DNA of 64,000 bases from positions 124,001-188,000 of the forward strand of contig MJAN01000004.1 in the NCBI GenBank assembly GCA_001875255.1, given 5' to 3'. Under the pieces are notes generated by a model. It did no database searches. It saw only the letters and a list, made by a program, of their open reading frames with translations, and had not been told where the DNA came from. The stretch comes from Candidatus Sabulitectum silens (GTDB taxonomy: Bacteria > Fermentibacterota > Fermentibacteria > Fermentibacterales > JCC-6). Numbering within the stretch: the stretch's first letter is position 1; each line of letters opens with the position of its first letter. Position numbers and translations under genes: made by a program. Shown in pieces: positions 1 through 64,000 of this stretch.

Positions 1-232
1 CAAGAATGTCAAAGTTGAAAACCGCGTGTTCCGCGATTGATCCGTGTCCGTACTTGAAAACGATCGTTCTGTTGGATTTCCTGGCCTCTTCCACCTCTAT
101 CGACGCATTCCTGCGGAGCTCGTTCACCGGAGCGGGGTCCCTGCTTATTCGGGCATATGCCGCGGAGACCGTTTCAGGTGTGTTCGAGCAGTTCTCCCTG
201 TCCGTGTTGTATCCCGCGAGAATGACTCTCAA
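1..232 (-). CDS. thyX: FAD-dependent thymidylate synthase ThyX-like, N-terminal part, cut by window edge
   Basis: The minus-strand frame starts with TTG at 232 behind an AGGAGG Shine-Dalgarno (about 237-243) and stays open to the window edge, giving 77 residues. It contains TPETVSAAYARISRDP and, near the edge, KYGHGSIAEHAVFNFDI, which resembles the ThyX segment before the flavin/dUMP-binding region. ThyX makes dTMP from dUMP using methylenetetrahydrofolate and reduced flavin. The start overlaps the stop of the glycosidase gene by 4 nt (TTGA), so the two are probably co-transcribed. Most of the gene, including the RHRxxS motif region, lies outside the window, so the family call rests on the N-terminal pattern only. 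Confidence 0.72.
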   Translation of the reverse strand, partial: MRVILAGYNTDRENCSNTPETVSAAYARISRDPAPVNELRRNASIEVEEARKSNRTIVFKYGHGSIAEHAVFNFDIL

Positions 233-1379
233 TTTGTCCTCCTAGGGTTTTCCGGCGGCAAGCTCCGCCATGGGGTTTCGTAGGGCAGTCTGATCCGCAT
301 AAGATAATCCAGTTCCCTGACCGGGTCAGGGAAAGCAGGGCCCTTCTGATGATGGAAAGGGAACGGTAGAGATCCCTGGCAAGGGGCACGAGCCCCCAGC
401 CTCCTTCGATCAGAGGGAGATCCTCCACGAACCTGGACATATCCTCAACGGCACCGTTCAGCCAGACCACCGCGTCCCCGGGGTCGTTTCCACTGATGGC
501 ACCGGAAAGCCTGGCGATTATCTCTCCTCCGGTCTCTCCGGTTTTCCAGGGAGAATGGTGAAACTCCCGCATGAGTTCCCAGCCCCTGGTGTGCTCCCCC
601 AGGGCTTCGGGCCACTCCCTGGGAAGCCCTGCTGAGGCCTTGAGCTCCATGACAGCATGCAGGGCGGCGGGAAAGATCTCCGAGGGATTCAGGAACCACC
701 AGCTCTTCTCCGGTTTCCTCCCGGCAACCCCGGCCAGGAACACCCTCCTGAGGCAGTAATCGGTTGCGAGAAGGTTATCCCAGATCACAGGAGGGGATCC
801 CAGGAGCTGCTCCGCCCGGGAGGTATCAGAAAGTGAGGGGGAAACCACACGGGGTCCTGTCCAGAAAGACTTCCAGCCATAGGGGATGTCCTTCCGCCAT
901 GTATCGAGGTATTCCTCACCCCCGGGGAAGCTTTCCATGAACTCTCCGCAGTAGACCGAGGGACAGAGTACAACCGGCAGACCGGTCCCCTCGAGTGCCC
1001 TCTCAGCGAAGAGAAGCTGTCTTTCCGCGAGGTCCGAGGCGGATGTTTCCGGCACATCGTCAAAGAGAATGCCCAGACCGGCTGCTCCGGAATCCTCGGC
1101 CCTTAGAAGCTTTTCCCTGGCGTGACGCCATTCGCCGTCCCGGAAACGCCAGGGACTTACGGAAAAGAAGAAGGCCGTTGCCCCCCCCATGCAGCCCTGA
1201 AGCTCCTTCCATTCATCCGCGGGGTAGGGTTCCCTCCAGAGGATCCTGTGCCGGGGGTCGTTCTTGGGGGCATAGAAATAGGCCGGCGAATCAAGGCTGG
1301 AAAGCTCCTCAAGGAGTATCTTCCTCTGTCTCGGTGAATAGGGTTTGCCGTAGAACCCCTCAACTATTCCCAGGTACAC
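229..1379 (-). CDS. GH84-type beta-N-acetylglucosaminidase-like protein
   Basis: The protein of about 384 aa opens with GIVEGFYGKPYS, the family GH84 (O-GlcNAcase/hyaluronidase) signature at the first beta strand. It has a double-aspartate segment LGILFDDV near residue 110, where GH84 enzymes place the catalytic acid and the residue polarising the substrate acetamido group. A later PVIWDNLLATDY segment matches the conserved W-D-N region. The GTG start at 1379 has GGAGG just upstream. No signal peptide is evident, so it may act in the cytoplasm. A frameshift near 310-330 changes the C-terminus; after correction the tail ends at 229 in a 4-nt overlap with thyX. The substrate is inferred from family only. 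Confidence 0.75.
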
Positions 1380-1465
1380 TGAACCTCCATCCTTATTATG
1401 TTATGTTCAATTTCACAGCTTCACATTATACAAGAATTCATTGTCTGGAAAAGAGGAGTATCAGC

Positions 1466-3153
1466 ATGGCCAAACGCATAGTTGAATGTGTTCCCAACAT
1501 TTCCGAGGGAAGAAACCAATCGGTGATAGATTCAGTGGTAAAAGCAGCATCCGCGGTCAAGGGGGCCTCGGTGCTGGATGTGGACCCCGGCGCCGCCACC
1601 AACAGAACGGTGATCACCATAGCCGGAGAACCGGAAGCCGTGGTTCAGGCCGCCTTCAACGTGATCGAAGCAGCCGGGGAACTCATCGACATGAGCAAAC
1701 AGCAGGCGCCCACCCGAGGCATGGAGCCACCGATGTCTGCCCCTTCGTTCCAGTGAGCGGAATAACCATGGAGGAGTGCGCCGATCTGGCCAGGCAGCTG
1801 GGCGAACGGGTGGGAAGAGAGCTGGAAATACCTGTATATCTCTATGAGTACGCCGCATCCAAACCCGAATGGCAGAAGCTTCCCAACATCCGCCAGGGCG
1901 AGTACGAGGCCCTTCCGGAAAAGCTTGGCAAACCGGAATGGAAACCGGACTATGGCCCCAACCAGTGGAATGATAAGGTTGCCCGCACCGGTGTATGTAC
2001 CATAGGAGCCAGGAACTTCCTCATTGCCTACAATGTCAACCTGAATACAACCGATACCTCCATGGCCAAGGAGATCGCCCTCACCATAAGGGACACCGGC
2101 AGAACCAAGAGAACCCCGGACTGGAAGTTCGCCCGGGACGAGAACGGCAAGAAGATAAAGGTTCCCGGCCGGCTGAAGAACTGCAAGGCCACCGGCTGGT
2201 TCATAGAGGAGTACAACACCGCCCAGGTTACCATGAACCTCACCGATATTTCGGTAACACCCCTGCACATAGGATACGAGGTAACGAAGGAAGAGGCGGA
2301 AAAGCTGGGGCTGGCGGTAACCGGAAGCGAAGTTGTGGGCCTGGTGCCCCTCAGTGCCATGGTGGAAGCCGGCAGATACTTCCTGGACAAACAGAACAGG
2401 GCCCTGATGGCAACGGGCAAGATGGCCAAGACCACAGGTGCCCCTGAAGGTGAGCTGGTTAATCTTGCCATAAAGTCCATGGGGCTCAACGATGTGGCCG
2501 AGTTCGTACCAGGGAAGAAGATAATCGAGTACATGATAGCCGATAAATCGGTGAATCTTTCCGGCATGACCTGCAGGGAATTCTGCGATGAACTCTCCAT
2601 CGACAGCCCTGCCCCCGGAGGGGGAAGCGCAGCTGCCCTGATGGGCGCCGTGGGAGCGGGGCTTTCCAGTATGGTGGCAAACCTGACGGTAAGAAACAGG
2701 AAGTGCAGGTCCAGCTGGGAGGAGATGCTTGAGCTGGCACCCGGCGCCCAGAGTATCAAGGAATACCTCTTGAATGCAATCGACGAAGACACAAGGGCCT
2801 CAACAACTGGATGGATACCGCCAGATCGAAGGGCGATGTTCAGGCGGCGGTAAAGGGTGCGGTAGAGGTCCCTCTGGGGTTCTCCAGCGGGCACCGAAGG
2901 TGGCTGAAATGGCAATGGCCCTGGTGGAAAGGGGCATGCAGTCAAGTCTTTCCGATGCCGGGGTTGCCGCAGCCTCGGCCCTGGCATGCGCCACCGGGGC
3001 ATATTACAACGTACTCATCAACATTCCTGAGATCGAAGACGCCGCCTACAGGGAAAACACCATTGCCAGGCGGAAGAACTTCTGGAGGAGACCCGTCGAG
3101 TGGCATCCATGGTGGAAGACAGGGTCATGGCCAAACTGAAGAATGAAGGCTGA
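1466..3153 (+). CDS. ftcD: Glutamate formimidoyltransferase / formimidoyl-THF cyclodeaminase (frameshifted)
   Basis: ATG at 1466 follows AGAGGAG. The N-terminus KRIVECVPNISEGRN is the classic formiminotransferase start, and the C-terminal third carries SPAPGGGSAAALMGAVGAG, the cyclodeaminase signature. The gene therefore encodes the fused bifunctional enzyme that moves the formimino group from formiminoglutamate to tetrahydrofolate and releases ammonia, at the end of histidine degradation. About 560 aa are recovered by joining frames at roughly 1715, 2800, 2875 and 3070. The first break matches loss of one G in a GGG run. HutH lies 20 kb away; no hutU or hutI is visible in the window. Transketolase follows after 3 nt. 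Confidence 0.88.
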
Positions 3154-3156
3154 ACA

Positions 3157-5079
3157 TTGAATATCGAAAGAACGAAATTCATTCCCCGGTCACTTCCGGA
3201 AGATACCATATCCAGCCTTAAAGGTCTTTGCCGCAGGGCCAGGGTGAACATTCTCAAAATGACTTCCCTTGCAGGCAGCGGTCATCCCGGGGGCTCCATG
3301 AGCAGCCTTGAGATCTACGCTCTTCTCTGGAGCCAGGCGGCGGTGGACCCGGCGAACCCTTCAATGCCCGGCCGGGACAGAATAGTGGTAAGCCACGGAC
3401 ACACCTCTCCCGGGGTCTATTCGGTGCTGGGAGCCCTGGAATTCTTTGACCTCCACAGCGCGGTTGTTTCCTTCAGACTTGGTGGAAGCGATTTCGAAGG
3501 CCATATCGAAAGGCACCTCCCGGGTGTTGAACTCACCACGGGCAATCTGGGACAGGGTCTCAGTTCAGCGGTTGGAATGGCCCTGATCGACAGGCTGAAC
3601 GGCCATGACAACCATGTATGGGTGGTCTCCGGCGACGGCGAGAACCAGAAGGGACAGATATCCGAGGCCAGAAGATTCGCCGCAAGGTACCAGCTGAGCA
3701 ATCTTACCTACATAGTGGATGTTAACAGGCTGCAGATTTCCGGTGAAACCAGCAGCATCATGCCTGTGGACCTCGAGGCCGAGTTCCAGGCGTCGGGCTG
3801 GGATGTTGTCACCACCAATGGCCACGACCTCGCCGGTCTCTACGCCGCCCTGAGGCCAGAGGGGCAGAACAGCCCCAGGCTGGTACTTGCGGAAACAGTT
3901 ATGGGCAAGGGCGTATCCTTCATGGAGAACAGAGAGGACTTCCACGGAAGGGCTCTGAAAACCGATGAGCTGAAGGCGGCCCTTGGGGAACTGGGGGCAA
4001 AGGACGACATGGATATCCTTCGGGAAGAGCGCAGGGGATTCCTGAAGGGGGATATGAACCGCTACAGGGAAGATATTCTTTACCACAACGCAAAGAACAC
4101 AGGCGAACCGCGCACATACACAGCGGACCACAGGGGCGACAACCGAAGCGCCTGGGGTAAAGCCCTTCTGGACATAGCGGGGGCCAATCCCGGGGATGTC
4201 CCGGTGGTCTTCGACTGCGACCTGGCCGGCAGCGTGAAAACCGCCGAGTTCGGCAGGACCTACCCCGACAACTTCTTTCAGACAGGCATCATGGAACACC
4301 ACACCGCCGCCATGGCCGGTGGTGCTTCCCTGGCGGACCGCCTGGTCTTCTGGAGCGATTTCGGCGTTTTCGCCATCGATGAGACCTTCAACCAGCACAG
4401 GCTCAATGATATAAACCACACCAATCTGAAGGTGGTGGCAACCCACTGCGGACTTGATGTGGGCCCCGACGGCAAGACCCACCACTGCATCAAGTACGCC
4501 GGGCTCACCAGGCCCTGCCGAACTACAGGACAATCGTTCCCGCCGACCCCAACCAGACCGACAGGGCCATAAGGTACGCCGCTTCAACACCGGGGAACTT
4601 CTTCATCGCCATGGGCAGGTCGAAGCTGCCGGTGATAACCGGTTCAGCCGGAGACCCGTTCTTTGCCGGGGATTACCGTTTCGACTTCGGAAAGACCGAC
4701 CGTCTCAGGACCGGCGGGGACATAGCCGTTCTCGCCATGGCCCATGTGCGCCAAGTCCCTTGACCTTGCGGATATCCTTGCGGTGGGAGGCATTTCCTGC
4801 GATGTGATGGGGGTAAGCTGCCCCAATGCCCTTCCCGGGGAACTTGTGGATCATCTCAGAGACTTCAGATGCGTAGTGACCTACGAAGACCACGACAGGG
4901 AAACCGGTCTGGGGGCATCGGTGGCCCTTGCCATGTCCCATGCTGGAGAAATGCCCCCCCTGCTCCGCTTCGGTGTCCATGAATACGGAATGAGCGGCGA
5001 AGCCGATGAACTCTACACCATCCAGGGGCTGCAGCCTGAGCAGGTCGCCGAGGATGTGATAGCTTTCCTTCGGGGCTGA
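3157..5079 (+). CDS. tkt: Transketolase (frameshifted)
   Basis: The ~640 aa thiamine-diphosphate enzyme interconverts sugar phosphates in the non-oxidative pentose phosphate pathway. Visible marks are SGHPGGSMSS near the start, GNLGQGLSSAVGMA, the ThDP/Mg motif beginning GDGENQKGQ, and in the pyrimidine domain GIMEHHTAAMAGG, which carries the catalytic Glu, followed by FWSDFGVF. The TTG start at 3157 lies just after the ftcD stop, with GAAGG upstream. Frameshifts near 4510 and 4745 split it into three frames. It ends 1 nt before the convergent flavoprotein gene, with no terminator hairpin between them. It could be transcribed with ftcD. Confidence 0.9.
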
Positions 5080-5080
5080 G

Positions 5081-6159
5081 TCAGGGTTTAAGAAGGCTGG
5101 AGTAGTCCGCCTGGCCACAGATGATGTTCCAGTATTTTTCGAACCATCTGTCGCTGCGCTTCAGGGCTCCGTTGGCCAGCATACTGAAGGGTTTGCGATA
5201 AAGTAGCGTTCTGTACCTCAGTGACTGCTTCACCAGCCGGACACACCTGGCGTTCTCGTGCCAGGTTTCCCCGCCGGAAATGATCGCCTCCGCAACGGCG
5301 AAACCGCTCTCTATAGCGTGGGAAATACCCTCCCCGGAGACCCTGTCGCACAGGCAGGCGGCGTCACCGGCCAGCAGACAGCTCCCCCTTCCCGGGATTA
5401 CCCGCTGGTTTCCTCCGGGCAGAATGGCGCCCCTTACCGGGCTGGAAGTTCCAAGGCCGGTGTGCACAAGCAGCCTTTTCATCATGTCCTGCAGATTCCC
5501 GTGGGGATCCTGAAAGGAACCTATACCGGCAACGGCATCGCCCACCCTGGGAAACAGCCAGCCATAACCTGTCATCCCGCTGAAAAAGAAGATCTGCATG
5601 CCCAGCTCACGGAATGGTTCCAGAGCTTTTCCGGAAAGGGGGACCACAACGCTGAGTGAAGGGCTCTGCCTTATTGTCCTGCCCCCAAGGAAACACTTTC
5701 TGACAGTGCTGGAAGCGCCGTCGGCGCCGACGATCCTCTCAAAGGGTACCCCGCTCCGGAACTGAAGATGGCTCTGCTTCCGGCCAATTCTGCGAATGTG
5801 CCCTCCATGGGTCTTGCGCCCTCTTCCAGAGCCCGCCGCCTGAGAAAGGAATCGAAACCGGTCCGGTTGATGAGGTGAACCGGGGGATCGCCCTTTCTGT
5901 ACGTCCGCAGTTGCTGGAAATCCCAGGTGATGGTCATGGTGGAGTGGGTCTGAACGGTGAGATCCCTGATCTCTTCGGTGGTGAGCATTCCCGACTGGGT
6001 TAGAAGGCTGACAGCCCTGCGGGAAAGAACACCCCCGCAGATCTTGGGCCTGGGGAATACCGCGGCATCGGCAAGGATACAGTTAACCCCTGCCCTTGAC
6101 AGTTTCCATGCACATGCGGAGCCCGAGGGTCCCGCTCCTACAACGAGGATATCCTTCAT
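5081..6159 (-). CDS. Geranylgeranyl-reductase-family FAD-dependent oxidoreductase (frameshifted)
   Basis: The N-terminus ILVVGAGPSGSACAWKL is a Rossmann FAD-binding GxGxxG motif. The segment KICGGVLSRRA fits the PxxKxCGG region of the geranylgeranyl reductase family, and LLAGDAACLCDRVSGEGI is the second FAD motif (GDA...GEGI). Such enzymes reduce isoprenoid chains or other lipid alkenes; the substrate here is unknown. The length of about 359 aa is normal for the family. One frame change lies around 5660-5760. It is the last gene of the long minus-strand run, separated from tldE by a G/C-rich hairpin. Confidence 0.75.
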
Positions 6160-6208
6160 CCTGCGATAATATGAACTGACAGGTTCCGGGGAAAGTGGAA
6201 GGACATCA

Positions 6209-6239
6209 CCCCCCCGGAAGGATACTCCTCCCGGGGGGG
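6209..6239 (-). terminator. G/C-rich hairpin between tldE and the flavoprotein gene
   Basis: A CCCCCCCGG arm (6209-6217) pairs with CCGGGGGGG (6231-6239), and the 13-nt interval contains a further AGGA/TCCT pairing around a TAC loop. The hairpin lies 10 nt past the tldE stop on the minus strand. No T-run follows, so it may be a weak terminator, an RNA-stability hairpin or an attenuator rather than a classic intrinsic terminator. Base counts in the C/G runs are suspect given the homopolymer errors in this window. Confidence 0.5.
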
Positions 6240-6249
6240 AGAGACAGCT

Positions 6250-7613
6250 TTAGAAGCTTTCAGCGCAATCGGTTATGCTCACATTATCAACCAGTATCCA
6301 CGAGGGAACGGAAACCGCCGAGGGTTCCCTTCTTCCGTAGGTGTTCGATGTGTTCACACTGACCGTGTCCGAGGAGATGCCGAGTATGTTGCCGAAAATG
6401 GTCTGGAAACGGTCGGTTATCCTGCTGCTGAATATGGGGCTGACCACCTTCCCCTTCTTCACAAGAACCGCGCTGAATCGGCTGCTTCCCGTGAACATGC
6501 CCCTGCTCATGTTTGGCATGTTCATGTAGTGGATCGCCGGAATGTAGAGAACCGTTTCCTCACCGGAAACCTCCTCCAGGAAATCGGCGGAGCCGGTTCC
6601 CGGTTCCATCGCAAGGCAACCGGCGTTGGCGGTGGCCTCCTTGCCGTACTTGGAGGCGGTGTTCCTGTCGTAGATCAACCCGGCGAAAACGCCATGGTCT
6701 ATCACAGGAAGCTTCCTGGCCGGGGCTCCGGAGTCGCTGAGCGGATCCCGGAAGACGTTTTCGTGACCGGGGTCGTCGTTCACCGTGACGGATTCGTGAA
6801 GGACCTTGTCCCCGGGAGTGTTCCCGGAGGTCCATCCCATTTTCATCTCCCAGGTCCTGCCTGACATGCCGGTCCAAACCGCCATTCCCAGGAGGTCCCC
6901 TATGGCCTGTGAACCAAAAACCACACGGTACTTCCCGGGGTCCACCATGAATCCGGGGTTGTTGAGATAAACGGGAAGCAGATCGGTGAACTCCTTCACG
7001 GTCCTTTCCGCGGTTACGTCCCCGGCACGCCAGCCGGTCTGCCAGCTGGCCAGTTCCCACATCTCCTCCGGATGCTTGAGAACACAGGTAAACTGATGGT
7101 CGGTGAGAAGCCGCCTGGCGGTGAAGCCGCTGGCGGTGGTGGCAAGGAAGGTCTCAGTGCTTCCGCTTGACCATGAGCCGGAATAGTTGTAGCCGCTTCC
7201 GGAACCGCTGATGATCCTGGAATAGATCCCCTCCTTCACCGAGGGTCGAGTTTGTCCAGCTCCGGGTCGTACTGGCTCTCTTCGTCGATGTTCGATGTGA
7301 TTTCAGCAAGAATGGGCTGATAGTCCATTTCGCTGGACTTCTCCGCCTTCCGTGAGACCATCAGTATCATTGCCAGAAGGTCTTCCGGGGAGTCCACCTC
7401 CCCCAGATGGGTGTGGGTGCCCTTCCTGCGGCCGGAGATGACCTCGATGTCCATTCTGGTCAGTTCCTCGCTGGTGTTCAGACTGACGGAGTTATTCCCT
7501 ATCCGCATGAGGTGGCTGTTCTCGTGATGCAGATGGATGGAGGCACGTATGCCCCTGGCGGCGGCCAGATCCCTTGCCGCAGTCACGGTGTTCTTCGCTT
7601 TTTCGCTGAGCAT
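6250..7613 (-). CDS. tldE: TldE/PmbA-family subunit (frameshifted)
   Basis: Two frames (7236-7613 and 6250-7239) join at about 7240 to give ~454 aa. The N-terminal part resembles the TldD/PmbA N-terminal domain (residues ~1-120) and the rest the C-terminal TldE domain. It lacks the HExxxH zinc motif that its neighbour tldD has, as expected for the non-catalytic partner. TldD and TldE form a protease heterodimer that trims modified peptides and degrades unfolded peptides in known bacteria and archaea. The gene starts 3 nt after the tldD stop, so the two should be translated together. The apparent two-ORF structure is read as a sequencing frameshift. Confidence 0.8.
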
Positions 7614-7616
7614 GAC

Positions 7617-9101
7617 CTACCTCCTCTCTCCGGAAATGACATTATCGAATCTTACCACGGGAACTCCGTGGCCGAGCTCCATCACCTGATTGGGTTCTCC
7701 CTTGCCGCAGTTCTCCACCTGCTCCACCCTCCATGTGCCCTCGTCGCCCACGGCGGTAAGATTGTTGTAGAACTCCACGGTGTGTCCCTGATATGAAGGG
7801 TTTCGCAGTATCCGGGTGACTTCGCCGTTCTTAACTTCCCATGCAATCTCGCAGCCGAAATGGAAGTGTTCACGGTTGGAGCCGATGGACCAGCTTGTGG
7901 GGTTGTCCACGATAATGCCATCTTCCGTGGCGGCGACTATTTCATCAAGGGATCCGTCGGAGCCGGGAAGTATGTTCACATTGGTCATTCTGTCGATGGG
8001 AGCCCTGTAGAAGGCTGTGGACCTGCTTGCTCCTCCGCTTTCGGAGAATACCTTCCTGCCCGCCCTCTGGTTGGCTTCGCTTATCATGGCCCTGGATGTG
8101 AGACAGTTCACCAGAAGGCCCTTTTCTATCAGCATGTAATCCCTCTCGGGGGTTCCCTCGTCGTCGAAGCCGAAACTGCCGGGGCTGTTCACGATGGAAC
8201 CATAGGCGCTTACATTGAGCTTCTCCGAACCGTACTTCAGTTTTCCGAAGGAATCGAGGTTAACGAAACTGCCACCGGCGTAGGAGAGTTCGTAACCCAG
8301 TATCCTGTCCAGCTCCAAGGGATGGCCTATGGTTTCGTGCACCTGTAGGTGTCCCTGGCCGGGAAGAAGGATAACGGACCTTTTGCCGTACTCGAGTTCC
8401 GGCGCGGAAATGACCTGTTTCAGCTCGTTCTTTACCCTGGCGGAGTGTCCGCTCCAGAGGCCGGGGTTCGTGAGCATTTCCCATCCCCTGGTTCCCTGGG
8501 GATCGCAGTAAAGGCTCATGGAACGGCGCTGCATCTGACTGTCGGAGTCAAGGGCCATGGCGGTCATGTGGGCGAAGGCGTTCACCAGCCTTCGGGTGGT
8601 CCTGGTGCCCTCGCTGCTCCAGAAGTGAATGAGCATCCTCTGGAGCTGAACCCGGATCATCCTTCTCTGGATCCAGTCCTCCCTAAGAGAATCGTCCACC
8701 TCCTTGAGGAAACCGGTCTTCTCCGCAAGATCGACCTCTATTGGGTCGATCTCGAAGGGGGAGGTGTACTCACCTGTGTGGCCTTCGATGCTGCCCATTT
8801 CCAGTCTTACCTTGACCAGTTTAGAGGCGGAAACGGCGTTTGCATGGGCCCTGTCGAAACATTCATCGATGTTGCCAAGCCGGCTGGTGGCGGCGAAACC
8901 CCAGGCCCCGCCGTGGAGTACCCTGACGCCGAGGCCGCTCTCAACATTTGTATCGTTCGCCTCAAGATTGCCGTCGAGGATGATGAACATCTCGGAACTG
9001 TCATCCTGATACCAGCGGGCATCTGTGTACTGCGCTCCTGTTTTCATTATGCGCCGTATGTTCTCGGTTACCTTTTTTCCCACATCTTCCAGTGTAGACA
9101 T
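7617..9101 (-). CDS. tldD: TldD-family zinc metalloprotease
   Basis: An intact frame of about 495 aa. The zinc motif HETIGHPLELDR (HExxxH) lies in the middle of the protein, and a C-terminal NCGKGEPNQ supplies the conserved Cys expected as the third metal ligand in TldD. The start is ATG at 9101, preceded by GAAGG; an in-frame ATG at 9116 lacks a clear Shine-Dalgarno. It pairs with tldE immediately downstream. No modified-peptide precursor gene is seen nearby, so a general peptide-degradation role is as likely as maturation of a ribosomal peptide. Confidence 0.9.
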   Translation of the reverse strand: MSTLEDVGKKVTENIRRIMKTGAQYTDARWYQDDSSEMFIILDGNLEANDTNVESGLGVRVLHGGAWGFAATSRLGNIDECFDRAHANAVSASKLVKVRLEMGSIEGHTGEYTSPFEIDPIEVDLAEKTGFLKEVDDSLREDWIQRRMIRVQLQRMLIHFWSSEGTRTTRRLVNAFAHMTAMALDSDSQMQRRSMSLYCDPQGTRGWEMLTNPGLWSGHSARVKNELKQVISAPELEYGKRSVILLPGQGHLQVHETIGHPLELDRILGYELSYAGGSFVNLDSFGKLKYGSEKLNVSAYGSIVNSPGSFGFDDEGTPERDYMLIEKGLLVNCLTSRAMISEANQRAGRKVFSESGGASRSTAFYRAPIDRMTNVNILPGSDGSLDEIVAATEDGIIVDNPTSWSIGSNREHFHFGCEIAWEVKNGEVTRILRNPSYQGHTVEFYNNLTAVGDEGTWRVEQVENCGKGEPNQVMELGHGVPVVRFDNVISGERR

Positions 9102-9120
9102 GAAGCCTTCTTTCATGAAT

Positions 9121-9576
9121 TCAGGGTGTTTCGTTCTTCTTCAACAGCCTAAGTATATCACCCCTGTGCAAATGTCCAGGGTGGAGCACCCTGCAGAACA
9201 CGCCCCTGGCGGGCATTATGCACTTCCCCACCCGGGTGTAGATGTCGCACCGGTCACCGTGGCATTCCTTCCCCACCTGTGTAACCTCAAGGAGGAGGCC
9301 GCCGGGTCCGGAGATGACTCTGCCCGGGGTGAGCTGTGTGATGTCGATGCCATGTATGGTGATGTTCTCGCCGAAATCCCCCGGGGAGATATCAAGGCCG
9401 GTGCTTTCCGCGAAGGAAACCACGCTTTCCCTGTCAAGCAGACTTATCTGCCTGTGCCAGTTCCCGGAATGGGCGTCCTGCTCAAATCCGGTCATGGTTA
9501 CCGCGGCGGAGTCGACCGGTTCCTTGGCGGTTCCCTTCGCCGGGGAGATATTGATGGAGTAAACGGTGAATTCCAT
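9121..9576 (-). CDS. MOSC domain-containing protein
   Basis: A 151-aa protein that is essentially a single MOSC domain. Recognisable segments are DAHSGNWHRQISLLD, PGDFGENITIHGI and EVTQVGKECH, followed by Cys-bearing DRCDIY and VGKCIMPARGVFCRV. MOSC domains bind pyranopterin molybdenum/tungsten cofactor or sulfur; free-standing MOSC proteins of this length are often seen with Mo/W-cofactor users. The window also encodes a tungsten-type aldehyde oxidoreductase at 59-64 kb, so a cofactor-related role is plausible but not shown. It lies 6 nt after the flippase-like gene and 20 nt before tldD, in one apparent operon. Confidence 0.85.
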   Translation of the reverse strand: MEFTVYSINISPAKGTAKEPVDSAAVTMTGFEQDAHSGNWHRQISLLDRESVVSFAESTGLDISPGDFGENITIHGIDITQLTPGRVISGPGGLLLEVTQVGKECHGDRCDIYTRVGKCIMPARGVFCRVLHPGHLHRGDILRLLKKNETP

Positions 9577-9582
9577 TGTCTT

Positions 9583-10659
9583 TCAGTCCTCCGATGGATC
9601 CTCCGGGGATTTGTCCCCGTTCTGTGCGGTTAACAACAAAACATTGTCCCTCATGGTTCCAAGGGCGGTCAGGAAACCTACCCCGGCGGGGATGAACAGT
9701 ATGAACATTCTGTTGAGCAGGGTGAAGAGCGGAAGGAAACCTCCGGGAATCACCGGAGAAAGAAGTATCCCGGTGGCAACTTCGGCTATTCCTCCGGCTC
9801 CGGGGCTGGGGGCGAAATAGGAGATAAAGGTAAGGAGATAGAGGGCGGAAAGCATTGCCGCAAAGGAAACATCCAGGCCCAGCCCCCTGGCTATCAGCCA
9901 TGAAATAGTGAACTTGTTCAGGTAGAGGACACAGGTGAGAAGAACGGACAAAAGGACCACCCCGGGCCTTTTGAAGAGGAACTCCAGACACCAGCGGTGA
10001 TATTCGTTCACCTTTTTTTGAACACCTCCTCGAATCCGGCGATCCTGCCGTGGTCGATCCAGGGAGCCGCTTGAGCACCGCCACCAGAAGCCTGAACAGC
10101 TTCTTGATCACCGATGGCTTGAATATCGCCATTCCAAGGATCACCAGTGCCGCCATGAACAGCCCGGCACAGGCCCATAGAATGGACCTTATGGCAGCGG
10201 ACTCTATCCATCCCTGAAGGAATACAAGTATCACCGCCACTCCCACACCGAAGAAGAGAATGGTCCCTATGAAGTTGAGAACGGACACGGAAACAGCGGC
10301 GCCCAGTGGTATTCCGCCCAGCTTGAGAACGGCTATCTGGGCCGGGCCCCCAGACCCTGGGAGGGGTGACCGCCCCCATGAACATATTGGCTACATTGGC
10401 CCTGAAGCTGAGCATGTATCCCGTTCCGGGCCTTATCTTCCTTATGAAGATGTGATTGCGGACCCCCCCGAGAAAAAGGTCCACCGCAACAAGAAAGATC
10501 CCGGCCAGTATGTAGGGCAGGCTGAGAGCTTCGAATGCTTCCAGGGATTCCGCTCCTCCGGCGGCCACCACAAGCACCGCGATACCTCCGAAGGAAAGAA
10601 GAAGGAGGAGGAAAAGCCCCTTTCAGAGAACCGGAAAGACCCGGCTCACTCCTTTTCAT
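9583..10659 (-). CDS. UPF0104/LPG-synthase-TM-type membrane protein (frameshifted)
   Basis: Joining at least four frame segments gives a polytopic protein of about 358 aa with many hydrophobic helices. The loop YFAPSPGAGGIAEVATG resembles the conserved PxPGGxGxxE loop of the flippase-like/lysylphosphatidylglycerol synthase TM family (YbhN, AglD, MprF N-domain). Members are thought to move lipids or lipid-linked sugars across the inner membrane. Breaks lie at about 10610, 10370, 10080 and 10010. The ATG start at 10659 overlaps the end of the upstream PrsW-like gene by 14 nt. Its position downstream of an Mla-type cassette fits an envelope lipid role, by inference. Confidence 0.72.
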
Positions 10660-11337
10660 GGTGCCTGTAGGGGGACGCCGCCAGGGCAGGTACTATCAGT
10701 CTGGTATAGACGAACCTCCAGAGAAGGCCTACGAAAAGGATGAATGCAAGCCCCCGAAATGGTTTCTATGGTTAGCCAGTTGAACAGACCGTGGGCAACC
10801 ATGGAGACAGACAGCCCCCGGCAACCAGAAGGACCGGCCCTAAACCCTTCCTTCCCGCGGCATGGCCCAACGCGGCGCCGAAGAAAGAAGAGAACAGGGC
10901 GTGGCCGGGAACGCTGAATACCGACCGGGCGAGAAGGGTGTAAACACCCATACCGGAGCCTCCGTCGTTCCACTGGGATACAACGTAGAAGGCGTTCTCG
11001 CAGGCGGCGAAACCAAGGGCCGCCGAAGCGGCATATACGATCCCGTCGATGGGCTCGCTGAAGTTCCTGTTCCTGAACACGGTCCAGAACACTATGAGGA
11101 ACTTCCCGGTTTCCTCCACCAGAGGGCCCATATCACCGCCGAGTACTTTGCCGGTCCCCAGGGATAGGGAAGTCCGTGGAAGGCGGTTCCCAGTGCAACG
11201 GCGTACATGACACCCAGAAAGAAGGTTCTGAAAACCAGCTTCGTCGGCTCGGGTTCGTATCGATCCGCGGAGTGGAAATACCATAGCCAGCCAACCGCGG
11301 GAAGAATGGAGACAACGACGATGAGAAGGAACTGCAT
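10646..11337 (-). CDS. PrsW-family intramembrane metalloprotease (frameshifted)
   Basis: About 230 aa across three frames. It shows the family marks: LVEETGKFL (EExxK), a helix with FAACENAFYV, GHALFSSFFGAALG and a last-helix AHGLFNW, which together supply the Glu/His residues of the abortive-infection/CAAX/PrsW-type membrane proteases (M82). The N-terminus is a transmembrane helix, followed by the DRYEPEP segment typical of PrsW. In Bacillus, PrsW cleaves an anti-sigma factor; here no anti-sigma gene is adjacent, so the substrate is unknown. Frame changes lie near 11120 and 10780. ATG at 11337 is preceded by AAGGGG. Confidence 0.78.
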
Positions 11338-11353
11338 ATTTTCCCCTTTTGGG

Positions 11354-13200
11354 TTACCTTGCCATCAGATCAGCAACGAACCTTCCGAACTCCACCGGAT
11401 CACCGGGTTTCGAACCGGACAGCACCCGGGCGAGCTCCAGGACCATCTCAACCCTTCTGCGGTATTCATCCTTTGAGCCTTCGGCGGTCTTGAGCTCCTC
11501 GAGGGAGGTTATGAGGGGATGGGCCGGGTTCAGTTCAAGAACCTTCTTCTCCCCGGGCTCATCCTGATTCATGGCCCGCATCATCATGCGCATCATTTCC
11601 CCCGGGTCATCCTGTGCTGAGACCAGAAGACAGGGGGTCCCCCGAAGCCGGGGGGAGAACCTCACGCCGGAAACCCTGTCGGACAGTATTTCCCTTATGC
11701 TGCCGATCAGATCTCCGTGTTCCTTTTCCGCCCTGGCCCTGGAATCCTTCTCCTCCTGGGTCATATTCTTCTCAGTGGCCTCACTGGCCAGGTTGACCAG
11801 CTTTCTCCCCCTGAATTCCATGAGGGACTCGATGGCAAGCAGGTCCACAGGACCATGCAGCAGAAGGACATCCCCGCCCGGGGCTGATTCAAGGTAGGGA
11901 GAACGCCTGAGTTCCTGGAGAGAGCTTCCCCCCAGATAGCTTATGGTGCCGTCCTCCGGCAGTTTCTCGCAGATGGAGACCAGGGAAACGGGCTCCTCGG
12001 AACCGCTGGTATCGAAGAGAAGCAGGGAAGCCAGTTCCTCACGCCTCTGGAGATCGGAGTAGACCCCCTCTTTTATGAAATCGCCGTACTCCCGGAAGAA
12101 TTTGCGGTACAGCTCGGTGTCCTCCTCCATCATTTCGCTGAAATGATCTATGAGCTTCCTTGTGAGAACCTTGCTGATGGTCCTGAGAACCCTGTCCTGC
12201 TGAAGCATCTCCCTGGATACGTTAAGGGATATGTCCGGGCTTTCCACCACACCACGGAGGAAGTGGAGATACTGGGGAAGTATCTTGTCCGCCCTCTCCA
12301 TTATCATGACCTTCCTGGAGAAGAGGCTCAGTCCGGGGCGCCTGTCCGGGATCATCATGTCCATTCCCCGGTTTGAGGGCAAGAATACCAGGGCGTGGAA
12401 CTCGGTGACCCCCTCGCCGTGGTACCAGAATCGGTCCATGGGTTCCGAGTGGTCGTGGGTCAGATGGGAATAGAAGGCGGTGTACTCCTCCTCTTCCACA
12501 TCTTCGGGACTTCTGAGCCACACCGGTGTTCCGGTGTTGATCTGCTTACGGGTTTCCCCGCCGTCTTCGTCTTTCCCGATGAGGTAAACAGGGTTGCTGA
12601 CGAAGTCGGAATAGTGTTTTATGAGGGACTCCAGCTTCCAGGGCTGCAGATACTCCCCGGCGTCATCCTTTATCCTCAGTACGATGGAGGTCCCCACGGG
12701 GAGATCCTCGGTGGGCTGGATGGTATAGTTCTCGCTTCCGCTGCTCTTCCATATCCAGCACTGGTCCTCGCCGGCCCTTCGTGTCTTCACAGTTACCTCT
12801 TCGGAAACCATGAATGCCGAATAGAAACCCACCCCGAACTGACCGATGAGCTCCGGGCGGCCGGAACTCACCGTGATCTCCTCGAGGAACTTGAGGGTTC
12901 CCGAGGAGGCCACCGTTCCCAGGTTGGCCTTGAGCTCTTCTTCGTTCATTCCCACGCCGTTGTCGGAAACCGTAAGGGTTCCAGCCTCTTCATCGGGTAT
13001 TATCAGGATCTCAGGCGAATAGCCTCGACTGTGAGGTCGGGGTCGTCCAGGGCAAGGTATCTCAGTCTGTCAATTGCGTCGGAGGCGTTGGATACAAGCT
13101 CCCTGAGAAAAATGTCGCTGTTCGAATAAAGGCTGTTGATAACAAGATCGAGAACCCTTCTGGTCTCCGCCTTGAACTTCAGTTTTTTCTGCATAGTCAT
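11354..13200 (-). CDS. htpG: Molecular chaperone HtpG (Hsp90 family, frameshifted)
   Basis: About 615 aa in two frames. The GHKL ATPase domain shows [14 protein letters not shown] (Mg/ATP Asn and Asp), VGMNEEEL, and [14 protein letters not shown] (the lid and glycine-rich loop). The middle domain carries [12 protein letters not shown] with the conserved Arg. HtpG is an ATP-driven chaperone for late folding of client proteins. The frame break is near 12955-13010. ATG at 13200 is preceded by GGGGAG. It sits in the minus-strand run, 9 nt after the alkaline-phosphatase-like gene. Confidence 0.94.
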
Positions 13201-13209
13201 CGTTCTCCC

Positions 13210-14118
13210 CTAGCGCAGTTTTCCTTCCAGGAACGGAACCTGGAATACCTTTTCTGAATAGATGGGGCCATGCCCGAAGTATCCGTCCTCACCAAAAAGC
13301 TCCCCGTGATCAGCGGTAACGGTGATCCATGTATTCCGGGGAACAATATCGAAAAGCCTCTGAAAAACCCCGTCGAGATACTTGACGGTGTCCACCTGTC
13401 TGGCCCTCAGCATGTCCATTTCCTTCCCGTCGAAAAAGCGGCTTCCCGATGTGCTCTCCTCTATGCACCCGTCCACTATGTTATCGTCGAGATGCTTGAA
13501 AACGCCGTGAACACCGCTTATCCTGGGCCATTCGTTCCGGGCCTCGGTGGGTCTTGCGTAGGGGTAGTGGGTCTCTCCGACATTGAGAAGATAGAAACTG
13601 GGTCTGTCTTCGGGGAAGGTCATCAGGTCCAGCATGGCGTTCATGTCGTTGTGCTTGTCCATCAGTCTGTAGGTATCGAACCCCCGGTTCACCGGGGTCA
13701 TGCTGTTCAGAACGGGAAGGGAAACCATGGCATGGGTCCTGTAGCCCATGGTTCTCTGAAGGAAGTCCGGAAGCCAGAGCCTGGGGACAAGGCTTTTGAA
13801 CTCTATGTTGCTGGCGCCCAGCCTTTCATTGTATCTGATAAAATCGTGCTTGTAGTACTCGCTGGCGAAAACGCCCGAGGGAGATGAATGGGGCATCAGC
13901 CCCATCAGTAGATTGTAGTGGGAGGGAGCGGTCCAGCTGGCATAGCTGTACCTGGCCTCGGTCTGGCCCAGCTTCATTATGGTCTTTGGGGCCGCCTCCA
14001 TGAAGGTGTCGTACCTGCAGCTGTCCAGGATCACCACGATAAAATTGTTCATGCCTTCGAAGGGAGGATCGGTCCTGACGAGCCCGGTCCGCTTCCTCTT
14101 TCTGGAAAATAGCTTCAA
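13210..14118 (-). CDS. Alkaline-phosphatase-superfamily (sulfatase-like) hydrolase
   Basis: An intact frame of 302 aa. VILDSCRYDTF is the first metal-binding Asp segment of the sulfatase/alkaline phosphatase fold, SWTAPSH occupies the place of the sulfatase CxPSR motif, and TADHGELFGEDGYFGHG is the C-terminal metal site (D-H plus a second His). Thr replaces the Cys/Ser that would be converted to formylglycine, so a phosphatase or phosphotransferase is more likely than a sulfatase. There is no signal peptide or membrane anchor, unlike LtaS/EptA. TTG start at 14118 follows GGAG. It is downstream of the Mla-type genes. Confidence 0.78.
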   Translation of the reverse strand: MKLFSRKRKRTGLVRTDPPFEGMNNFIVVILDSCRYDTFMEAAPKTIMKLGQTEARYSYASWTAPSHYNLLMGLMPHSSPSGVFASEYYKHDFIRYNERLGASNIEFKSLVPRLWLPDFLQRTMGYRTHAMVSLPVLNSMTPVNRGFDTYRLMDKHNDMNAMLDLMTFPEDRPSFYLLNVGETHYPYARPTEARNEWPRISGVHGVFKHLDDNIVDGCIEESTSGSRFFDGKEMDMLRARQVDTVKYLDGVFQRLFDIVPRNTWITVTADHGELFGEDGYFGHGPIYSEKVFQVPFLEGKLR

Positions 14119-14133
14119 ATTGAACTCCGTTCA

Positions 14134-14749
14134 TCAGTTGGGAAGATGTGAATAGAGATCGGCCCTCACCTGCTCCGACCACATCCTGGAGAGTTTTGAA
14201 AGTGTCTGGGCCAACTCCCTGAAACCAGGTGCGGAAAGACCTTCGGAGTAATAGTAGTTCTTCTGAAAAATAAACTTCCGAACCCCTGCTTCCCATGAGG
14301 GTTACATCGACGTCGAATACCGCTGTCCAGGTGGTGCTGTCCTCCTGAACGGCACCGAACTGCCTCACATAGCCCTCCACCGTAACGATCTCGTTGACGC
14401 TGGCAGCGGTTCTGAAAACCGCTGGAAAGCCGCCGGCGGACTGAATATCCCTGGCAAGCATTTCGCCGAGCATGGCCCCGGGCCTTGCCACCCATCTGTT
14501 GTCACTGCTTTCCCTTATGGAGCCGTCGGCCCGTTCCAGGACCATACCGGAAAGCTGGTAGCTCCCTGCGCCTTCGAAATCCCTGACCCGGACGGGGCAG
14601 CTGAATGTGCGGGATATCCTGGCATCGGGGGCTTCCCACCGCAGAAGCCACTGGTAGGAGGGGCCGGTTTCTCCTGTTCCAAGGGGAACGTTCACCGTGA
14701 TGCATCCTGCAGACATCAAAATTGCGGTAATCGCCAGTTTCAGTTTCAT
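14134..14749 (-). CDS. ABC-transport auxiliary lipoprotein (PqiC/ABC_trans_aux-like, frameshifted)
   Basis: A lipoprotein of about 204 aa: the signal peptide ends in LMSAGC, giving an acylated Cys near residue 16. The body contains DNRWVARPGAMLGEMLARDI, the conserved WxxxPxxml segment of the ABC-type transport auxiliary component family that accompanies MCE systems. Its ATG overlaps the stop of the MlaD-like gene by 4 nt (ATGA), so it belongs to the same transport system. The partner would act at the outer membrane in phospholipid trafficking. A frame change near 14260-14280 affects the C-terminus; the corrected frame stops at 14134. Confidence 0.75.
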
Positions 14750-15626
14750 TGCCAGAAATCCTCTCCGCTGTCGCCGGGGGATATTCCCTCCAGCAGCCTG
14801 TTCAGTCTGGGCATGAACACACTGAACTCGTGAAGGATAACGCCGGTGTCATCGAAGGTGTCCTGAAGGTCGTCCGCCAGGTACCCCAGAATGGCCGAGA
14901 GTTCAGAGAGCTTTTCGGTGATTGGTAGAAGTCGTCAACCAGGGGATCGACACTACCCTTCACCTCCCTTACGGCCAGCGTCAGTTCCATTCCCAGTTCG
15001 TTGTACGTGATCAGTAGCCTGTCTATGTTTGCCATTGTGTTTGCCATCCGGCAGCCCAGGGAGTCGTACTCGATGCCCTCGAGGATCCGGTTGATACGGG
15101 TCAGGGCAAGGATGGCCTGGTCGTTCAGGTTCTTGGCATCCACCTGTTCCAGTATCTCAAAGATCCTGTTCAGACCGGTGGTCACCGACTGAACCGTTCC
15201 GGACTGTACCGGGATCACCGACAAGTCGGACTGGAAGGAAAGTTGATCGGCGGTCCACAGCCTTGGAATGGAATCGGGTATACTCTCGAGGTTGACATTT
15301 CTCAGGCCTGTTATGCCGGTTATGTTCAGGGAGGCGACTATTGTTTCATCCACGACGAACTTCTCGTCCTCGATCTTCATGACCACCTTTACCAGCCTGC
15401 CGTCCGGAGCTATCTCGATGGATGTGACGGAACCCACCGGGACGCCGTTGTAGTTCACCGAGCTTCCAACGTTCAGCCCGCCGACGCTCCAGCCGAAGTA
15501 ACAGGCGTAGCTGGTGCTCTCGGGGCTTCTGAAACCACCGGCGAGCCAGAAGATGGAAGCGATGAAAAGGCCCATTATCACAACGAAAAAGATTCCCAGC
15601 CGCAATCTGTTAGCCCTGAGTGCCAT
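14746..15626 (-). CDS. mlaD: MlaD/MCE-domain substrate-binding protein (frameshifted)
   Basis: About 293 aa with one N-terminal transmembrane anchor (LGIFFVVIMGLFIASIFWLA) and a single MCE domain beginning around residue 38: GGLNVGSSVNYNGVPVGSV is the MCE signature. The region after about residue 150 is predicted to be helical and may form a multimeric channel, as in other MCE proteins. MlaD binds phospholipid in the periplasm and feeds the MlaFE transporter. A frame change lies near 14925. It starts 2 nt after the mlaF stop and overlaps the lipoprotein gene by 4 nt. Confidence 0.88.
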
Positions 15627-15628
15627 GG

Positions 15629-16378
15629 CTAGTCTCCTGTCTTTCTTCCAAAAAAGTCCCGGACCCTCTGGTCGGTGGACTCCCCGGCCAGGGCACGGGC
15701 CTTGCCCGTTGCGATGATCCCCTTCTCTTCCGGGTCAAGCATAACCACTCTGTCCGATATGGCAAATATGCTGTCCAGCTCGTGTGTAACGATTATAACC
15801 GTTGTTCCAAGGCTTTTGTTAACTGATACTATGGTCCTGTCGAGTTCCGCGCTGGTGACGGGGTCGAGGCCCGCCGAAGGCTCGTCAAAGAACAGGACCT
15901 CCGGGTCAAGGGCCATGGCCCTGGCCAGAGCTGCCCTCTTCTGCATTCCTCCAGAAATTTCCAGGGGGTTTTCATAGGCGGCGTGGATAAGCCCCACCAT
16001 CTCCAGTTTGCTCATGGCCACGTCGGTCATTTCGGGCCTTGTAAGACCGGTGAACTCCGCAAGGGGAAGCATCACGTTCTCCAGAACTGTCAGGTTGCCC
16101 ATGAGGGCACCGGACTGAAAGAGGACTCCCCAGCGGCTCCTTGCCGCGGACAATATTGACTTATCCTCCCATATATCCATGCCGTCGAACAATATCCTGC
16201 CCTCCATGGGTCTCATTAGCCCAACAAGGTATCGCATTATGGTCGATTTTCCGCAGCCGCTTTTGCCGACTATCACAAGGACCTCGCCGGTGAAAACGTC
16301 CATGCTGACGTTTTTCAGGACGATCTCCTCCTCGTATCCTCCGGTGAGGGAGTCCACATGGATGATCCTTTCTTTCAT
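15629..16378 (-). CDS. mlaF: MlaF-type ABC transporter ATP-binding protein
   Basis: Intact, 249 aa. Walker A is VGKSGCGKST, the signature motif is ISGGMQKRAALARA (the M-Q-K-R variant common in MlaF), Walker B is VLFFDEPSAGLDP, and a switch His lies in VTHELDS. It powers inner-membrane lipid transport with MlaE. The start overlaps the mlaE stop by 4 nt. The C-terminal ~20 residues (STDQRVRDFFGR) resemble the usual MlaF tail. Confidence 0.93.
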   Translation of the reverse strand: MKERIIHVDSLTGGYEEEIVLKNVSMDVFTGEVLVIVGKSGCGKSTIMRYLVGLMRPMEGRILFDGMDIWEDKSILSAARSRWGVLFQSGALMGNLTVLENVMLPLAEFTGLTRPEMTDVAMSKLEMVGLIHAAYENPLEISGGMQKRAALARAMALDPEVLFFDEPSAGLDPVTSAELDRTIVSVNKSLGTTVIIVTHELDSIFAISDRVVMLDPEEKGIIATGKARALAGESTDQRVRDFFGRKTGD

Positions 16379-17471
16379 AATGACAGCCCCGGTCTGAGAT
16401 GAACGAAAACAAGTGACAAAAGAGCATCGGTGAGTATCACCAGGAAAATGCTCACCACAACCGCCGAAGTGGTGGCTTTACCCACAGCGGCTGGTCCTCC
16501 CCGTACCCTCATTCCCATGTATGAACCGGTTATGGAGATTATCGCCGAATAGAAAACACTCTTGATTATTCCCCAGTACAGGTCAAACGGGATCAGCGCT
16601 TTCCGTGCCTCGGCGATGTACACCTCGGGGGGCATGTCAAGGAACATTCCCCCGGCGGCCAGACCGCCGGCCATTCCCGAAAAGTTCGCGATGGTAACGA
16701 GGAGGGGCATTACCAGGAACAGGGCGATCATTTTGGGAGTAACGATGTATCCATGGATGTTGAATCCCATGACCTCAAGGGCATCGATCTCCTGTCTTAC
16801 CTTCATGGTTCCTATTTCCGCTGCGAAGGCAGAACCGGACCGTCCGGCAACCAGCACGGCGGTCATCATCGGGCCGATCTCCCAGCAGATGCTGTAGGCA
16901 AGCAGGGCAGGCATGAAGAGCTCGGCTCCGACCTGGCGCATCTGATAACCTGCCTGGTATCCAAGAACGACACCCATCAGCCAGTTGAGCGTAACTATGA
17001 TGGGTACCGCCATAACACCGGTCTGTTCCATGTAATAAGCGGTGATGGAACCCCTGAACCTGGAGGAGAAAAGGGCCCGGAATGCATTGGTGGTAAAGAC
17101 GAAGAGGCCGGAGATTGTGGACCATGACTCCGCAACGCTGTCGCCAATATCGGCGAAGTGATACTTGATGGTCTTTTTGGACCTGAAGGGCGGTGGAGTT
17201 TTATCGATCTCCTCGAACCTGTCAAAAAGCGATTCTATATCCGAATTGGCGTTGTTGATCTGAACCCGTTTTCCCCGTCTGAGTCTGTTCTGATGGAAGG
17301 ACCACACCCTGGCTGCGATTCCCGTATCCAGCTTTCACATTCGCCGAAATCCAGCACCGCCATCCTTAAAGGTAGTTCGGCCAGCTTCCCCGTAACCATG
17401 GACAGATCCTTGACACTGAACCTTCCGATGAAGTAAGCCGTTCTGTCCCTAATCTCTATGCTGCAGTCCAA
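16375..17471 (-). CDS. mlaE: MlaE-type permease with N-terminal STAS domain (frameshifted)
   Basis: About 365 aa. Residues 1-60 look like a STAS domain (LRMAVLDFGECESW matches the xxxLDfs segment), and the rest is an MlaE permease with 5-6 hydrophobic segments, including GPMMTAVLVAGRSGSAFAAEIGTM, the highly conserved coupling-helix region. In Proteobacteria the STAS function is a separate protein (MlaB); a STAS-MlaE fusion is known in other phyla. A frame change near 17320 separates the two parts; I read them as one gene. The TTG start at 17471 is weakly supported. It is the first gene of the transport cassette. Confidence 0.82.
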
Positions 17472-17499
17472 CTTGTATTCAACCCCCCGGGAATCTCCC

Positions 17500-17528
17500 C
17501 GTGTTTTTTGTGAATGTTTTAATATAAT
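17500..17528 (+). promoter_or_regulatory. Promoter candidate ahead of the 45-aa ORF
   Basis: A perfect TATAAT lies at 17523-17528 in an A/T-rich stretch (GTTTTAATATAATG). The -35 region at 17500-17506 is poor (CGTGTT). The start of the small ORF is 42 nt downstream. The mlaE start lies 52 nt upstream on the other strand, so this is a divergent region. Confidence 0.5.
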
Positions 17529-17569
17529 GCAAATGGGTTCTGTTTTCCCGTAATTTCAGGAGGTGGGTC

Positions 17570-17707
17570 ATGGGTACTATCGTATTCCTTATTCTCAGGT
17601 TCGTGTTCAGCATTAACAACTACGGAGATGGCCAGACCCTGGCTACCCTTGTATCTCTGGATACCATTGCCCTGATGCTTCTGCTTCACTACAAGAAACG
17701 GAGCTGA
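17570..17707 (+). CDS. Small hydrophobic protein, 45 aa, function unknown
   Basis: ATG at 17570 follows a strong Shine-Dalgarno, AGGAGGTG, with ideal spacing, and a perfect TATAAT lies about 45 nt upstream. The product begins MGTIVFLILRFVFS and ends LLLHYKKRS: a hydrophobic N-terminal stretch, a polar NNYGDGQT turn, then a second hydrophobic stretch (LATLVSLDTIALMLLL) and a basic tail. This would suit a two-segment or hairpin membrane peptide. I do not recognise a family. The promoter and ribosome site argue that it is translated. Confidence 0.6.
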   Translation: MGTIVFLILRFVFSINNYGDGQTLATLVSLDTIALMLLLHYKKRS

Positions 17708-18080
17708 AAGAAAGGGGAATGGCAGACATTCTGAAGGGGCGGGCTCGCTTTCGGATCTATGAAGTTCATAATTTCATGTTTACGCATCTTCATATATTAT
17801 GAGTTTACATAGTAATCCGCCCATGCCCGCCCGGGCCGTCTGTTTCTAATCACTTACCCTGAGATATGTTAGGGTATACAGCACCCCTTCTTCGACCCAT
17901 GTGACTTCCCTTTTTGTTAACTAACCTGGAACATCTATCCTTTATTATTGTGCAGCTTCCTGTTACAGTATCAGCCATAACCCGTCACTGAAATATTCCC
18001 TGCCACCTTGTTTTTATCGTTTACTGGTCCTGTAGAGCTCCCGGTGTGGTTTCCCGATTCAAGAGCTTTATATTCCCTTC
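17708..18080. other. Intergenic region, no gene seen
   Basis: About 370 nt of lower G+C content with stop codons in all frames. It contains short A/T-rich tracts (for example around 17780-17810) and a CCCGCCCGGGC block at 17826-17836. I see no tRNA, convincing terminator or ORF. A promoter for the HAD gene probably lies in the last 100 nt, but no clear hexamers stand out. Confidence 0.5.
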
Positions 18081-18799
18081 ATGGATAAGCACAGCATAAT
18101 GAAACTGAGAAGATCGGAACTCTGGATATTCGATGCCGACGATACCCTCTGGGAAAGCGCACTGTACTTCCGGCGCGCGAGGAGGATTTCGTGGCACTCA
18201 TGCAGAGTCTGGGGTTCGACCCTGAAGGAATCAGGGAGGAAGTCCACTTAAAGGACATCGAAAGGCTCTCCGTTACCGGCTACGGAGCCCGACCATACAT
18301 GGATACCCTAAGCAACATCGCCAGGGAAAAGCTAACGGAACTAACGCCATATGTTCTTGATAGTCTTGAATATATATCAAATTGTCTCCTCCGTCATCCC
18401 CTTGTTCTGCTTCCCGGAGTTCTGAAAACACTGGGCAGAATGCACGCCGCAGGAAAACAGATGCTTGTATATACAATGGGAGAGGCAGACCACCAGAAAG
18501 ACAAGTTCTCAAGGTCGGGAATAGCCGGCCTCTTCCGTGGGATAAGGGTGGTTCCCGTAAAAACCGAAGAAACCATGAAGGAACTGCTGGCTGGCTCAGG
18601 CATTCGACCTGACATGGCCTGCATGATTGGAAACAGCCCGAGGTCCGACATTAATCCAGCCATCGGATGCGGTGTTAACGCTCTCTATCTGAAGCGTGCG
18701 CTGACATGGCAGGCTGAGCAGACTGAGTTTGCCGAACCCGGACTTGTTACAACCGTGACCTGCATTTCGGAGATCCTGCCCCTGGCCGGAGTGGAATGA
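18081..18799 (+). CDS. HAD-superfamily hydrolase (frameshifted)
   Basis: About 239 aa. LWIFDADDTLWE is HAD motif I (the DxDxT nucleophile loop), YTMGEADHQ around residue 130 fits motif II, VPVKTEE supplies the motif III Lys, and MIGNSPRSDINPA is motif IV. The cap is helical (class C1). It is probably a cytosolic phosphatase on a small phosphorylated metabolite. The ATG at 18081 lies in a different frame from the body of the protein; one base is missing near 18175, after CGGCGCGC. An ATG at 18100 is an alternative start. Confidence 0.8.
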
Positions 18800-18850
18800 T
18801 AGGGTCACAGCGGCTCTATACAGGCTGCGTTGACAATTCTGGAGGAAACG

Positions 18851-19672
18851 ATGAACCTTATCGATGCACTGAGCACGGACACAATTTCAGCGAACATTTC
18901 AATCGGCAGCAAGGAAGAGTTACTATCCGCCATCGCCGACATCGCCTGCGGCAGCGAAAACCTGGCAACGGTGGACAGGGAAAAGGTACGTGAAGCTCTT
19001 CTGGCCAGGGAAGAACTTGCATCCACAGGCCTTGGTAGCGGAGTGGCGGTTCCCCACTGCAGGCTTCCCGGTATCCCATCGATCACCATGGGCCTGGTTA
19101 CCACCTCCAGGAAGATAGATTTCCATGCGGCTGATAATGAAAAGGCCGATATCTTCCCCTTCGTTATAGGCCCGGACAGCAACCCTAAACTCCACCTGAA
19201 AGCCCTTTCCGGCATTTCCAGGGTCCTTCGGAACCCCGTAACCAGGAAGGCCGTAAGGGGAGCCGGAACCGCCGAGGATATCCTCCAGCTGATTCTGGAT
19301 GCCGCGGGAGAGGGCCTGGCTCAACCCCTTCCCGAGCCTCTCTGCGCCATGAAGATGCTGCATGTTTTCGTTGGGAACGAAACCCAGTTCAATGACATCC
19401 TTCAGGTGTTCGCCTCGGGGGACTATACAGGTGCCATGGTGGTGGAAGCCCATGAGTCAACGGAATACCTGTCCAGCATGCCGGTGTTCGCCGGTTTCTG
19501 GAACAGCGAGCTCAGCTCCTTCAACCGCATCATCATAGCCGTGGTGAAGGATTCACTGGTCAATCAGACAATAAGGCAGATCGAGTATGTCTCCGGGGAT
19601 CTTGCCGGGCAGAACGAGGTAATGATAACGGTTTCGGACCTGCACCACGCCCTGGGCTCCCTGGATTTTTAG
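18851..19672 (+). CDS. PTS EIIA type-2 domain fused to a PII-like C-terminal domain
   Basis: Intact, about 274 aa. ATG at 18851 follows GGAGGAAACG. Residues ~1-145 are a fructose/nitrogen-type EIIA domain with the phospho-accepting His in LGSGVAVPHCRLPGI. Residues ~165-270 form a second domain starting MKMLHVFVGNETQFNDIL with an alternating beta-alpha pattern that looks like a PII/CutA-type ferredoxin fold. It is 9 nt upstream of a CPA2 antiporter gene, so it is probably a soluble regulator of that antiporter rather than a sugar-transport component. No EI, HPr or EIIB/C genes are in the window. Confidence 0.75.
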   Translation: MNLIDALSTDTISANISIGSKEELLSAIADIACGSENLATVDREKVREALLAREELASTGLGSGVAVPHCRLPGIPSITMGLVTTSRKIDFHAADNEKADIFPFVIGPDSNPKLHLKALSGISRVLRNPVTRKAVRGAGTAEDILQLILDAAGEGLAQPLPEPLCAMKMLHVFVGNETQFNDILQVFASGDYTGAMVVEAHESTEYLSSMPVFAGFWNSELSSFNRIIIAVVKDSLVNQTIRQIEYVSGDLAGQNEVMITVSDLHHALGSLDF

Positions 19673-19681
19673 GGTATCATC

Positions 19682-20902
19682 ATGAACATTCCAATTACCG
19701 CCCTTGTCGGCGTGGCGATCACACTTGGTCTCTATTCCGGAAGGCTTGTGAGGAAAACAGGTCTTCCTTCCATTATAGGATTTATGCTGCTGGGTGCCCT
19801 CATGGGAGTTTCCGTGATGAAACTCTTCACCGGTGAACACCTGGGCTCCCTTGATTTCATTACGGACATAGCCCTGGGTTTCGTTGCCTTCACAATAGGC
19901 AACGAACTCAAGATAACCACCCTCAGATCCCTGGGAAGATCCATCGGACTCATTATAATTCTCGAGTCCCTGGCTGCACTTGTGGTGGTGGCGTTCCTGG
20001 TTTACGCAGTAACCGGAGACCTGGTCACTGCGCTGATCTTCGGTTCACTTGCCCCGGCCACCGCCCCCGCCGGTACCGTGGCGGTGATAAAGGAGTACCG
20101 GGCCAGGGGAAAGCTGTCCTCTTCCCTCTACGCCGTTGCCGGTTTCGACGATGGCGTGGCAATACTGCTCTTCGGCTTCACCATTGCCATCGCCAAACAG
20201 CTCCTTCTTACGGAAGCCGGTCTTGCCGGGGGCGGTCTCCTTTCAGGGCTTGCCAGGCCGGCCCTGGAGATCGCGGGAAGCCTCGGAGTAGGTGGAGTTC
20301 TCGGTATCATCTATTCCGCCCTTGTTCGCAGGATCGACTCCAACTCCAACATAACTGCGTTAACATTCGGGTTCATACTCCTTGGTGCGGGTCTTTCCGC
20401 CATGTACCACCTTTCGCTGATACTGGTGAACATGGGAATCGGTTTCGTTCTGGCCAACACTTCAAGGCAGAGCATTCTGATAGGAGTGAACGAACAGCTG
20501 AGATCACTGATGCCCCTGCTTTTCATTCTCTTCTTCTTCCTGGCCGGTGCCCATCTAGACTTTGCCGCCCTTCCAGCCCTGGGATTGACCGGGCTTGCCT
20601 ACATAGTCGGCAGAACCGCGGGAAAGATCGGCGGCTCGTGGCTGGGGGCCTGGCTGGGAAAGGCACCGAAGGTGATCAGGAACAACATCGGTCTGGGGCT
20701 GCTCTCCCAGGCCGGTGTGGCCATTGGCCTTTCACTCCTCGTTTCCAGGGAGTTCGCTGCCATAAACAGCCCGAAGGCACACCTTATAGCCGCTTCGGTG
20801 GTTACCACCATTACAGCCACATGCATTCTCTTTGAGATCCTGGGCCCCATAACCGCAAGGATCGCCCTGAAGAACTCCGGGGAGATCGGCCTGGATAAAT
20901 AG
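19682..20902 (+). CDS. CPA2-family monovalent cation:proton antiporter
   Basis: Intact, 406 aa, with about 12 hydrophobic segments. The region LAPATAPAGTVAVIKEYRARG and the following VAGFDDGVAILLFG carry the conserved unwound-helix and Asp-Asp residues of Na+/H+ and K+/H+ antiporters of the KefB/NapA type. There is no C-terminal RCK/TrkA domain, so control may come from the adjacent EIIA-PII protein. It exchanges Na+ or K+ for protons at the inner membrane. A strong hairpin follows the stop. Confidence 0.87.
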   Translation: MNIPITALVGVAITLGLYSGRLVRKTGLPSIIGFMLLGALMGVSVMKLFTGEHLGSLDFITDIALGFVAFTIGNELKITTLRSLGRSIGLIIILESLAALVVVAFLVYAVTGDLVTALIFGSLAPATAPAGTVAVIKEYRARGKLSSSLYAVAGFDDGVAILLFGFTIAIAKQLLLTEAGLAGGGLLSGLARPALEIAGSLGVGGVLGIIYSALVRRIDSNSNITALTFGFILLGAGLSAMYHLSLILVNMGIGFVLANTSRQSILIGVNEQLRSLMPLLFILFFFLAGAHLDFAALPALGLTGLAYIVGRTAGKIGGSWLGAWLGKAPKVIRNNIGLGLLSQAGVAIGLSLLVSREFAAINSPKAHLIAASVVTTITATCILFEILGPITARIALKNSGEIGLDK

Positions 20903-20907
20903 CGGAT

Positions 20908-20935
20908 GCCGGGGGAGCTGAAGGCCTCCCCCGGC
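20908..20935. terminator. Hairpin between convergent genes, probable bidirectional terminator
   Basis: A perfect 10-bp stem: GCCGGGGGAG at 20908-20917 pairs with CTCCCCCGGC at 20926-20935 across an 8-nt loop. It lies between the antiporter stop (20902) and the protease stop on the other strand (20949). The T-run on the plus strand is short (GGTTT), and none is obvious on the minus strand, so termination efficiency is uncertain. Confidence 0.65.
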
Positions 20936-20948
20936 GGTTTCCTGCTTA

Positions 20949-23452
20949 CTATTTAACGTGAACCAGCTTGAACCCCGCTGTGCTGTCGCCGCCGGTAACC
21001 CTTACCATGTACATGCCCGGGGGCACCCGGGAACAGTCCCAGGTGTACTCCCCGGAGATCACAGGCTGGGAATGGATAATTCTTCCTGCCATGTCATGTA
21101 TTGTTAACTCGGTTGTCTGATAATCAGTTACAACGCTTATCACCGCTGCTGGGCCCACCGGGTTCCCCCCGGTATTGGCTACGCTCAGGCCGGAATGCCC
21201 CGTTTCTCCGTTATTCACCCCGGAAGGATCCGGAGTAGCAGCTCTCAGGTCCCACTGGAGGTCGTCTCCCCTGGCGCCATAAACGAGCCAGATCCTGCCG
21301 TCGGAACCTGCTGCCATGCGGCCATCGTCGATGGCGTCCGCCGTGGCTGCGGTTTCACCGGAACTCCATACCCCTTCCGAAAGGGTTGCGTATCTGATGG
21401 AACTCATTCCCGCGGTCCATGATACCACTATATCGCCGGAACCGGTGTGGGCCACGGAGGGCCGAACTCCATGATCGGCACCGGAGACCACCTCCGGGGC
21501 AGTCCAGTCGTTTGCCTGTTTCATGGAGAACAAAATCTCACCACCGGAGCCCTGCCAGGCCACGGCAAATCCTCCGGGAATCCCGGCGATGCATGGGTAG
21601 CGGCCCTCGAGGGAGGGGGTGGAGATCAATATCTCCGGACCGAAGGACCCGCTGTCCGGAGCGTCCCTGAAACCGATGGCCCATCCGCTCTCGGTTTTCC
21701 GGTGATAAACCAGACCGTATCCGGAGCCGTTCCAGGCCACATCGGGATATCGCTCGGGGGAATCGGTTCCTGCCAGGACCTCTTCGGTGGTCCACTGGGA
21801 ACCGGTCCACATTCTGCCCACTATGTCAGGATCTCCTCCGTCCCATTTCTGCCAGACGAGCCAAGTGTGACCCGCCCCGCCGGACATGGCCGGTTCTACA
21901 TCGAAGGGATCTCCGGTGGTAAGTGTTTCAGATGAATTCCAGCCGGAGCCGTTCCAGAGTGAAGTGAAAATGTCATAACCCTCGTGGTTGTCCCTCATGG
22001 ACTGCCAGGCAACCCACACGTTCCCGGTTCCGTCGCCGCCAACCGTAGGGTGCCAGTCCCAGTACTCGTGCTGGCAGACATTAACCGGTTGAGCCCAGGA
22101 ATCCCCATCGGTGCAGGTGGCTGTGATATTGGCACGCACAGGGTCGGAGGAACCTGAAACGGCAAAGACCATTCCTGAAGCGGGGTCGGAGTACATATCC
22201 ACCCTGCCCTGTGTGTGAAACCGTCTGTAAGGGATAATCCAGCCATCCCGACGCAGGTGGAGTGAATCCCCCTGCTGAAACCTGAGAAGGCTCCAGGTGA
22301 ACCCAGTGGTTTCAGTGTGGGATCTCCGAAGAGTACCGCGCCGTCTTCGTTGCCCATGTTGTTACCAAGCCACACCCTGAAGGCATCTCCGAGGTTGGAG
22401 CCCCCTGCCAGCTGTCCGTAGTAGTCGGTGAAGTAATTGGTGTAGTCGACCTTTGTCTGGGCAAGTGCGGCAAGACCGTAGGAGTCGGTCCAGATATAAC
22501 TGTTGGCCAGATTGTCCACTTCGGTCCACCGGCCGTTGCTGCAGCAGTTGAGAACATAGAAAATCGCGTGGGGATCCAGTGGAGGTACCTCGAAGTTGTT
22601 AAGCGTTCCGGCGCCCTCAGGGGAGCCCCTGTGTGGAAACTGCTTCCCCAGGGGCTGGAGTGGGAGATGAGATGCACCCACTCATACCCTTGAAGAAGTC
22701 TTTCCCTGAAATCGTCGGCGTTGGTGCCCACGGGGTCGTTCACACGGGTTACGCTGTCATACAGACCGTCCAGGGCGTAGGTGAGCCCGGTGAATGCTTC
22801 TTCATAGGCCAGGGCCTCTGGGGAAGGCTCATTGCCCCTGTCCTGTAGGCATGATTCTTCTCGAAATACAGATTGAGCAGTTCCGTCTCCGAGGCGAAGG
22901 TGAGGTATGTCGGGGTCAGCCTGCCCAGCCAGATCTCCGGGGCACCGTTGCTGTAGGATTCGAACAGACCGTCTGAATTGGAATCGGTCCATGATCCGTT
23001 CATGTCCATGAGATACATGTCGATGGGGTACTCGCCGTAGCCGTTGTCCATCCAGCCTGTGGGTATGTCGCCGATGGCCATCGCCCCCACGAGTGAGCCG
23101 GAGGCATATTCAGCCTGGAGATCGTTCCTTATATCCGAAGCGGTGCCGCCTTGGATCTCCCACACCTCGATGGCATACCCCTCCAACTCGAGGTCATTCT
23201 GAAATGTGGAAAGGCCGCCAGTAATTCCCGGGTAAACCCCGGCATCCACCAGAAGGACCACAAGATCCCCTTCGGTGGCCCCGATGGGGGTTTCCGTGAT
23301 CCGTCTTGAATAAGAACCCTCCCGGTCTCAATGGAGATCCTGGTGGAAGAGCACTCCCTTCCCCGGCTGTCCATGTACTGGATCGGGATACCCTGGGGAA
23401 CCCCCCGGGCAAAGGCCGCGGCGAAAAGCACTACCAGTGAGAACCTTATCAT
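20949..23452 (-). CDS. Secreted C25 (gingipain-like) peptidase with BNR-like repeats and C-terminal sorting domain (frameshifted)
   Basis: About 834 aa over five frame segments. An N-terminal signal peptide (MIRFSLVVLFAAAFARG) is followed by a C25-type catalytic region: VHLISHSSPWGSS supplies the catalytic His and FYVLNCCSNGRW the catalytic Cys. A middle region of repeated VWVAWQ, TWLVWQ and IWLVYG segments resembles a BNR/sialidase-type propeller. The last ~80 residues (TELTIHDMAGRIIHS ... WDCSRVPPGMYMVRV) form a FlgD/Por-secretion-type Ig domain. In FCB bacteria such tails accompany type IX-like export. The start overlaps the hutH end region. Confidence 0.8.
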
Positions 23453-23454
23453 GA

Positions 23455-24981
23455 TCAGTTACCTTCTTCCAGGGAGCCCACGGCGTTTCCACCGCTTCAA
23501 GTATTTCCCCTGAACGAACCACCTCGACCATCCTGTTGTGGTCGGGGTATAGGGCCTGTCCTCTCCAAGATGCTCCACATGTTCCGAACCGTGTCCCGGG
23601 CGGCCTGAACCCCATTCCGCAGCTGTGGCTCCTGAATCCAGGGCCTGTGCCGCGGCTATCAGTTCTATTCCAAGAACACCCGGGCGTTCTCAATTATCTG
23701 ACAGTTCTTCAGTGCGGTGTTCATTCCCATGCTCACGAAATCCTCCTGGTCAGCCGCCGCAGGGATGGAGGCAACCGCGGCGGGATTGGACAGGATGCGC
23801 TGCTCGGCGATTAGCATGCCCGCTGTGTACTGGCTGAGCATATGACCGCTGTAGAGCCCCGGTTTCTCCGCCAGGAATGGAGGAAGACCAACGGAAAGGG
23901 CCGGATTGAGAAGGCGGTTCAGCCTCCTTTCGCTGAGCACTGAAACCATTGTGATCGCCGTTCCCGCCATTTCCATTGGTAGAGAGACCGGTGTTCCCTG
24001 GAAGTTCGCACCGGTCAGCACCAGGTTTTCATCGGGAAAGAAAAGCGGGTTGTCACCCACACCATTCAGTTCGGTCTCCACCTGGCTCCGGGCATAGGCC
24101 ACCGCGTCGTGGGCCGCTCCGATCACCTGGGGAGTGGAGCGCATGGAGTAGGCGTCCTGTACCTTCTGTGGCGTTTTACCGGTGGTAAGGTCGCTTCCGG
24201 CTATGCATTTCCGTATGGCCCTGGCGCTTCTCAGGGAACCTGAAAACCCTCGAACTGTGTGAACCCTGTCCTCGTAGGGTTTCATATTGGCGAACAGGGC
24301 CTCAAGGCTCATTGCAGCCGCTATCTCAGCCTGCATCAGCCATCTGTTCATATCATAGATATTCAGGGCTGAGATGGCGGTAAGGAGATTGGAGCCGTTT
24401 ATAAGGGCGAGGCCATCCCGGGCATGTAGTTCCAGGGGTTTCAACCCCGCCCGTTCAAGGGCTTCCCTCCCGGGATACCTCTCACCTTCATGGAAGGCCT
24501 CCCCCTCGCCCATGACCACCAGAGCGATCATGCTCATGGGGGCCAGGTCTCCGCAGGCGCCAACGGAACCCTTCTCGCACACCACGGGAGTTACACCCCT
24601 GTTCAGCATTTCCACCAGCATCCGGGTCATCTCCAGGCGAACGGCACTGTGTCCGTTGCAGTGGACATTGGCCCTTCCCAGCATTGCCCCCCGGACATGC
24701 TCGATGGGAGCGGGCTTCCCTATTCCGGCAGAATGATTGTAAATGAGGTACTTCTGGAAGGAAAGGACCTCGTCGTCGGAAAGCCTGGTTTCGGAGAACT
24801 CACCGATCCCGGTATTGATGCCGTACATGGTCTCCCCGGCGGTTATCTTCTCCTCCACCATTTTTCGGCAGCGAAGTATCCTGGTTTCGGCGGCGGGGTC
24901 GATCTCGACCTTTTCGCCCATCCTTGCCACGGAAACGACTTTTTCTATGGTAAGGCCTTTGCCGTTCAGAACTACAGACAT
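23455..24981 (-). CDS. hutH: Histidine ammonia-lyase with Ala-Cys-Gly in the MIO position (frameshifted C-terminus)
   Basis: About 508 aa; ATG at 24981 follows CTGGAGGACTCC. It converts histidine to urocanate and ammonia. The active site reads GSVGACGDLAP, where most family members have Ala-Ser-Gly as precursor of the MIO electrophile. Other marks are YGINTGIGEF (catalytic Tyr), INGSNLLTA, and NFQGTPVSLPMEM. At least two frame changes near 23560-23690 and one near 23490 scramble the C-terminus; the best reconstructed tail ends at 23455. Because the motif is Cys, related aromatic amino acid lyases should be considered, but the overall sequence is closest to HutH. Confidence 0.85.
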
Positions 24982-25066
24982 GGAGTCCTCCAGTATGCTT
25001 GGATGAAAGGGGCTTTGAAACATGAGTATCTAATAATACTAAAGAACTCCATCCCCGGTAAGAAGC

Positions 25067-26163
25067 TCACTCCCTCAGGGAGAGAATGTGGAGCCTGGGA
25101 AAGTCTTCAGGATTCGGATTCCATGCCAGTATTCCCCTCTGGGTGACCTTGACCCGGAGTTCATCGGCGTCCGGGGGCGGATCCTCCAGGGCAACGGTAA
25201 ACAGATGCTGACCGCCGGCATACACATCGAACAGGGGTACTCTTCCCGGCCGTCCCGTACCCAGAGCCTGCCCTCGGGATCGACGCCCATTCCGATGAAG
25301 GGCACCATGGGTCTGTACTCCGACGGGTCCCATCTCATCTCAGGCGGCGCGCCTTCGGCAAGGAGCTGCTGACGAACCTCCTCCCGCTCTTCCTCTATCT
25401 CCTCAGCAGGCCTCTCCCTGGGTATCCTATCCTCTTCGATGGTATAGATGGGATTCCCCTGGAAATCGAGGACATGTACCGCGAACTCCGTGTATGAATA
25501 GGGCAGATAGTAAACGTTTCCCTGGAAATCCGAGGTAAAGACTATCTGTGATTCCTCGGTGGATTCCCGAAGCCGCTCGCGGTTGAAATCCACCGTGTGG
25601 CTGTAGTATTCCAGGTCCTGCACCGGAGAATCGCTCCACAGGGCGAGTAGCCGCCCATACCGGGAGTCTCCCGGTCGAAGATCCTGTAACTGCCCGTAAA
25701 GGATCCGTTCAGCGAGGGCGCGGTCCTTTCCGGCGACCATGGTATGAAGCCGCTTATTACGGTGTCAACGGTGAGATCAGGGTTGAGGAATGTAATCCTT
25801 GTGAGGCCCGGATCACTCACCAGAAGGCGGTCATCGGACATTGTGGTAAGGCAATAGGGTCTGATGAACTCACCGGGACCCTCGCCGCTGCCGCCGCCCC
25901 GATAGAGGAACTCTCCCCTGGGCCGTAGGCGGATATTCGGCTGGTGGTTCCATCAAGGACCATAATGTTGCCGTCTTCCGTTATGCAGGCGTCACGGATA
26001 TCCCCGAAACATAGCAGCTGTCACCCATCTCCTCTCCTATGGAAAGTGAGATCTCCAGAACAGGTTCATTCCCACGGTCAGACCCACTGATAACCTCAGG
26101 GGACTCACCACAGGAGACAACCAGGATAGCAAAAAGGGGCAACGCAACTCTTCCCGGTTTCAT
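25067..26163 (-). CDS. Six-bladed beta-propeller lipoprotein (frameshifted)
   Basis: About 366 aa in four segments. ATG at 26163 follows GGAGG. The signal peptide ends FAILVVSC, so Cys around residue 17 would be lipidated. The body has NHL/6-bladed-propeller-type strands such as ITEDGNIMVLDGTTSRISAY, LLVSDPGLTRITFL and GVDPEGRLWV. An acidic, charged stretch (EEIEEEREEVRQQ) sits near residue 270. Such proteins are common in FCB bacteria, but their function is rarely known. Breaks are near 25985, 25700 and 25230. It lies 85 nt upstream of hutH. Confidence 0.65.
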
Positions 26164-26240
26164 TTCTTCCTCCATCTGTTCATTAAAGAAAAGGGTGCCT
26201 TCGTAATATTCAAAAAATTTATGCAATTTGTCAAATGAAT

Positions 26241-26282
26241 CATAAAAATAGCCCCGGTACATCATTCCGATCATACCGGGGC
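26241..26282 (-). terminator. Intrinsic terminator after the HAAS membrane-protein gene
   Basis: On the minus strand a perfect 9-bp stem, GCCCCGGTA / TACCGGGGC (26251-26259 with 26274-26282), is followed directly by TATTTTTAT. This is a classic intrinsic terminator, 11 nt downstream of the stop of the PadR-linked membrane-protein gene, ending that two-gene operon. Confidence 0.85.
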
Positions 26283-26293
26283 GGCGTTGGATG

Positions 26294-27175
26294 TCAGCTT
26301 ACCAGCATCGCCTTGGCGAACCTGCCGTGTACCGAAGCCACGAACTTCGCCAGGTGGAGGGTAAGGATCAGAAGGAGTCCCCCGGCGGCCATCACCAGAG
26401 GCATTGCATAGAAGGGTATCCAGACATTCGGCTGGATCACGGCCTCATCGAACCCATATTGCAGTAACGGAGCACCCAGAAGGGATACCCCCAGACTGAA
26501 GAGGGTGATGATAAGAGTGAAGTAGAAAATGCCCAGGGGAAGCATCAGGAACATGTAGAGAACCGTTGTCCAGGTGGTGCCGGTCCTCAGCAGGGTCTTG
26601 AAGCTCTGCCACCAGGACTCTCCCCGTGGGAAAATGGCCCGTCTGGGCATCCTGACACCCAGAAGGGCCTCAACGAGCCTGCCTTCAACAAAGCCCAGGG
26701 CCCTTGCGGACAACAGGAAGAGCATGCTGACAGGTATGCCCACAATGAAGATAAGCAGGCTCACGGAAAGTGAAAGCCCCGTTGTGGCAAGAGAAAAGTA
26801 AAGGGTTCCTGTCAGAAGGGACAGAACCATGTAGAGACAGGCTGCCCAGGAGCCCGGATCCCAGATCACCGAAAGGAACCTTCCTGTGGGTCTCTTCCCC
26901 CTTTCAAGGGATCGGGGCATGACGGCGAAAACAGGTTTCGTGTGCTGCTCTATGTCCGTATAAACATCACGGATCTCCTCCGGCGTTCCATACTGCTCGA
27001 TAACCGTCCTGGCCATCTGCTGCCTGTCCCCTCCGGGATCATCCCTGAGTGCAGCGAGAAGCGCTTCGTTAAGATGATCCTCGGCATTCGCCAGGGCGTC
27101 CTGAACGGTGGACCTGTCCAGTTCTCCCATGGCTTCCTTCAGCTCATCGAGGTATTTCTCTATTGAACTATTCAT
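26294..27175 (-). CDS. HAAS/DUF1700-like membrane protein with Sensor-type domain
   Basis: Intact, 293 aa. Residues ~1-80 are a soluble helical HAAS-type domain (YLDELKEAMGELDR ... EQYGTPEEIRDVY), typical of proteins encoded beside PadR regulators. The rest has four hydrophobic segments arranged as two similar pairs (SWAACLYMVLSLLTGTLYF and TWTTVLYMFLMLPLGIFYF), matching the putative sensor domain of the Sensor family. ATG at 27175 has GGAGGGAG upstream and overlaps the padR stop by 8 nt. The HAAS protein and PadR probably act as a membrane-linked regulatory pair; the signal is unknown. Confidence 0.8.
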   Translation of the reverse strand: MNSSIEKYLDELKEAMGELDRSTVQDALANAEDHLNEALLAALRDDPGGDRQQMARTVIEQYGTPEEIRDVYTDIEQHTKPVFAVMPRSLERGKRPTGRFLSVIWDPGSWAACLYMVLSLLTGTLYFSLATTGLSLSVSLLIFIVGIPVSMLFLLSARALGFVEGRLVEALLGVRMPRRAIFPRGESWWQSFKTLLRTGTTWTTVLYMFLMLPLGIFYFTLIITLFSLGVSLLGAPLLQYGFDEAVIQPNVWIPFYAMPLVMAAGGLLLILTLHLAKFVASVHGRFAKAMLVS

Positions 27176-27536
27176 ACATGCTCCCTCCAAGAATTCTATT
27201 GATGAGAGTGCTGGTGCTTCTCCAGATATCCTTCCACCTCACCAGGGCTTCCATTCCCTCAGCTGTAATAGTGTAATAGCGCCTGGGCGGACCGGAGACC
27301 GAGGGCTCCACGGTACTTTCCAGCAGCCCGCTCCGCTCCAGTGACTTCAAGACCGGATAGAGGGCCCCCTGTTTGATCAGCTGGAAGCCTTCCCCATCAC
27401 CGGAAATCTCCTTGGCGATCCGGTAGCCGTACATCGGTTCCTCCGACTGGGCCAGGATTGCAAGGAGGGCAAGTGAGGTGGTGCCGGAGCTGATCTCCCT
27501 GCTGAATTTTCTGTCAACCTGATTTAGTTCTTTCAA
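27168..27536 (-). CDS. PadR-family transcriptional regulator
   Basis: Intact, 122 aa. The winged-helix pattern PMYGYRIAKEIS ... LIKQGALYPVLKSLERSGLLES ... PPRRYYTITAEGMEAL is the PadR signature. TTG at 27536 follows AAGGAGA. It probably represses its own operon, since three 17-bp-spaced ACTAG repeats overlap its promoter. It is translationally coupled to the HAAS membrane protein. Confidence 0.93.
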   Translation of the reverse strand: MKELNQVDRKFSREISSGTTSLALLAILAQSEEPMYGYRIAKEISGDGEGFQLIKQGALYPVLKSLERSGLLESTVEPSVSGPPRRYYTITAEGMEALVRWKDIWRSTSTLINRILGGSMYE

Positions 27537-27553
27537 GGCATTCTCCTTTGACA

Positions 27554-27598
27554 GCTAGTGCTTACCCAATACTAGTACTTAGTTACCACTAGTGTCAA
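27554..27598 (-). promoter_or_regulatory. padR promoter with three-copy operator
   Basis: On the minus strand TTGACA (27593-27598) and TAGTAT (27569-27574) are 18 bp apart. Superimposed are three half-palindromic CTAG cores (plus-strand GCTAGT 27554, ACTAGT 27571, ACTAGT 27588) spaced exactly 17 bp. The outer one overlaps the -35 and the middle one the -10, as expected for repressor sites. Confidence 0.7.
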
Positions 27599-27680
27599 GT
27601 CCTCAATACCCCCGACACTTGACCCGTCCATCCGGTGGCGCAATGTAATACATTATCACTTTCAATCGTTCTCATCGGGG

Positions 27681-28448
27681 GTGATCGGTTTGCGCAATGA
27701 TGTCCAGTCCAAATTCGCGGATCTGCTGAGAAGCTCTGACGAAGATCTTTCCTCCCTTCTGTCACTCTTCAGGGACTGCCTCATTTTCATCTTCGATTCC
27801 AGGGGCCGCTTCACATTCGGCCATTCGGATTCCAGCTCCAGACTGCATGCATCCCCGAGTAATTTTCTGGGCAAAATGGTTCCTGAAGTACTCCCGGAAC
27901 GCATATCCAGGCAGTTCGAGAACGCCTTTGAGATGAACAGGAAAGGTGAGGTCTCAGAGTTTGACTACTGGATGGACATGGTAACGCACATCGGCTGGTT
28001 CTCCGCCTCCTGTGCTCCCATTTTCAGAAAGGGAGTTTTCCAGGGCACCATGGCCATCGTAAGGGATGTTACCCGTCAAAAGGAGGCTTCCGAAGCATTA
28101 AGGATCAGCGAGGAAAACTACCGGACCCTTGTGGAAAGGGCCGCGATCGCCATCCTGGTAATCGATGGAAGCACGATCATCTACGCCAATCCCTTTACAA
28201 CGGAAATATGCGGTTATGCCGTTGAAGAACTGGTCGGCCAGGATTTCCCTGATTTCATAGCCCCCTCCGAAAGGGAAAGGGTATCCAGAATTCACGCCGG
28301 ACAGCTGGAAGGGGATGACCCTCTCCAGGCATATAAGCTCAAGATGCTGAAAAAGAGCGGAAGGCTCATCGATGTAAAGATCAGAGCCAAAGCGATATCC
28401 TATCAGGGAAAACCCTCGATTCAGATACTGATCCAAAGCCATCCGTAA
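27681..28448 (+). CDS. Two-PAS-domain protein without output domain
   Basis: Intact, 255 aa, GTG start at 27681. A first PAS domain (about residues 25-130, with IFIFDSRGRFTFGH and a PAC segment MAIVRDVTRQKEAS) is followed by a second (about 140-250, LVERAAIAILVIDGSTIIYANPFTTEICGY). No kinase, GGDEF or DNA-binding domain follows. The stop codon lies inside a repeated sequence that recurs twice downstream, so the C-terminus may have been cut or replaced by insertion of that repeat. It could bind a small ligand or dimerise with a kinase encoded elsewhere. Confidence 0.8.
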   Translation: MIGLRNDVQSKFADLLRSSDEDLSSLLSLFRDCLIFIFDSRGRFTFGHSDSSSRLHASPSNFLGKMVPEVLPERISRQFENAFEMNRKGEVSEFDYWMDMVTHIGWFSASCAPIFRKGVFQGTMAIVRDVTRQKEASEALRISEENYRTLVERAAIAILVIDGSTIIYANPFTTEICGYAVEELVGQDFPDFIAPSERERVSRIHAGQLEGDDPLQAYKLKMLKKSGRLIDVKIRAKAISYQGKPSIQILIQSHP

Positions 28449-28503
28449 ATTTGACAAATAGATCTTCCAATCCATTGTCATCAATGCATTTAAGCATGAC
28501 CCG
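28436..28503 (+). repeat. Repeat copy A of a ~65-nt dispersed family
   Basis: It begins AAGCCATCCGTAAATTTGAC and ends TTAAGCATGACCC. The same sequence recurs inverted at 28561-28626 (copy B) and 28721-28786 (copy C). Its first part contains the final codons and stop of the PAS gene. Confidence 0.8.
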
Positions 28504-28560
28504 GATAAGGCATTATTTCAGATCAGGACCCAGATCGAGGAAAAACGCGTCATAAGTAGT

Positions 28561-28626
28561 GTCATGCTTAAAATAATGCATCACAACACTATACAGAAGT
28601 TATTTGTCAAATTTACGGATGGCTTT
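28561..28626 (-). repeat. Repeat copy B, inverted relative to A
   Basis: Read on the minus strand it starts with the same 22-nt CCATCCGTAAATTTGACAAA-type block and ends TTAAGCATGAC. With copy A it forms a nested inverted repeat of about 190 nt (28436-28626) that could fold into a long cruciform or hairpin, as in miniature inverted-repeat elements. Confidence 0.8.
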
Positions 28627-28636
28627 GAAACCCGCC

Positions 28637-28723
28637 TGGTGCCCTGACACGACTCGAACGTGTGGCCTACGGTTTAGGCTGTCGAAGACCGCGCGAAGCG
28701 CGCAACCGCCGCTCATGAAGGGC
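28637..28723 (-). pseudogene. Broken tRNA-Arg copy with a hairpin insertion
   Basis: The 3' half, including the T-arm, variable region, CCA and flank, is nearly identical to the intact tRNA-Arg at 28797-28873. At the anticodon loop 25 nt (28679-28703), containing CGCGC/GCGCG complementarity, are inserted, and the D-arm is missing. The acceptor stem lacks one base (AGGGC in place of AGGGGC), perhaps a homopolymer error. It cannot form a normal tRNA. Confidence 0.75.
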
Positions 28724-28786
28724 ATGCTTAATCTATTGCCCAACAATCTATTATGAAATCTATTTGTCAAATTTACGGATGGCTTC
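28721..28786 (-). repeat. Repeat copy C, directly downstream of tRNA-Arg
   Basis: On the minus strand this copy follows the CCA of the intact tRNA-Arg by about 10 nt, as copy B follows the broken tRNA. The tRNA plus repeat is therefore a tandemly duplicated unit of about 160 nt. Confidence 0.78.
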
Positions 28787-28796
28787 GAAACCCGCC

Positions 28797-28873
<77 letters not shown>

Positions 28874-28918
28874 AAGGCGGGAAAGCAGGGCCAATTATGC
28901 AGTGAAACTAACACTTCG

Positions 28919-30035
28919 TCAAACCCCGTCTACTTTTGCCAGCAGTTCAGCGGCCTGGAGGGCGAGGGAATCGGCGAAGAGCATTCCATTAGCGTCGGGG
29001 ATGAGATGGTTGTTCACCTGTGACACCATGCCTGTACCGAGAAGCTCCCCGCAATCAAGCGTGTAACCTGCCCTTCTCAATTCGTCGAGGTCGATCCCTC
29101 CCCTGTGCCTGAAGCCCAGGGATAGAATCTCATGTGCGCAGTTTTCCCCGGAGAGGTCTTCCCCTGATTCCACCGGCGAGTCACCGCGGATCACGCATGA
29201 TTCGTACAGCGCGGAATCGCTGTGATTCCATGTTCTTCTGGTCCCGTCGAAGGAATGGGCCGAGGGTCCGATGCCTATGTAGGGGATCCTGGTCCAGTAG
29301 GCAGTGTTGTGCTGTGATACGTATTTATCTTCCAGGGCATAGCTGGAGGTTTCGTAGTGGATGTAGCCGTTCTCGGTAAGTACTCGATCCGCCTGGTGAT
29401 ACATGTCCGCGCAGAGGTCGTCGGAGACCTTGTCACCTGCGTCTCCCATTGGTGTTCCCCTGACAAGGGTCAGCTCATAAAGGGATAAATGCTGGGGCAT
29501 AAAAACGGAGAACCTCTTCCAGATCGGTCTTCTGCCCTTGAATGGTCTGGCCCGGGTGTCCATAGATGAGATCTATGCTGATGTTCCTGAAACCGCTTTC
29601 CCTTATCTGCCTTACGGATTCCCTGGCGTCCTCTGCGCTGTGGATCCTGCCCAGCCTTTTCAGCGCCGAATCATCAAAGCTCTGAACACCAAGGCTTATC
29701 CTGTTGAAGCCCGCCAGAAGAAGGGTGGAATAGCCCCTGTGGTCAAGGACCGCCGGGTTGGACTCGATGGTTATCTCCCGCAACCCCGGTGAGCGGACCT
29801 TTCCGATGAGCCTTCTCCAGAACTCCGGAGGAAGGAGGGTGGGGGTTCCTCCGCCGGCATAGAAGGTTCTGATGCTTTGATCGAGACCATCGGTGCGCTG
29901 GATGAACTCCGCATTCAGGGCAGTACACATCCCGGTTATGTCAGAAGGTTTGTCCGATGACGCGAAGGCGCAGTAAGAGCACTTCCGAAGGCAGTATGGC
30001 ACATGGACATAGAGACCTATTCCACCGGAGGCCAT
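28919..30035 (-). CDS. hemW: HemW-like radical SAM protein (frameshifted)
   Basis: About 372 aa. YVHVPYCLRKCSYCAFAS carries the CxxxCxxC [4Fe-4S]/SAM motif; YAGGGTPTLLP and SLGVQSFDDSALKRLGR are standard HemN/HemW segments. The C-terminal region (IGIGPSAHSFDG and a HemN C-terminal domain) is present. The Cys immediately after CxxxCxxC seen in true coproporphyrinogen dehydrogenase HemN is absent (Ala-Phe), which favours HemW, a haem chaperone. A frame change lies near 29505. The ATG overlaps the VOC gene end by 19 nt. Confidence 0.85.
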
Positions 30036-30393
30036 CGGGGGTCCTCAAATCTCTGAATTTCAAGGGTATATCCCGCTGGATCCCTTACGAAGCAGTTGTA
30101 TATCCTGTACTCGGGGGTAGCCGCAGGGGCTTTGATCACTTCGCAGCCGGCGTCCTTCACACGATCGAACCACAGGTCGACATCGTCAGTTACAAGAGTA
30201 AGGGTTACACCGCTCCGATGGCCGGGGTCCTTCTTTGAACAGAACCCTATGAAGGCACCGGCACCGACCCTGTAAATCCGGCATCCGCCTGATCGAGCAC
30301 CATAGGGAGCTGGAGGACTTCGGTGTAGAACCGGTGGGTTTCCTCCACTGCCTCGGTGTAGCAGAAGGTTATCATGGAATCAAATGGCTTCAT
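30017..30393 (-). CDS. VOC/glyoxalase-family protein (frameshifted)
   Basis: About 125 aa after restoring one T at about 30270 (a TTT run that should be TTTT). FCYTEAVEETHRFYTEVLQLPM is approximately the VOC N-terminal pattern, and the C-terminus FVRDPAGYTLEIQRFE has the metal-ligand Glu region. The fold suits a small metalloenzyme or binding protein. ATG at 30393 comes 1 nt after the lepA stop. No substrate can be assigned. Confidence 0.72.
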
Positions 30394-30394
30394 G

Positions 30395-32190
30395 TCAGTC
30401 ATCCCTTTTCAGCACCGCCAGGAAGGCTTTCTGGGGTATCATGACCCTGCCTACCATTTTCATTCTCTTCTTGCCGGCTTTCTGCTTTTCCAGGAGTTTT
30501 CTCTTTCTGGTAATATCGCCTCCATAGCACTTGGCCGTTACATCCTTACGCAGGGCGCTTATGGTGGTTCTGGCTATCACGGTACCGCCAATGGCACCCT
30601 GTATGGGAATTTTGAACTGCTGCCTCGGGATCTCATCCTTCAGGTTCTCGCATGCTCTTCTGGCCCAGTTCAGGGCCCTGTCGCGGTGAACCAGCATGGA
30701 GAGGGCATCGACCTTCTCATGATTCACCAGGATGTCCACCTTGGCCAGGTCCCCAACCCTGTAATCAGCGGGCTCATAGTCGAAACTGCCGTAGCCCTGG
30801 GTAACGGACTTGAGCTTGTCGTAAAAATCGTAAACAATTTCCGCCAGGGGCATTTCCACCTTTATCTCCACTCTCTTTGCACCCACATAGAGATTCGAAT
30901 AATTCTGCCCCCTTCTGTCAAGTAGCAGGGTGGTCACCGGACCTATGTACCTGTCCGGCATTATCACCGATGCCTTTATGAAGGGTTCTTCGGTAAGTTC
31001 TATCTGTGAGGGATCGGGATAAAGGTTGGGGTTGTCTATGTAGTGCACTTCACCGTTGTTGAGTGTAATTCTGTAAAGAACGGTAGGGGCGGTGAGAACC
31101 AGGCTCATTCCGAACTCGCGCTCGAGCCTTTCCTGTATCACCTCGAGGTGTAGAAGGCCCAGAAAGCCGCACCTGAAACCGAAACCAAGCCCGACGGAAT
31201 TCACCTTTTCAAAGGTAAGTGAAGCATCGTTCAGCTTGAGTTTGTCCATGGCCACGGCAAGGTCGTTGTAGTCTTCACTTGAAATGGGAAAAAGGCTTGA
31301 GAAAACCACCGGCTTGGATTCCTCGAAACCATCCAGTGGCTTTTCTGCGGGGTTCTTCACCGTTGTTACGGTCTCACCGCTCCGCACATCGCTTACACTC
31401 TTGATCCCCGCAATGAGATAGCCAACATCCCCTGTCCCGAGTGTTTTGCACTTCAACCGGTGAACGCCCAGATGGCCAATCTCCTCGATCCGGTACTCCC
31501 CCCCTTTGCCATCAGAAGTATGTCCTGATCCTGATGCATGGTGCCCTCTTCTATCTTGAAGTAGGCAACCACACCGCGGTAGGGATCGAAAATGCTGTCG
31601 AAAACCCTTGCCCTGAGAGGTGCGCTTGTGTCCCCTGTGGGGGGCGGGATATCACGTACGACGGAGTCGAGAAGTGCCTGTAGCCCTTCACCGGTCTTTG
31701 CGCTTACAAGGACCGCTGTCTCCGGGTCGAGACCCAGTTCGTTCTCTATTTCGTGAAGGGTTTCATCAATATCCGCCGAGGGAAGGTCTATCTTGTTCAC
31801 CACCGGAATAATGGTAAGCTCCTGATCCATGGCCTTGTACAGGTTGGCCAGGGTCTGGGCCTCCACGCCCTGGGCGGCGTCTATGACAAGAAGGGCCCCC
31901 TCGCATGAGGCCAGGGCCCGGCTGACTTCATAGCTGAAATCCACATGGCCCGGTGTATCTATCAGGTTCAGCTGATACTTCGTTCCGGCTCCCCCGTCGT
32001 AGTACATGGTAACAGCACTGCTTTTTATGGTTATTCCGCGCTCACGCTCAATATCCATGGAATCAAGCATCTGATCATGGAACTCCCTGGGAGTCACCGT
32101 ACCGGTGACCTGAAGGAGCCGGTCGGCCAGGGTGGATTTGCCGTGGTCGATGTGAGCGATGATGCAGAAGTTTCGTATGTTTTGCTGCAA
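30395..32190 (-). CDS. lepA: Elongation factor 4 (LepA, frameshifted)
   Basis: About 599 aa. GTPase motifs are [15 protein letters not shown] (G1), [10 protein letters not shown] (G2), [16 protein letters not shown] (G3) and NKIDLPSA (G4). The LepA-specific C-terminal domain is seen in [20 protein letters not shown]. It back-translocates or remodels stalled ribosomes at the membrane. The start is TTG at 32190 with TTGGAGG upstream, rather than a farther upstream in-frame codon. The frame break lies near 31470-31510. Confidence 0.94.
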
Positions 32191-32267
32191 GTTTTTCCTC
32201 CAATGTTGATGTGTAATATGTTTGGTACTCGGGGGTCTTTCCAAACTGAGGCTAAAGGGAGAAGAAA

Positions 32268-32764
32268 ATGCCTATTTTCAAAAAGGACAAAAAAGACAGG
32301 GAAGAGGAGAATCCTCTCCAGTTGATCAACGACTGCAAGGTCGGCCAGGGAACCAGGATCTGGAATTTCGTGAACATCTACGGCTGCGAGATCGGGAAGG
32401 ACAGCATGGTGGGCTGTTTCTGCGAGATCCAGAAGGGCGTGAAGATCGGCGACAGGACCAGGGTGCAGAGCCACTCCTTCATATGCGAACTGGTGGAAAT
32501 AGGCAACGACTGCTTCATCGGCCATGGAGTGATGTTCATAAACGATGTATACCCTCCTCAACCGGATCCCGCCGACTGGAAGGGAACAGTGATCGAGGAC
32601 GGCGTAAGCATTGGTTCCAACGCAACCATCCTTCCGGTGAAGATCGGCAGGGGAGCCATAATAGGGGCGGGAGCCGTTGTTACGAAGGATGTGCCGGCGG
32701 GAGCGGTGGTTGCCGGGAATCCCGCGGTTTTCATGCGCCAGAGGCTGAAAAGGGAGAGAATTAG
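32268..32764 (+). CDS. Left-handed beta-helix acetyltransferase
   Basis: About 165 aa. ATG at 32268 follows AAAGGGAG. Hexapeptide repeats run through most of the length ([55 protein letters not shown]), and [20 protein letters not shown] carries the active-site His region. This pattern is close to WbbJ/PglD-like UDP-sugar N-acetyltransferases. As sequenced, the frame runs on into the phosphorylase gene without a stop; one missing or extra base near 32740 would give a stop at 32764. The end is therefore uncertain. Confidence 0.75.
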
Positions 32765-32765
32765 A

Positions 32766-35310
32766 TTGAGATCGAAATTATTCAGGGTAGTACCCAGAAT
32801 ACCTGATGAGCTGGCGGATCTCAAGAAGATCGCTGGAAATACCTGGTGGAGCTGGAACAGAAGTGCCGTAAGGCTCTTCAGGTCCATGGACACCGATCTG
32901 TGGGAGGCAACCAGCCACAACCCCACCCTTCTTCTGGGCAGGGTGAGTCAGAAACGTCTTCGGGAACTGGTCTCCGATCCGGGATTCATGGCGGCCCTGG
33001 AAGATGTTAGTTCATCCATGGAAGAGTACCTCTCAAGGGCCACATGGTTCAGAAAGGACTTCCACGGCAAACTGAACGAGGGCGAGGTAATCGCCTACTT
33101 CTCAGCGGAATTCGGCCTTCACGAGAGCCTTCCGATCTACTCCGGCGGATTGGGCATACTGGCTGGCGATACGATGAAAAGCGCCAGTGATCTGGGGCTG
33201 CCCCTTGTGGGAGTATCCCTTCTGTACCGCCTGGGTTACTTCAACCAGTACCTGAACAGCGACGGCTGGCAGCAGGAAAGATATTCCGTTAACGACTATT
33301 CCAACATGCCGGCGGAAAGGGTCCTGGACACCGACGGAACACCCATCACCATCATGGTGCCCATGGACGGCGAACGGGTTCTGGCGGCCATATGGCAGAT
33401 CAGGGTGGGCAGGGTAAAGCTGTTCCTCCTCGACACGAATCTGCCGGAGAACTCACCGGAAAACCGTGAGATAACCAGCCAGCTCTACGGCGGTGACAAG
33501 GAAATGCGAATGCGCCAGGAAATACTGCTGGGAGCCGGTGGAATAATGGCCCTCAGGGCAATGGGACTGACCCCCGCAGTGAGGCACATCAATGAGGGCC
33601 ACTCGGGTTTCTCATCGTGGAAATGCTGGCGCATCTCATAGAAACCGGTCTATCCTTTGCCGAAGCCAGGGAAATGGTTACCGCAGGAAATGTTTTTACC
33701 ACCCATACACCGGTGCCCGCCGGGAACGAGCAGTTCGATCCGGCCCTGGTGCTGCGTTATCTCAGACCCTATCTCGACCGGGTAGGACTGACCAACGATG
33801 ATTTCCTCAGGTACGGCTCCCATCCCGGTTCAACTGCATTTTCCATGACCGTTTTCGCCCTTAACTTCTCCAGGAAGGCCAACGGGGTAAGCAGGCTCCA
33901 TGGTCAGGTTTCGAGGAAGATATGGAAGGATGTATGGCCCAGGCTTCCCGAATCGGAAGTCCCCATCGGCCACGTAACCAACGGAGTTCACGGAGAAACC
34001 TGGGTTTCAGGGGAGATCAAAAGACTGCTGGACAGGTACGTGGGCAGCACCAGCCCGGTGAACCCGCTGAACGAGGATTTCTGGAAGAAGATAGACAGAA
34101 TACCCGATTCGGAACTCTGGAGGGCCCATGAAAGGCTTCGGGCCAGACTTGTAGGTTACGCGAGGAAGAAATGGGACAGGCAGCTGGAGGAGATGGGCAT
34201 AAGGGGTCTGCCCCACCAGAACCTCACCGTTCTCAACCCAGACGCCCTCACCATCGGCTTCGCCAGGCGGTTCGCCACCTACAAGAGGGCCTCCCTGCTC
34301 TTCCATGACATCGACAGGCTGAAACGGCTTCTGAACGGCTCCAGCAAACCCATACAGGTTATCTTCGCCGGGAAGGCACATCCCCACGACAACGAGGGAA
34401 AGAACCTGATCAGGGAGGTTTTCACGCCTGCCTCAGCAGCGACCTTTACGGCAAGATAGTGTACCTAACCGACTACAACATGGACACCGCCAGGCACATG
34501 ATCCAGGGAGTGGATGTCTGGCTTAACACACCCAGAATACCAATGGAGGCAAGCGGCACCAGCGGTATGAAAGCCGCCATGAACGGTGTTCCCCACTGCA
34601 GCGTTCTCGACGGCTGGTGGGCTGAGGGCTACAGGGCAGACCGGGGCTGGGCCATCGGCAACGGCGAGACCTACAGCGACCAGTCCCAGCAGGACAGGAT
34701 AGAGGCCAAGGCTCTCTACGACCTTCTGGAGAACATGATAGCACCGCTCTTCCATAACCGGAGCAACGGCGGGATACCCACCGGATGGACATCGCTGATG
34801 AAAAACTCCATGAAGATGGCCCTGGCGGATTTCAATACCAGCCGTATGGCGGCGGAATACACCTCCAGCTACTATATCCCCGCCCTTGAGTTCTCTAAAA
34901 GCATAGGCGAAGAGAACCTTGACGGCGTGAAGGACCTGGCCAACTGGAAGGAAGCCGTAAGGGAAAAATGGCAGGGGATTTCCATAGAGGGAGTGGACAC
35001 CGCCGGTCTTGCGGACACCCTCACCGTTGGAGACAGCATTCAGATCACCGCCCGCCTCCGCGCCCCGGGGCTCAGCGCCGACGACCTCTCGGTGGAAACA
35101 CAGTTCGGTACAGCCTCCGGAGACGGCTGGCTGAATGAAAGGTCATCCTCCCGACTTGAGTTCAGCCATGAGGAGAACGGTGTTCTGTTCTTCACCGGTT
35201 CCATCGAATGCACCGAGGCCGGAAGGTTCGGCTACACGGTCAGGGTACTGCCTTCCCACAGGAAGTACGGCAGGGTGGTGGAACCCGGCCTGGTTCACTG
35301 GTGGGAGTAG
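32766..35310 (+). CDS. glgP: Alpha-glucan phosphorylase, DUF3417-type (frameshifted)
   Basis: About 848 aa. The N-terminal DUF3417 region is RIPDELADLKKIAGNTWWSWN. The catalytic core includes YFSAEFGLHESLPIYSGGLG and the pyridoxal-phosphate Lys in EASGTSGMKAAMNG. The enzyme releases glucose-1-phosphate from glycogen or maltodextrin. I place the start at TTG 32766, behind GGGAGAG, but the frame is continuous with the upstream acetyltransferase. Frame changes lie near 33620 and 34430. The C-terminal ~120 residues are the DUF3417-type tail domain. Confidence 0.9.
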
Positions 35311-36314
35311 TGGAAAACCGAAGCCTTCCGGGAGCTGAGGTTTTCGACAGTGCGACGATGTATTCATTGTCATGGGATACACATATGGCACTGACGCGGT
35401 GCTCAGTTGGAATGGAGGGGGCGAATATCATGTTCTCGATGTTGAGAACCGATATGGCGTAGTCCTGATTCCTGGGTAGCAGAAGTGTATTTGTGCTGTG
35501 CATGACAGCATTGATAAGATAGGAATGGTAGGGTCTGGAGCTGAAGAGGTGCTCCCCGGTCTCAAGGTCCACCTTGATCATGTGGGGATAGCCCGAAGAT
35601 GCATCCAGCACAACCAGCGCCCGTGAGTCACTGGAAAATGCCATGGTTCCGATCCGCATGGGCATCTCCAGTGTATCCAGAGGGCCAGTGAAGATCCTTC
35701 CAGCATGACGATCTCTTCCCTGCCGGAATTCCCTATAGCCACCAGTGAATCGTTCGGAGACACTTCAAGCCTGTACACCGGCCAGTCACAGGGAAGGCTG
35801 GAGACAAGCTGCCAGCTGGTGGTAGATACCGCCTCTACCATCCAGGGAGTCCCCTGGCTTCCCAGATAAAGGAATTCGCTGTCCCCGACAGCTTCATGGT
35901 GTAAATGGAAGCTGTGGCGGTGTAAACCCTTTCATAGGTCATTTCCACAGTGTTCACCGCATAGATATCGATACCGCTCTTCTCGGAAACATAAATGTGC
36001 TCACCGGAAGAGGGAGCCGCTATAAGGCCTGGTGAAAAATGCACATACATAGTATCACTTAAATGCGGATTTACCAGTGCTTTGGAGATATCCCTGCGGA
36101 AAAGGCGGCGGTTAGCCGGTTCACTTACCCAGACCGTATAGCTGAGCGGGGCGAAGGCACAGTGAAATGGCATCTGTCCGCAGTAGAACTTCCCCTTATA
36201 GCTGGATGGATACTCCGGGTTTTCATAACCGGCTGTTCCCGCGGGGTTTACCGATTCACAGCCGACCATGGCCAGTAGAAGGATCAACCCAGGGAAAAAA
36301 AGTCTTCTTTGCAC
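35240..36314 (-). CDS. Beta-propeller lipoprotein, function unknown (frameshifted)
   Basis: About 350 aa in three or four segments. The signal peptide LILLLAMVGC places a lipidated Cys near residue 19. Later segments look like WD40/YVTN-type blades: YRLEVSPNDSLVAIGNS, MAFSSDSRALVVLDASSG, AICVSHDNEYIVALS. It is divergent from the TonB receptor gene with about 60 nt between starts. The end is uncertain: one frame stops at 35240 inside glgP, another at about 35296. It may be an outer-membrane or periplasmic accessory protein. Confidence 0.6.
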
Positions 36315-36377
36315 AACAGCCCCTTATGATTATTAATGGCAATATACAAAAACAACCACTATTGGGGGATGAACACA

Positions 36378-38946
36378 ATGAAACACTTCCTTATCTGCCT
36401 TATGGCTCTGTCCCTGCAAGCCTTTGCGGGGACCACCGGAAGAATTGCCGGGGTGGTGCGTGACTCCACCGGTGATCCCATTGCTGGTGCCACAGTGATG
36501 ATCTCCGGTACGGAGTTCGGCACAATGACCGATTCCAACGGTGAGTATCTCATACACAACCTCTCACCGGGAGAATACACACTCCTTGCCAGGATGGTGG
36601 GTAAAACCGGGCAGACCATCGAGGGGGTTCATGTGTCCGCTGATATGACCACCAGGATGGACTTCGAGCTTGGGGACTCCGTATCGGGCACCACGGTCAT
36701 CACCGTTTCCGACCAGAGGGGACTGATAGTATTCGATGAGACCTCCTCGGTGAGCATCTTCGACAGCGATGACATCCAGTCCATGCCGGTTGCATCAATC
36801 AGGGATGTTATGGCAATGAGTTCCGGGGGTGTCGCAGCAGGGTCGGATTTGCACATGAGGGTGGACGTTCAGGTGAGGTCATATATCTGGTGGATGGCAT
36901 TCCGATGAACGACCCCGCAACAAATCAGTTCACGATGAGCATTCCACTGTCCGCCGTTTCCGAAGTGTCCATAACCACAGGGGGATTCAGTGCCGAGTAC
37001 GGAGGAGCCCAGTCCGGGGTGGTGAACATAATAACCAGGGATGCAACCGACAGCTTCGTGGCTTCGGTGAACGGAGGGGGAGGAGCCTATTCGGAATCCG
37101 GAGACGGCAGCGTGAACACCGTTCAGCACTCCATGTGGGAAAACCAGATCTACAGGGGCGATGCAATAAGGCTGGAGGGTGCCCTGGGGGCCCTCTGATC
37201 CTTCCGGGCAGAGGCGGATTCTTTCTTACAGGCTCATTCCAACGGAGCGGTTTCAACCATGCTGACAGCAGGGGCAACTGGGATAACAGCACAATAAGGA
37301 GCCATGGGGGAACGGCCAGGCTGTCCTGGCTTCCGGACCCCGGCACCAGAATAACAGCAAATTTCTATCTGTCAAACTCTGAAAAGGGATGGCGGGACTG
37401 GTTGTGGTCCCGTACCACGGATCACTATGTGGACGATGGGGACACCCTCTACTATTCAAGGGAAAACGACAGAGCCCTTCCAGTAAGGGAGCAGAACAGG
37501 TTCTCTCCAGGACTCACAATAACCAGAACCCTGAACCAGCGGAGTTCATTGATTTGAAACTGAATTTGTTTCACACCGGGGAAAAACACGGAGTAACCGA
37601 TTCCACCGGCAATGTCATAGGGGAGGGATTCACAGTTGATGAATGGTTGGAATACCAGGCTCCCTCAAGATTCGAAGACCGGGACTATTTCTACAGAAGC
37701 GGCCATGTCAACTGGATACGCCACGAGTCCATAACCGATGTGATAACCGCCAGACTGGACTACACCAGTCAGCTGGGCGCCTATCACCAGCTGAAAACCG
37801 GCTATGAGGGAAGGTTCTTCGACTCCCGGGGCTGGGACATCTATTCGCCACCGGGCTACACCAGCACATACTCATCATGGAGCGGTTCACCACGTTTCCA
37901 CGGCCTTTATGCCCAGGACCGCATAGAATACACCGCCGGACTGATAGCCAATCTGGGGCTTCGCCTGGATGTGATAGATCCCAATGCAGAAGGCACCGAA
38001 ACCAAGTACAAGCTCAGCCCCCGGCTTGGTGTTTCCTATCCCGTTTCAACAAGGAATGTCATCCGGGCCAGCTACGGCCATTACTACCAGGTTCCCGGGC
38101 TCAGCCTTATGTACTACGGCAGCCAGGGAAGTTCATCCTCATCAGGGGCCCCCTTTCCGGCAATCCCGACCTTGAGCCTGAAGAAACCGTTTCATGGGAG
38201 CTGGGGGTGAAGCACATGTTCGATCCCTTCACGGTTGCTGAGTTCGTTGCATATCACAAGGAGATAACAGGCCTGGTTTCCACCGCTCTGGTCGAGGAAA
38301 CCGACGAATACTGGCAGTATGTGAACAGCGATGGTACCGGTACGTCTGGGGAGCGGAGTTCGGCCTTCTCAGAAGGTCATCCCGCTACTTCTCCTTCGCC
38401 CTGAATTATTCCTACAGCATCGCAAAAGGACGGGAATCCTCCCCCACCGAGAACTACTCCTACGGCTGGGGAAGTCAGTACCCCGTTCCCAACGACGACG
38501 TGTATCTGGACTGGGACCAGAGGCACACGGCCAACGGTTCAGCGGGGTTTATGGTGGAACGGGGAGACATGATCTTCGGCCAGAGGTGGCTGGAGGGTTT
38601 CGGGTTCAGGATGAACACCAGCTACGGCAGCGGAATTCCCTATGACAACGCCGGACACGGAACCCATCCCTTCTTCAGGAACCAGAAACGGTACCCATGG
38701 AGGATGAACACCGATCTTCGGGTTGAAAAGCGTTTCTGGTCAGGTGAAACCGCACTGAACCTCTATATGGATGTCTACAACCTCTTCGGAAGACGGAATG
38801 TGGACAGGATCTACGATGTGGGCTGGTGGGAAGCGGATCAGGACGGAGACGGCGAACCGGACCACATCGCCGGTGGAAAGGCGGGGAATCCCAACGCCTA
38901 TTCCCCGGCAAGACACTTCTTCTTCGGAGCTGAGATCAGATGGTAG
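36378..38946 (+). CDS. TonB-dependent receptor with carboxypeptidase-like N-domain (frameshifted)
   Basis: About 856 aa in roughly seven segments. ATG at 36378 follows a GGGGG run with 9-nt spacing; the signal peptide is MKHFLICLMALSLQAFAG. Residues ~20-110 form a carboxypeptidase-regulatory-like domain (GRIAGVVRDSTGDPIAGATV). The plug contains VDGIPMNDPATNQFTMSIP and VSITTGGFSAEYGGAQSGVVNI. The barrel ends in the aromatic FGAEIRW, the Bam-recognised C-terminus. It takes up an unknown substrate across the outer membrane. It overlaps the convergent HEAT gene by 11 nt. Confidence 0.88.
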
Positions 38947-41550
38947 CCTGAGTTCTGGCCTTATCCGAGGACCTTATCATGTCAATGGCGGCGGAAACGG
39001 AGGACAGGACCTCTTCCGGGGCGGCGGCCCTTTTGAGGGTTCCGCCGGAGTTCCTGTCGAGGAAGCTCTTCAGGGCACTGATCTCTTCCGTTTTCCCTGC
39101 CCTTATCAGGATTGCCAGGGCATCGTGCATGACTTCCTCGTCCTCGAAGGGTATTCCCCTCCCGTGCAGGAAGGGCGCGCGGAAGTGCTTCCTTACATGC
39201 TCATCGTCGTAAACCTTCATAAAGAACCGCATGAGGGATCTTCTGGCCTGTGGAAGGGTGTGCATCAATCTCAGCATAGCCGGGATGAGGCCTCTGTCTG
39301 GCTGTTTTGCCTTTGCAAGAACCTCCACGGAAACCGTTACCACCTCCGGTGAGGGATCTCCTATCATATTCGAGGCATTCAGTATGGCCTTCCTGCTGTC
39401 CACCTTCATCAAAGAAAGCAGGGCAAGCCTTCGAACCCTGTCGTCGGAGTCGTCGCACAGCCGGTCTAGAATAGGGACGGACCTTTGTGACTGGAGATCC
39501 CCCAGCAGGGAAACCAGATTTCGCATAAGATACCAGTCATGCTGGGAAAACCTTCCGGTTTCCGTTGATCTCACCGACAGTCCGCCACGCTCAATTTCGT
39601 CGATTCGCGAATGGAACATGAGAAGGTACCCGGCGCCGAATCTCCGTAAAACGGAATACGCCCGGGCACGGATCTCCCTTTTTCTCTCCAGGAAAAGATC
39701 CGTAAGGCGCATTCCCAGGTTCCTGAACATCACCTCACCGGTGATCTGCTCCGCTGCGTGGAACCTGTTCTCATCGGATTCCATGAAGGCCTGGAGGATG
39801 ACATCGGCGGCATCCGGGGTATCGATCCTTCTGAAAGCCTCGGAAAGACCCCTTCTGAGCGCGCTTGCGTGGGTTGGGCTTGGCACAGGTAAAAGCCTGC
39901 AGTCGGCGATGATCTTTACCAGTTCCGCAGCGGTGGACAGGCGCCGGGAGGAAATAAGCCTCTCGGAGACCGAGCCCATGAGAATGATGGAGGCAAAAAG
40001 GGCATCTGAGGATATATCTCCCGCATGAAGATTCCCGTTTATCTTGTCGATGATGTGCATCACAGTATGGGACTTACCCCTTTCAGCACCGATGCACGCC
40101 AGCTGATTCAATTTGTCCACAGCATCAAGGATCCTGTCGTGGTCGCCGCTGTCGAGGTCTTCCAGATTCTTGTCTATGATCTTTCTCAGGGCACTCCAGG
40201 CAAGGGTTTTCTGCAACTCCCTGCTCACCAGGACCCCCTCTTCCAGTATGGTGGGGTCGAGGGTGGCAACGAAATCCGCCAGCATGGAGCGATACCTCCC
40301 GGAGCCCGAGGCGGATTCCTCAAGTATTCTGCTCAGGGCTTCGCCCAGCTTTTCGTGGGGGATGTCGCGGATGGAGTCTCCCCTCTGAAGCCTGTCAATA
40401 AGCTCCTTGAAGACAAGGTCCTCAAGGGTGCTGTCCAGTGAACCGGTAACAGTTTCGGACACAAGCTTCCCGTCCCTGGCCACCAGGGCGTAACGGAACT
40501 CATCGATGGTGACATTTTCCATTCCCCTGGTCCTGCACATTTCCACAAGGCCGCCCCTGTCGCGTATCTGGCCTGGCTTCCTGTTTATGAGATCGATGAA
40601 GGTGAAGAGCTCCTCCGACTCCAGGCCCTCGTGGAAGGAAATGCTGTTTATTCGTCTTTCGGTAAGGTGGGAAAGGAAATTCTGAACGGTCTTCGTTTTC
40701 GACTTAACCTTCACATTGTTAACCATGAGTTCCCCACCCAGGATGGTTATGGCAACCATACCCGCCTCGCTGTTCACGAAGGAATGGAGAAGCTCGATGA
40801 AACCGTTAAGGGCAGGGGCGATGGAAGGATGATCCGGAGGTACATGCTTACGGTTCTCTGGAGAAGACTTAGCCTGGTAACGAGATTCTGGGACAGCCTT
40901 GCCAGAGCAAGGGGGGAAAGGGTATCGGCACCGGTTTTCACATAGGCACGAATGTTGGCTCCGGAAACCAGCCTGTCCCTTGTGTCCAGGTCTATCCTGT
41001 AGTTCCAGGAGCGGTCTTTCTGCCTGGTGAAATCGAGTTCCTCGAGAACCTCCTCAATCTTGTTCCAGATGCTCCTGGGCCAGTCGGAGGAATCGGTAAT
41101 GAGGACCTGGGAACCGGGATCTTCATCGGAGCAGAGTCGGGAGAGCAGGGCAGACCCGCTTACCGCCCTTGTTCCGCTTGCGTCCTGCCACGCAAGACAG
41201 GCCACTTCCAGAAGGACCGATGCCCTGGAAAGGAAATTGGTCCTTTCGTCTGCCTTGAGGTCATTGACGGTCTTCCATACCGTTACGAGGCCTTCCGAGA
41301 GGGGAGCCGTTTCAGTTAGCAGCTGCTGGAAGGACATCCGTGGTATTTTTTCAGCAAAGGAAGAGGGATTGATGATGGTGAAGAAAACAAGGGAATTGGC
41401 GGGGGATAAAACGGCTGCTTCATCTATTTCAACCAATAATTCTACTGCGTCATGCCCTTCAGGCATTTTATTAATTAATTCCTCAATACGCAAGTCATGC
41501 TCTGCGGCGGAAGCAACGGCCTTAACTATCATTTGGGTATTGATTTCCAT
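38936..41550 (-). CDS. Large HEAT-repeat-like cytoplasmic protein, function unknown (frameshifted)
   Basis: About 870 aa; two frames join at about 40845. ATG at 41550 follows GGAGGGGG. There is no signal peptide. The middle has a conserved-looking block ITILGGELMVNNVKVKSKTK followed by NFLSHLTERRINSISF. The C-terminal half contains helical pairs such as VPILDRLCDDSDDRVRRLAL and AILNASNMIGDPSPEVVTV that look like HEAT repeats. I recognise no catalytic motif. It could be a scaffold for signalling or motility-type assemblies, but nothing nearby fixes its role. Confidence 0.65.
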
Positions 41551-41640
41551 AATCCCCCTCCGAAACAAATCACATCGTATCTATAACATTTTTCCGGAAA
41601 CTTGACAATCAGGATAATTATGTAATCTTATCGGTACCGC

Positions 41641-41737
41641 GGGAGCGGAAGGGAGCTGGTGTTCCTCTCGGACTTCAAATCCGACGTCGGGTGCTAGAAC
41701 CACCCTGGGTGGGTTCGATTCCCACACGTTCCCGCCA
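41641..41737 (+). tRNA. selC: Selenocysteine tRNA (anticodon TCA)
   Basis: A 97-nt tRNA with encoded CCA. The anticodon arm CGGACTTCAAATCCG gives TCA. The variable arm is long (GTCGGGTGCTAGAACCACCC) and the acceptor/T domain is extended, as in tRNA-Sec; the T-arm is GTGGG TTCGATT CCCAC. The first seven acceptor pairs (GGGAGCG with CGTTCCC) form, with a G discriminator. It implies UGA recoding in this genome; selA, selB and selD are not in the window. Confidence 0.93.
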
Positions 41738-41761
41738 ATTTGGCATCGCCAAATTGGCGGG
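41731..41761 (+). repeat. Perfect hairpin spanning the tRNA-Sec 3' end
   Basis: CCCGCCAATTTGGC (41731-41744) is exactly complementary to GCCAAATTGGCGGG (41748-41761) with a 3-nt ATC loop, a 14-bp stem. Its left arm includes the last bases of tRNA-Sec. It could be a terminator without T-run, a processing signal or the edge of an insertion. Confidence 0.8.
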
Positions 41762-41903
41762 GTTGTGCTGACGCGCAACTACCCGGCTAGGTAATCAAAT
41801 AAAGAAACATCTGCGAAATCACTGGCGGGGGTTGTGCTATCGCGCAACTACCCGGCTAGGTATTCATCAAAAACAAAGAAACATCTGCGAGATCAATGGC
41901 GGG
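41755..41903 (+). repeat. Two tandem repeats of 68 and 74 nt after tRNA-Sec
   Basis: Each unit begins TGGCGGG (41755, 41823; a third TGGCGGG at 41897 closes the array), then a GTTGTGC...GCGCAAC hairpin, ACCCGGCTAGGTA, an A-rich stretch and AAAGAAACATCTGCGA. The two units differ at a few positions and by about 5 nt in the A-rich part. TGGCGGG is the complement of the tRNA-Sec 3' terminus. Confidence 0.8.
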
Positions 41904-41923
41904 CCTGGCATCACACCCCGGGA

Positions 41924-41965
41924 CTTGACTGCTTTTCCTGAACGTGTATGGTTGACCGGTCAACC
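41924..41965 (+). promoter_or_regulatory. marR promoter with palindromic operator
   Basis: TTGACT (41924-41929) and TATGGT (41947-41952) are 17 bp apart. A perfect 16-bp palindrome, GGTTGACCGGTCAACC (41950-41965), overlaps the -10 and the transcription start, as expected for autorepression by the MarR protein encoded 16 nt downstream. Confidence 0.8.
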
Positions 41966-41980
41966 TTGTGAAGGGATTGA

Positions 41981-42424
41981 ATGAATAGCAGATCCATTGG
42001 TTTTCTTAACGGAGTGATTCACCGTGGGGCGCACAGATACTTCGAGCAGGAACTCAGGGAACTGGGACTCCACAGGGGAATGATACACATCCTCAAGGAA
42101 CTGTCCCGCCGGGACGGCATCACCCAGCAGGAGCTGTGTGAAAGGCTTTCGGTGGATAAAGCCAATGTTACAAGGATACTGGGAAGGATGGAATCCGCCG
42201 GATTCGTAAGCAGGACCGTCTCCATCAACGACGGCAGGGCGAAAAGAATTCATCTCACAGAGGAGGGAAGGGCGGTTCTTGTCCCCCTTGACGGGGTTCT
42301 GAGAAGGTGGAATGAGATACTGACCCGAAACATGGATGAGCAAGACATTGACTCGCTCAAATCCCTTCTGCTGCAGAGCATTGCCGGCATTGAAGAATAC
42401 CTTTCGAAAACCGGTCCAAAGTGA
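41981..42424 (+). CDS. MarR-family transcriptional regulator
   Basis: Intact, 147 aa. ATG at 41981 follows AAGGGA. The winged helix-turn-helix is GITQQELCERLSVDKANVTRILGRMESAGFVSR, with the wing containing NDGRAKRIHLTEEG. The gene overlaps the MATE transporter start by 4 nt (GTGA), so the pair forms a regulator-efflux operon. A perfect palindrome in the promoter is its likely operator. The ligand is unknown; typical MarR ligands are phenolic or drug-like compounds. Confidence 0.93.
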   Translation: MNSRSIGFLNGVIHRGAHRYFEQELRELGLHRGMIHILKELSRRDGITQQELCERLSVDKANVTRILGRMESAGFVSRTVSINDGRAKRIHLTEEGRAVLVPLDGVLRRWNEILTRNMDEQDIDSLKSLLLQSIAGIEEYLSKTGPK

Positions 42425-43791
42425 ACAAAAGGCTGGCGGACCCCAATGTGAAGCGGCTGCTTCTCAAGCTCTCCCTCCCCTCTGTGACAGGTATGTTCGT
42501 TATAGCCCTCTACAACCTGGTGGACACCATATTCGTCGGCCGGGGAGTGGGAACCATGGCCATCGCCGGGCTTTCCATCGTGTTCCCCCTGCAGATGATC
42601 GTAATGTCCGTTGGAATGCTCTTCGGTATTGGCGGAGCCTCGGTGATCTCCAGGGCCCTGGGGGCGGGGAAGCACCGGCGGGCGGAAAGGGCCTACGGCA
42701 ACATTGCCGTTTCCGCAGTACTCTCCGGCATCGGTCTCAGCATCATCGGTCTGGTCTTCTCCGACGGGATACTGGCCCTGTTCGGCGCCTCTCCGGAGAT
42801 CATGCCCTATGCCTCCGATTACTACGGCATAATCATCTTCGCCTCTCCCCTCTTCGTAATGGCCATGACCGGGAACAACGTCCTTCGGTCTGTTGGAATG
42901 GCAAGGTCCGCCATGACCACCATGATCACCGGAGCAATAGCAAACATCATTCTTGATGCGGTGTTCATCTTCGGATTCAGAATGGGTATACAGGGAGCGG
43001 CGCTGGCCACGGTGATCGCCCAGTTCATATCCGTGGTCTACCAGTTCAGCGAACTCCGACCGAAAAAGAGCGGCCTGTCATTGAACAGAAGGACCATGCT
43101 GCCGGACTTCACGCTGCTGCGGGAAGTGGCCGCGGTGGGTTTCTCCTCCTTCTTCAGGAGCGTGGCCGCCAGCTTTGTTTTCATCCTGGTTAACAATAAG
43201 CTGCTGGTTCATGGTTCGGAGATCTCCGTGGCCGCATACGGAATAACCGTCCGCCTGGCGAGATTTCTGATCCTTCCACTCATTGGAATTGCCCAGGGCC
43301 TGCAACCCATAGTCGGTTACAACTGGGGTGCCGGAAGGCCGGGAAAGGCGAGGGAAGCAAGTTCCACCGCCCTGCTCTGGGCCAGCGGCATTTCCATCAC
43401 CGGATTCGCCGCGGTTCAGCTGTTCCCAGCCCAGTTCGTTGGTCTTTTCACCCGGGATCCGGAGCTCCTCAGCGCCGGAAGGGACTCATTGAGGATACTG
43501 ATGATGGGGCTGTGGGCACTGGGCTTTCATTTTGTGGGAACAAGCATTTTCCAGGCGCTGGGAAAGGCCGGCAAGGCGATGCTTCTCTCCCTGTCCCGTG
43601 AGGTCCTCTTCCTCATTCCTCTGCTTCTGGTGCTTCCTTCCATCATGGGGCTGGACGGTGTGTGGATCTCGGTGCCCATCGCCGACTTCAGCGCCTTCGC
43701 CCTGACTTTTTTCATGGTGCTTCGGGAAAAACGGATCAGTCTGGCGGAAGGCCCTTCCCTGAAACATGGTCAAGGATCAGCTGGGCCATAG
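42421..43791 (+). CDS. MATE-family multidrug efflux transporter
   Basis: Intact, 456 aa, GTG start in a 4-nt overlap with marR. About 12 transmembrane segments in two similar halves; the first half opens LSLPSVTGMFVIALYNLVDTIFVGRGVG and the second contains GIAQGLQPIVGYNWGAG, both typical of the MATE family. It exports cationic compounds in exchange for Na+ or H+. Its end overlaps the convergent tcdA gene by 56 nt. Confidence 0.93.
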   Translation: MNKRLADPNVKRLLLKLSLPSVTGMFVIALYNLVDTIFVGRGVGTMAIAGLSIVFPLQMIVMSVGMLFGIGGASVISRALGAGKHRRAERAYGNIAVSAVLSGIGLSIIGLVFSDGILALFGASPEIMPYASDYYGIIIFASPLFVMAMTGNNVLRSVGMARSAMTTMITGAIANIILDAVFIFGFRMGIQGAALATVIAQFISVVYQFSELRPKKSGLSLNRRTMLPDFTLLREVAAVGFSSFFRSVAASFVFILVNNKLLVHGSEISVAAYGITVRLARFLILPLIGIAQGLQPIVGYNWGAGRPGKAREASSTALLWASGISITGFAAVQLFPAQFVGLFTRDPELLSAGRDSLRILMMGLWALGFHFVGTSIFQALGKAGKAMLLSLSREVLFLIPLLLVLPSIMGLDGVWISVPIADFSAFALTFFMVLREKRISLAEGPSLKHGQGSAGP

Positions 43792-44478
43792 TGTAGCCGA
43801 AAACACCGGGAAGGGTGATCAGGCTGGGAAGGGTGTTCCTGATCCTGCCCCTTTCAAGCCTGGGTTCATCGTCCGGCGGGAGGGGCTCCATGGGTTTTTC
43901 CGTTGACCAGACACAGGTAATCCCACCGGTTATTCCACGTCTGCGGAGATACTTCCTGACCATGCGGGCCAGGGGCATCCCGAGGTCTTCTCGATCCCGC
44001 CGGTCATTACCTTCGTTATGTCCCTTCTCCCCGCGGCTCCCATGCTGCTGTACGCCGCAATACCGTTTTCCACGCAGTATGAAAGCAGTTCGGTCTTGGG
44101 ATTCAGGCTGTCTATGGCGTCGGCAACCGCGGAAACCCCCTTGGGGATCGCTCCACTTGAAAGGCTGTCGGCGGAAATGAACACATCGGACACGAGGATC
44201 TCGGTATTCGGGCAGTGCTCCCTGAGGACACCGGCCAGGCAGTCGGTTTTCAGCTCCCCCGCCATGGAAGGATGAAGAAGGGGATTCCTGTTCAGGCTTG
44301 ACCGTGTAACGACGTCGAAATCGATAAGGTGGACACGGGCCACCCCGGAACGGGCCAGGGCAATGGCGCAGTGGCTGCCCACTCCGCCCAGACCGGCAAC
44401 GGCAACCGATGCGCAGCGTATTCGCCTGAAACCCTCGGCGCCGTAGAAGTCCTCAACACGCCGGAACCTTTTATCCAT
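43736..44478 (-). CDS. tcdA: tRNA threonylcarbamoyladenosine dehydratase TcdA-like (frameshifted)
   Basis: About 247 aa. The ThiF/E1-like ATP-binding motif is VAVAGLGGVGSHCAIALARSG; the Asp and Arg of the adenylation site are in LIDFDVVTRSSLNRN. The segment DAIDSLNPKTELLSYC matches TcdA (CsdL), which cyclises t6A at position 37 of tRNA. ATG at 44478 is preferred over the upstream in-frame GTG because GGTGAG precedes it. A frame change lies near 43975. The gene overlaps the tatD end by 8 nt. Confidence 0.82.
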
Positions 44479-45228
44479 GGCTCTCACCGAAAAGCATCAG
44501 GGAATTCTTCAGGGCAAGTTCTGCGGTTGTCTCCGGGGGTTCCTTCCTGATGGAGGAAAGCTCGCTGAGGACCGCCGCTGTATGGGCAGGCTCCGATCCT
44601 CCTGCGGGTACGCCCTCAAGTCCGATGGAGGGAGAATCGGTTTCGAGGAGGAACCGGTTTGAGGGAACAGCGGCGGCGCTTGCCCTGGCATTTTTTGCGT
44701 TGCCCCGGGTAACCGCGCCACCGAAGGAAATGTGAAGACCAAGGGAGAGGAACCGCTCCATGAGGGCGGGATGCCGGGACCATGCGTGAATGGTCCCCCT
44801 TACCGGATGAAGGGTGAGCATCTCCAGAAGTTCCTGAAAGGCTCCCCTGCAGTGGAGGATGACCGGTATGTCCATTTCCCCGGCGAGGATCAGCTGGCTT
44901 TCCAGAACTGAAAGCTGCATGTCCACCGGAATCTCGCATTTCCAGTCGAGGCCCACCTCCCAATGGCACATGCTCCGAGGGAGATTATGCTCTCCCTGAG
45001 CAAAGCTGTTTCAATGCCCTCGCCTGCCCACCAGGGATGAACCCCCAGGGCTATGGAAACACCGGGTATTCCCTTCAGTGCGCCGCACTGATCCCAGCTA
45101 TCCCTGGAAACCGCTGGAACCAGGATCCTGGTAACTCCGGCCCCGGCCGCCCTAAAGGCCACGGCCTCGGGTTCAAGGGAAAGGGGCTCCATGAACAGAT
45201 GGCAGTGGGTATCGAATATCTCGGTCAT
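44471..45228 (-). CDS. tatD: TatD-family metal-dependent hydrolase (frameshifted)
   Basis: About 252 aa in two frames joined near 44965. EIFDTHCHLF has the first metal-binding HxH, ALGVHPWW the conserved GxHP, PVILHCRGA the third His, and LLETDSPSIGLEG the metal Asp with its typical context. TatD enzymes are Mg-dependent 3'-5' exonucleases on DNA or RNA. The region around residue 85 (GxGE/D) is disturbed by the frame change. It lies between YitT and tcdA in a close minus-strand run. Confidence 0.85.
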
Positions 45229-45230
45229 TA

Positions 45231-46174
45231 TCAGTATGTGAGGGTTCTCTTCTTGAATCCGTAGCCCATCACGTCGTAGGCATCGTGGAGGACCATGAAG
45301 GCATCGGGGTCGATCTCGGCAACCAGACGCTGCAGAACGGAAACCTGTCTTCTGTGTATGCACACATAGATCACATCCTGCCGGTGCCTTTTGTAGCCAC
45401 CCTCGGCCTCAGGAAGGTCACACCACGGTTCAGGGTTCTGAAAATGCTGTCGCGCACTTCGTCCGGGCGGGAGGTAATTATCACGCAGGCCTTCACATAG
45501 GGCATGCCCTCGGCGGAGAGGTCCGTCATCTTTGTGCTGAGGAAAAGGTTCAGATAGGCCCATATCATCAGCTTGGGATCGCCGAATACCGAAGCCACAA
45601 GAAGTATTATCAGGCTTTCCACCATCCAGTATCCGGCACTTATGCTGACACCGGTGTACTTCTTGAGTATGGCAACCGGTATGTCGGTTCCTCCGGTGGA
45701 GCCCCTGAACTTGAAAATGAGTCCAAGGCCCACCCCGAGAAGTGTGGAACCGGCTATGGATGCAAGGAGGATGTCCATCTCGGAAGAACCGCTTAGAAGG
45801 AATGCCAGTCTGGGCATTTCCCCGGCTGCGGCAACATTATAAACATGGTTGGAGGCGCCGGGAACTATCTCGAGATGGGCGGGGTCGAAGATCCAGCACA
45901 TGGTATTGGAAAGGAACATTCCCACGAAGCTTCTTATTCCGAACTGTTTGCCCACGAAAATGTAGCCCACTATGAACAGTGGAATATTGAAACCGAACAT
46001 CCAGAGGCTTTCTGATACCCCGGTAAAATGATAGAGGATCTGGGCCAGGCCGCCCACACCGCCGGGGGATATTCTGAATGGGAAAAGGAACCAGGAATAG
46101 GCCAGGCCGAAGAGCACCGACCCCGCAAATATTCCCAGATAGTCCCTTGTCTGATAACCGGCTCTCAATTTCAC
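45231..46174 (-). CDS. YitT-family membrane protein (frameshifted)
   Basis: About 314 aa. Five to six hydrophobic segments form the YitT domain (ISPGGVGGLAQIL, GSTGGTDIPVAILKKYTGVS), followed by a soluble DUF2179 domain (YVKACVIITSRPDEVRDSIF ... MVLHDAYDVMGYGF). The frame changes near 45410. The family is widespread in Firmicutes and FCB bacteria; transport has been proposed, but the substrate is unknown. The stop is 2 nt upstream of the tatD start, suggesting coupling. Confidence 0.83.
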
Positions 46175-46193
46175 CGGAAAACGCTCCTTTCGA

Positions 46194-46244
46194 ATACAGC
46201 GGATGTTAACGCTACCCCGTAAGGGTATGTTTACGCTGCTGTAT
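46194..46244 (-). other. Imperfect hairpin between guaA and the YitT gene
   Basis: ATACAGC (46194-46200) pairs with GCTGTAT (46238-46244), and TACCC (46213-46217) pairs with GGGTA (46223-46227) at the tip, with an unpaired internal loop between. No T-run follows in either direction. It could be an RNA control element or a stabiliser rather than a terminator. Confidence 0.4.
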
Positions 46245-46259
46245 AGAAGCCTGCAGGCC

Positions 46260-47797
46260 CTACTCCCACTCGATGGTCCCCGGGGGCTTCGAGCTTATGT
46301 CGTAAACAATTCTGCTCACACCGTTGACCCTGTTGACTATTCTGCTTGACACCGCAGCCATGTGATCGGGGTCCATTCTGTACCAGTCGGCGGTCATGCC
46401 GTCGAGGCTGGTTACCGCTCTTAGCGCCACCACGCGGTCGTAGGTCCTTTCGTCGCCCATGACCCCCACGGTTCTTATGGGAAGAAGCACGCTGAAGGCC
46501 TGCCAGATCTCATGGTAGAGCCCCTTCTCCAGCAGGTAGTCTATGAAGACCCTGTCAACTTTCTGCAGAAGGTCTCTGTCCTCTCTGGTAATGGGACCCA
46601 GTATTCGCACGGCGAGGCCCGGACCGGGGAAGGGATGTCTGGATACCATTTCCCCGGGGAGTCCCAGGGTTCTGCCAAGTTCCCTCACTTCATCCTTGAA
46701 AAGCTCGCGAAGGGGTTCCAGGAGCTTCAGGTTAAGCCTTTCCGGAAGACCACCCACATTGTGATGGCTCTTAATGGTTGCGCTGGGGCCTTTGAAGCTC
46801 ACGCTCTCGATCACATCGGGATAAAGGGTTCCCTGGGCAAGATGGGTTACACCGGGAATGGACTTCGCCGCCTCTTCGAAGAGCTCTATGAACACCCGGC
46901 CTATGATCTTCCGTTTTTTCTCCGGGTCGGCAACACCTCTGAGCTCATTCAGGAACCTGTCTTCACCTTCCACCACCACGAGGTCCATTCCAAAGTGATC
47001 CCGGAAGGTTTTCACCACCTGTTCCCTCTCCCCTGCCCTGAGAAGGCCGTTGTCCACGAAAATGGGTACGAACCTGTCCGGCACCGCGGAGTGAAGGAGG
47101 GCCGCCACAACCGATGAGTCCACACCGCCGGAAAGCCCCAGAATTATCCTGCCTCCGTCCTTCATGAGCTCCCTTATGTGCTCAGCGGCCCTGTGGTGGA
47201 AAAGCTTCATGTCCCAGTTGCCTCGAGGCCGGCAATACGGAAAAGGAAGTTCTCCAGAAGCTCCCTTCCAAACACGGTGTGATTCACCTCGGGATGGAAC
47301 TGGACTCCGTACCTTCGGAGTTCGGCATTCTCCATGGCTGCAATGGGAAGAAGATCGGTGGAGGCGGTAACGGAATAGCCTGGAGGCACTTCAGTCACCC
47401 TGTCCCCGTGACTCATCCAGGCCTGGAGACCGGTTTCGATGGAGTGGAAAAGGGGGCTTTCCCGGTGACGCAGGAGTGCAGGACCGTATTCCCTGTGATG
47501 CCCGCCCTCTACCCTTCCGCCGCAGCAGTGAGCCAGAAGCTGCATTCCATAGCATATGCCCAGAATGGGAAGACCTGTCTCGAAGACCTCGGAGGGGGGC
47601 ATGGGCCCTGCCTCGTCATAAACGCTGAAGGGGCTTCCCGCCAGTATAATCCCGCCGGGTGAAAGCCCTTCAACCTCGGCCCAGCTGCAGTTACCCGGCA
47701 GCATTTCGCAGTAGACCCCGAGTTCCCTGACCCTTCGGGCGATGAGCTGTGTGTACTGGCTTCCGAAATCGAGAATGGCTACGCCGCCTTTGATCAT
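46260..47797 (-). CDS. guaA: GMP synthase (glutamine-hydrolysing, frameshifted)
   Basis: About 513 aa. The class I glutaminase has [17 protein letters not shown] (nucleophile Cys) and [10 protein letters not shown] (His-Glu). The ATP pyrophosphatase P-loop is [16 protein letters not shown], and the dimerisation domain ends KPPGTIEWE, the near-universal GuaA C-terminus. It aminates XMP to GMP. A stop between the domains at about 47207 is explained by a single lost base just before the WDMKLFHH linker. Its ATG overlaps the purF stop by 4 nt. Confidence 0.94.
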
Positions 47798-49244
47798 GTT
47801 CGCTCCCCGGTGGTTGTATGGTCGACCGGTGGGATCACCGGATAATCACCGGTGAAACACGCCGTGCAGTAATCCTCTGGTTCATGGGCGGAAACACAGC
47901 TGAGCATACCCTCTGTGGAAAGGTAACCCAGGCTGTCGAGGTCGAGTATCCTTTCTATCTCTTCAACGGAGAACCTGTTGGCAATAAGGGTCTTCTCCTC
48001 GGGGAAATCGATGCCGAAGTAGCAGGCGAACCGGTGGGGGGGCAGCTGATCCTCATGTGAACCTCCGCCGCGCCGGCCTCCCGGAGGGCTTTTATCCTGG
48101 CCTTGCTGGTGGTTCCCCGTACTATGCTGTCCTCCACCACGCAGACCCGCTTTCCCAAAATTGCCTCGGGTATGGGCTGAAGCTTGCGCATTACCATTGC
48201 CGCCCTGGTGGCCTGGGCCGGGTCGATGAAGGTGCGGCCGACATAGTGGTTCCTTGTGAAACCCATGTCCAGCGGGATCCCAAGCTCCCTGGCGAAACCC
48301 ATTGCGGCGAACATTCCGCTGTCGGGGACGGGCATCACCATGTCGCACACAGCGGGGTGCTCCCGGGCCAGCTGTCTTCCCATCTTTATTCTGACCTCGT
48401 AAACGCTGTCGCCGAAAACATAGCTCCCCGGCCGGGCGAAATAGACATGCTCGAAAATGCAGTGGGCCCTTTCCCTTGTCCTGTTGAAAAGGCAGGCCTG
48501 TTCACCACCATCGGGTATCCTTACCGGCGGGGCGTTCCTGTCTGCTTCCCCGGGGAAGAAAAGGATCTCTCCAGTCGATCTCACGGACATACTCGGCATC
48601 GGTAACGGGAAATGCCAGTGTTTCGCTGGCCACTATCCAGCCCCGCCGGAAATTTTTCCCAGGCTCAGGGGCCTGAAGCCCATGGCGTCCCTCACCGCAT
48701 ACATTCCGGTGGGGACCAGAAGGAGGAGACAGAAGGCTCCTTCCAGCTTTGAAATGGCTGCCAGAAGGCATTTCTCTATGTTGTAGTCGTTGTCCTCCAG
48801 CTCCCGGCTCATCAGATGAAGCACTATTTCAGTGTCGGTGTTGGTCTGGAAGATGTGGCCCTTTCTCTGCAGGGAGCGCCTTATTGTTGAGGCATTGCTG
48901 ATGGTTCCGTTGTGAGCTATGGCCACGGGGATGTCACCCATGGAGACCTTTATCGGCTGGGCATTCAGAACGGAAGTGCCCCCGAATGTGCCATACCTTA
49001 CATGGCCTATTCCGGACACTATGTCGCTGTCCATCATGTCCGGTGGAAAATCGTTCATCAGGTCCTGAACCAGACCCCTGCGCTTATGGAGCCTGATGGA
49101 ACCTTCCCGCTGAAGAACGGCGATCCCGGCGGCTTCCTGACCGCGGTGCTGCTGGGCGAAAAGGCCCTCCGCAACAAGGGCGGACACGGAATCGGCAGCT
49201 CCGGTAACGCCGCACAGACCGCAGTATTCGCCTATCTCATTCAT
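47794..49244 (-). CDS. purF: Amidophosphoribosyltransferase PurF (frameshifted)
   Basis: About 483 aa. A short leader precedes the Ntn-type nucleophile Cys in EYCGLCGVTGA; GIGHVRYGTFGG and VAIAHNGTISNA belong to the glutaminase domain. The PRPP loop is CVVEDSIVRGTTS, and the C-terminal FACYFGIDFP is also diagnostic. It catalyses the first step of purine synthesis. Three or so frame changes lie near 48640, 48590 and 48030. The start overlaps the pyrG stop (ATGA), and the stop overlaps guaA. Confidence 0.93.
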
Positions 49245-50856
49245 CTGTTCCTCTTCTGAAAGGCTGCTTCGATAAAGGCGGCAAAAAGCGGATGGGGCTC
49301 GAGGGGTCGGCTTCTGAACTCCGGATGGTACTGAACCGCTATGAACCAGGGATGATCCCGCCGTTCAACCGCCTCCACCAGCCCACCGTCAGGGGAGAGA
49401 CCCACCGGGGACAGACCGAACTCCTCCAGCTTTTCCCTGTAATCGTTGTTGAACTCGAAACGGTGTCTGTGCCTCTCTTTCACCTCACCGGTGCCATAGG
49501 CAGCCGCAGCCCTGGAGCCGGGCTGAAGCACGCAGGGATAGTCACCCAGCCGCATTGTTCCGCCCTTGTTAACCACCTTCTTCTGCTGATCCATGAGCGA
49601 AATGACTGGATGGGGAGTTTCCGGATCGAACTCGAAACTGTTCGCCCCTTCCAGCCCGGCGAGATTCCTGGCGGCCTCGATCACCACGCACTGCAGACCC
49701 AGGCATATCCCCAGGAAGGGGATCTGGTTCTCCCTTGCGTACCTCACGGCTTCAACCTTGCCCTCCAAGGCCCCGGTATCCGAACCCTCCCGGCACGAGG
49801 ATGCCGTCCACATCCCCCAGAAGCTCGGCGGGGGTGTGTTCTGAAGGTCTTCGGACTCGATGCATTTCAGGCTGAGGTCGAGACCGTGCTTCACCGCTCC
49901 GTGGGTAAGGGCCTCGAAAATGCTTTTATAGGCGTCCCTGAGCCCCATGTATTTTCCGACGACGGCGATCCTGACCCTTCCGGAAGCGGGGTTGACCGCC
50001 CTTCCCACCATGGCGGTCCAGTCGTGGAGGTCAAGCTGATTCTCCGGGAGTTGAAGCTTATTGAGGATCAGGGAATCCAGCCCCTGCTTAGCCAGTTCAA
50101 TGGGAACCTCATAGATGGAATTCTTCACATCCCTTTCCTCTATCACCGCCGATCTCGGCACATTGCAGAACAGTGCCACCTTCTTGAAGTGCTCGTCTTC
50201 CATGGGCACCTCGGTTCTGCAGATGAGGATGTCTGGAATGATGCCGATGGAGCGCATGATGCTTGCTGACTGCTGGGCCGGTTTGGTCTTCAGCTCTCCG
50301 GAGGCGTTCAGATAGGGCAGAAGGGTGAGGTGCAGGAAGAGCGCGTTTTCCGGGCCCAGATCCACCCTGAGCTGCCTCAGGGCCTCAAGGAAGGGGCTGG
50401 ATTCGATATCTCCGGCGGTGCCGCCGATCTCCGTTATCACTATGTCCGCCCCTGTGCTTCTGCAGCCAAGCACCGCCTTCTTTATCTCGTCGGTGACGTG
50501 GGGAACCACCTGCACCGTTTTGCCGAGATACCCCCCCGGCGCTCCCGCTCAATCACCGAAGAGTAGATGCGGCCGGTGGTGTAGTTGCTCTGTCGGGTGC
50601 AGGTTATACCGGCGAAGCGCTCGTAGTGGCCGAGGTCGAGGTCGGTTTCCGCGCCATCGCTGGTAACGAACACCTCTCCGTGCTGGTATGGAGACATGGT
50701 TCCCGGATCGACATTGAGGTAGGGATCGAGTTTCTGAAGGAAAACGGTGTAACCACGCTGTTTCAGCAGCAGGGCCACTGAAGCGGCGGTGATCCCCTTT
50801 CCAAGGGAGGACACGACCCCCCCTGTGATGAACAGATGCTTTGCGTGCTCGGCCAT
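49241..50856 (-). CDS. pyrG: CTP synthase (frameshifted)
   Basis: About 538 aa. The synthetase domain starts [19 protein letters not shown] and contains [11 protein letters not shown]; the glutaminase domain has FLGICLGLQ and [15 protein letters not shown]. It makes CTP from UTP and glutamine. One frame change lies near 50530, and two almost compensating ones lie at about 49765 and 49835: between them the frame encodes the expected [14 protein letters not shown], showing that these are reading errors. ATG at 50856 follows GGAGGAAG. It heads a pyrG-purF-guaA operon. Confidence 0.95.
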
Positions 50857-50928
50857 TTTCGCTCTTCCTCCCCGGGTGAAAGGGTCAACACCAAAGCGGG
50901 AATATAAGAAAACGGAGCCGGGGAAAAT

Positions 50929-51945
50929 TCACATTTGAGAAATTTCTGGAATGGAAAGGAACATCTCCACCAGTTCCGGATCGAACTGGGTGCCTTTCTG
51001 CAGCTCCAGCTCCCTTCGGGCGGCACTCACCTCGATGGAGGGGCGGTAGGGTCTTTCGGTTATCATGGCGCTGAAGGCGTCGCACACCGCCAGTATCCTT
51101 CCCAGAAGCGGAATGTCCAGACCCTTCAGGCCATCGGGGTATCCACTTCCGTCATATCTTTCGTGGTGTGACCTGACCGCGGTTACCACATCCTGAAGGT
51201 TAGGTATGGGGCTCAGTATCTCGGCGCTCTTCTCCGAATGGGTTTTCATTATTCCATACTCACCCGGGGTGAGCAGCTCCTCCTTGAGGAGGATCTTCTC
51301 CGGTACGCCTATCTTGCCTATGTCGTGGAGTTCCCCGGCGATGCGGACAGTGCGGATGTTCTTGCCGTCGAGACCCAGCTTCTCCGCCAGGGCAACTGCG
51401 AACCGCGAGACCTGCCGGGAATGGTCGAGGGTGTAGCCGTCCCTGGCTCCCACCGCCGCCGCAAAGCCGTCAATGGCGGAGAGGAACAGTTCGTTGCTTC
51501 GCTGGATCTCCTCGAGGTAGCTCTTGAGCAGCCTGCTGTAGGAATCGGAGATGACGAATGAAGAGACCAGTGCCTCCTGGAGCTGATCACGGGTGAAGGG
51601 TTTGTGTATCACATGCTGAACGCCCTGGGAAAAGGCGTATTCCACGGCCTCGGAGGTGATATAGCCGGAAATGAGGATGAAGGGGGCTATGATCCTGTTC
51701 TGCCTGCACCACCGCAGGAGATCTATTCCGCTTGCCCCGCCGGGCATGGCAATGTCGCTGAGTATCACATCCACGTCGAAATTGCTGAGGCTCTGTTTGG
51801 CGGAACTGACGGAATCGGTGGATATCATGTTCGCGCCGAGTTCTGAAAGGTAAACACTGAGGACTTCCCTTATGGCGGCCTCGTCGTCCACCACCAGAAC
51901 GGTCTTGTCCCTGAGCATGTCTCCGGCTATACCGCTGGTTATCAT
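50929..51945 (-). CDS. Response regulator with HD-GYP domain
   Basis: Intact, 338 aa. ATG at 51945 follows GGGAG. Residues ~12-130 are a receiver domain (VLVVDDEAA, phospho-acceptor Asp in VDVILSDIAMPGG, Lys in VIHKPF). Residues ~170-335 are HD-GYP: ELHDIGKIGVPEKIL, KTHSEKSAEIL and SHHERYDGSGYPDGL. It should hydrolyse cyclic di-GMP under control of a histidine kinase encoded elsewhere. It lies 72 nt upstream of pyrG and may be transcribed separately. Confidence 0.93.
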   Translation of the reverse strand: MITSGIAGDMLRDKTVLVVDDEAAIREVLSVYLSELGANMISTDSVSSAKQSLSNFDVDVILSDIAMPGGASGIDLLRWCRQNRIIAPFILISGYITSEAVEYAFSQGVQHVIHKPFTRDQLQEALVSSFVISDSYSRLLKSYLEEIQRSNELFLSAIDGFAAAVGARDGYTLDHSRQVSRFAVALAEKLGLDGKNIRTVRIAGELHDIGKIGVPEKILLKEELLTPGEYGIMKTHSEKSAEILSPIPNLQDVVTAVRSHHERYDGSGYPDGLKGLDIPLLGRILAVCDAFSAMITERPYRPSIEVSAARRELELQKGTQFDPELVEMFLSIPEISQM

Positions 51946-52009
51946 TCTTACTCCCTGTGCACAATAATATAGAAGAAGGCAGTGGGATGGGAAATCCGAG
52001 GAAGGCCCA

Positions 52010-52689
52010 TCAGTCTTCACCGATATCGGACAGGGCTTTCACCACCATCCTCAACAGGGATACGGACAGTCTTCCATCGGTACCCCTGAATGAACCATGG
52101 ATCCAGCGGCAGCCGGTGTATCTGACAATAGCGGCAGCGTTCCCGGGGTTCACTCCGGAACCGGGAAGGATGTCCGGCGGTCCCCGGCGGGGATCTGCAA
52201 GCTCCCTTATGACATCCCTGCCCTCCCAGGCGGTGGCCTTCCCTCCGGCGGTGAGTATCCTTTTCACACCGAGGTCGGCAAGTAGTGAGGCGGCGGCTGC
52301 TTTGTCGGGAATGAGGTCGAAGGCCATATGGAAAACTGTATCCGCCCCTCCGGCGATGCGAAGGATATCCACGGTGAACTCCTCATCGATCTCCATTTCC
52401 GGTGTAAGTGAACCGAAAACCACACCGGAAGCCCCGCGGGAAAGGCAGTTCTCCGCATCAAAGAGCATGGCCCTGCGGTCAGCGGAGGAGTAGACGAACC
52501 CCCGGAACGGGGCCTGATCATGACAAGGACCGGAACAGGCACCGATTCGACAACGCCGGAGATCACCCCTGAAGATGGCGTTAGCCCTCCGGTTTCAAGT
52601 GAGCTGTTCAGTTCGATCCTTGAAGCACCGGCCTTCCAGGCGGCCACTGAATCATCTATGGACCCGGTGCAGACCTCTATCTTCGTCAA
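52010..52689 (-). CDS. cutC: CutC-family protein (frameshifted)
   Basis: About 226 aa. TKIEVCTGSIDDSVAAWKAG ... RIELNSSLETGGLTPSSGVI is the CutC N-terminal pattern, with VLVMIRPRSGG and GVVFGSLTPEMEID following; the fold is a TIM barrel. CutC was linked to copper handling, although its real enzyme role is unclear. TTG start at 52689 overlaps the EamA stop by 4 nt. A frame change lies near 52490. Confidence 0.83.
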
Positions 52690-53575
52690 CGGGGCACAGC
52701 TCCCCGGGGTCTGAAATGCTTTTCCAGAAGGATCCCGGCGGTAACCAGAACAAGCCCCATGACCGTTGACGGAGCTATCCCCTCCCCCACCACGATGGAT
52801 ATGGGAACCAGGGCCAGGAATGGGGTGAGGAAGATCAGCCCCCCAACCGTTGCCGCAGAGGAGGCCTTCTTCAGGGCGGTATTCCAAAGGAGGAAGGTAA
52901 TTCCCATCTCGAAAGCCCCTATGTAAAACAGCCACGGCACAGCGGGAGCCCTGGGAATGAAGCTCTCTCCGGTGAGAACACCGTAGATGCCCAGGTAAAC
53001 CGTTCCGAAGAGAAAGCACATAAGCAGAACGGCGTTGGTGTCTCCGGTGCTTCTTGTGTTAAGAAGCCAGTAACCGCCCAGATCACTGTACTGAGAAGGG
53101 CCAGCAGAAGGGGAGGCCATGGAATGTGGAGCGATCCCCTGCCGAAGAGGGCCATGAAGGCCACCCCGGAAAAGCTGAGAAGTATCCCGCTGACCCCGCC
53201 GGGGGTAAGCTTTTGTCCCAGAAGGGGTACCGCAAGAAGCACAAGCACCACGGGCCACAGGTAGTTTACCACCATTGCTATCTGGGCAGGGAGGCCGTGG
53301 TAGGCGTTAAGAAGCACCAGGTAGTACAGGAAGGGGTTCAGAAGCCCGAAGAGGGCACCCTGCCGAACATTGCCGGGAACCACCGGCCTTCCCCGAATGA
53401 GGAGGACCATCCCGAGGACAACCGCGGAAATCAGGGAACCGGCAAAAACGGTGAACCAGGGTGTATGGTATTCCAGGGCCTTCTTGAAGGCCGTTGCCGC
53501 CCATGACCAGAACAGCACGGAGGTCAGGGCGAGGAACACCGCTCCTCTGTCGGATACCCTTTTGGTCGAAGTCAT
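52686..53575 (-). CDS. EamA/DMT-family transporter (frameshifted)
   Basis: About 296 aa with ten hydrophobic segments in two EamA halves; the first half includes SVLFWSWAATAFKKALEY and the second WLFYIGAFEMGITFLLWNTALKKASSA, the latter with the usual EamA end-of-repeat pattern. The proteins export metabolites or amino acids; the substrate is unknown. The frame changes around 53075. It is the first gene of a short unit with cutC. Confidence 0.85.
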
Positions 53576-53864
53576 TCTTTACCCCCGGTTAACCGGCAAC
53601 ATACGGAGTTTTTCCCGGTCAGGCCAGAACGGAGGTACATCCGGCGGAGGTCCAGGCGGGAACAACGGAACTGCTGGATTTCCGGTGAATTTTCTATTTG
53701 GTTGCGAATTAAGGGGATATGTCAATATGTGGTAATTCGCCATGTCGAGAACACAATATATAGTGGTTGAAGCCTTGCACTGGTGAAGGCACTTCGTTAT
53801 TGTCGCCCCATAAGGAAGAGATTTGATTGATGCTCAGTAAGGTGGGGGGGGGATATACCGCTAT
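53576..53864 (+). promoter_or_regulatory. nrdD upstream region with two NrdR boxes
   Basis: The 289-nt gap between the EamA and nrdD starts holds no ORF. ACACAATATATAGTGG at 53751-53766 closely matches the NrdR box. A weaker box at 53720-53735 (9 of 16 positions the same) is offset by exactly 31 bp, the usual tandem spacing. A run of eight or so G at 53843-53852 lies near the nrdD start. Confidence 0.75.
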
Positions 53865-55972
53865 ATGGACTGGTTGGTTAGAAAACGCGACGGCAAGGTA
53901 GTTCCTACAGAAAATCCAGAATAGAGAACGCTATCGACAGGGCTCTGAAGGCCTCTGATACCACAGGGTCCAGCCGGGAAATGGCGGACCAGGTTGAAGC
54001 GGCCCTCTACATGAACTACTTCAAACCGGGTTCAATACCCACCATCGAGCAGATACAGGACTTCATTGAGGAAACCCTGGTACTGAGAAAGCTCACCTCC
54101 GCAGCCAGGCAGTTTATCCTTTACAGGGAAAAGCGGAACGAGGCCAGGGAGGTGTCCGCCATTTTCCGGGGAATGGATTCCCTGGTAACCGATTACATCG
54201 GAAGGCAGGACTGGAGGGTAAACGAGAACTCGAACATGAACTACAGCCTTCAGGGGTTGAACTTCTACCTTTCCAGCTCCATCACCGCCAGGTACTGGCT
54301 TTCGAAGATATACACACCACGAATAAAGGAATACCAGGACAACGGCGACATGCACATCCACGACCTGGGCATTCTGGGCCCCTACTGCGTGGGCTGGGAC
54401 CTCATGGAGCTTCTCAAGGGGGGCTTCCTGGGTGCCCGGGGCAAAATAGAGTCGAAACCCGCTTCTCATCTCAGAACAGCCCTGGGGCAGGTGGTGAACT
54501 ACTTCTACACACTCCAGGGTGAGGCCGCAGGCGCCCAGGCATTCAGCAACTTCGACACCCTTCTCGCCCCCTTCATCAGGTACGACGACCTCTCCTACGA
54601 AAGCATAAAGCAGTGCCTGCAGGAATTCCTCTTCAATGTGAACATTCCCACAAGGGTTGGCTTCCAGACCCCCTTTACCAACATAACCATGGACCTCAAG
54701 GTCCCTTCGACCCACCGCGATCTCCATGTGATGATAGGCGGCGAGGAGAAACCGGAGACCTACTCCGAGTTCCAGCACGAGATGAACCTCTTCAACAGGG
54801 CGTTCTGCGAACTGATGATGGCCGGCGACTCCAAGGGGCGCATTTTCACCTTTCCCATCCCAACCTACAACCTGACCTCCGACTTCGACTGGGAGGACGA
54901 CGAACTGCAGCCACTCTGGGAAATGACGGGGAAGTACGGCATCCCCTACTTCAGCAACTTCGTCAACTCCGACATGAGCCCCGAGGACGCCAGGTCAATG
55001 TGCTGCCGTCTTCGCCTCGACAACCGTGAGCTGAAGGCAAGGGGGGGAGGTCTCTTCGGTTCCAACCCCCTCACCGGTTCCATTGGCGTGGTCACAGTTA
55101 ACATTCCCCGCATAGCCCTGGTGACCGGTGGCGACCACGATGCCTTTTCCAGAGGCTCAGCTCGGTCATGGAGGCGGCCAGGGAATCCCTGGAGCTGAAG
55201 AGGAACTTCGTGGAGGAACTCACGGACAGGGGTCTGTATCCCTATACCAGATATTACCTCAGACATGTCCGGGAAGAGGCAGGGGCCTTCTGGGCCAACC
55301 ACTTCAGCACCATAGGCCTCATCGGCATGAACGAAGGCGCCATGAACTTCATGGGAAAGGGGATCGCCACACCCGAGGGAAGGCAGTGGTCCATCGAGGT
55401 GCTTCAGTTCATGAGGAAAAAGCTGACGGAGTTCCAGGTTGAAACAGGTCATCTCTACAACCTGGAGGCCTCCCCGGCGGAGGGGCAAGCTACCGCCTGG
55501 CCAACAAAGACCGCCAGGAGTTCAAGGGCGCCGCCCACCAGGGGCTGTCAAACCCCTATTACACCAACTCGGTACACCTTCCCGTGAGCACGCCCATGGA
55601 TGTCTTCAGCCTGCTGAAGCATCAGGACTCCCTTCAGACAATGTTCACAGGAGGCACTGTGGTGCACGTTTTCATAGGCGAAGCAATAAACGACTGGAAA
55701 ATGGTGCGAAGGCTGGTAAGGAAAATAGTGACCAACTTCAGGCTCCCGTACTTCAGCCTCACCCCCACCTTCAGCATCTGCCCCGTTCACGGTTACATAC
55801 CCGGGAACACTTCCAGTGCCCCTATCCCCACACCGACCGTGAGATAGAGGCCTTCGGGGAGGTGGTGGAAATAGTGGAAGAACTTCCCGAGGGAAGCTAC
55901 AGAGAAGCTGAAGACAATAAGGAAGAGGAGAACACGCTGTTCCTGAGCATAGAAAAGGTGGACATATCATGA
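53865..55972 (+). CDS. nrdD: Anaerobic ribonucleoside-triphosphate reductase, main chain (frameshifted)
   Basis: About 703 aa. An N-terminal ATP-cone (MDWLVRKRDGKVV ... RIENAIDRAL, residues ~1-90) is joined to the body by one lost base near 53910. The ten-stranded barrel contains NMNYSLQGLNFYLSSS, SMCCRLRLDNREL (catalytic Cys) and NPLTGSIGVVTVNIPRIA. The C-terminal region has SICPVHGYI and CPYPHTD. Further breaks lie near 55150, 55490 and 55805. The glycyl-radical segment is not on this chain but on the next ORF, whose ATG overlaps this stop. Upstream NrdR boxes indicate repression by NrdR. Confidence 0.9.
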
Positions 55973-56121
55973 GCGAGAAAACAAGAACCGTTAAGGCCGT
56001 GAAGGCAGAGGTCTATTCAAGGGTTGTGGGCTACTACAGGCCGGTGCAGGACTGGAACAGGGGCAAGAAGGAGGAGTTTTCCCAGAGGCACTACGTGAAC
56101 CTGGACAAAGCCGGGGACTGA
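55969..56121 (+). CDS. Small glycyl-radical domain protein of the class III reductase
   Basis: A 50-aa ORF: AEVYSRVVGYYRPVQDWN followed by RGKKEEFSQR is the C-terminal glycyl-radical loop of NrdD (radical Gly in VVGYYRPV). ATG at 55969 overlaps the nrdD stop (ATGA) and has its own AAGGTGG Shine-Dalgarno 6-7 nt upstream. Either the radical domain is a true separate subunit, or a frameshift has detached it from NrdD. The translation signals favour a real start; the high error rate in this window keeps the second option open. Confidence 0.7.
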   Translation: MSEKTRTVKAVKAEVYSRVVGYYRPVQDWNRGKKEEFSQRHYVNLDKAGD

Positions 56122-56124
56122 CCC

Positions 56125-56822
56125 TTGATAAGGACCCTCCAGGGCACCAGCCTTATCGACTATCCCGGAAAGATATCCTCGGTTCTCTTTTCCGCGGGAT
56201 GCAACTACTCATGCCCCTTCTGCCACAATCCCGAGCTGGTGAACATAGACCTTCTAGACGGCGAATACAGTATGACCCACCGTCAGATAATCGAGGAGCT
56301 CGATCAGAGGGAGGGTTTCATTGATGCCGTGGTGCTCACCGGCGGCGAGCCCCTTCTTCACCGGGAGAACATCGAGCTTCTGAGAAGGATAAAGGGGGAA
56401 ACCCCCTTCGCTGTAAAGCTGGATACCAACGGTTCATTCCCGGACAGACTGAGGGAGGCCCTTCCATTCACCGATTTCGTTGCCATGGACCTGAAGGCCA
56501 GCCCGGACAAGTACATTTTTGCAACCGGGGGAAGGGGAAGCTTCGAGCCGGTGGAAGAGAGCGCGGCGATCCTCATGGAACAGGAGGGCGTGGACTATGA
56601 GTTCAGGACCACCATGGTTCCGGAGTGATAAACGCCGAGGATGTGCTGCTGCTCCTTGACCGGTTCTCCCCGAAAAAGTCCGTCGGTACGCCCTTCAGCG
56701 GTTCCGTTCGGAGAAACACTGTCCGCTGAACTAATGGGCATGCCCTCTTATCCCGGGGGCTACCTGGAAACCTGGCGGCGAAGATGGTTTCAGGGGTGGA
56801 TGATATTCAGCTCCGGGTCTGA
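56125..56822 (+). CDS. nrdG: Anaerobic ribonucleotide reductase-activating protein (radical SAM, frameshifted)
   Basis: About 232 aa. TSLIDYPGKISSVLFSAGCNYSCPFCHN contains the CxxxCxxC cluster motif of glycyl-radical activases; VLTGGEPLLH is the GGE motif and VKLDTNGS follows. It abstracts the Gly hydrogen of the class III reductase. TTG at 56125 is 3 nt after the glycyl-domain stop, so nrdD, the domain ORF and nrdG form one operon. Frame changes lie near 56625 and 56690; the corrected C-terminus stops at 56822. It overlaps the convergent ThiF-like gene by 16 nt. Confidence 0.88.
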
Positions 56823-57582
56823 CCCATCTCGATCAGCACCGAATCATCCGGGTCCACATCCTTCAGGGACCCTACAAGGCCCCTTACCGTTCCCTCGAGC
56901 ATTTTCGCCGGGAACCCCGACAGGGGAACTTCCCTGCCGCCGCAGACAAGTCTTGTTCCCTTAGGCATTGTCTCGCAGCACCCCTTGTCGCAAAGGTTCC
57001 GGTGAGCCTCTGGTAAACCTCGGATACCATGGCAGCCGCGACGGCGGTCACCCTGGCGGAAAAGGTTCCCTGGGAAAGGGTGGATGTATGGTCCCCCACC
57101 ACGGAAAGGGAACCGGTTCTCAGGGTGGTTATTCGGCAGTGGGTTCCGGTTCCCGCCACACCGGAACATGCCACAATGGGTCTGTCAGAATGAAGGGCGG
57201 ACCACTCCTCGATGAGCATGGCTTTTGCCTCGGAGTCGTCGAATGCCTCTATGAGTATGTCGCACTCACCGAACACAACGGTGACGTTCTCCGGGGATAT
57301 CCTGAGGGAGTGAACTTCGGACCTGAACCCCGGATTGATACGACGGAGATTCGCCTGGAGGGCTTTCGGCTTGGACATCCCTATCTGGTCCGCGAAGAAG
57401 AACTGCCTGTTCAGATTCCCCGGCTCCACCCTGTCGAAATCGGCCAGCACCAGGTCCACCGCGCCGGAGCGAACCAGCATCCCGGCGGCGTTTGACCCTA
57501 TACCTCCGCAGCCGGCGATCCCGATCCGTACCCCGGCAAAGGTGTCCGCCAACCCCGGGGGACAGCAGCTGAAAATACCCAT
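56807..57582 (-). CDS. ThiF/MoeB-like adenylyltransferase with extra C-terminal domain (frameshifted)
   Basis: About 258 aa. ATG at 57582 follows GGAGG. VRIGIAGCGGIGSNAAGMLV is the ATP-binding motif, and LADFDRVEPGNLNRQFFF the metal/adenylation segment, as in ThiF family 2. There is no obvious CxxC zinc site. After a frame change near 56970 a C-terminal stretch of ~50 residues follows (LVCGGREVPLSGFPAKML ... GSLKDVDPDDSVLIEMG). This segment recalls a small domain also found at the end of some MobB-type cofactor proteins. A role in sulfur-carrier activation for thiamine or Mo/W cofactor is inferred. Confidence 0.7.
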
Positions 57583-57594
57583 TGTCAACCTCCT

Positions 57595-58924
57595 CAGATG
57601 TAGCCCAGATTCTTCAGCGCGTCAAGGAAAACGTTCTCCACCATCACCGCGGAGGGTCTGTGGAGGGGCGGCGTACCCAGATAGTAAAGGGCCTTCTCGT
57701 AAAGGCCTTCGTCCACCAAATCCAGGGGGTGGTGTTCGCCGGGGTCAGCTGCCAGGTCGAACATGGCGGAAAGGTTTCCCCTGTCAGCCAGATGAACCTT
57801 CAGGTTGCCCTCACGGGAGGTTACCCGGTATCCCCCTCCATGTTCATGCCCGATGGAACCGCCCTGTCGGCGGGAAAATCCTCGGAAAGGAGATCCCGGC
57901 CGAAACCTCCGTAGGAACTCTCAATGTCACACCAGCCCAGAACCGTTGGAAGGATGTCCGCCTGGCTCGCGGTGAGTTCGGAAACAGAGCCCGGGGAAAA
58001 ACCCCGGCCTGAAATGATGAGGGGAACATTCACCAGCTCCTGGTACAAGGAGTGCGCGTGGCCCATTTTGCCGTGGTCGAGGAACTCCTCGCCATGGTCG
58101 GCAACCAGTATCACCAGTGCGTCTTCGGTGATGCCACGCCGGCGGAGCCCCGCCAGGAGCCTTCCTATCTGGCTGTCGGTGTAGGCCACCTCGCCGTCGT
58201 AGAGGGCAACCAGGTTGAAGAGGTCTTCGGGGTTCAGAGTGATGAGACCCTTGTTCACATTGACCACGGTTTCCCTCTGACCCCAGGATGAGTCGAACTC
58301 CCCCTGGTATTCCATGTTCCGCCAGCGGTGGGCGAAGGGGTCGGGGGGAGAATAGGTAAGGTGCGGATCGTAGAAGTGAACCGCCAGAAAAAGGGGACCG
58401 TCACCGGTGTATTCGCTGTCCAGCCAGCGGAATACCTCGGTAACGGTGGTTCCGGCGTCGCGGTCTTCGCTGGTGCCCAGGGCGTTGTGGCAGTCGAAAT
58501 GGTCGAAGCCCTGATGAAACCCGAAATCGGCGTTCATGAAGATCACATTGAAGAAAGCGGCGGTGATGTACCCCGCCCCGGTCATGTACTCAGTGAGGGT
58601 CACCGCCTCCGGGGCAAGTCCGTAGTAGTTCTCTCCCCTTCTGCGGGCGTTGTGTTCCAGTGGAAGCAATCCGGTGAAAATGGTTGCCATGGAGGGGAGG
58701 GTCCAGGGTTCCCCGGCGGTTACGCTGGTGTACCTGACACCGGCCCGGGCCAGGCTGTCCATGGAAGGGGTGGTGTCCCTGTGATAACCGTAGCAGCCCA
58801 GGTGGTCGGACCTGAGGGTGTCAACGATGATCAGTATGACGTCGCCGCCGGTCCTTCTATCACCGCAGCCGGAAAGCAGCAGCACAAAAAGGAACACCGG
58901 AACAAGACAAAAGCGCAAATCCAC
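57595..58924 (-). CDS. Sulfatase/alkaline-phosphatase-superfamily lipoprotein (frameshifted C-terminus)
   Basis: About 443 aa. The signal peptide LFVLLLSGC gives a lipoprotein. VILIIVDTLRSDHLGCYGY is the first metal site, PWTLPSMATIFTG replaces the CxPSR motif with Thr at the nucleophile position, and ILVADHGEEFLDHGKMGHAHSLYQE is the second metal site (listed here only as a motif region near residue 270). A frame change near 57830 precedes the tail, which ends at 57595. It is likely a periplasmic or surface phosphatase/phosphotransferase rather than a formylglycine sulfatase. It ends 12 nt before the ThiF-like start. Confidence 0.8.
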
Positions 58925-58986
58925 CTCCTTTAGAGTGACAATATAAAGGGAGAACGGCGAACCGGATACTGTGGTGGAACAGATGC

Positions 58987-59007
58987 GTTATGTCCAACCG
59001 ACATAAC
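58987..59007 (+). promoter_or_regulatory. Inverted repeat upstream of the aldehyde oxidoreductase operon
   Basis: GTTATGTC and GACATAAC are perfect 8-bp inverted arms with a 5-nt spacer (CAACC). The site lies about 25 nt upstream of the -35 element of the putative aor promoter, where an activator would bind; it could also serve the divergent sulfatase-like gene. Confidence 0.5.
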
Positions 59008-59031
59008 CAAAGCCGTAACCCTTTGCCGCCA

Positions 59032-59060
59032 TTGCGTTTCCCATTTTCCGGCCTTAGAAT
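59032..59060 (+). promoter_or_regulatory. Putative promoter of the split aor-nuoEFG-like operon
   Basis: TTGCGT (59032-59037) and TAGAAT (59055-59060) are separated by 17 bp, a good sigma-70-type promoter. The first gene starts 60 nt downstream. Confidence 0.6.
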
Positions 59061-59119
59061 ATGCACACTGTAATCACCGTAGAACAAATCACATCACACT
59101 CAAAATCGGGAGGATGCAC

Positions 59120-59906
59120 ATGTCCTGCAGCTTTTCCACCCGGGAGATCCAGGAGGCGCAGAAGACCGTCGCCACCTTCAGATACAAGCCTAAGCCTTCC
59201 ATAAAGGGCTATACCGGCGAGGCTCTGAGGGTCGACCTTTCCAACTACTCCTTCAGGATCATTCCCATACCCGAAGAGATCAGGGAGAAATTCACCGGAG
59301 GAAAGGGGTTCGACCTCTGGCTCCTCTGGAACGAGGTAACCGGCGACACGAAATGGGACAGCCCCGAGAACGGCATCGCCATTTCAGGCGGTCCCCTGGG
59401 CGGAACACCAAGTTTCCCGGGAACCGGTAAATCCATAGTAACCACCATCAGCCCACCACCGGCTCGGTTATCGACAGCAATGTGGGCGGCCACTTCGGCC
59501 CCTGCTGAAGTATTCCGGTTTCGACGCCATGATAGTGGTGGGCAAGCGGGAAGAGCGGGACCATGTGATTGCCATCGACGGCGACAGGGGCACCGTGAGC
59601 ATCGTCAGGAACGAGAAGCTGGACACCAACAGTCACATAGTGGCCAACCAGCTGGCGGAACTCTACTCCACCGACGAAGACGACAAGAGGAACATCTCCA
59701 CAGTTTCCGCCGGTGTGGGAGCCGACCACACCTGGATAGGCTGCCTGAACTTCTCATGGTGGGACTGGCGCAGGAAACACATGCGCCTGAAGCAGGCCGG
59801 CCGTGGAGGCAGCGGAACGGTATTCCGGGGCAAGGGCCTCAAGGCCCTGGTGGCCCGCTCAACCGCCTCCAGACCCATCTGGGCCCACTCGGAAGGGGGA
59901 AAATAG
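59120..59906 (+). CDS. Aldehyde:ferredoxin oxidoreductase N-terminal domain as separate small subunit (frameshifted)
   Basis: About 262 aa. ATG at 59120 is chosen because GGGAGG lies 6 nt upstream. After a ~30-residue leader, GYTGEALRVDLSNYSFRIIP begins the AOR N-terminal domain, with FTGGKGFDLWLLWNEV and ISGGPLGGTPSFPGTGKS marking the pyranopterin-binding region; SNVGGHFGPLLKYSGFDAMIV and GRGGSGTVFRGKGLKALV follow and end the domain. The catalytic domains 2 and 3 are on a different gene 3 kb downstream. A frame change lies near 59460. It is expected to bind half of the tungsten-bispyranopterin cofactor. Confidence 0.87.
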
Positions 59907-59907
59907 C

Positions 59908-60383
59908 ATGTCATGCCAGTGCGGATGCAAGAACCCCGTTGATGTGATTATCGACAAATGGAACGCCGACCCCGACTTCGTCATAGAGATGTTCCAGGAC
60001 ATACAGGACGCCTGCAGGTGCATTCCCCGTGAAGCCCTTTACAGGGTGGCCGAAAGAACAGGAAAGCCCAGGGGAACACTGTTCCACATAGCAACCTTTT
60101 ACAAGGCCTTCAGCCTTGAGCAGAGGGGCGAAAAGGAAATCCAGATATGCACAGGCACGGCCTGCTATGTGAAGGGGCCCCGGATGTGCTGGCCGCCTTC
60201 GAGCGGGAGCTGGGCGTAAAGAGCGGAGAAACCACCCCCGACAGGAAGTTCACCCTCTCCGAGGTAAGATGCGTCGGAGCCTGCGGCCTTGCCCCGGTGG
60301 TGGTGGTGGGAGATGAGGTCATCGGCGGTGTAACCCCGTCCATGATCCCTGATATAGTCAACAGGCACAGAGAGGAGGGCTGA
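59908..60383 (+). CDS. NuoE/HydC-like thioredoxin-fold [2Fe-2S] subunit (frameshifted)
   Basis: About 159 aa, starting 1 nt after the small AOR subunit. The helical N-part (IPREALYRVAERTG) and QICTGTACYVKG then VRCVGACGLAPVVVV supply the four cluster Cys (CxxxxC ... CxxxC) of the NuoE family. The N-terminal CQCGCKNP Cys residues are extra. It passes electrons between the flavoprotein subunit and partners. A single lost G near 60180 breaks the frame. Confidence 0.9.
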
Positions 60384-60384
60384 C

Positions 60385-62251
60385 ATGAACCTGGAAGAAC
60401 TGAAAAGCCTGCAGCGGTCAGCCGCCGCGGAACACGGATCATACGCCGCGGCCCTCATGGTATGCGCCGGCACCGCCTGCGTGGCGGGAAAGGCCCTTCC
60501 CCTTATAGAACAGCTCAGAAAAGAACTGAAGAGCAGGGGGCTCGATAAAAAGTACCTGGTGGTCCCCACCGGATGCAACGGCTTCTGCGCCCAGGGCCCC
60601 GTAATGGTGGTTCAGCCAGGGGGTATTTTCTACCAGAAACTCACCACCGACCACATCCCGGAGATAATCGAGAAGCATCTTGAGGGCGGAGAGCCGGTGG
60701 AGAGCCTTCTCTACCACATCCACGGCCGTCCCGTACCGAAAATGGACGACATACCCTTCTTCGGCAAGCAGAAGCTCCTGGCCCTCAGGCACAGGGGTAT
60801 GCTGAACCCGGAATCAATCGAAGACTACATAAGGGTAGGTGGATACCAGGGTATACACAGGGTGCTCACAGAGATGACACCGGGTCAGGTAACCGCGGTG
60901 GTCCTCAGAAGCGGCCTCCGGGGCAGGGGCGGCGGAGGCTTCCCCGCCGGGGTCAAGTGGCAGAGCTGCGTGGCGGCCTCGGAAAAGTCCGGCAGGAACC
61001 GGTGGTCGTATGCAATGCCGACGAGGGTGATCCCGGAGCCTTCATGGACCGTTCCATAGTAGAGGCGGATCCCACTGCGTGATAGAGGGAATGATGGCAG
61101 GCGCCTACGCCGTTGGGGCGGAAGAGGGCTACATCTACATCCGCAAGGAATACCCCCTGGCAATGCAACGCCTCGAGAAGGCCATCGCCCAGGCGACTGA
61201 GAAGGGCCTCCTCGGCGGGAACATATTCGGAACCGATTTCAGCTTCACCATAAAGGTGCACCGGGGTGCCGGAGCCTTCGTCTGCGGTGAATCCAGCGCC
61301 CTCATGGCTTCCATGGCGGGTATGCCCGGAGAGCCCAGGGCGAAGTACGTCCGCTCGGTGGAAAAGGGCTACAAAGACGGCCCCACGGTACTGAACAACG
61401 TGGAAACCTGGGCCAATGTATCCCTCATCATGGAGAAGGGCGCCGACTGGTTCGCTTCCATAGGCACCGGTGACGTATCGAAGAATCCCTGGAACGGCTG
61501 CAGCGGAACCAAGGTGTTCAGCCTGGTGGGAGATGTGAACAACATCGGCCTGGTGGAGGTCCCCATGGGCATCACCCTCAGGGAGATCATATACGACATA
61601 GGCGGAGGCATCCCCGGGGGCAGAAGCTTCAAGGGCGTCCAGACCGGAGGCCCATCCGGCGGGATCATCCCCGGGGAGAAGCTGGACCTTCCCGTGGACT
61701 TCGACAGCCTCACCGCCGAGGGTTCCATGATGGGTTCCGGCGGCATGGTGGTTATGGACCAGAACACCTGCATGGTACAGATAGCCAAGTACTTCGTCGA
61801 CTTCCTGAAGGGCGAGAGCTGCGGCAAGTGCACCCCATGCCGTGAGGGGCTCGTCGCCCTGGGCCAGATACTTGAGAGAATAGTTGAGGGCAATGGCAGG
61901 CAGGGCGACCTGGAACTCCTGGAGAGCTACGGGTCCACAATGAAGGACAGTTGCCTCTGCGCCCTGGGGAAGGACGCCCCAAACCCGGTGCTGAGCACCA
62001 TCAGATACTTCCGCAACGAGTACATGGCCCACATAGAGGAAAAGCGCTGCCCCGCGGGGAAGTGCCATGCCCTTATCAACTACAGGATCATCCCGGAGAA
62101 CTGCACAGGCTGCACCCTCTGCGCCAGGAAGTGCCCGGTGGAGGCAATTTCGGGAACTCCGAAGCAAGTGCATGAGATAGACCCCGACAAGTGCATCAGG
62201 TGCGGCATCTGCTATGATGTCTGCAACTTCGGCGCTGTGGAGGTGAAGTAA
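60385..62251 (+). CDS. NuoF/HydB-like FMN- and NAD(H)-binding flavoprotein (frameshifted)
   Basis: About 622 aa with this domain order: an N-terminal thioredoxin-like [2Fe-2S] domain (VCAGTACVAG ... PTGCNGFCAQGP, residues ~20-90); the FMN/NAD domain (LRGRGGGGFPAGVKW, CNADEGDPGAFMDR, GAFVCGESSALM); the [4Fe-4S] motif ESCGKCTPCREG; and a C-terminal 2x[4Fe-4S] ferredoxin (CTGCTLCARKCP, CIRCGICYDVC). This composition equals the HydB/BfuB-type subunit of flavin-based bifurcating enzymes. Frame changes lie near 61000 and 61070. It is coupled to both neighbours, with 1-nt gaps or overlaps. Confidence 0.92.
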
Positions 62252-62891
62252 TGACTGAGAAACTGATCACCGCGACCATCGATGGCGTGGAAGTACAGGT
62301 ACCCCCGGACACAACGGTCCTCGAAGCGGCACTGAAACTGGACATACACATTCCCACGCTCTGCCACAGTGAGCTTGTGGAGCCCTACGGCGCCTGCCGT
62401 ATCTGCACCGTGGAGGTGGACGAGGGCCGGGGGCCGAAGCTGGTTACCAGCTGCAACTATCCCATCCGAAGGGATTGCACCGTAAACACGAAAAGCGAAA
62501 GGGTCCTCTCCAACAGGAAGAACATCCTGGCCATGATGATGGCCCGGTGGCCGGAGGTCAAGAAGGTAAAGGATATGGCGAAGTTCCACGGTGTGGAACA
62601 CCCGGGCTTCCACCACCCGAAGGTGGACTTCAACCCACACGCATGCATACTCTGCGGACTCTGCACCAGGATCTGCAGCCAGGGCATCTGGGAGGATGTG
62701 ATCAACTTCGCAGGCAGGGGCGAGGACAGGGAAGTCCGTATGCCCTACGAAACCATAGAGAGCCACTGCGTAAGCTGCGGGGCCTGTGCCGAGATCTGCC
62801 CCACCGGAGCCATCACAATGTCCAAGGACCCGAACCACCCCACGACCAGGAGATGATCAGAAGGGCGGGGATGAGGTTACGAAGGAAATGA
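62251..62891 (+). CDS. NuoG-N/ferredoxin-like iron-sulfur subunit (frameshifted end)
   Basis: About 213 aa. The plant-type [2Fe-2S] domain comes first (CHSELVEPYGACRICTVEV ... SCNYPI), then two [4Fe-4S] motifs (CILCGLCTRIC and CVSCGACAEICPTGA). It matches the N-terminal part of NuoG or of [FeFe]-hydrogenase HydA without a catalytic domain. A lost C near 62840 moves the apparent stop to 62856; the corrected frame ends at 62891 in an ATGA overlap with the large AOR subunit, which supports the correction. It is the likely electron conduit to the AOR. Confidence 0.88.
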
Positions 62892-64000
62892 TCCTCATGG
62901 ACACCGAGCAGTGCAACATGCGTGCCGTTGGCACCGCCCACCTCACCGAGATAATGGACGCCTACGACCTACTCCCGGTGATGAACTACCAGTACGGCTC
63001 CCACGAAGACACGAAGAACATCGAGAGCCGCGTATTCATCGAGAACTACCTCACACAGGGGGTTCCCGACGGCTGCTACCTGGGCTGTTCCATGGCCTGC
63101 GCCAAGGCGGCGGAGGGTTTCCAGCTGAAGACCGGCCCCTACAAGGGTCAGAAGGTCCTGGTGGACGGCCCGGAATACGAAACAGTAGGCGGCTCCTCCA
63201 ACATGGGCGTATTCAACCCCCACTTCCCCATCGAATACAACTTCTACTGCGATACCTACGGCATAGACACCATAAGCTTCGCCACCGCCACGGCATTCGT
63301 GATGGAATGCTACGAAGCGGGAATCCTTGACATGGAGAAGACCGGCGGCCTCGACCTAAGGTTCGGCAACTGGGAACACGCCATGGAGCTTCTTCACCGG
63401 ATGGGACGGGGCGAGGGCTTCGGCCTCATAGCCGGCAGGGGCATCAGGTACATGAAGAAGTACTTCGCCGAGAACTACGGCGCCGACCCCGGTTTCCTTC
63501 AGGACATTGGAATGGAAGCCAAGGGCATGGAGTACTCCGAGTATGTCACCAAGGAATCCCTGGCACAGCAGGGGGGCTATGGAATCGCCCTTAAGGGCGC
63601 CCAGCACGACGAGGCATGGCTGATCTTCATGGATATGGTCAACAAGCAGATACCCTCCTTCGAAGACAAGGCCGAGGCGCTGCACTACTTCCCCATGTGG
63701 AGGACCTGGTTCGGGCTGAACGGCCTCTGCAAGCTTCCCTGGAACGATGTGGAGCCGGCGGACAACGCCGAAACCGACGAGCCGGCCAAGGTACCTGGCC
63801 ATGTTCAGGGCTACTGCGAACTCTTTGAGGGGGTAACGGGAAAGCCCCAGACCATGGACAGCCTCATCGTGATGAGCGAAAGGGTCTACAACTTCCAGAG
63901 GGTCTTCAACCTGAAAATGGGCTTCGGCACAAGGGAACACGACAAAATACCCTACCGCTCCGCCGGCCGGTTACCAACCGGGAGTACGAGAGCCGGGTTG
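62888..64000 (+). CDS. Aldehyde:ferredoxin oxidoreductase catalytic domains as large subunit, cut by window edge
   Basis: At least 370 residues are visible, starting directly in AOR domain 2 with no N-terminal domain. PDGCYLGCSMACAKAAEGF carries the Cys ligands of the [4Fe-4S] cluster next to the pterin; GPEYETVGGSSNMGVF and CDTYGIDTISFATATAF are AOR domain-2 segments, and LNGLCKLPW offers the fourth Cys. The ATG at 62888 overlaps the upstream stop (ATGA). A frame change lies near 63968, just before the window edge. With the small subunit at 59120 it makes one complete tungsten/molybdenum AOR. The aldehyde oxidised is unknown. Confidence 0.88.
   Translation, partial: MILMDTEQCNMRAVGTAHLTEIMDAYDLLPVMNYQYGSHEDTKNIESRVFIENYLTQGVPDGCYLGCSMACAKAAEGFQLKTGPYKGQKVLVDGPEYETVGGSSNMGVFNPHFPIEYNFYCDTYGIDTISFATATAFVMECYEAGILDMEKTGGLDLRFGNWEHAMELLHRMGRGEGFGLIAGRGIRYMKKYFAENYGADPGFLQDIGMEAKGMEYSEYVTKESLAQQGGYGIALKGAQHDEAWLIFMDMVNKQIPSFEDKAEALHYFPMWRTWFGLNGLCKLPWNDVEPADNAETDEPAKVPGHVQGYCELFEGVTGKPQTMDSLIVMSERVYNFQRVFNLKMGFGTREHDKIPYRSAGRLPTGSTRAGL

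Follow-up and report, generated by a model that had tools for sequence, protein, structure and literature searches.

Divided AOR-family genes flanking a Bfu-type core encode a candidate electron-bifurcating tungstoenzyme

The Class IV WOR (WorLSABC; Wor-Bfu Type 2), represented by WOR1 of A. mobile (PDB 9mqx), shares with the locus described here both AOR catalytic domains and a BfuABC-type core, and consists of a WorL single chain plus the polyferredoxin WorS, according to the accessible part of PMC13328260. Even for A. mobile WOR1, as PMC12096430 points out, what has been demonstrated is only a division of electrons over ferredoxin and NAD+, without an endergonic step. The bifurcating [FeFe]-hydrogenase HydABC (Bfu Type 1) has in common with this locus the BfuB cluster set and a C-terminal catalytic domain on BfuA, and the Bam complex (class II benzoyl-CoA reductase) the association of an AOR-family subunit with NuoEFG-like subunits. 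GorSL and the Class II WOR (WorLS) share the AOR kinship. Our literature search, which covered listings, abstracts and passages, turned up no account of a WOR divided into two pieces around a Bfu core.

A Pfam search of the window, the whole stretch of 64,000 nucleotides analysed here, placed AFOR_N, NuoE-like, NuoF-like with C-terminal 2x[4Fe-4S], NuoG-N-like and AFOR_C domains in this order on the + strand, which bears out the domain order given in a preliminary description of the sequence as five genes. AFOR_N (PF02730) was matched by two pieces lying in different frames (66.5 and 45.3 bits) and AFOR_C (PF01314) with 267.8 bits; since the best E-values reach 2e-79 and the same layout is found in relatives, these domain matches are not due to chance. 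The first gene, AORN (59120..59906), encodes AOR domain 1 alone, and is followed by BfuC (59908..60383), encoding a NuoE/HydC-like [2Fe-2S] thioredoxin-fold subunit, and by the NuoF/HydB-like BfuB (60385..62251). From the N- to the C-terminus, BfuB is composed of [2Fe-2S], Nuo51 FMN/NAD, SLBB, NADH_4Fe-4S and 2x[4Fe-4S] domains, with Pfam matches to Nuo51, SLBB (26 bits, just below the cut-off of 27), NADH_4Fe-4S and the C-terminal 2x[4Fe-4S]. The last gene is a fusion, made up of a NuoG/HydA-like BfuA part with [2Fe-2S] and 2x[4Fe-4S] (62251..62836) and an AORC part corresponding to AOR domains 2-3 (62837..64000 within the window), in which [4Fe-4S] and tungstopterin motifs are present. Reading past 64 kb, as had been proposed, placed the end of this gene at ~64234. 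The junctions of 1-4 nt reported earlier were found between AORN and BfuC and between BfuC and BfuB (1 nt each) and in the TAATG overlap of BfuB and BfuA; the fourth, between NuoG-like and AOR parts, is absent, these parts belonging to one gene.

This correction came from the comparison with 80 named loci, 39 of them split and 41 with an intact AOR, a locus being scored as split when its NuoG-like and AOR catalytic parts lie in one frame. The operon of the relatives consists of four genes, AORN, BfuC, BfuB and a BfuA-AORC fusion, an arrangement common to bacteria of several phyla. Four frames in this order were observed in 28 of the 39 split named loci (AORN being only partial in L038), whereas two (L116 and L117) have AORN and BfuC in a single frame, three lack BfuCB beside AORN and six are interrupted by a contig end. 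In no locus of the 80 does the NuoG-like part lie in another frame than the AOR catalytic part, so that the fourth and fifth genes of the preliminary description are a single gene, broken in the window by deletions at 62837 and 62874, and the five-gene reading was rejected.

Comparison with three relatives located ten one-base deletions within the operon genes. Eight are in the window, from 59449 to 63966: 59449 and 59501 in AORN, 60176 in BfuC, 60989 and 61072 in BfuB, and 62837, 62874 and 63966 in the AORC part; two more lie just past it (64049 and 64063). Every operon gene in the window is read in at least two frames. Some broken-looking genes were also observed outside the operon. These deletions, in an assembly whose completeness is 71%, are what could suggest that the split itself is an assembly artefact or a pseudogene of this genome. 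Against this, the AORN frame differs from the AORC frame in all 33 split named loci with AORN, whole or partial, on the contig, these being separate records, and dN between the window operon and the three relatives (0.07-0.14) is far below dS (1.1-3.6, computable for three stretches). As the differences are mostly silent, sequence error is likelier than decay as the cause of the deletions. An artefact is therefore hardly credible as an explanation: it is already refuted for the split between AORN and BfuA-AORC, and holds only for the apparent split between the NuoG-like and AOR catalytic parts.

Two-subunit AORs of the GorSL type had been named among the known relatives. This comparison was not upheld: the small piece, AORN, is AFOR_N, that is, AOR domain 1, and the DNA available for the 40 split loci (window included, some on short contigs) gave no match to WorS with a score over 60 bits; a WorS-like match was present in 18 of the 41 intact loci. 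The AORN of relative L039 has 262 aa, and its AF2 model (pLDDT 87) gave nine PDB matches at E <= 0.001, all to AOR-family chains. AORN and AORC match the same nine distinct PDB sequences, again all of the AOR family, and a GorS-like small subunit was thus ruled out. Among intact relatives, those nearest to AORC are AORs. The split point was readable by motif in 30 of the 39 split loci and in 27 of the 41 intact rows; all 30 readable split loci have 43 residues between the last Cys-Pro of BfuA and the Gly-Thr of AORC and open with a motif resembling that of the intact linker. The cut falls in the linker that joins AOR domain 1 to domain 2. In a tree of 73 rows built on the N and C parts together, split rows form one side of a branch with an SH-aLRT of 99 (99 with the N part only, 90 with the C part only), and a careful N tree gave this branch a support of 100/98, by which the split AORs group as one clade. 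Distances in the N and C parts are as well correlated in split (r 0.85, 33 rows) as in intact (r 0.86, 40 rows) forms, a correlation that joint inheritance would also produce.

In the AORC part, Thr243, Glu313, Tyr427 and His448, together with the four Fe-S Cys, are conserved in 40/40 split rows and 41/41 intact rows. These four residues are linked to most aldehyde oxidisers in the accessible part of PMC13328260, and their conservation speaks against a reverse or other-substrate complex, similar to Bam, in which ferredoxin and NADH would serve to reduce an acid or some other compound. We regard this alternative as improbable, even though the Bam complex joins an AOR-family subunit to WorABC-like subunits (PMC13328260, in part) and both Wor and Bam deal with low-potential couples (PMC9304861, in part). 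The recurring neighbour genes of split loci, annotated in part only, form a context that neither favours nor excludes it. Counting the window, 15 of the 40 split loci have homologues of the ThiF-family (E1-like) gene found upstream of the operon on the - strand (56884..57588).

By sequence, the BfuA part had its best PDB match in 9mqx_A and its best NCBIfam match in the A6 family of NADH-dependent [FeFe] hydrogenases. PF01314, and not the HydA H-cluster domain, is the sole Pfam family listed after the 2x[4Fe-4S] part. A predicted model of the BfuA-AORC chain (pLDDT 77.9, pTM 0.71), too weak for inter-cluster distances, had its top fold match in 9mqx_D and also matched 9mqx_A, both of them from the bifurcating WOR structure of A. 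mobile.

The Cys motif of BfuC is present in 30/30 split rows read. In the PDB, the 622-aa BfuB of L039 was matched by HydB over residues 20-619 and by the WorB chain of A. mobile over 23-619. Ligands of B1, B3 and B4, as well as the B2 residues C438, H525, C531 and C536, are kept in 40/40 split rows, including the window. According to the accessible part of PMC9304861, non-bifurcating homologues lack B2-B5, the C-terminal 2x[4Fe-4S] and the B2 His/Cys being absent from them, and E. coli NuoF was found without B2-B5. The preliminary description had named the phylogeny of the NuoF-like chain as one test of its bifurcating reading, and the tree agreed with that reading: split BfuB fell among BfuB-type sequences, apart from E. 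coli NuoF. At the sequence level, ligands and tree lend good support to the assignment of BfuB to the electron-bifurcating Bfu family and to the earlier proposal of a tungstoenzyme built as a bifurcating complex on a Bfu/Hyd core, bifurcation itself being a predicted activity.

A non-bifurcating NAD-linked aldehyde oxidoreductase, in which NAD+ is the sole acceptor of the electrons that leave AOR by way of BfuA and FMN, with the extra BfuB clusters as a relic or structural element, has to be weighed here. At about -560 mV (PMC9304861, in part), the oxidation of an aldehyde could drive NAD+ reduction with no need of bifurcation, and the core is partly decayed in some relatives. In addition, the fifth B2 position, given in the accessible part of PMC9304861 as Cys476 or, in about two-thirds of sequences, Thr, is Thr in 24, Cys in 2 and another residue in 14 of the 40 split rows, the window (Val) being one of these 14; that part of the paper does not state Cys or Thr as a requirement for Bfu membership. 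Regarding B5, two ligands are changed in 7/40 split rows and a third in 1/40. The complete retention of the C-terminal 2x[4Fe-4S] and B2 His/Cys, and the grouping of BfuB with BfuB-type rows, nevertheless make this NAD-only enzyme unlikely.

Chain fusions were observed in some genomes. AORN, BfuC and BfuB occupy a single frame, with BfuA-AORC next, in L201, L235, L236 and L237, and L202 shows the same single frame on a contig ending within BfuB. The fusion of AORN to BfuC, or to BfuC and BfuB, argues for one complex, and it is very likely that the AOR halves and the electron-sorting machine work together as such. Other relatives have reduced forms. In L059, L060 and L092, AORN directly precedes BfuA-AORC with no BfuCB found in the locus DNA (the L092 contig stops inside AORC, leaving the downstream side outside view), and no split-clade BfuB was detected elsewhere in these genomes among the matches placed on the tree, several weaker ones being unplaced. 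The AORN chain of L239 retains only a BfuB fragment (449-553), and that of L238 has no BfuB match above 50 bits. To judge by their sequences, L201 and L235-L237 have an altered or missing NADEGDPGAF-like motif and [2Fe-2S] domain at the N-terminus of BfuB. Since BfuCB or the flavin domain is absent from some relatives, the core is not essential in every case. Loci without BfuCB were considered as the ancestral state, which found no support: within the split clade of the 73-row tree, L059, L060 and L092 occupy separate positions.

Altogether, we consider it probable that the operon encodes one soluble complex, a tungstopterin aldehyde oxidoreductase rebuilt from two chains that couples aldehyde oxidation to the reduction of NAD+ and ferredoxin. 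In such a complex, AORN would dock in trans on AOR domains 2-3, located at the C-terminus of BfuA in place of the HydA H-cluster domain; the aldehyde would be oxidised at tungsten, and electrons would pass from the AOR [4Fe-4S] through the BfuA clusters to the FMN and clusters of BfuB and BfuC, which would reduce NAD+ and ferredoxin together. Counting against this bifurcating complex are the loci without BfuCB, the decayed BfuB, the changes at the fifth B2 and B5 ligands, and the limited demonstration of bifurcation noted above even for A. mobile WOR1. As to its origin, the most economical proposal is that a bfuCBA cassette lodged in a worL gene at the domain 1/2 linker. We give an even chance to this insertion, in which the first and last chains would form the active site, with the core as a giant insert, and fusions would later have reduced the complex to two chains, AORN-BfuC-BfuB and BfuA-AORC. 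If so, the enzyme would be a Type 1 Wor-Bfu, absent from the Type 1 members named in the accessible part of PMC9304861, and would fall outside the WorL definition in that of PMC13328260. A tungsten aldehyde oxidase wired directly to a bifurcating core without polyferredoxin would test whether that chain, which makes up the 'nanowires' in A. mobile WOR1, is needed; for expression, the two-chain forms may prove the simplest version of such an enzyme. The locus also offers a case of an operon splitting an enzyme gene with active-site residues still conserved, a form missed by WOR surveys that require both AOR domains in one chain.

In comparison with GorSL, the small piece is AOR domain 1 (AFOR_N) and not a polyferredoxin. 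In the Bam complex, BamB is a whole chain accompanied by BamC, which is WorS-like, and by the additional subunits BamDEF (PMC13328260, in part), whereas split loci show no WorS-like match. Unlike the Class IV WOR, which is defined by a WorS with four [4Fe-4S] clusters, split loci have WorL in two pieces, of which the catalytic one is joined to BfuA, and a WorS was not observed in them. PMC13328260, in its accessible part, describes WorL as having both AOR domains in one chain; the 33 split named loci showing AORN depart from this, and the split loci retain the catalytic residues and [4Fe-4S] Cys by which WorL is recognised. With respect to HydABC, AOR domains 2-3 replace the H-cluster domain of HydA and AOR domain 1 comes from a second chain, and the third-substrate domain on the BfuA chain that characterizes Bfu Type 1 is present, in a single uninterrupted frame in 39 of the 80 named loci and broken up by one-base deletions in the window.

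The operon lies on the + strand from 59120 to about 64234, ending 0.2 kb past the window, in an assembly of 94 contigs (2.92 Mb, 71% complete) in which the window is contig C4, positions 124001-188000. Among named relatives, MAGs assigned to Candidatus Sabulitectum and to other Candidatus Fermentibacterota are the closest. The domain order set out in the preliminary description (AFOR_N, NuoE-like, NuoF-like, NuoG-N-like, AFOR_C) was matched by Pfam in the window. In L039, the homologous locus of a relative, these domains are carried by AORN (AOR domain 1, 262 aa), BfuC (NuoE-like, 160 aa), BfuB (NuoF-like, 622 aa) and BfuA-AORC, one 661-aa protein in which AOR domains 2-3 directly follow the NuoG-like part (BfuA). 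Comparison with L039 and two further relatives (L041, L044) revealed ten one-base deletions within the operon genes, of which eight fall inside the window and two shortly past its end; a three-base insertion that keeps the frame and a single additional base at the AORN-BfuC junction were also seen. Because of the one-base deletions, every operon gene changes frame. The separate NuoG-like and AOR catalytic genes described previously were not upheld, since their apparent boundary results from deletions at 62837 and 62874. The dN values against L039 in four operon stretches were 0.113, 0.106, 0.136 and 0.068, with dS values of 1.1, 3.6 and 1.6 in the three where it could be computed. Some genes elsewhere, nrdD among them, look interrupted as well, and the operon deletions are likely sequence error.

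To describe the distribution of this gene plan, the best 80 of 180 relatives matched by an AORC search were taken as named loci. BfuA and AORC shared one frame in 39 of the 80 (split form), and AORN and AORC did so in the other 41 (intact form). Among the 39 split loci, the four genes were separate frames in 28, AORN and BfuC were fused in two, three had no BfuCB beside AORN, and six were cut by a contig end, with part of BfuB remaining in L043, L047, L049 and L054 and none in L040 and L075. Record titles of the split loci name Fermentibacterota (and Aegiribacteria), Myxococcales, Myxococcota, 'Deltaproteobacteria', Eisenbacteria, Acidobacteria, Bdellovibrionales and one Cloacimonetes. Four wider surveys with AORN as query (E ≤ 1e-40), sharing some genomes with the named loci, gave matches in 13/195, 4/339, 8/329 and 53/396 genomes. 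Split or fused forms accounted for 8 of 13 loci in the first (the other five being intact), 4/4 in the second and 6/8 in the third; in the fourth, two of three inspected loci were split, and the frames of most others were of a length that could encode an intact AOR.

A single branch divided split from intact rows in the N+C tree (73 of 81 rows, eight dropped; SH-aLRT 99), with support of 99 for N alone, 90 for C alone and 100/98 in a carefully built 75-row N tree. These trees had no outgroup; by parsimony, the split form is taken as derived from the intact one because AORN and AORC match the same nine PDB entries, in each of which the protein is a single chain.

In the intact form, 60-62 residues lie between the AGRGG start, where domain 1 ends, and the domain 2 Gly-Thr (27/41 rows readable by motif search). 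AORN ends 35-45 residues past the AGRGG start (30/39 split loci readable), and the distance from the last BfuA Cys-Pro to the AORC Gly-Thr was 43 residues in all 30 readable split loci, a stretch opening with a motif that resembles D.N.PAD of the intact linker. AORN and AORC jointly span the intact protein with almost nothing lost. Distance matrices of the two halves correlated at 0.85 in 33 split rows and 0.86 in 40 intact rows (at most 0.21 in 200 shuffles), which is compatible with a lasting partnership of the halves, and joint inheritance alone would give the same result. Modelled alone, L039 AORN reached a pLDDT of 87, and its nine PDB fold matches at E ≤ 0.001 were all AOR-family chains.

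In the catalytic half, Thr243, Glu313, Tyr427, His448, the four [4Fe-4S] cysteines and the pterin-motif residues Asp338 and Gly341 (P. furiosus AOR numbering) were present in 40/40 split rows, including the window; columns were mapped through PDB alignments of AORC, and Tyr427 and His448 were located with the help of the Aromatoleum chain and of the interval between the two residue numbers. In the passages available of PMC13328260, Thr243, Glu313, Tyr427 and His448 are named for most aldehyde oxidisers. The best match of the BfuA-AORC model (pLDDT 77.9) was 9mqx_D, the WorL (one-chain catalytic) subunit of the bifurcating WOR of Acetomicrobium mobile, and the fourth was 9mqx_A of the same complex.

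Regarding the electron module, BfuA showed the [2Fe-2S] motif in 40/40 split rows and two CX2CX2CX3C motifs in all 39 named split loci, none of which had an HX3CX2CX5C motif. In the 40 split BfuB rows, where some genes appear twice because two routes led to them, the ligands of clusters B1, B3 and B4 and the B2 residues Cys438, His525, Cys531 and Cys536 were invariant. The fifth B2 position was Thr (24), Ile (10), Met (2), Cys (2), Ala (1) or, in the window, Val (1); two B5 ligands were replaced in seven rows (Cys to His, Cys to Gly) and a third was changed in one. The B2 histidine also occurred in 45/49 other BfuB-like rows and, according to excerpts of PMC9304861, is absent from non-bifurcating homologues; E. 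coli NuoF has no B2-B5 ligands. In an 87-row tree built by a quick method, with long-branch warnings near the outgroup, the split BfuBs formed one branch (support 100) amid BfuB-type rows and apart from E. coli NuoF, the placement anticipated for a bifurcating chain. Near this clade falls the BfuB of L186 (6005-13369), a locus with BfuC, BfuA and HdrA/B/C-like genes (Hdr names by eye).

Single open frames join AORN to BfuC in L116 and L117, and AORN, BfuC and BfuB in L201, L235, L236 and L237, where BfuA-AORC is the next gene; L202 has the same first gene, with a contig end inside BfuB. On the N tree, L116, L117, L201 and L202 form one clade (100/99). Chain fusions tie AOR domain 1 to BfuC and BfuB, and domains 2-3 to BfuA; these gene fusions would be hard to account for unless all parts act together in one complex. 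Matches above 60 bits to WorS, the polyferredoxin chain of known Class IV WORs, were found in 0/40 split loci vs 18/41 intact ones.

Other relatives depart from this plan. At three separate positions within the split clade (L059, L060, L092), BfuA-AORC directly follows AORN with no BfuCB in the locus DNA examined, L092 having a contig end inside AORC; in these genomes, all tree-placed BfuB matches fell outside the split clade, some weaker matches being off the tree. L238 and L239 have an AORN chain of about 520 aa followed by BfuA-AORC, with no BfuB match above 50 bits in the former and a BfuB fragment only in the latter; BfuC and the flavin domain have apparently been lost in both. In the fused BfuBs of L201 and L235-L237, neither the NADEGDPGAF-like motif nor the N-terminal thioredoxin-type [2Fe-2S] domain could be recognised by eye; both are present in L202. 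According to the available text of PMC12096430, sharing of electrons between ferredoxin and NAD+ is all that has been shown for A. mobile WOR1. In view of these results, bifurcation by the window's enzyme is an inference.

Upstream of the operon lies a ThiF-family gene (56884-57588), with homologues (E ≤ 1e-8) in 15/40 split and 7/41 intact loci; parts of PMC13328260 connect biosynthesis of the pterin cofactor with worX and thiF, and MoaC is encoded in the source genome. Among neighbours recurring in at least three split loci, partly annotated, no substrate clue was found. A sulfatase-family gene (57821-58924, - strand), with a lipoprotein-like start by eye, lies between thiF and the operon. 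The window also carries a selenocysteine tRNA gene (41641-41733, + strand; Rfam RF01852, 71.1 bits), so Candidatus Sabulitectum silens may have a selenoprotein system. Two more AOR loci of this genome (C20:19579-21148 and C1:16634-18584; L002-L006, L119, L120, L122, L123) are each in pieces, possibly through frameshifts there too.

In the abstracts and passages available from the literature on WOR/Bfu enzymes, no description of the split form was found. Another AOR/Bfu arrangement is seen in two Bacillota MAGs (L084, 7173-16180; L091, 5636-14489), where an intact AOR is followed by BfuC and BfuB in a single frame and by a very long one opening with BfuA. As far as excerpts of PMC9304861 show, the named Type 1 Bfu enzymes are the FeFe, Nfn, Fdh and F420 forms, and Wor-Bfu belongs to Type 2, its S and L subunits being separate; the WorL chains collected in PMC13328260 were those carrying both domains.
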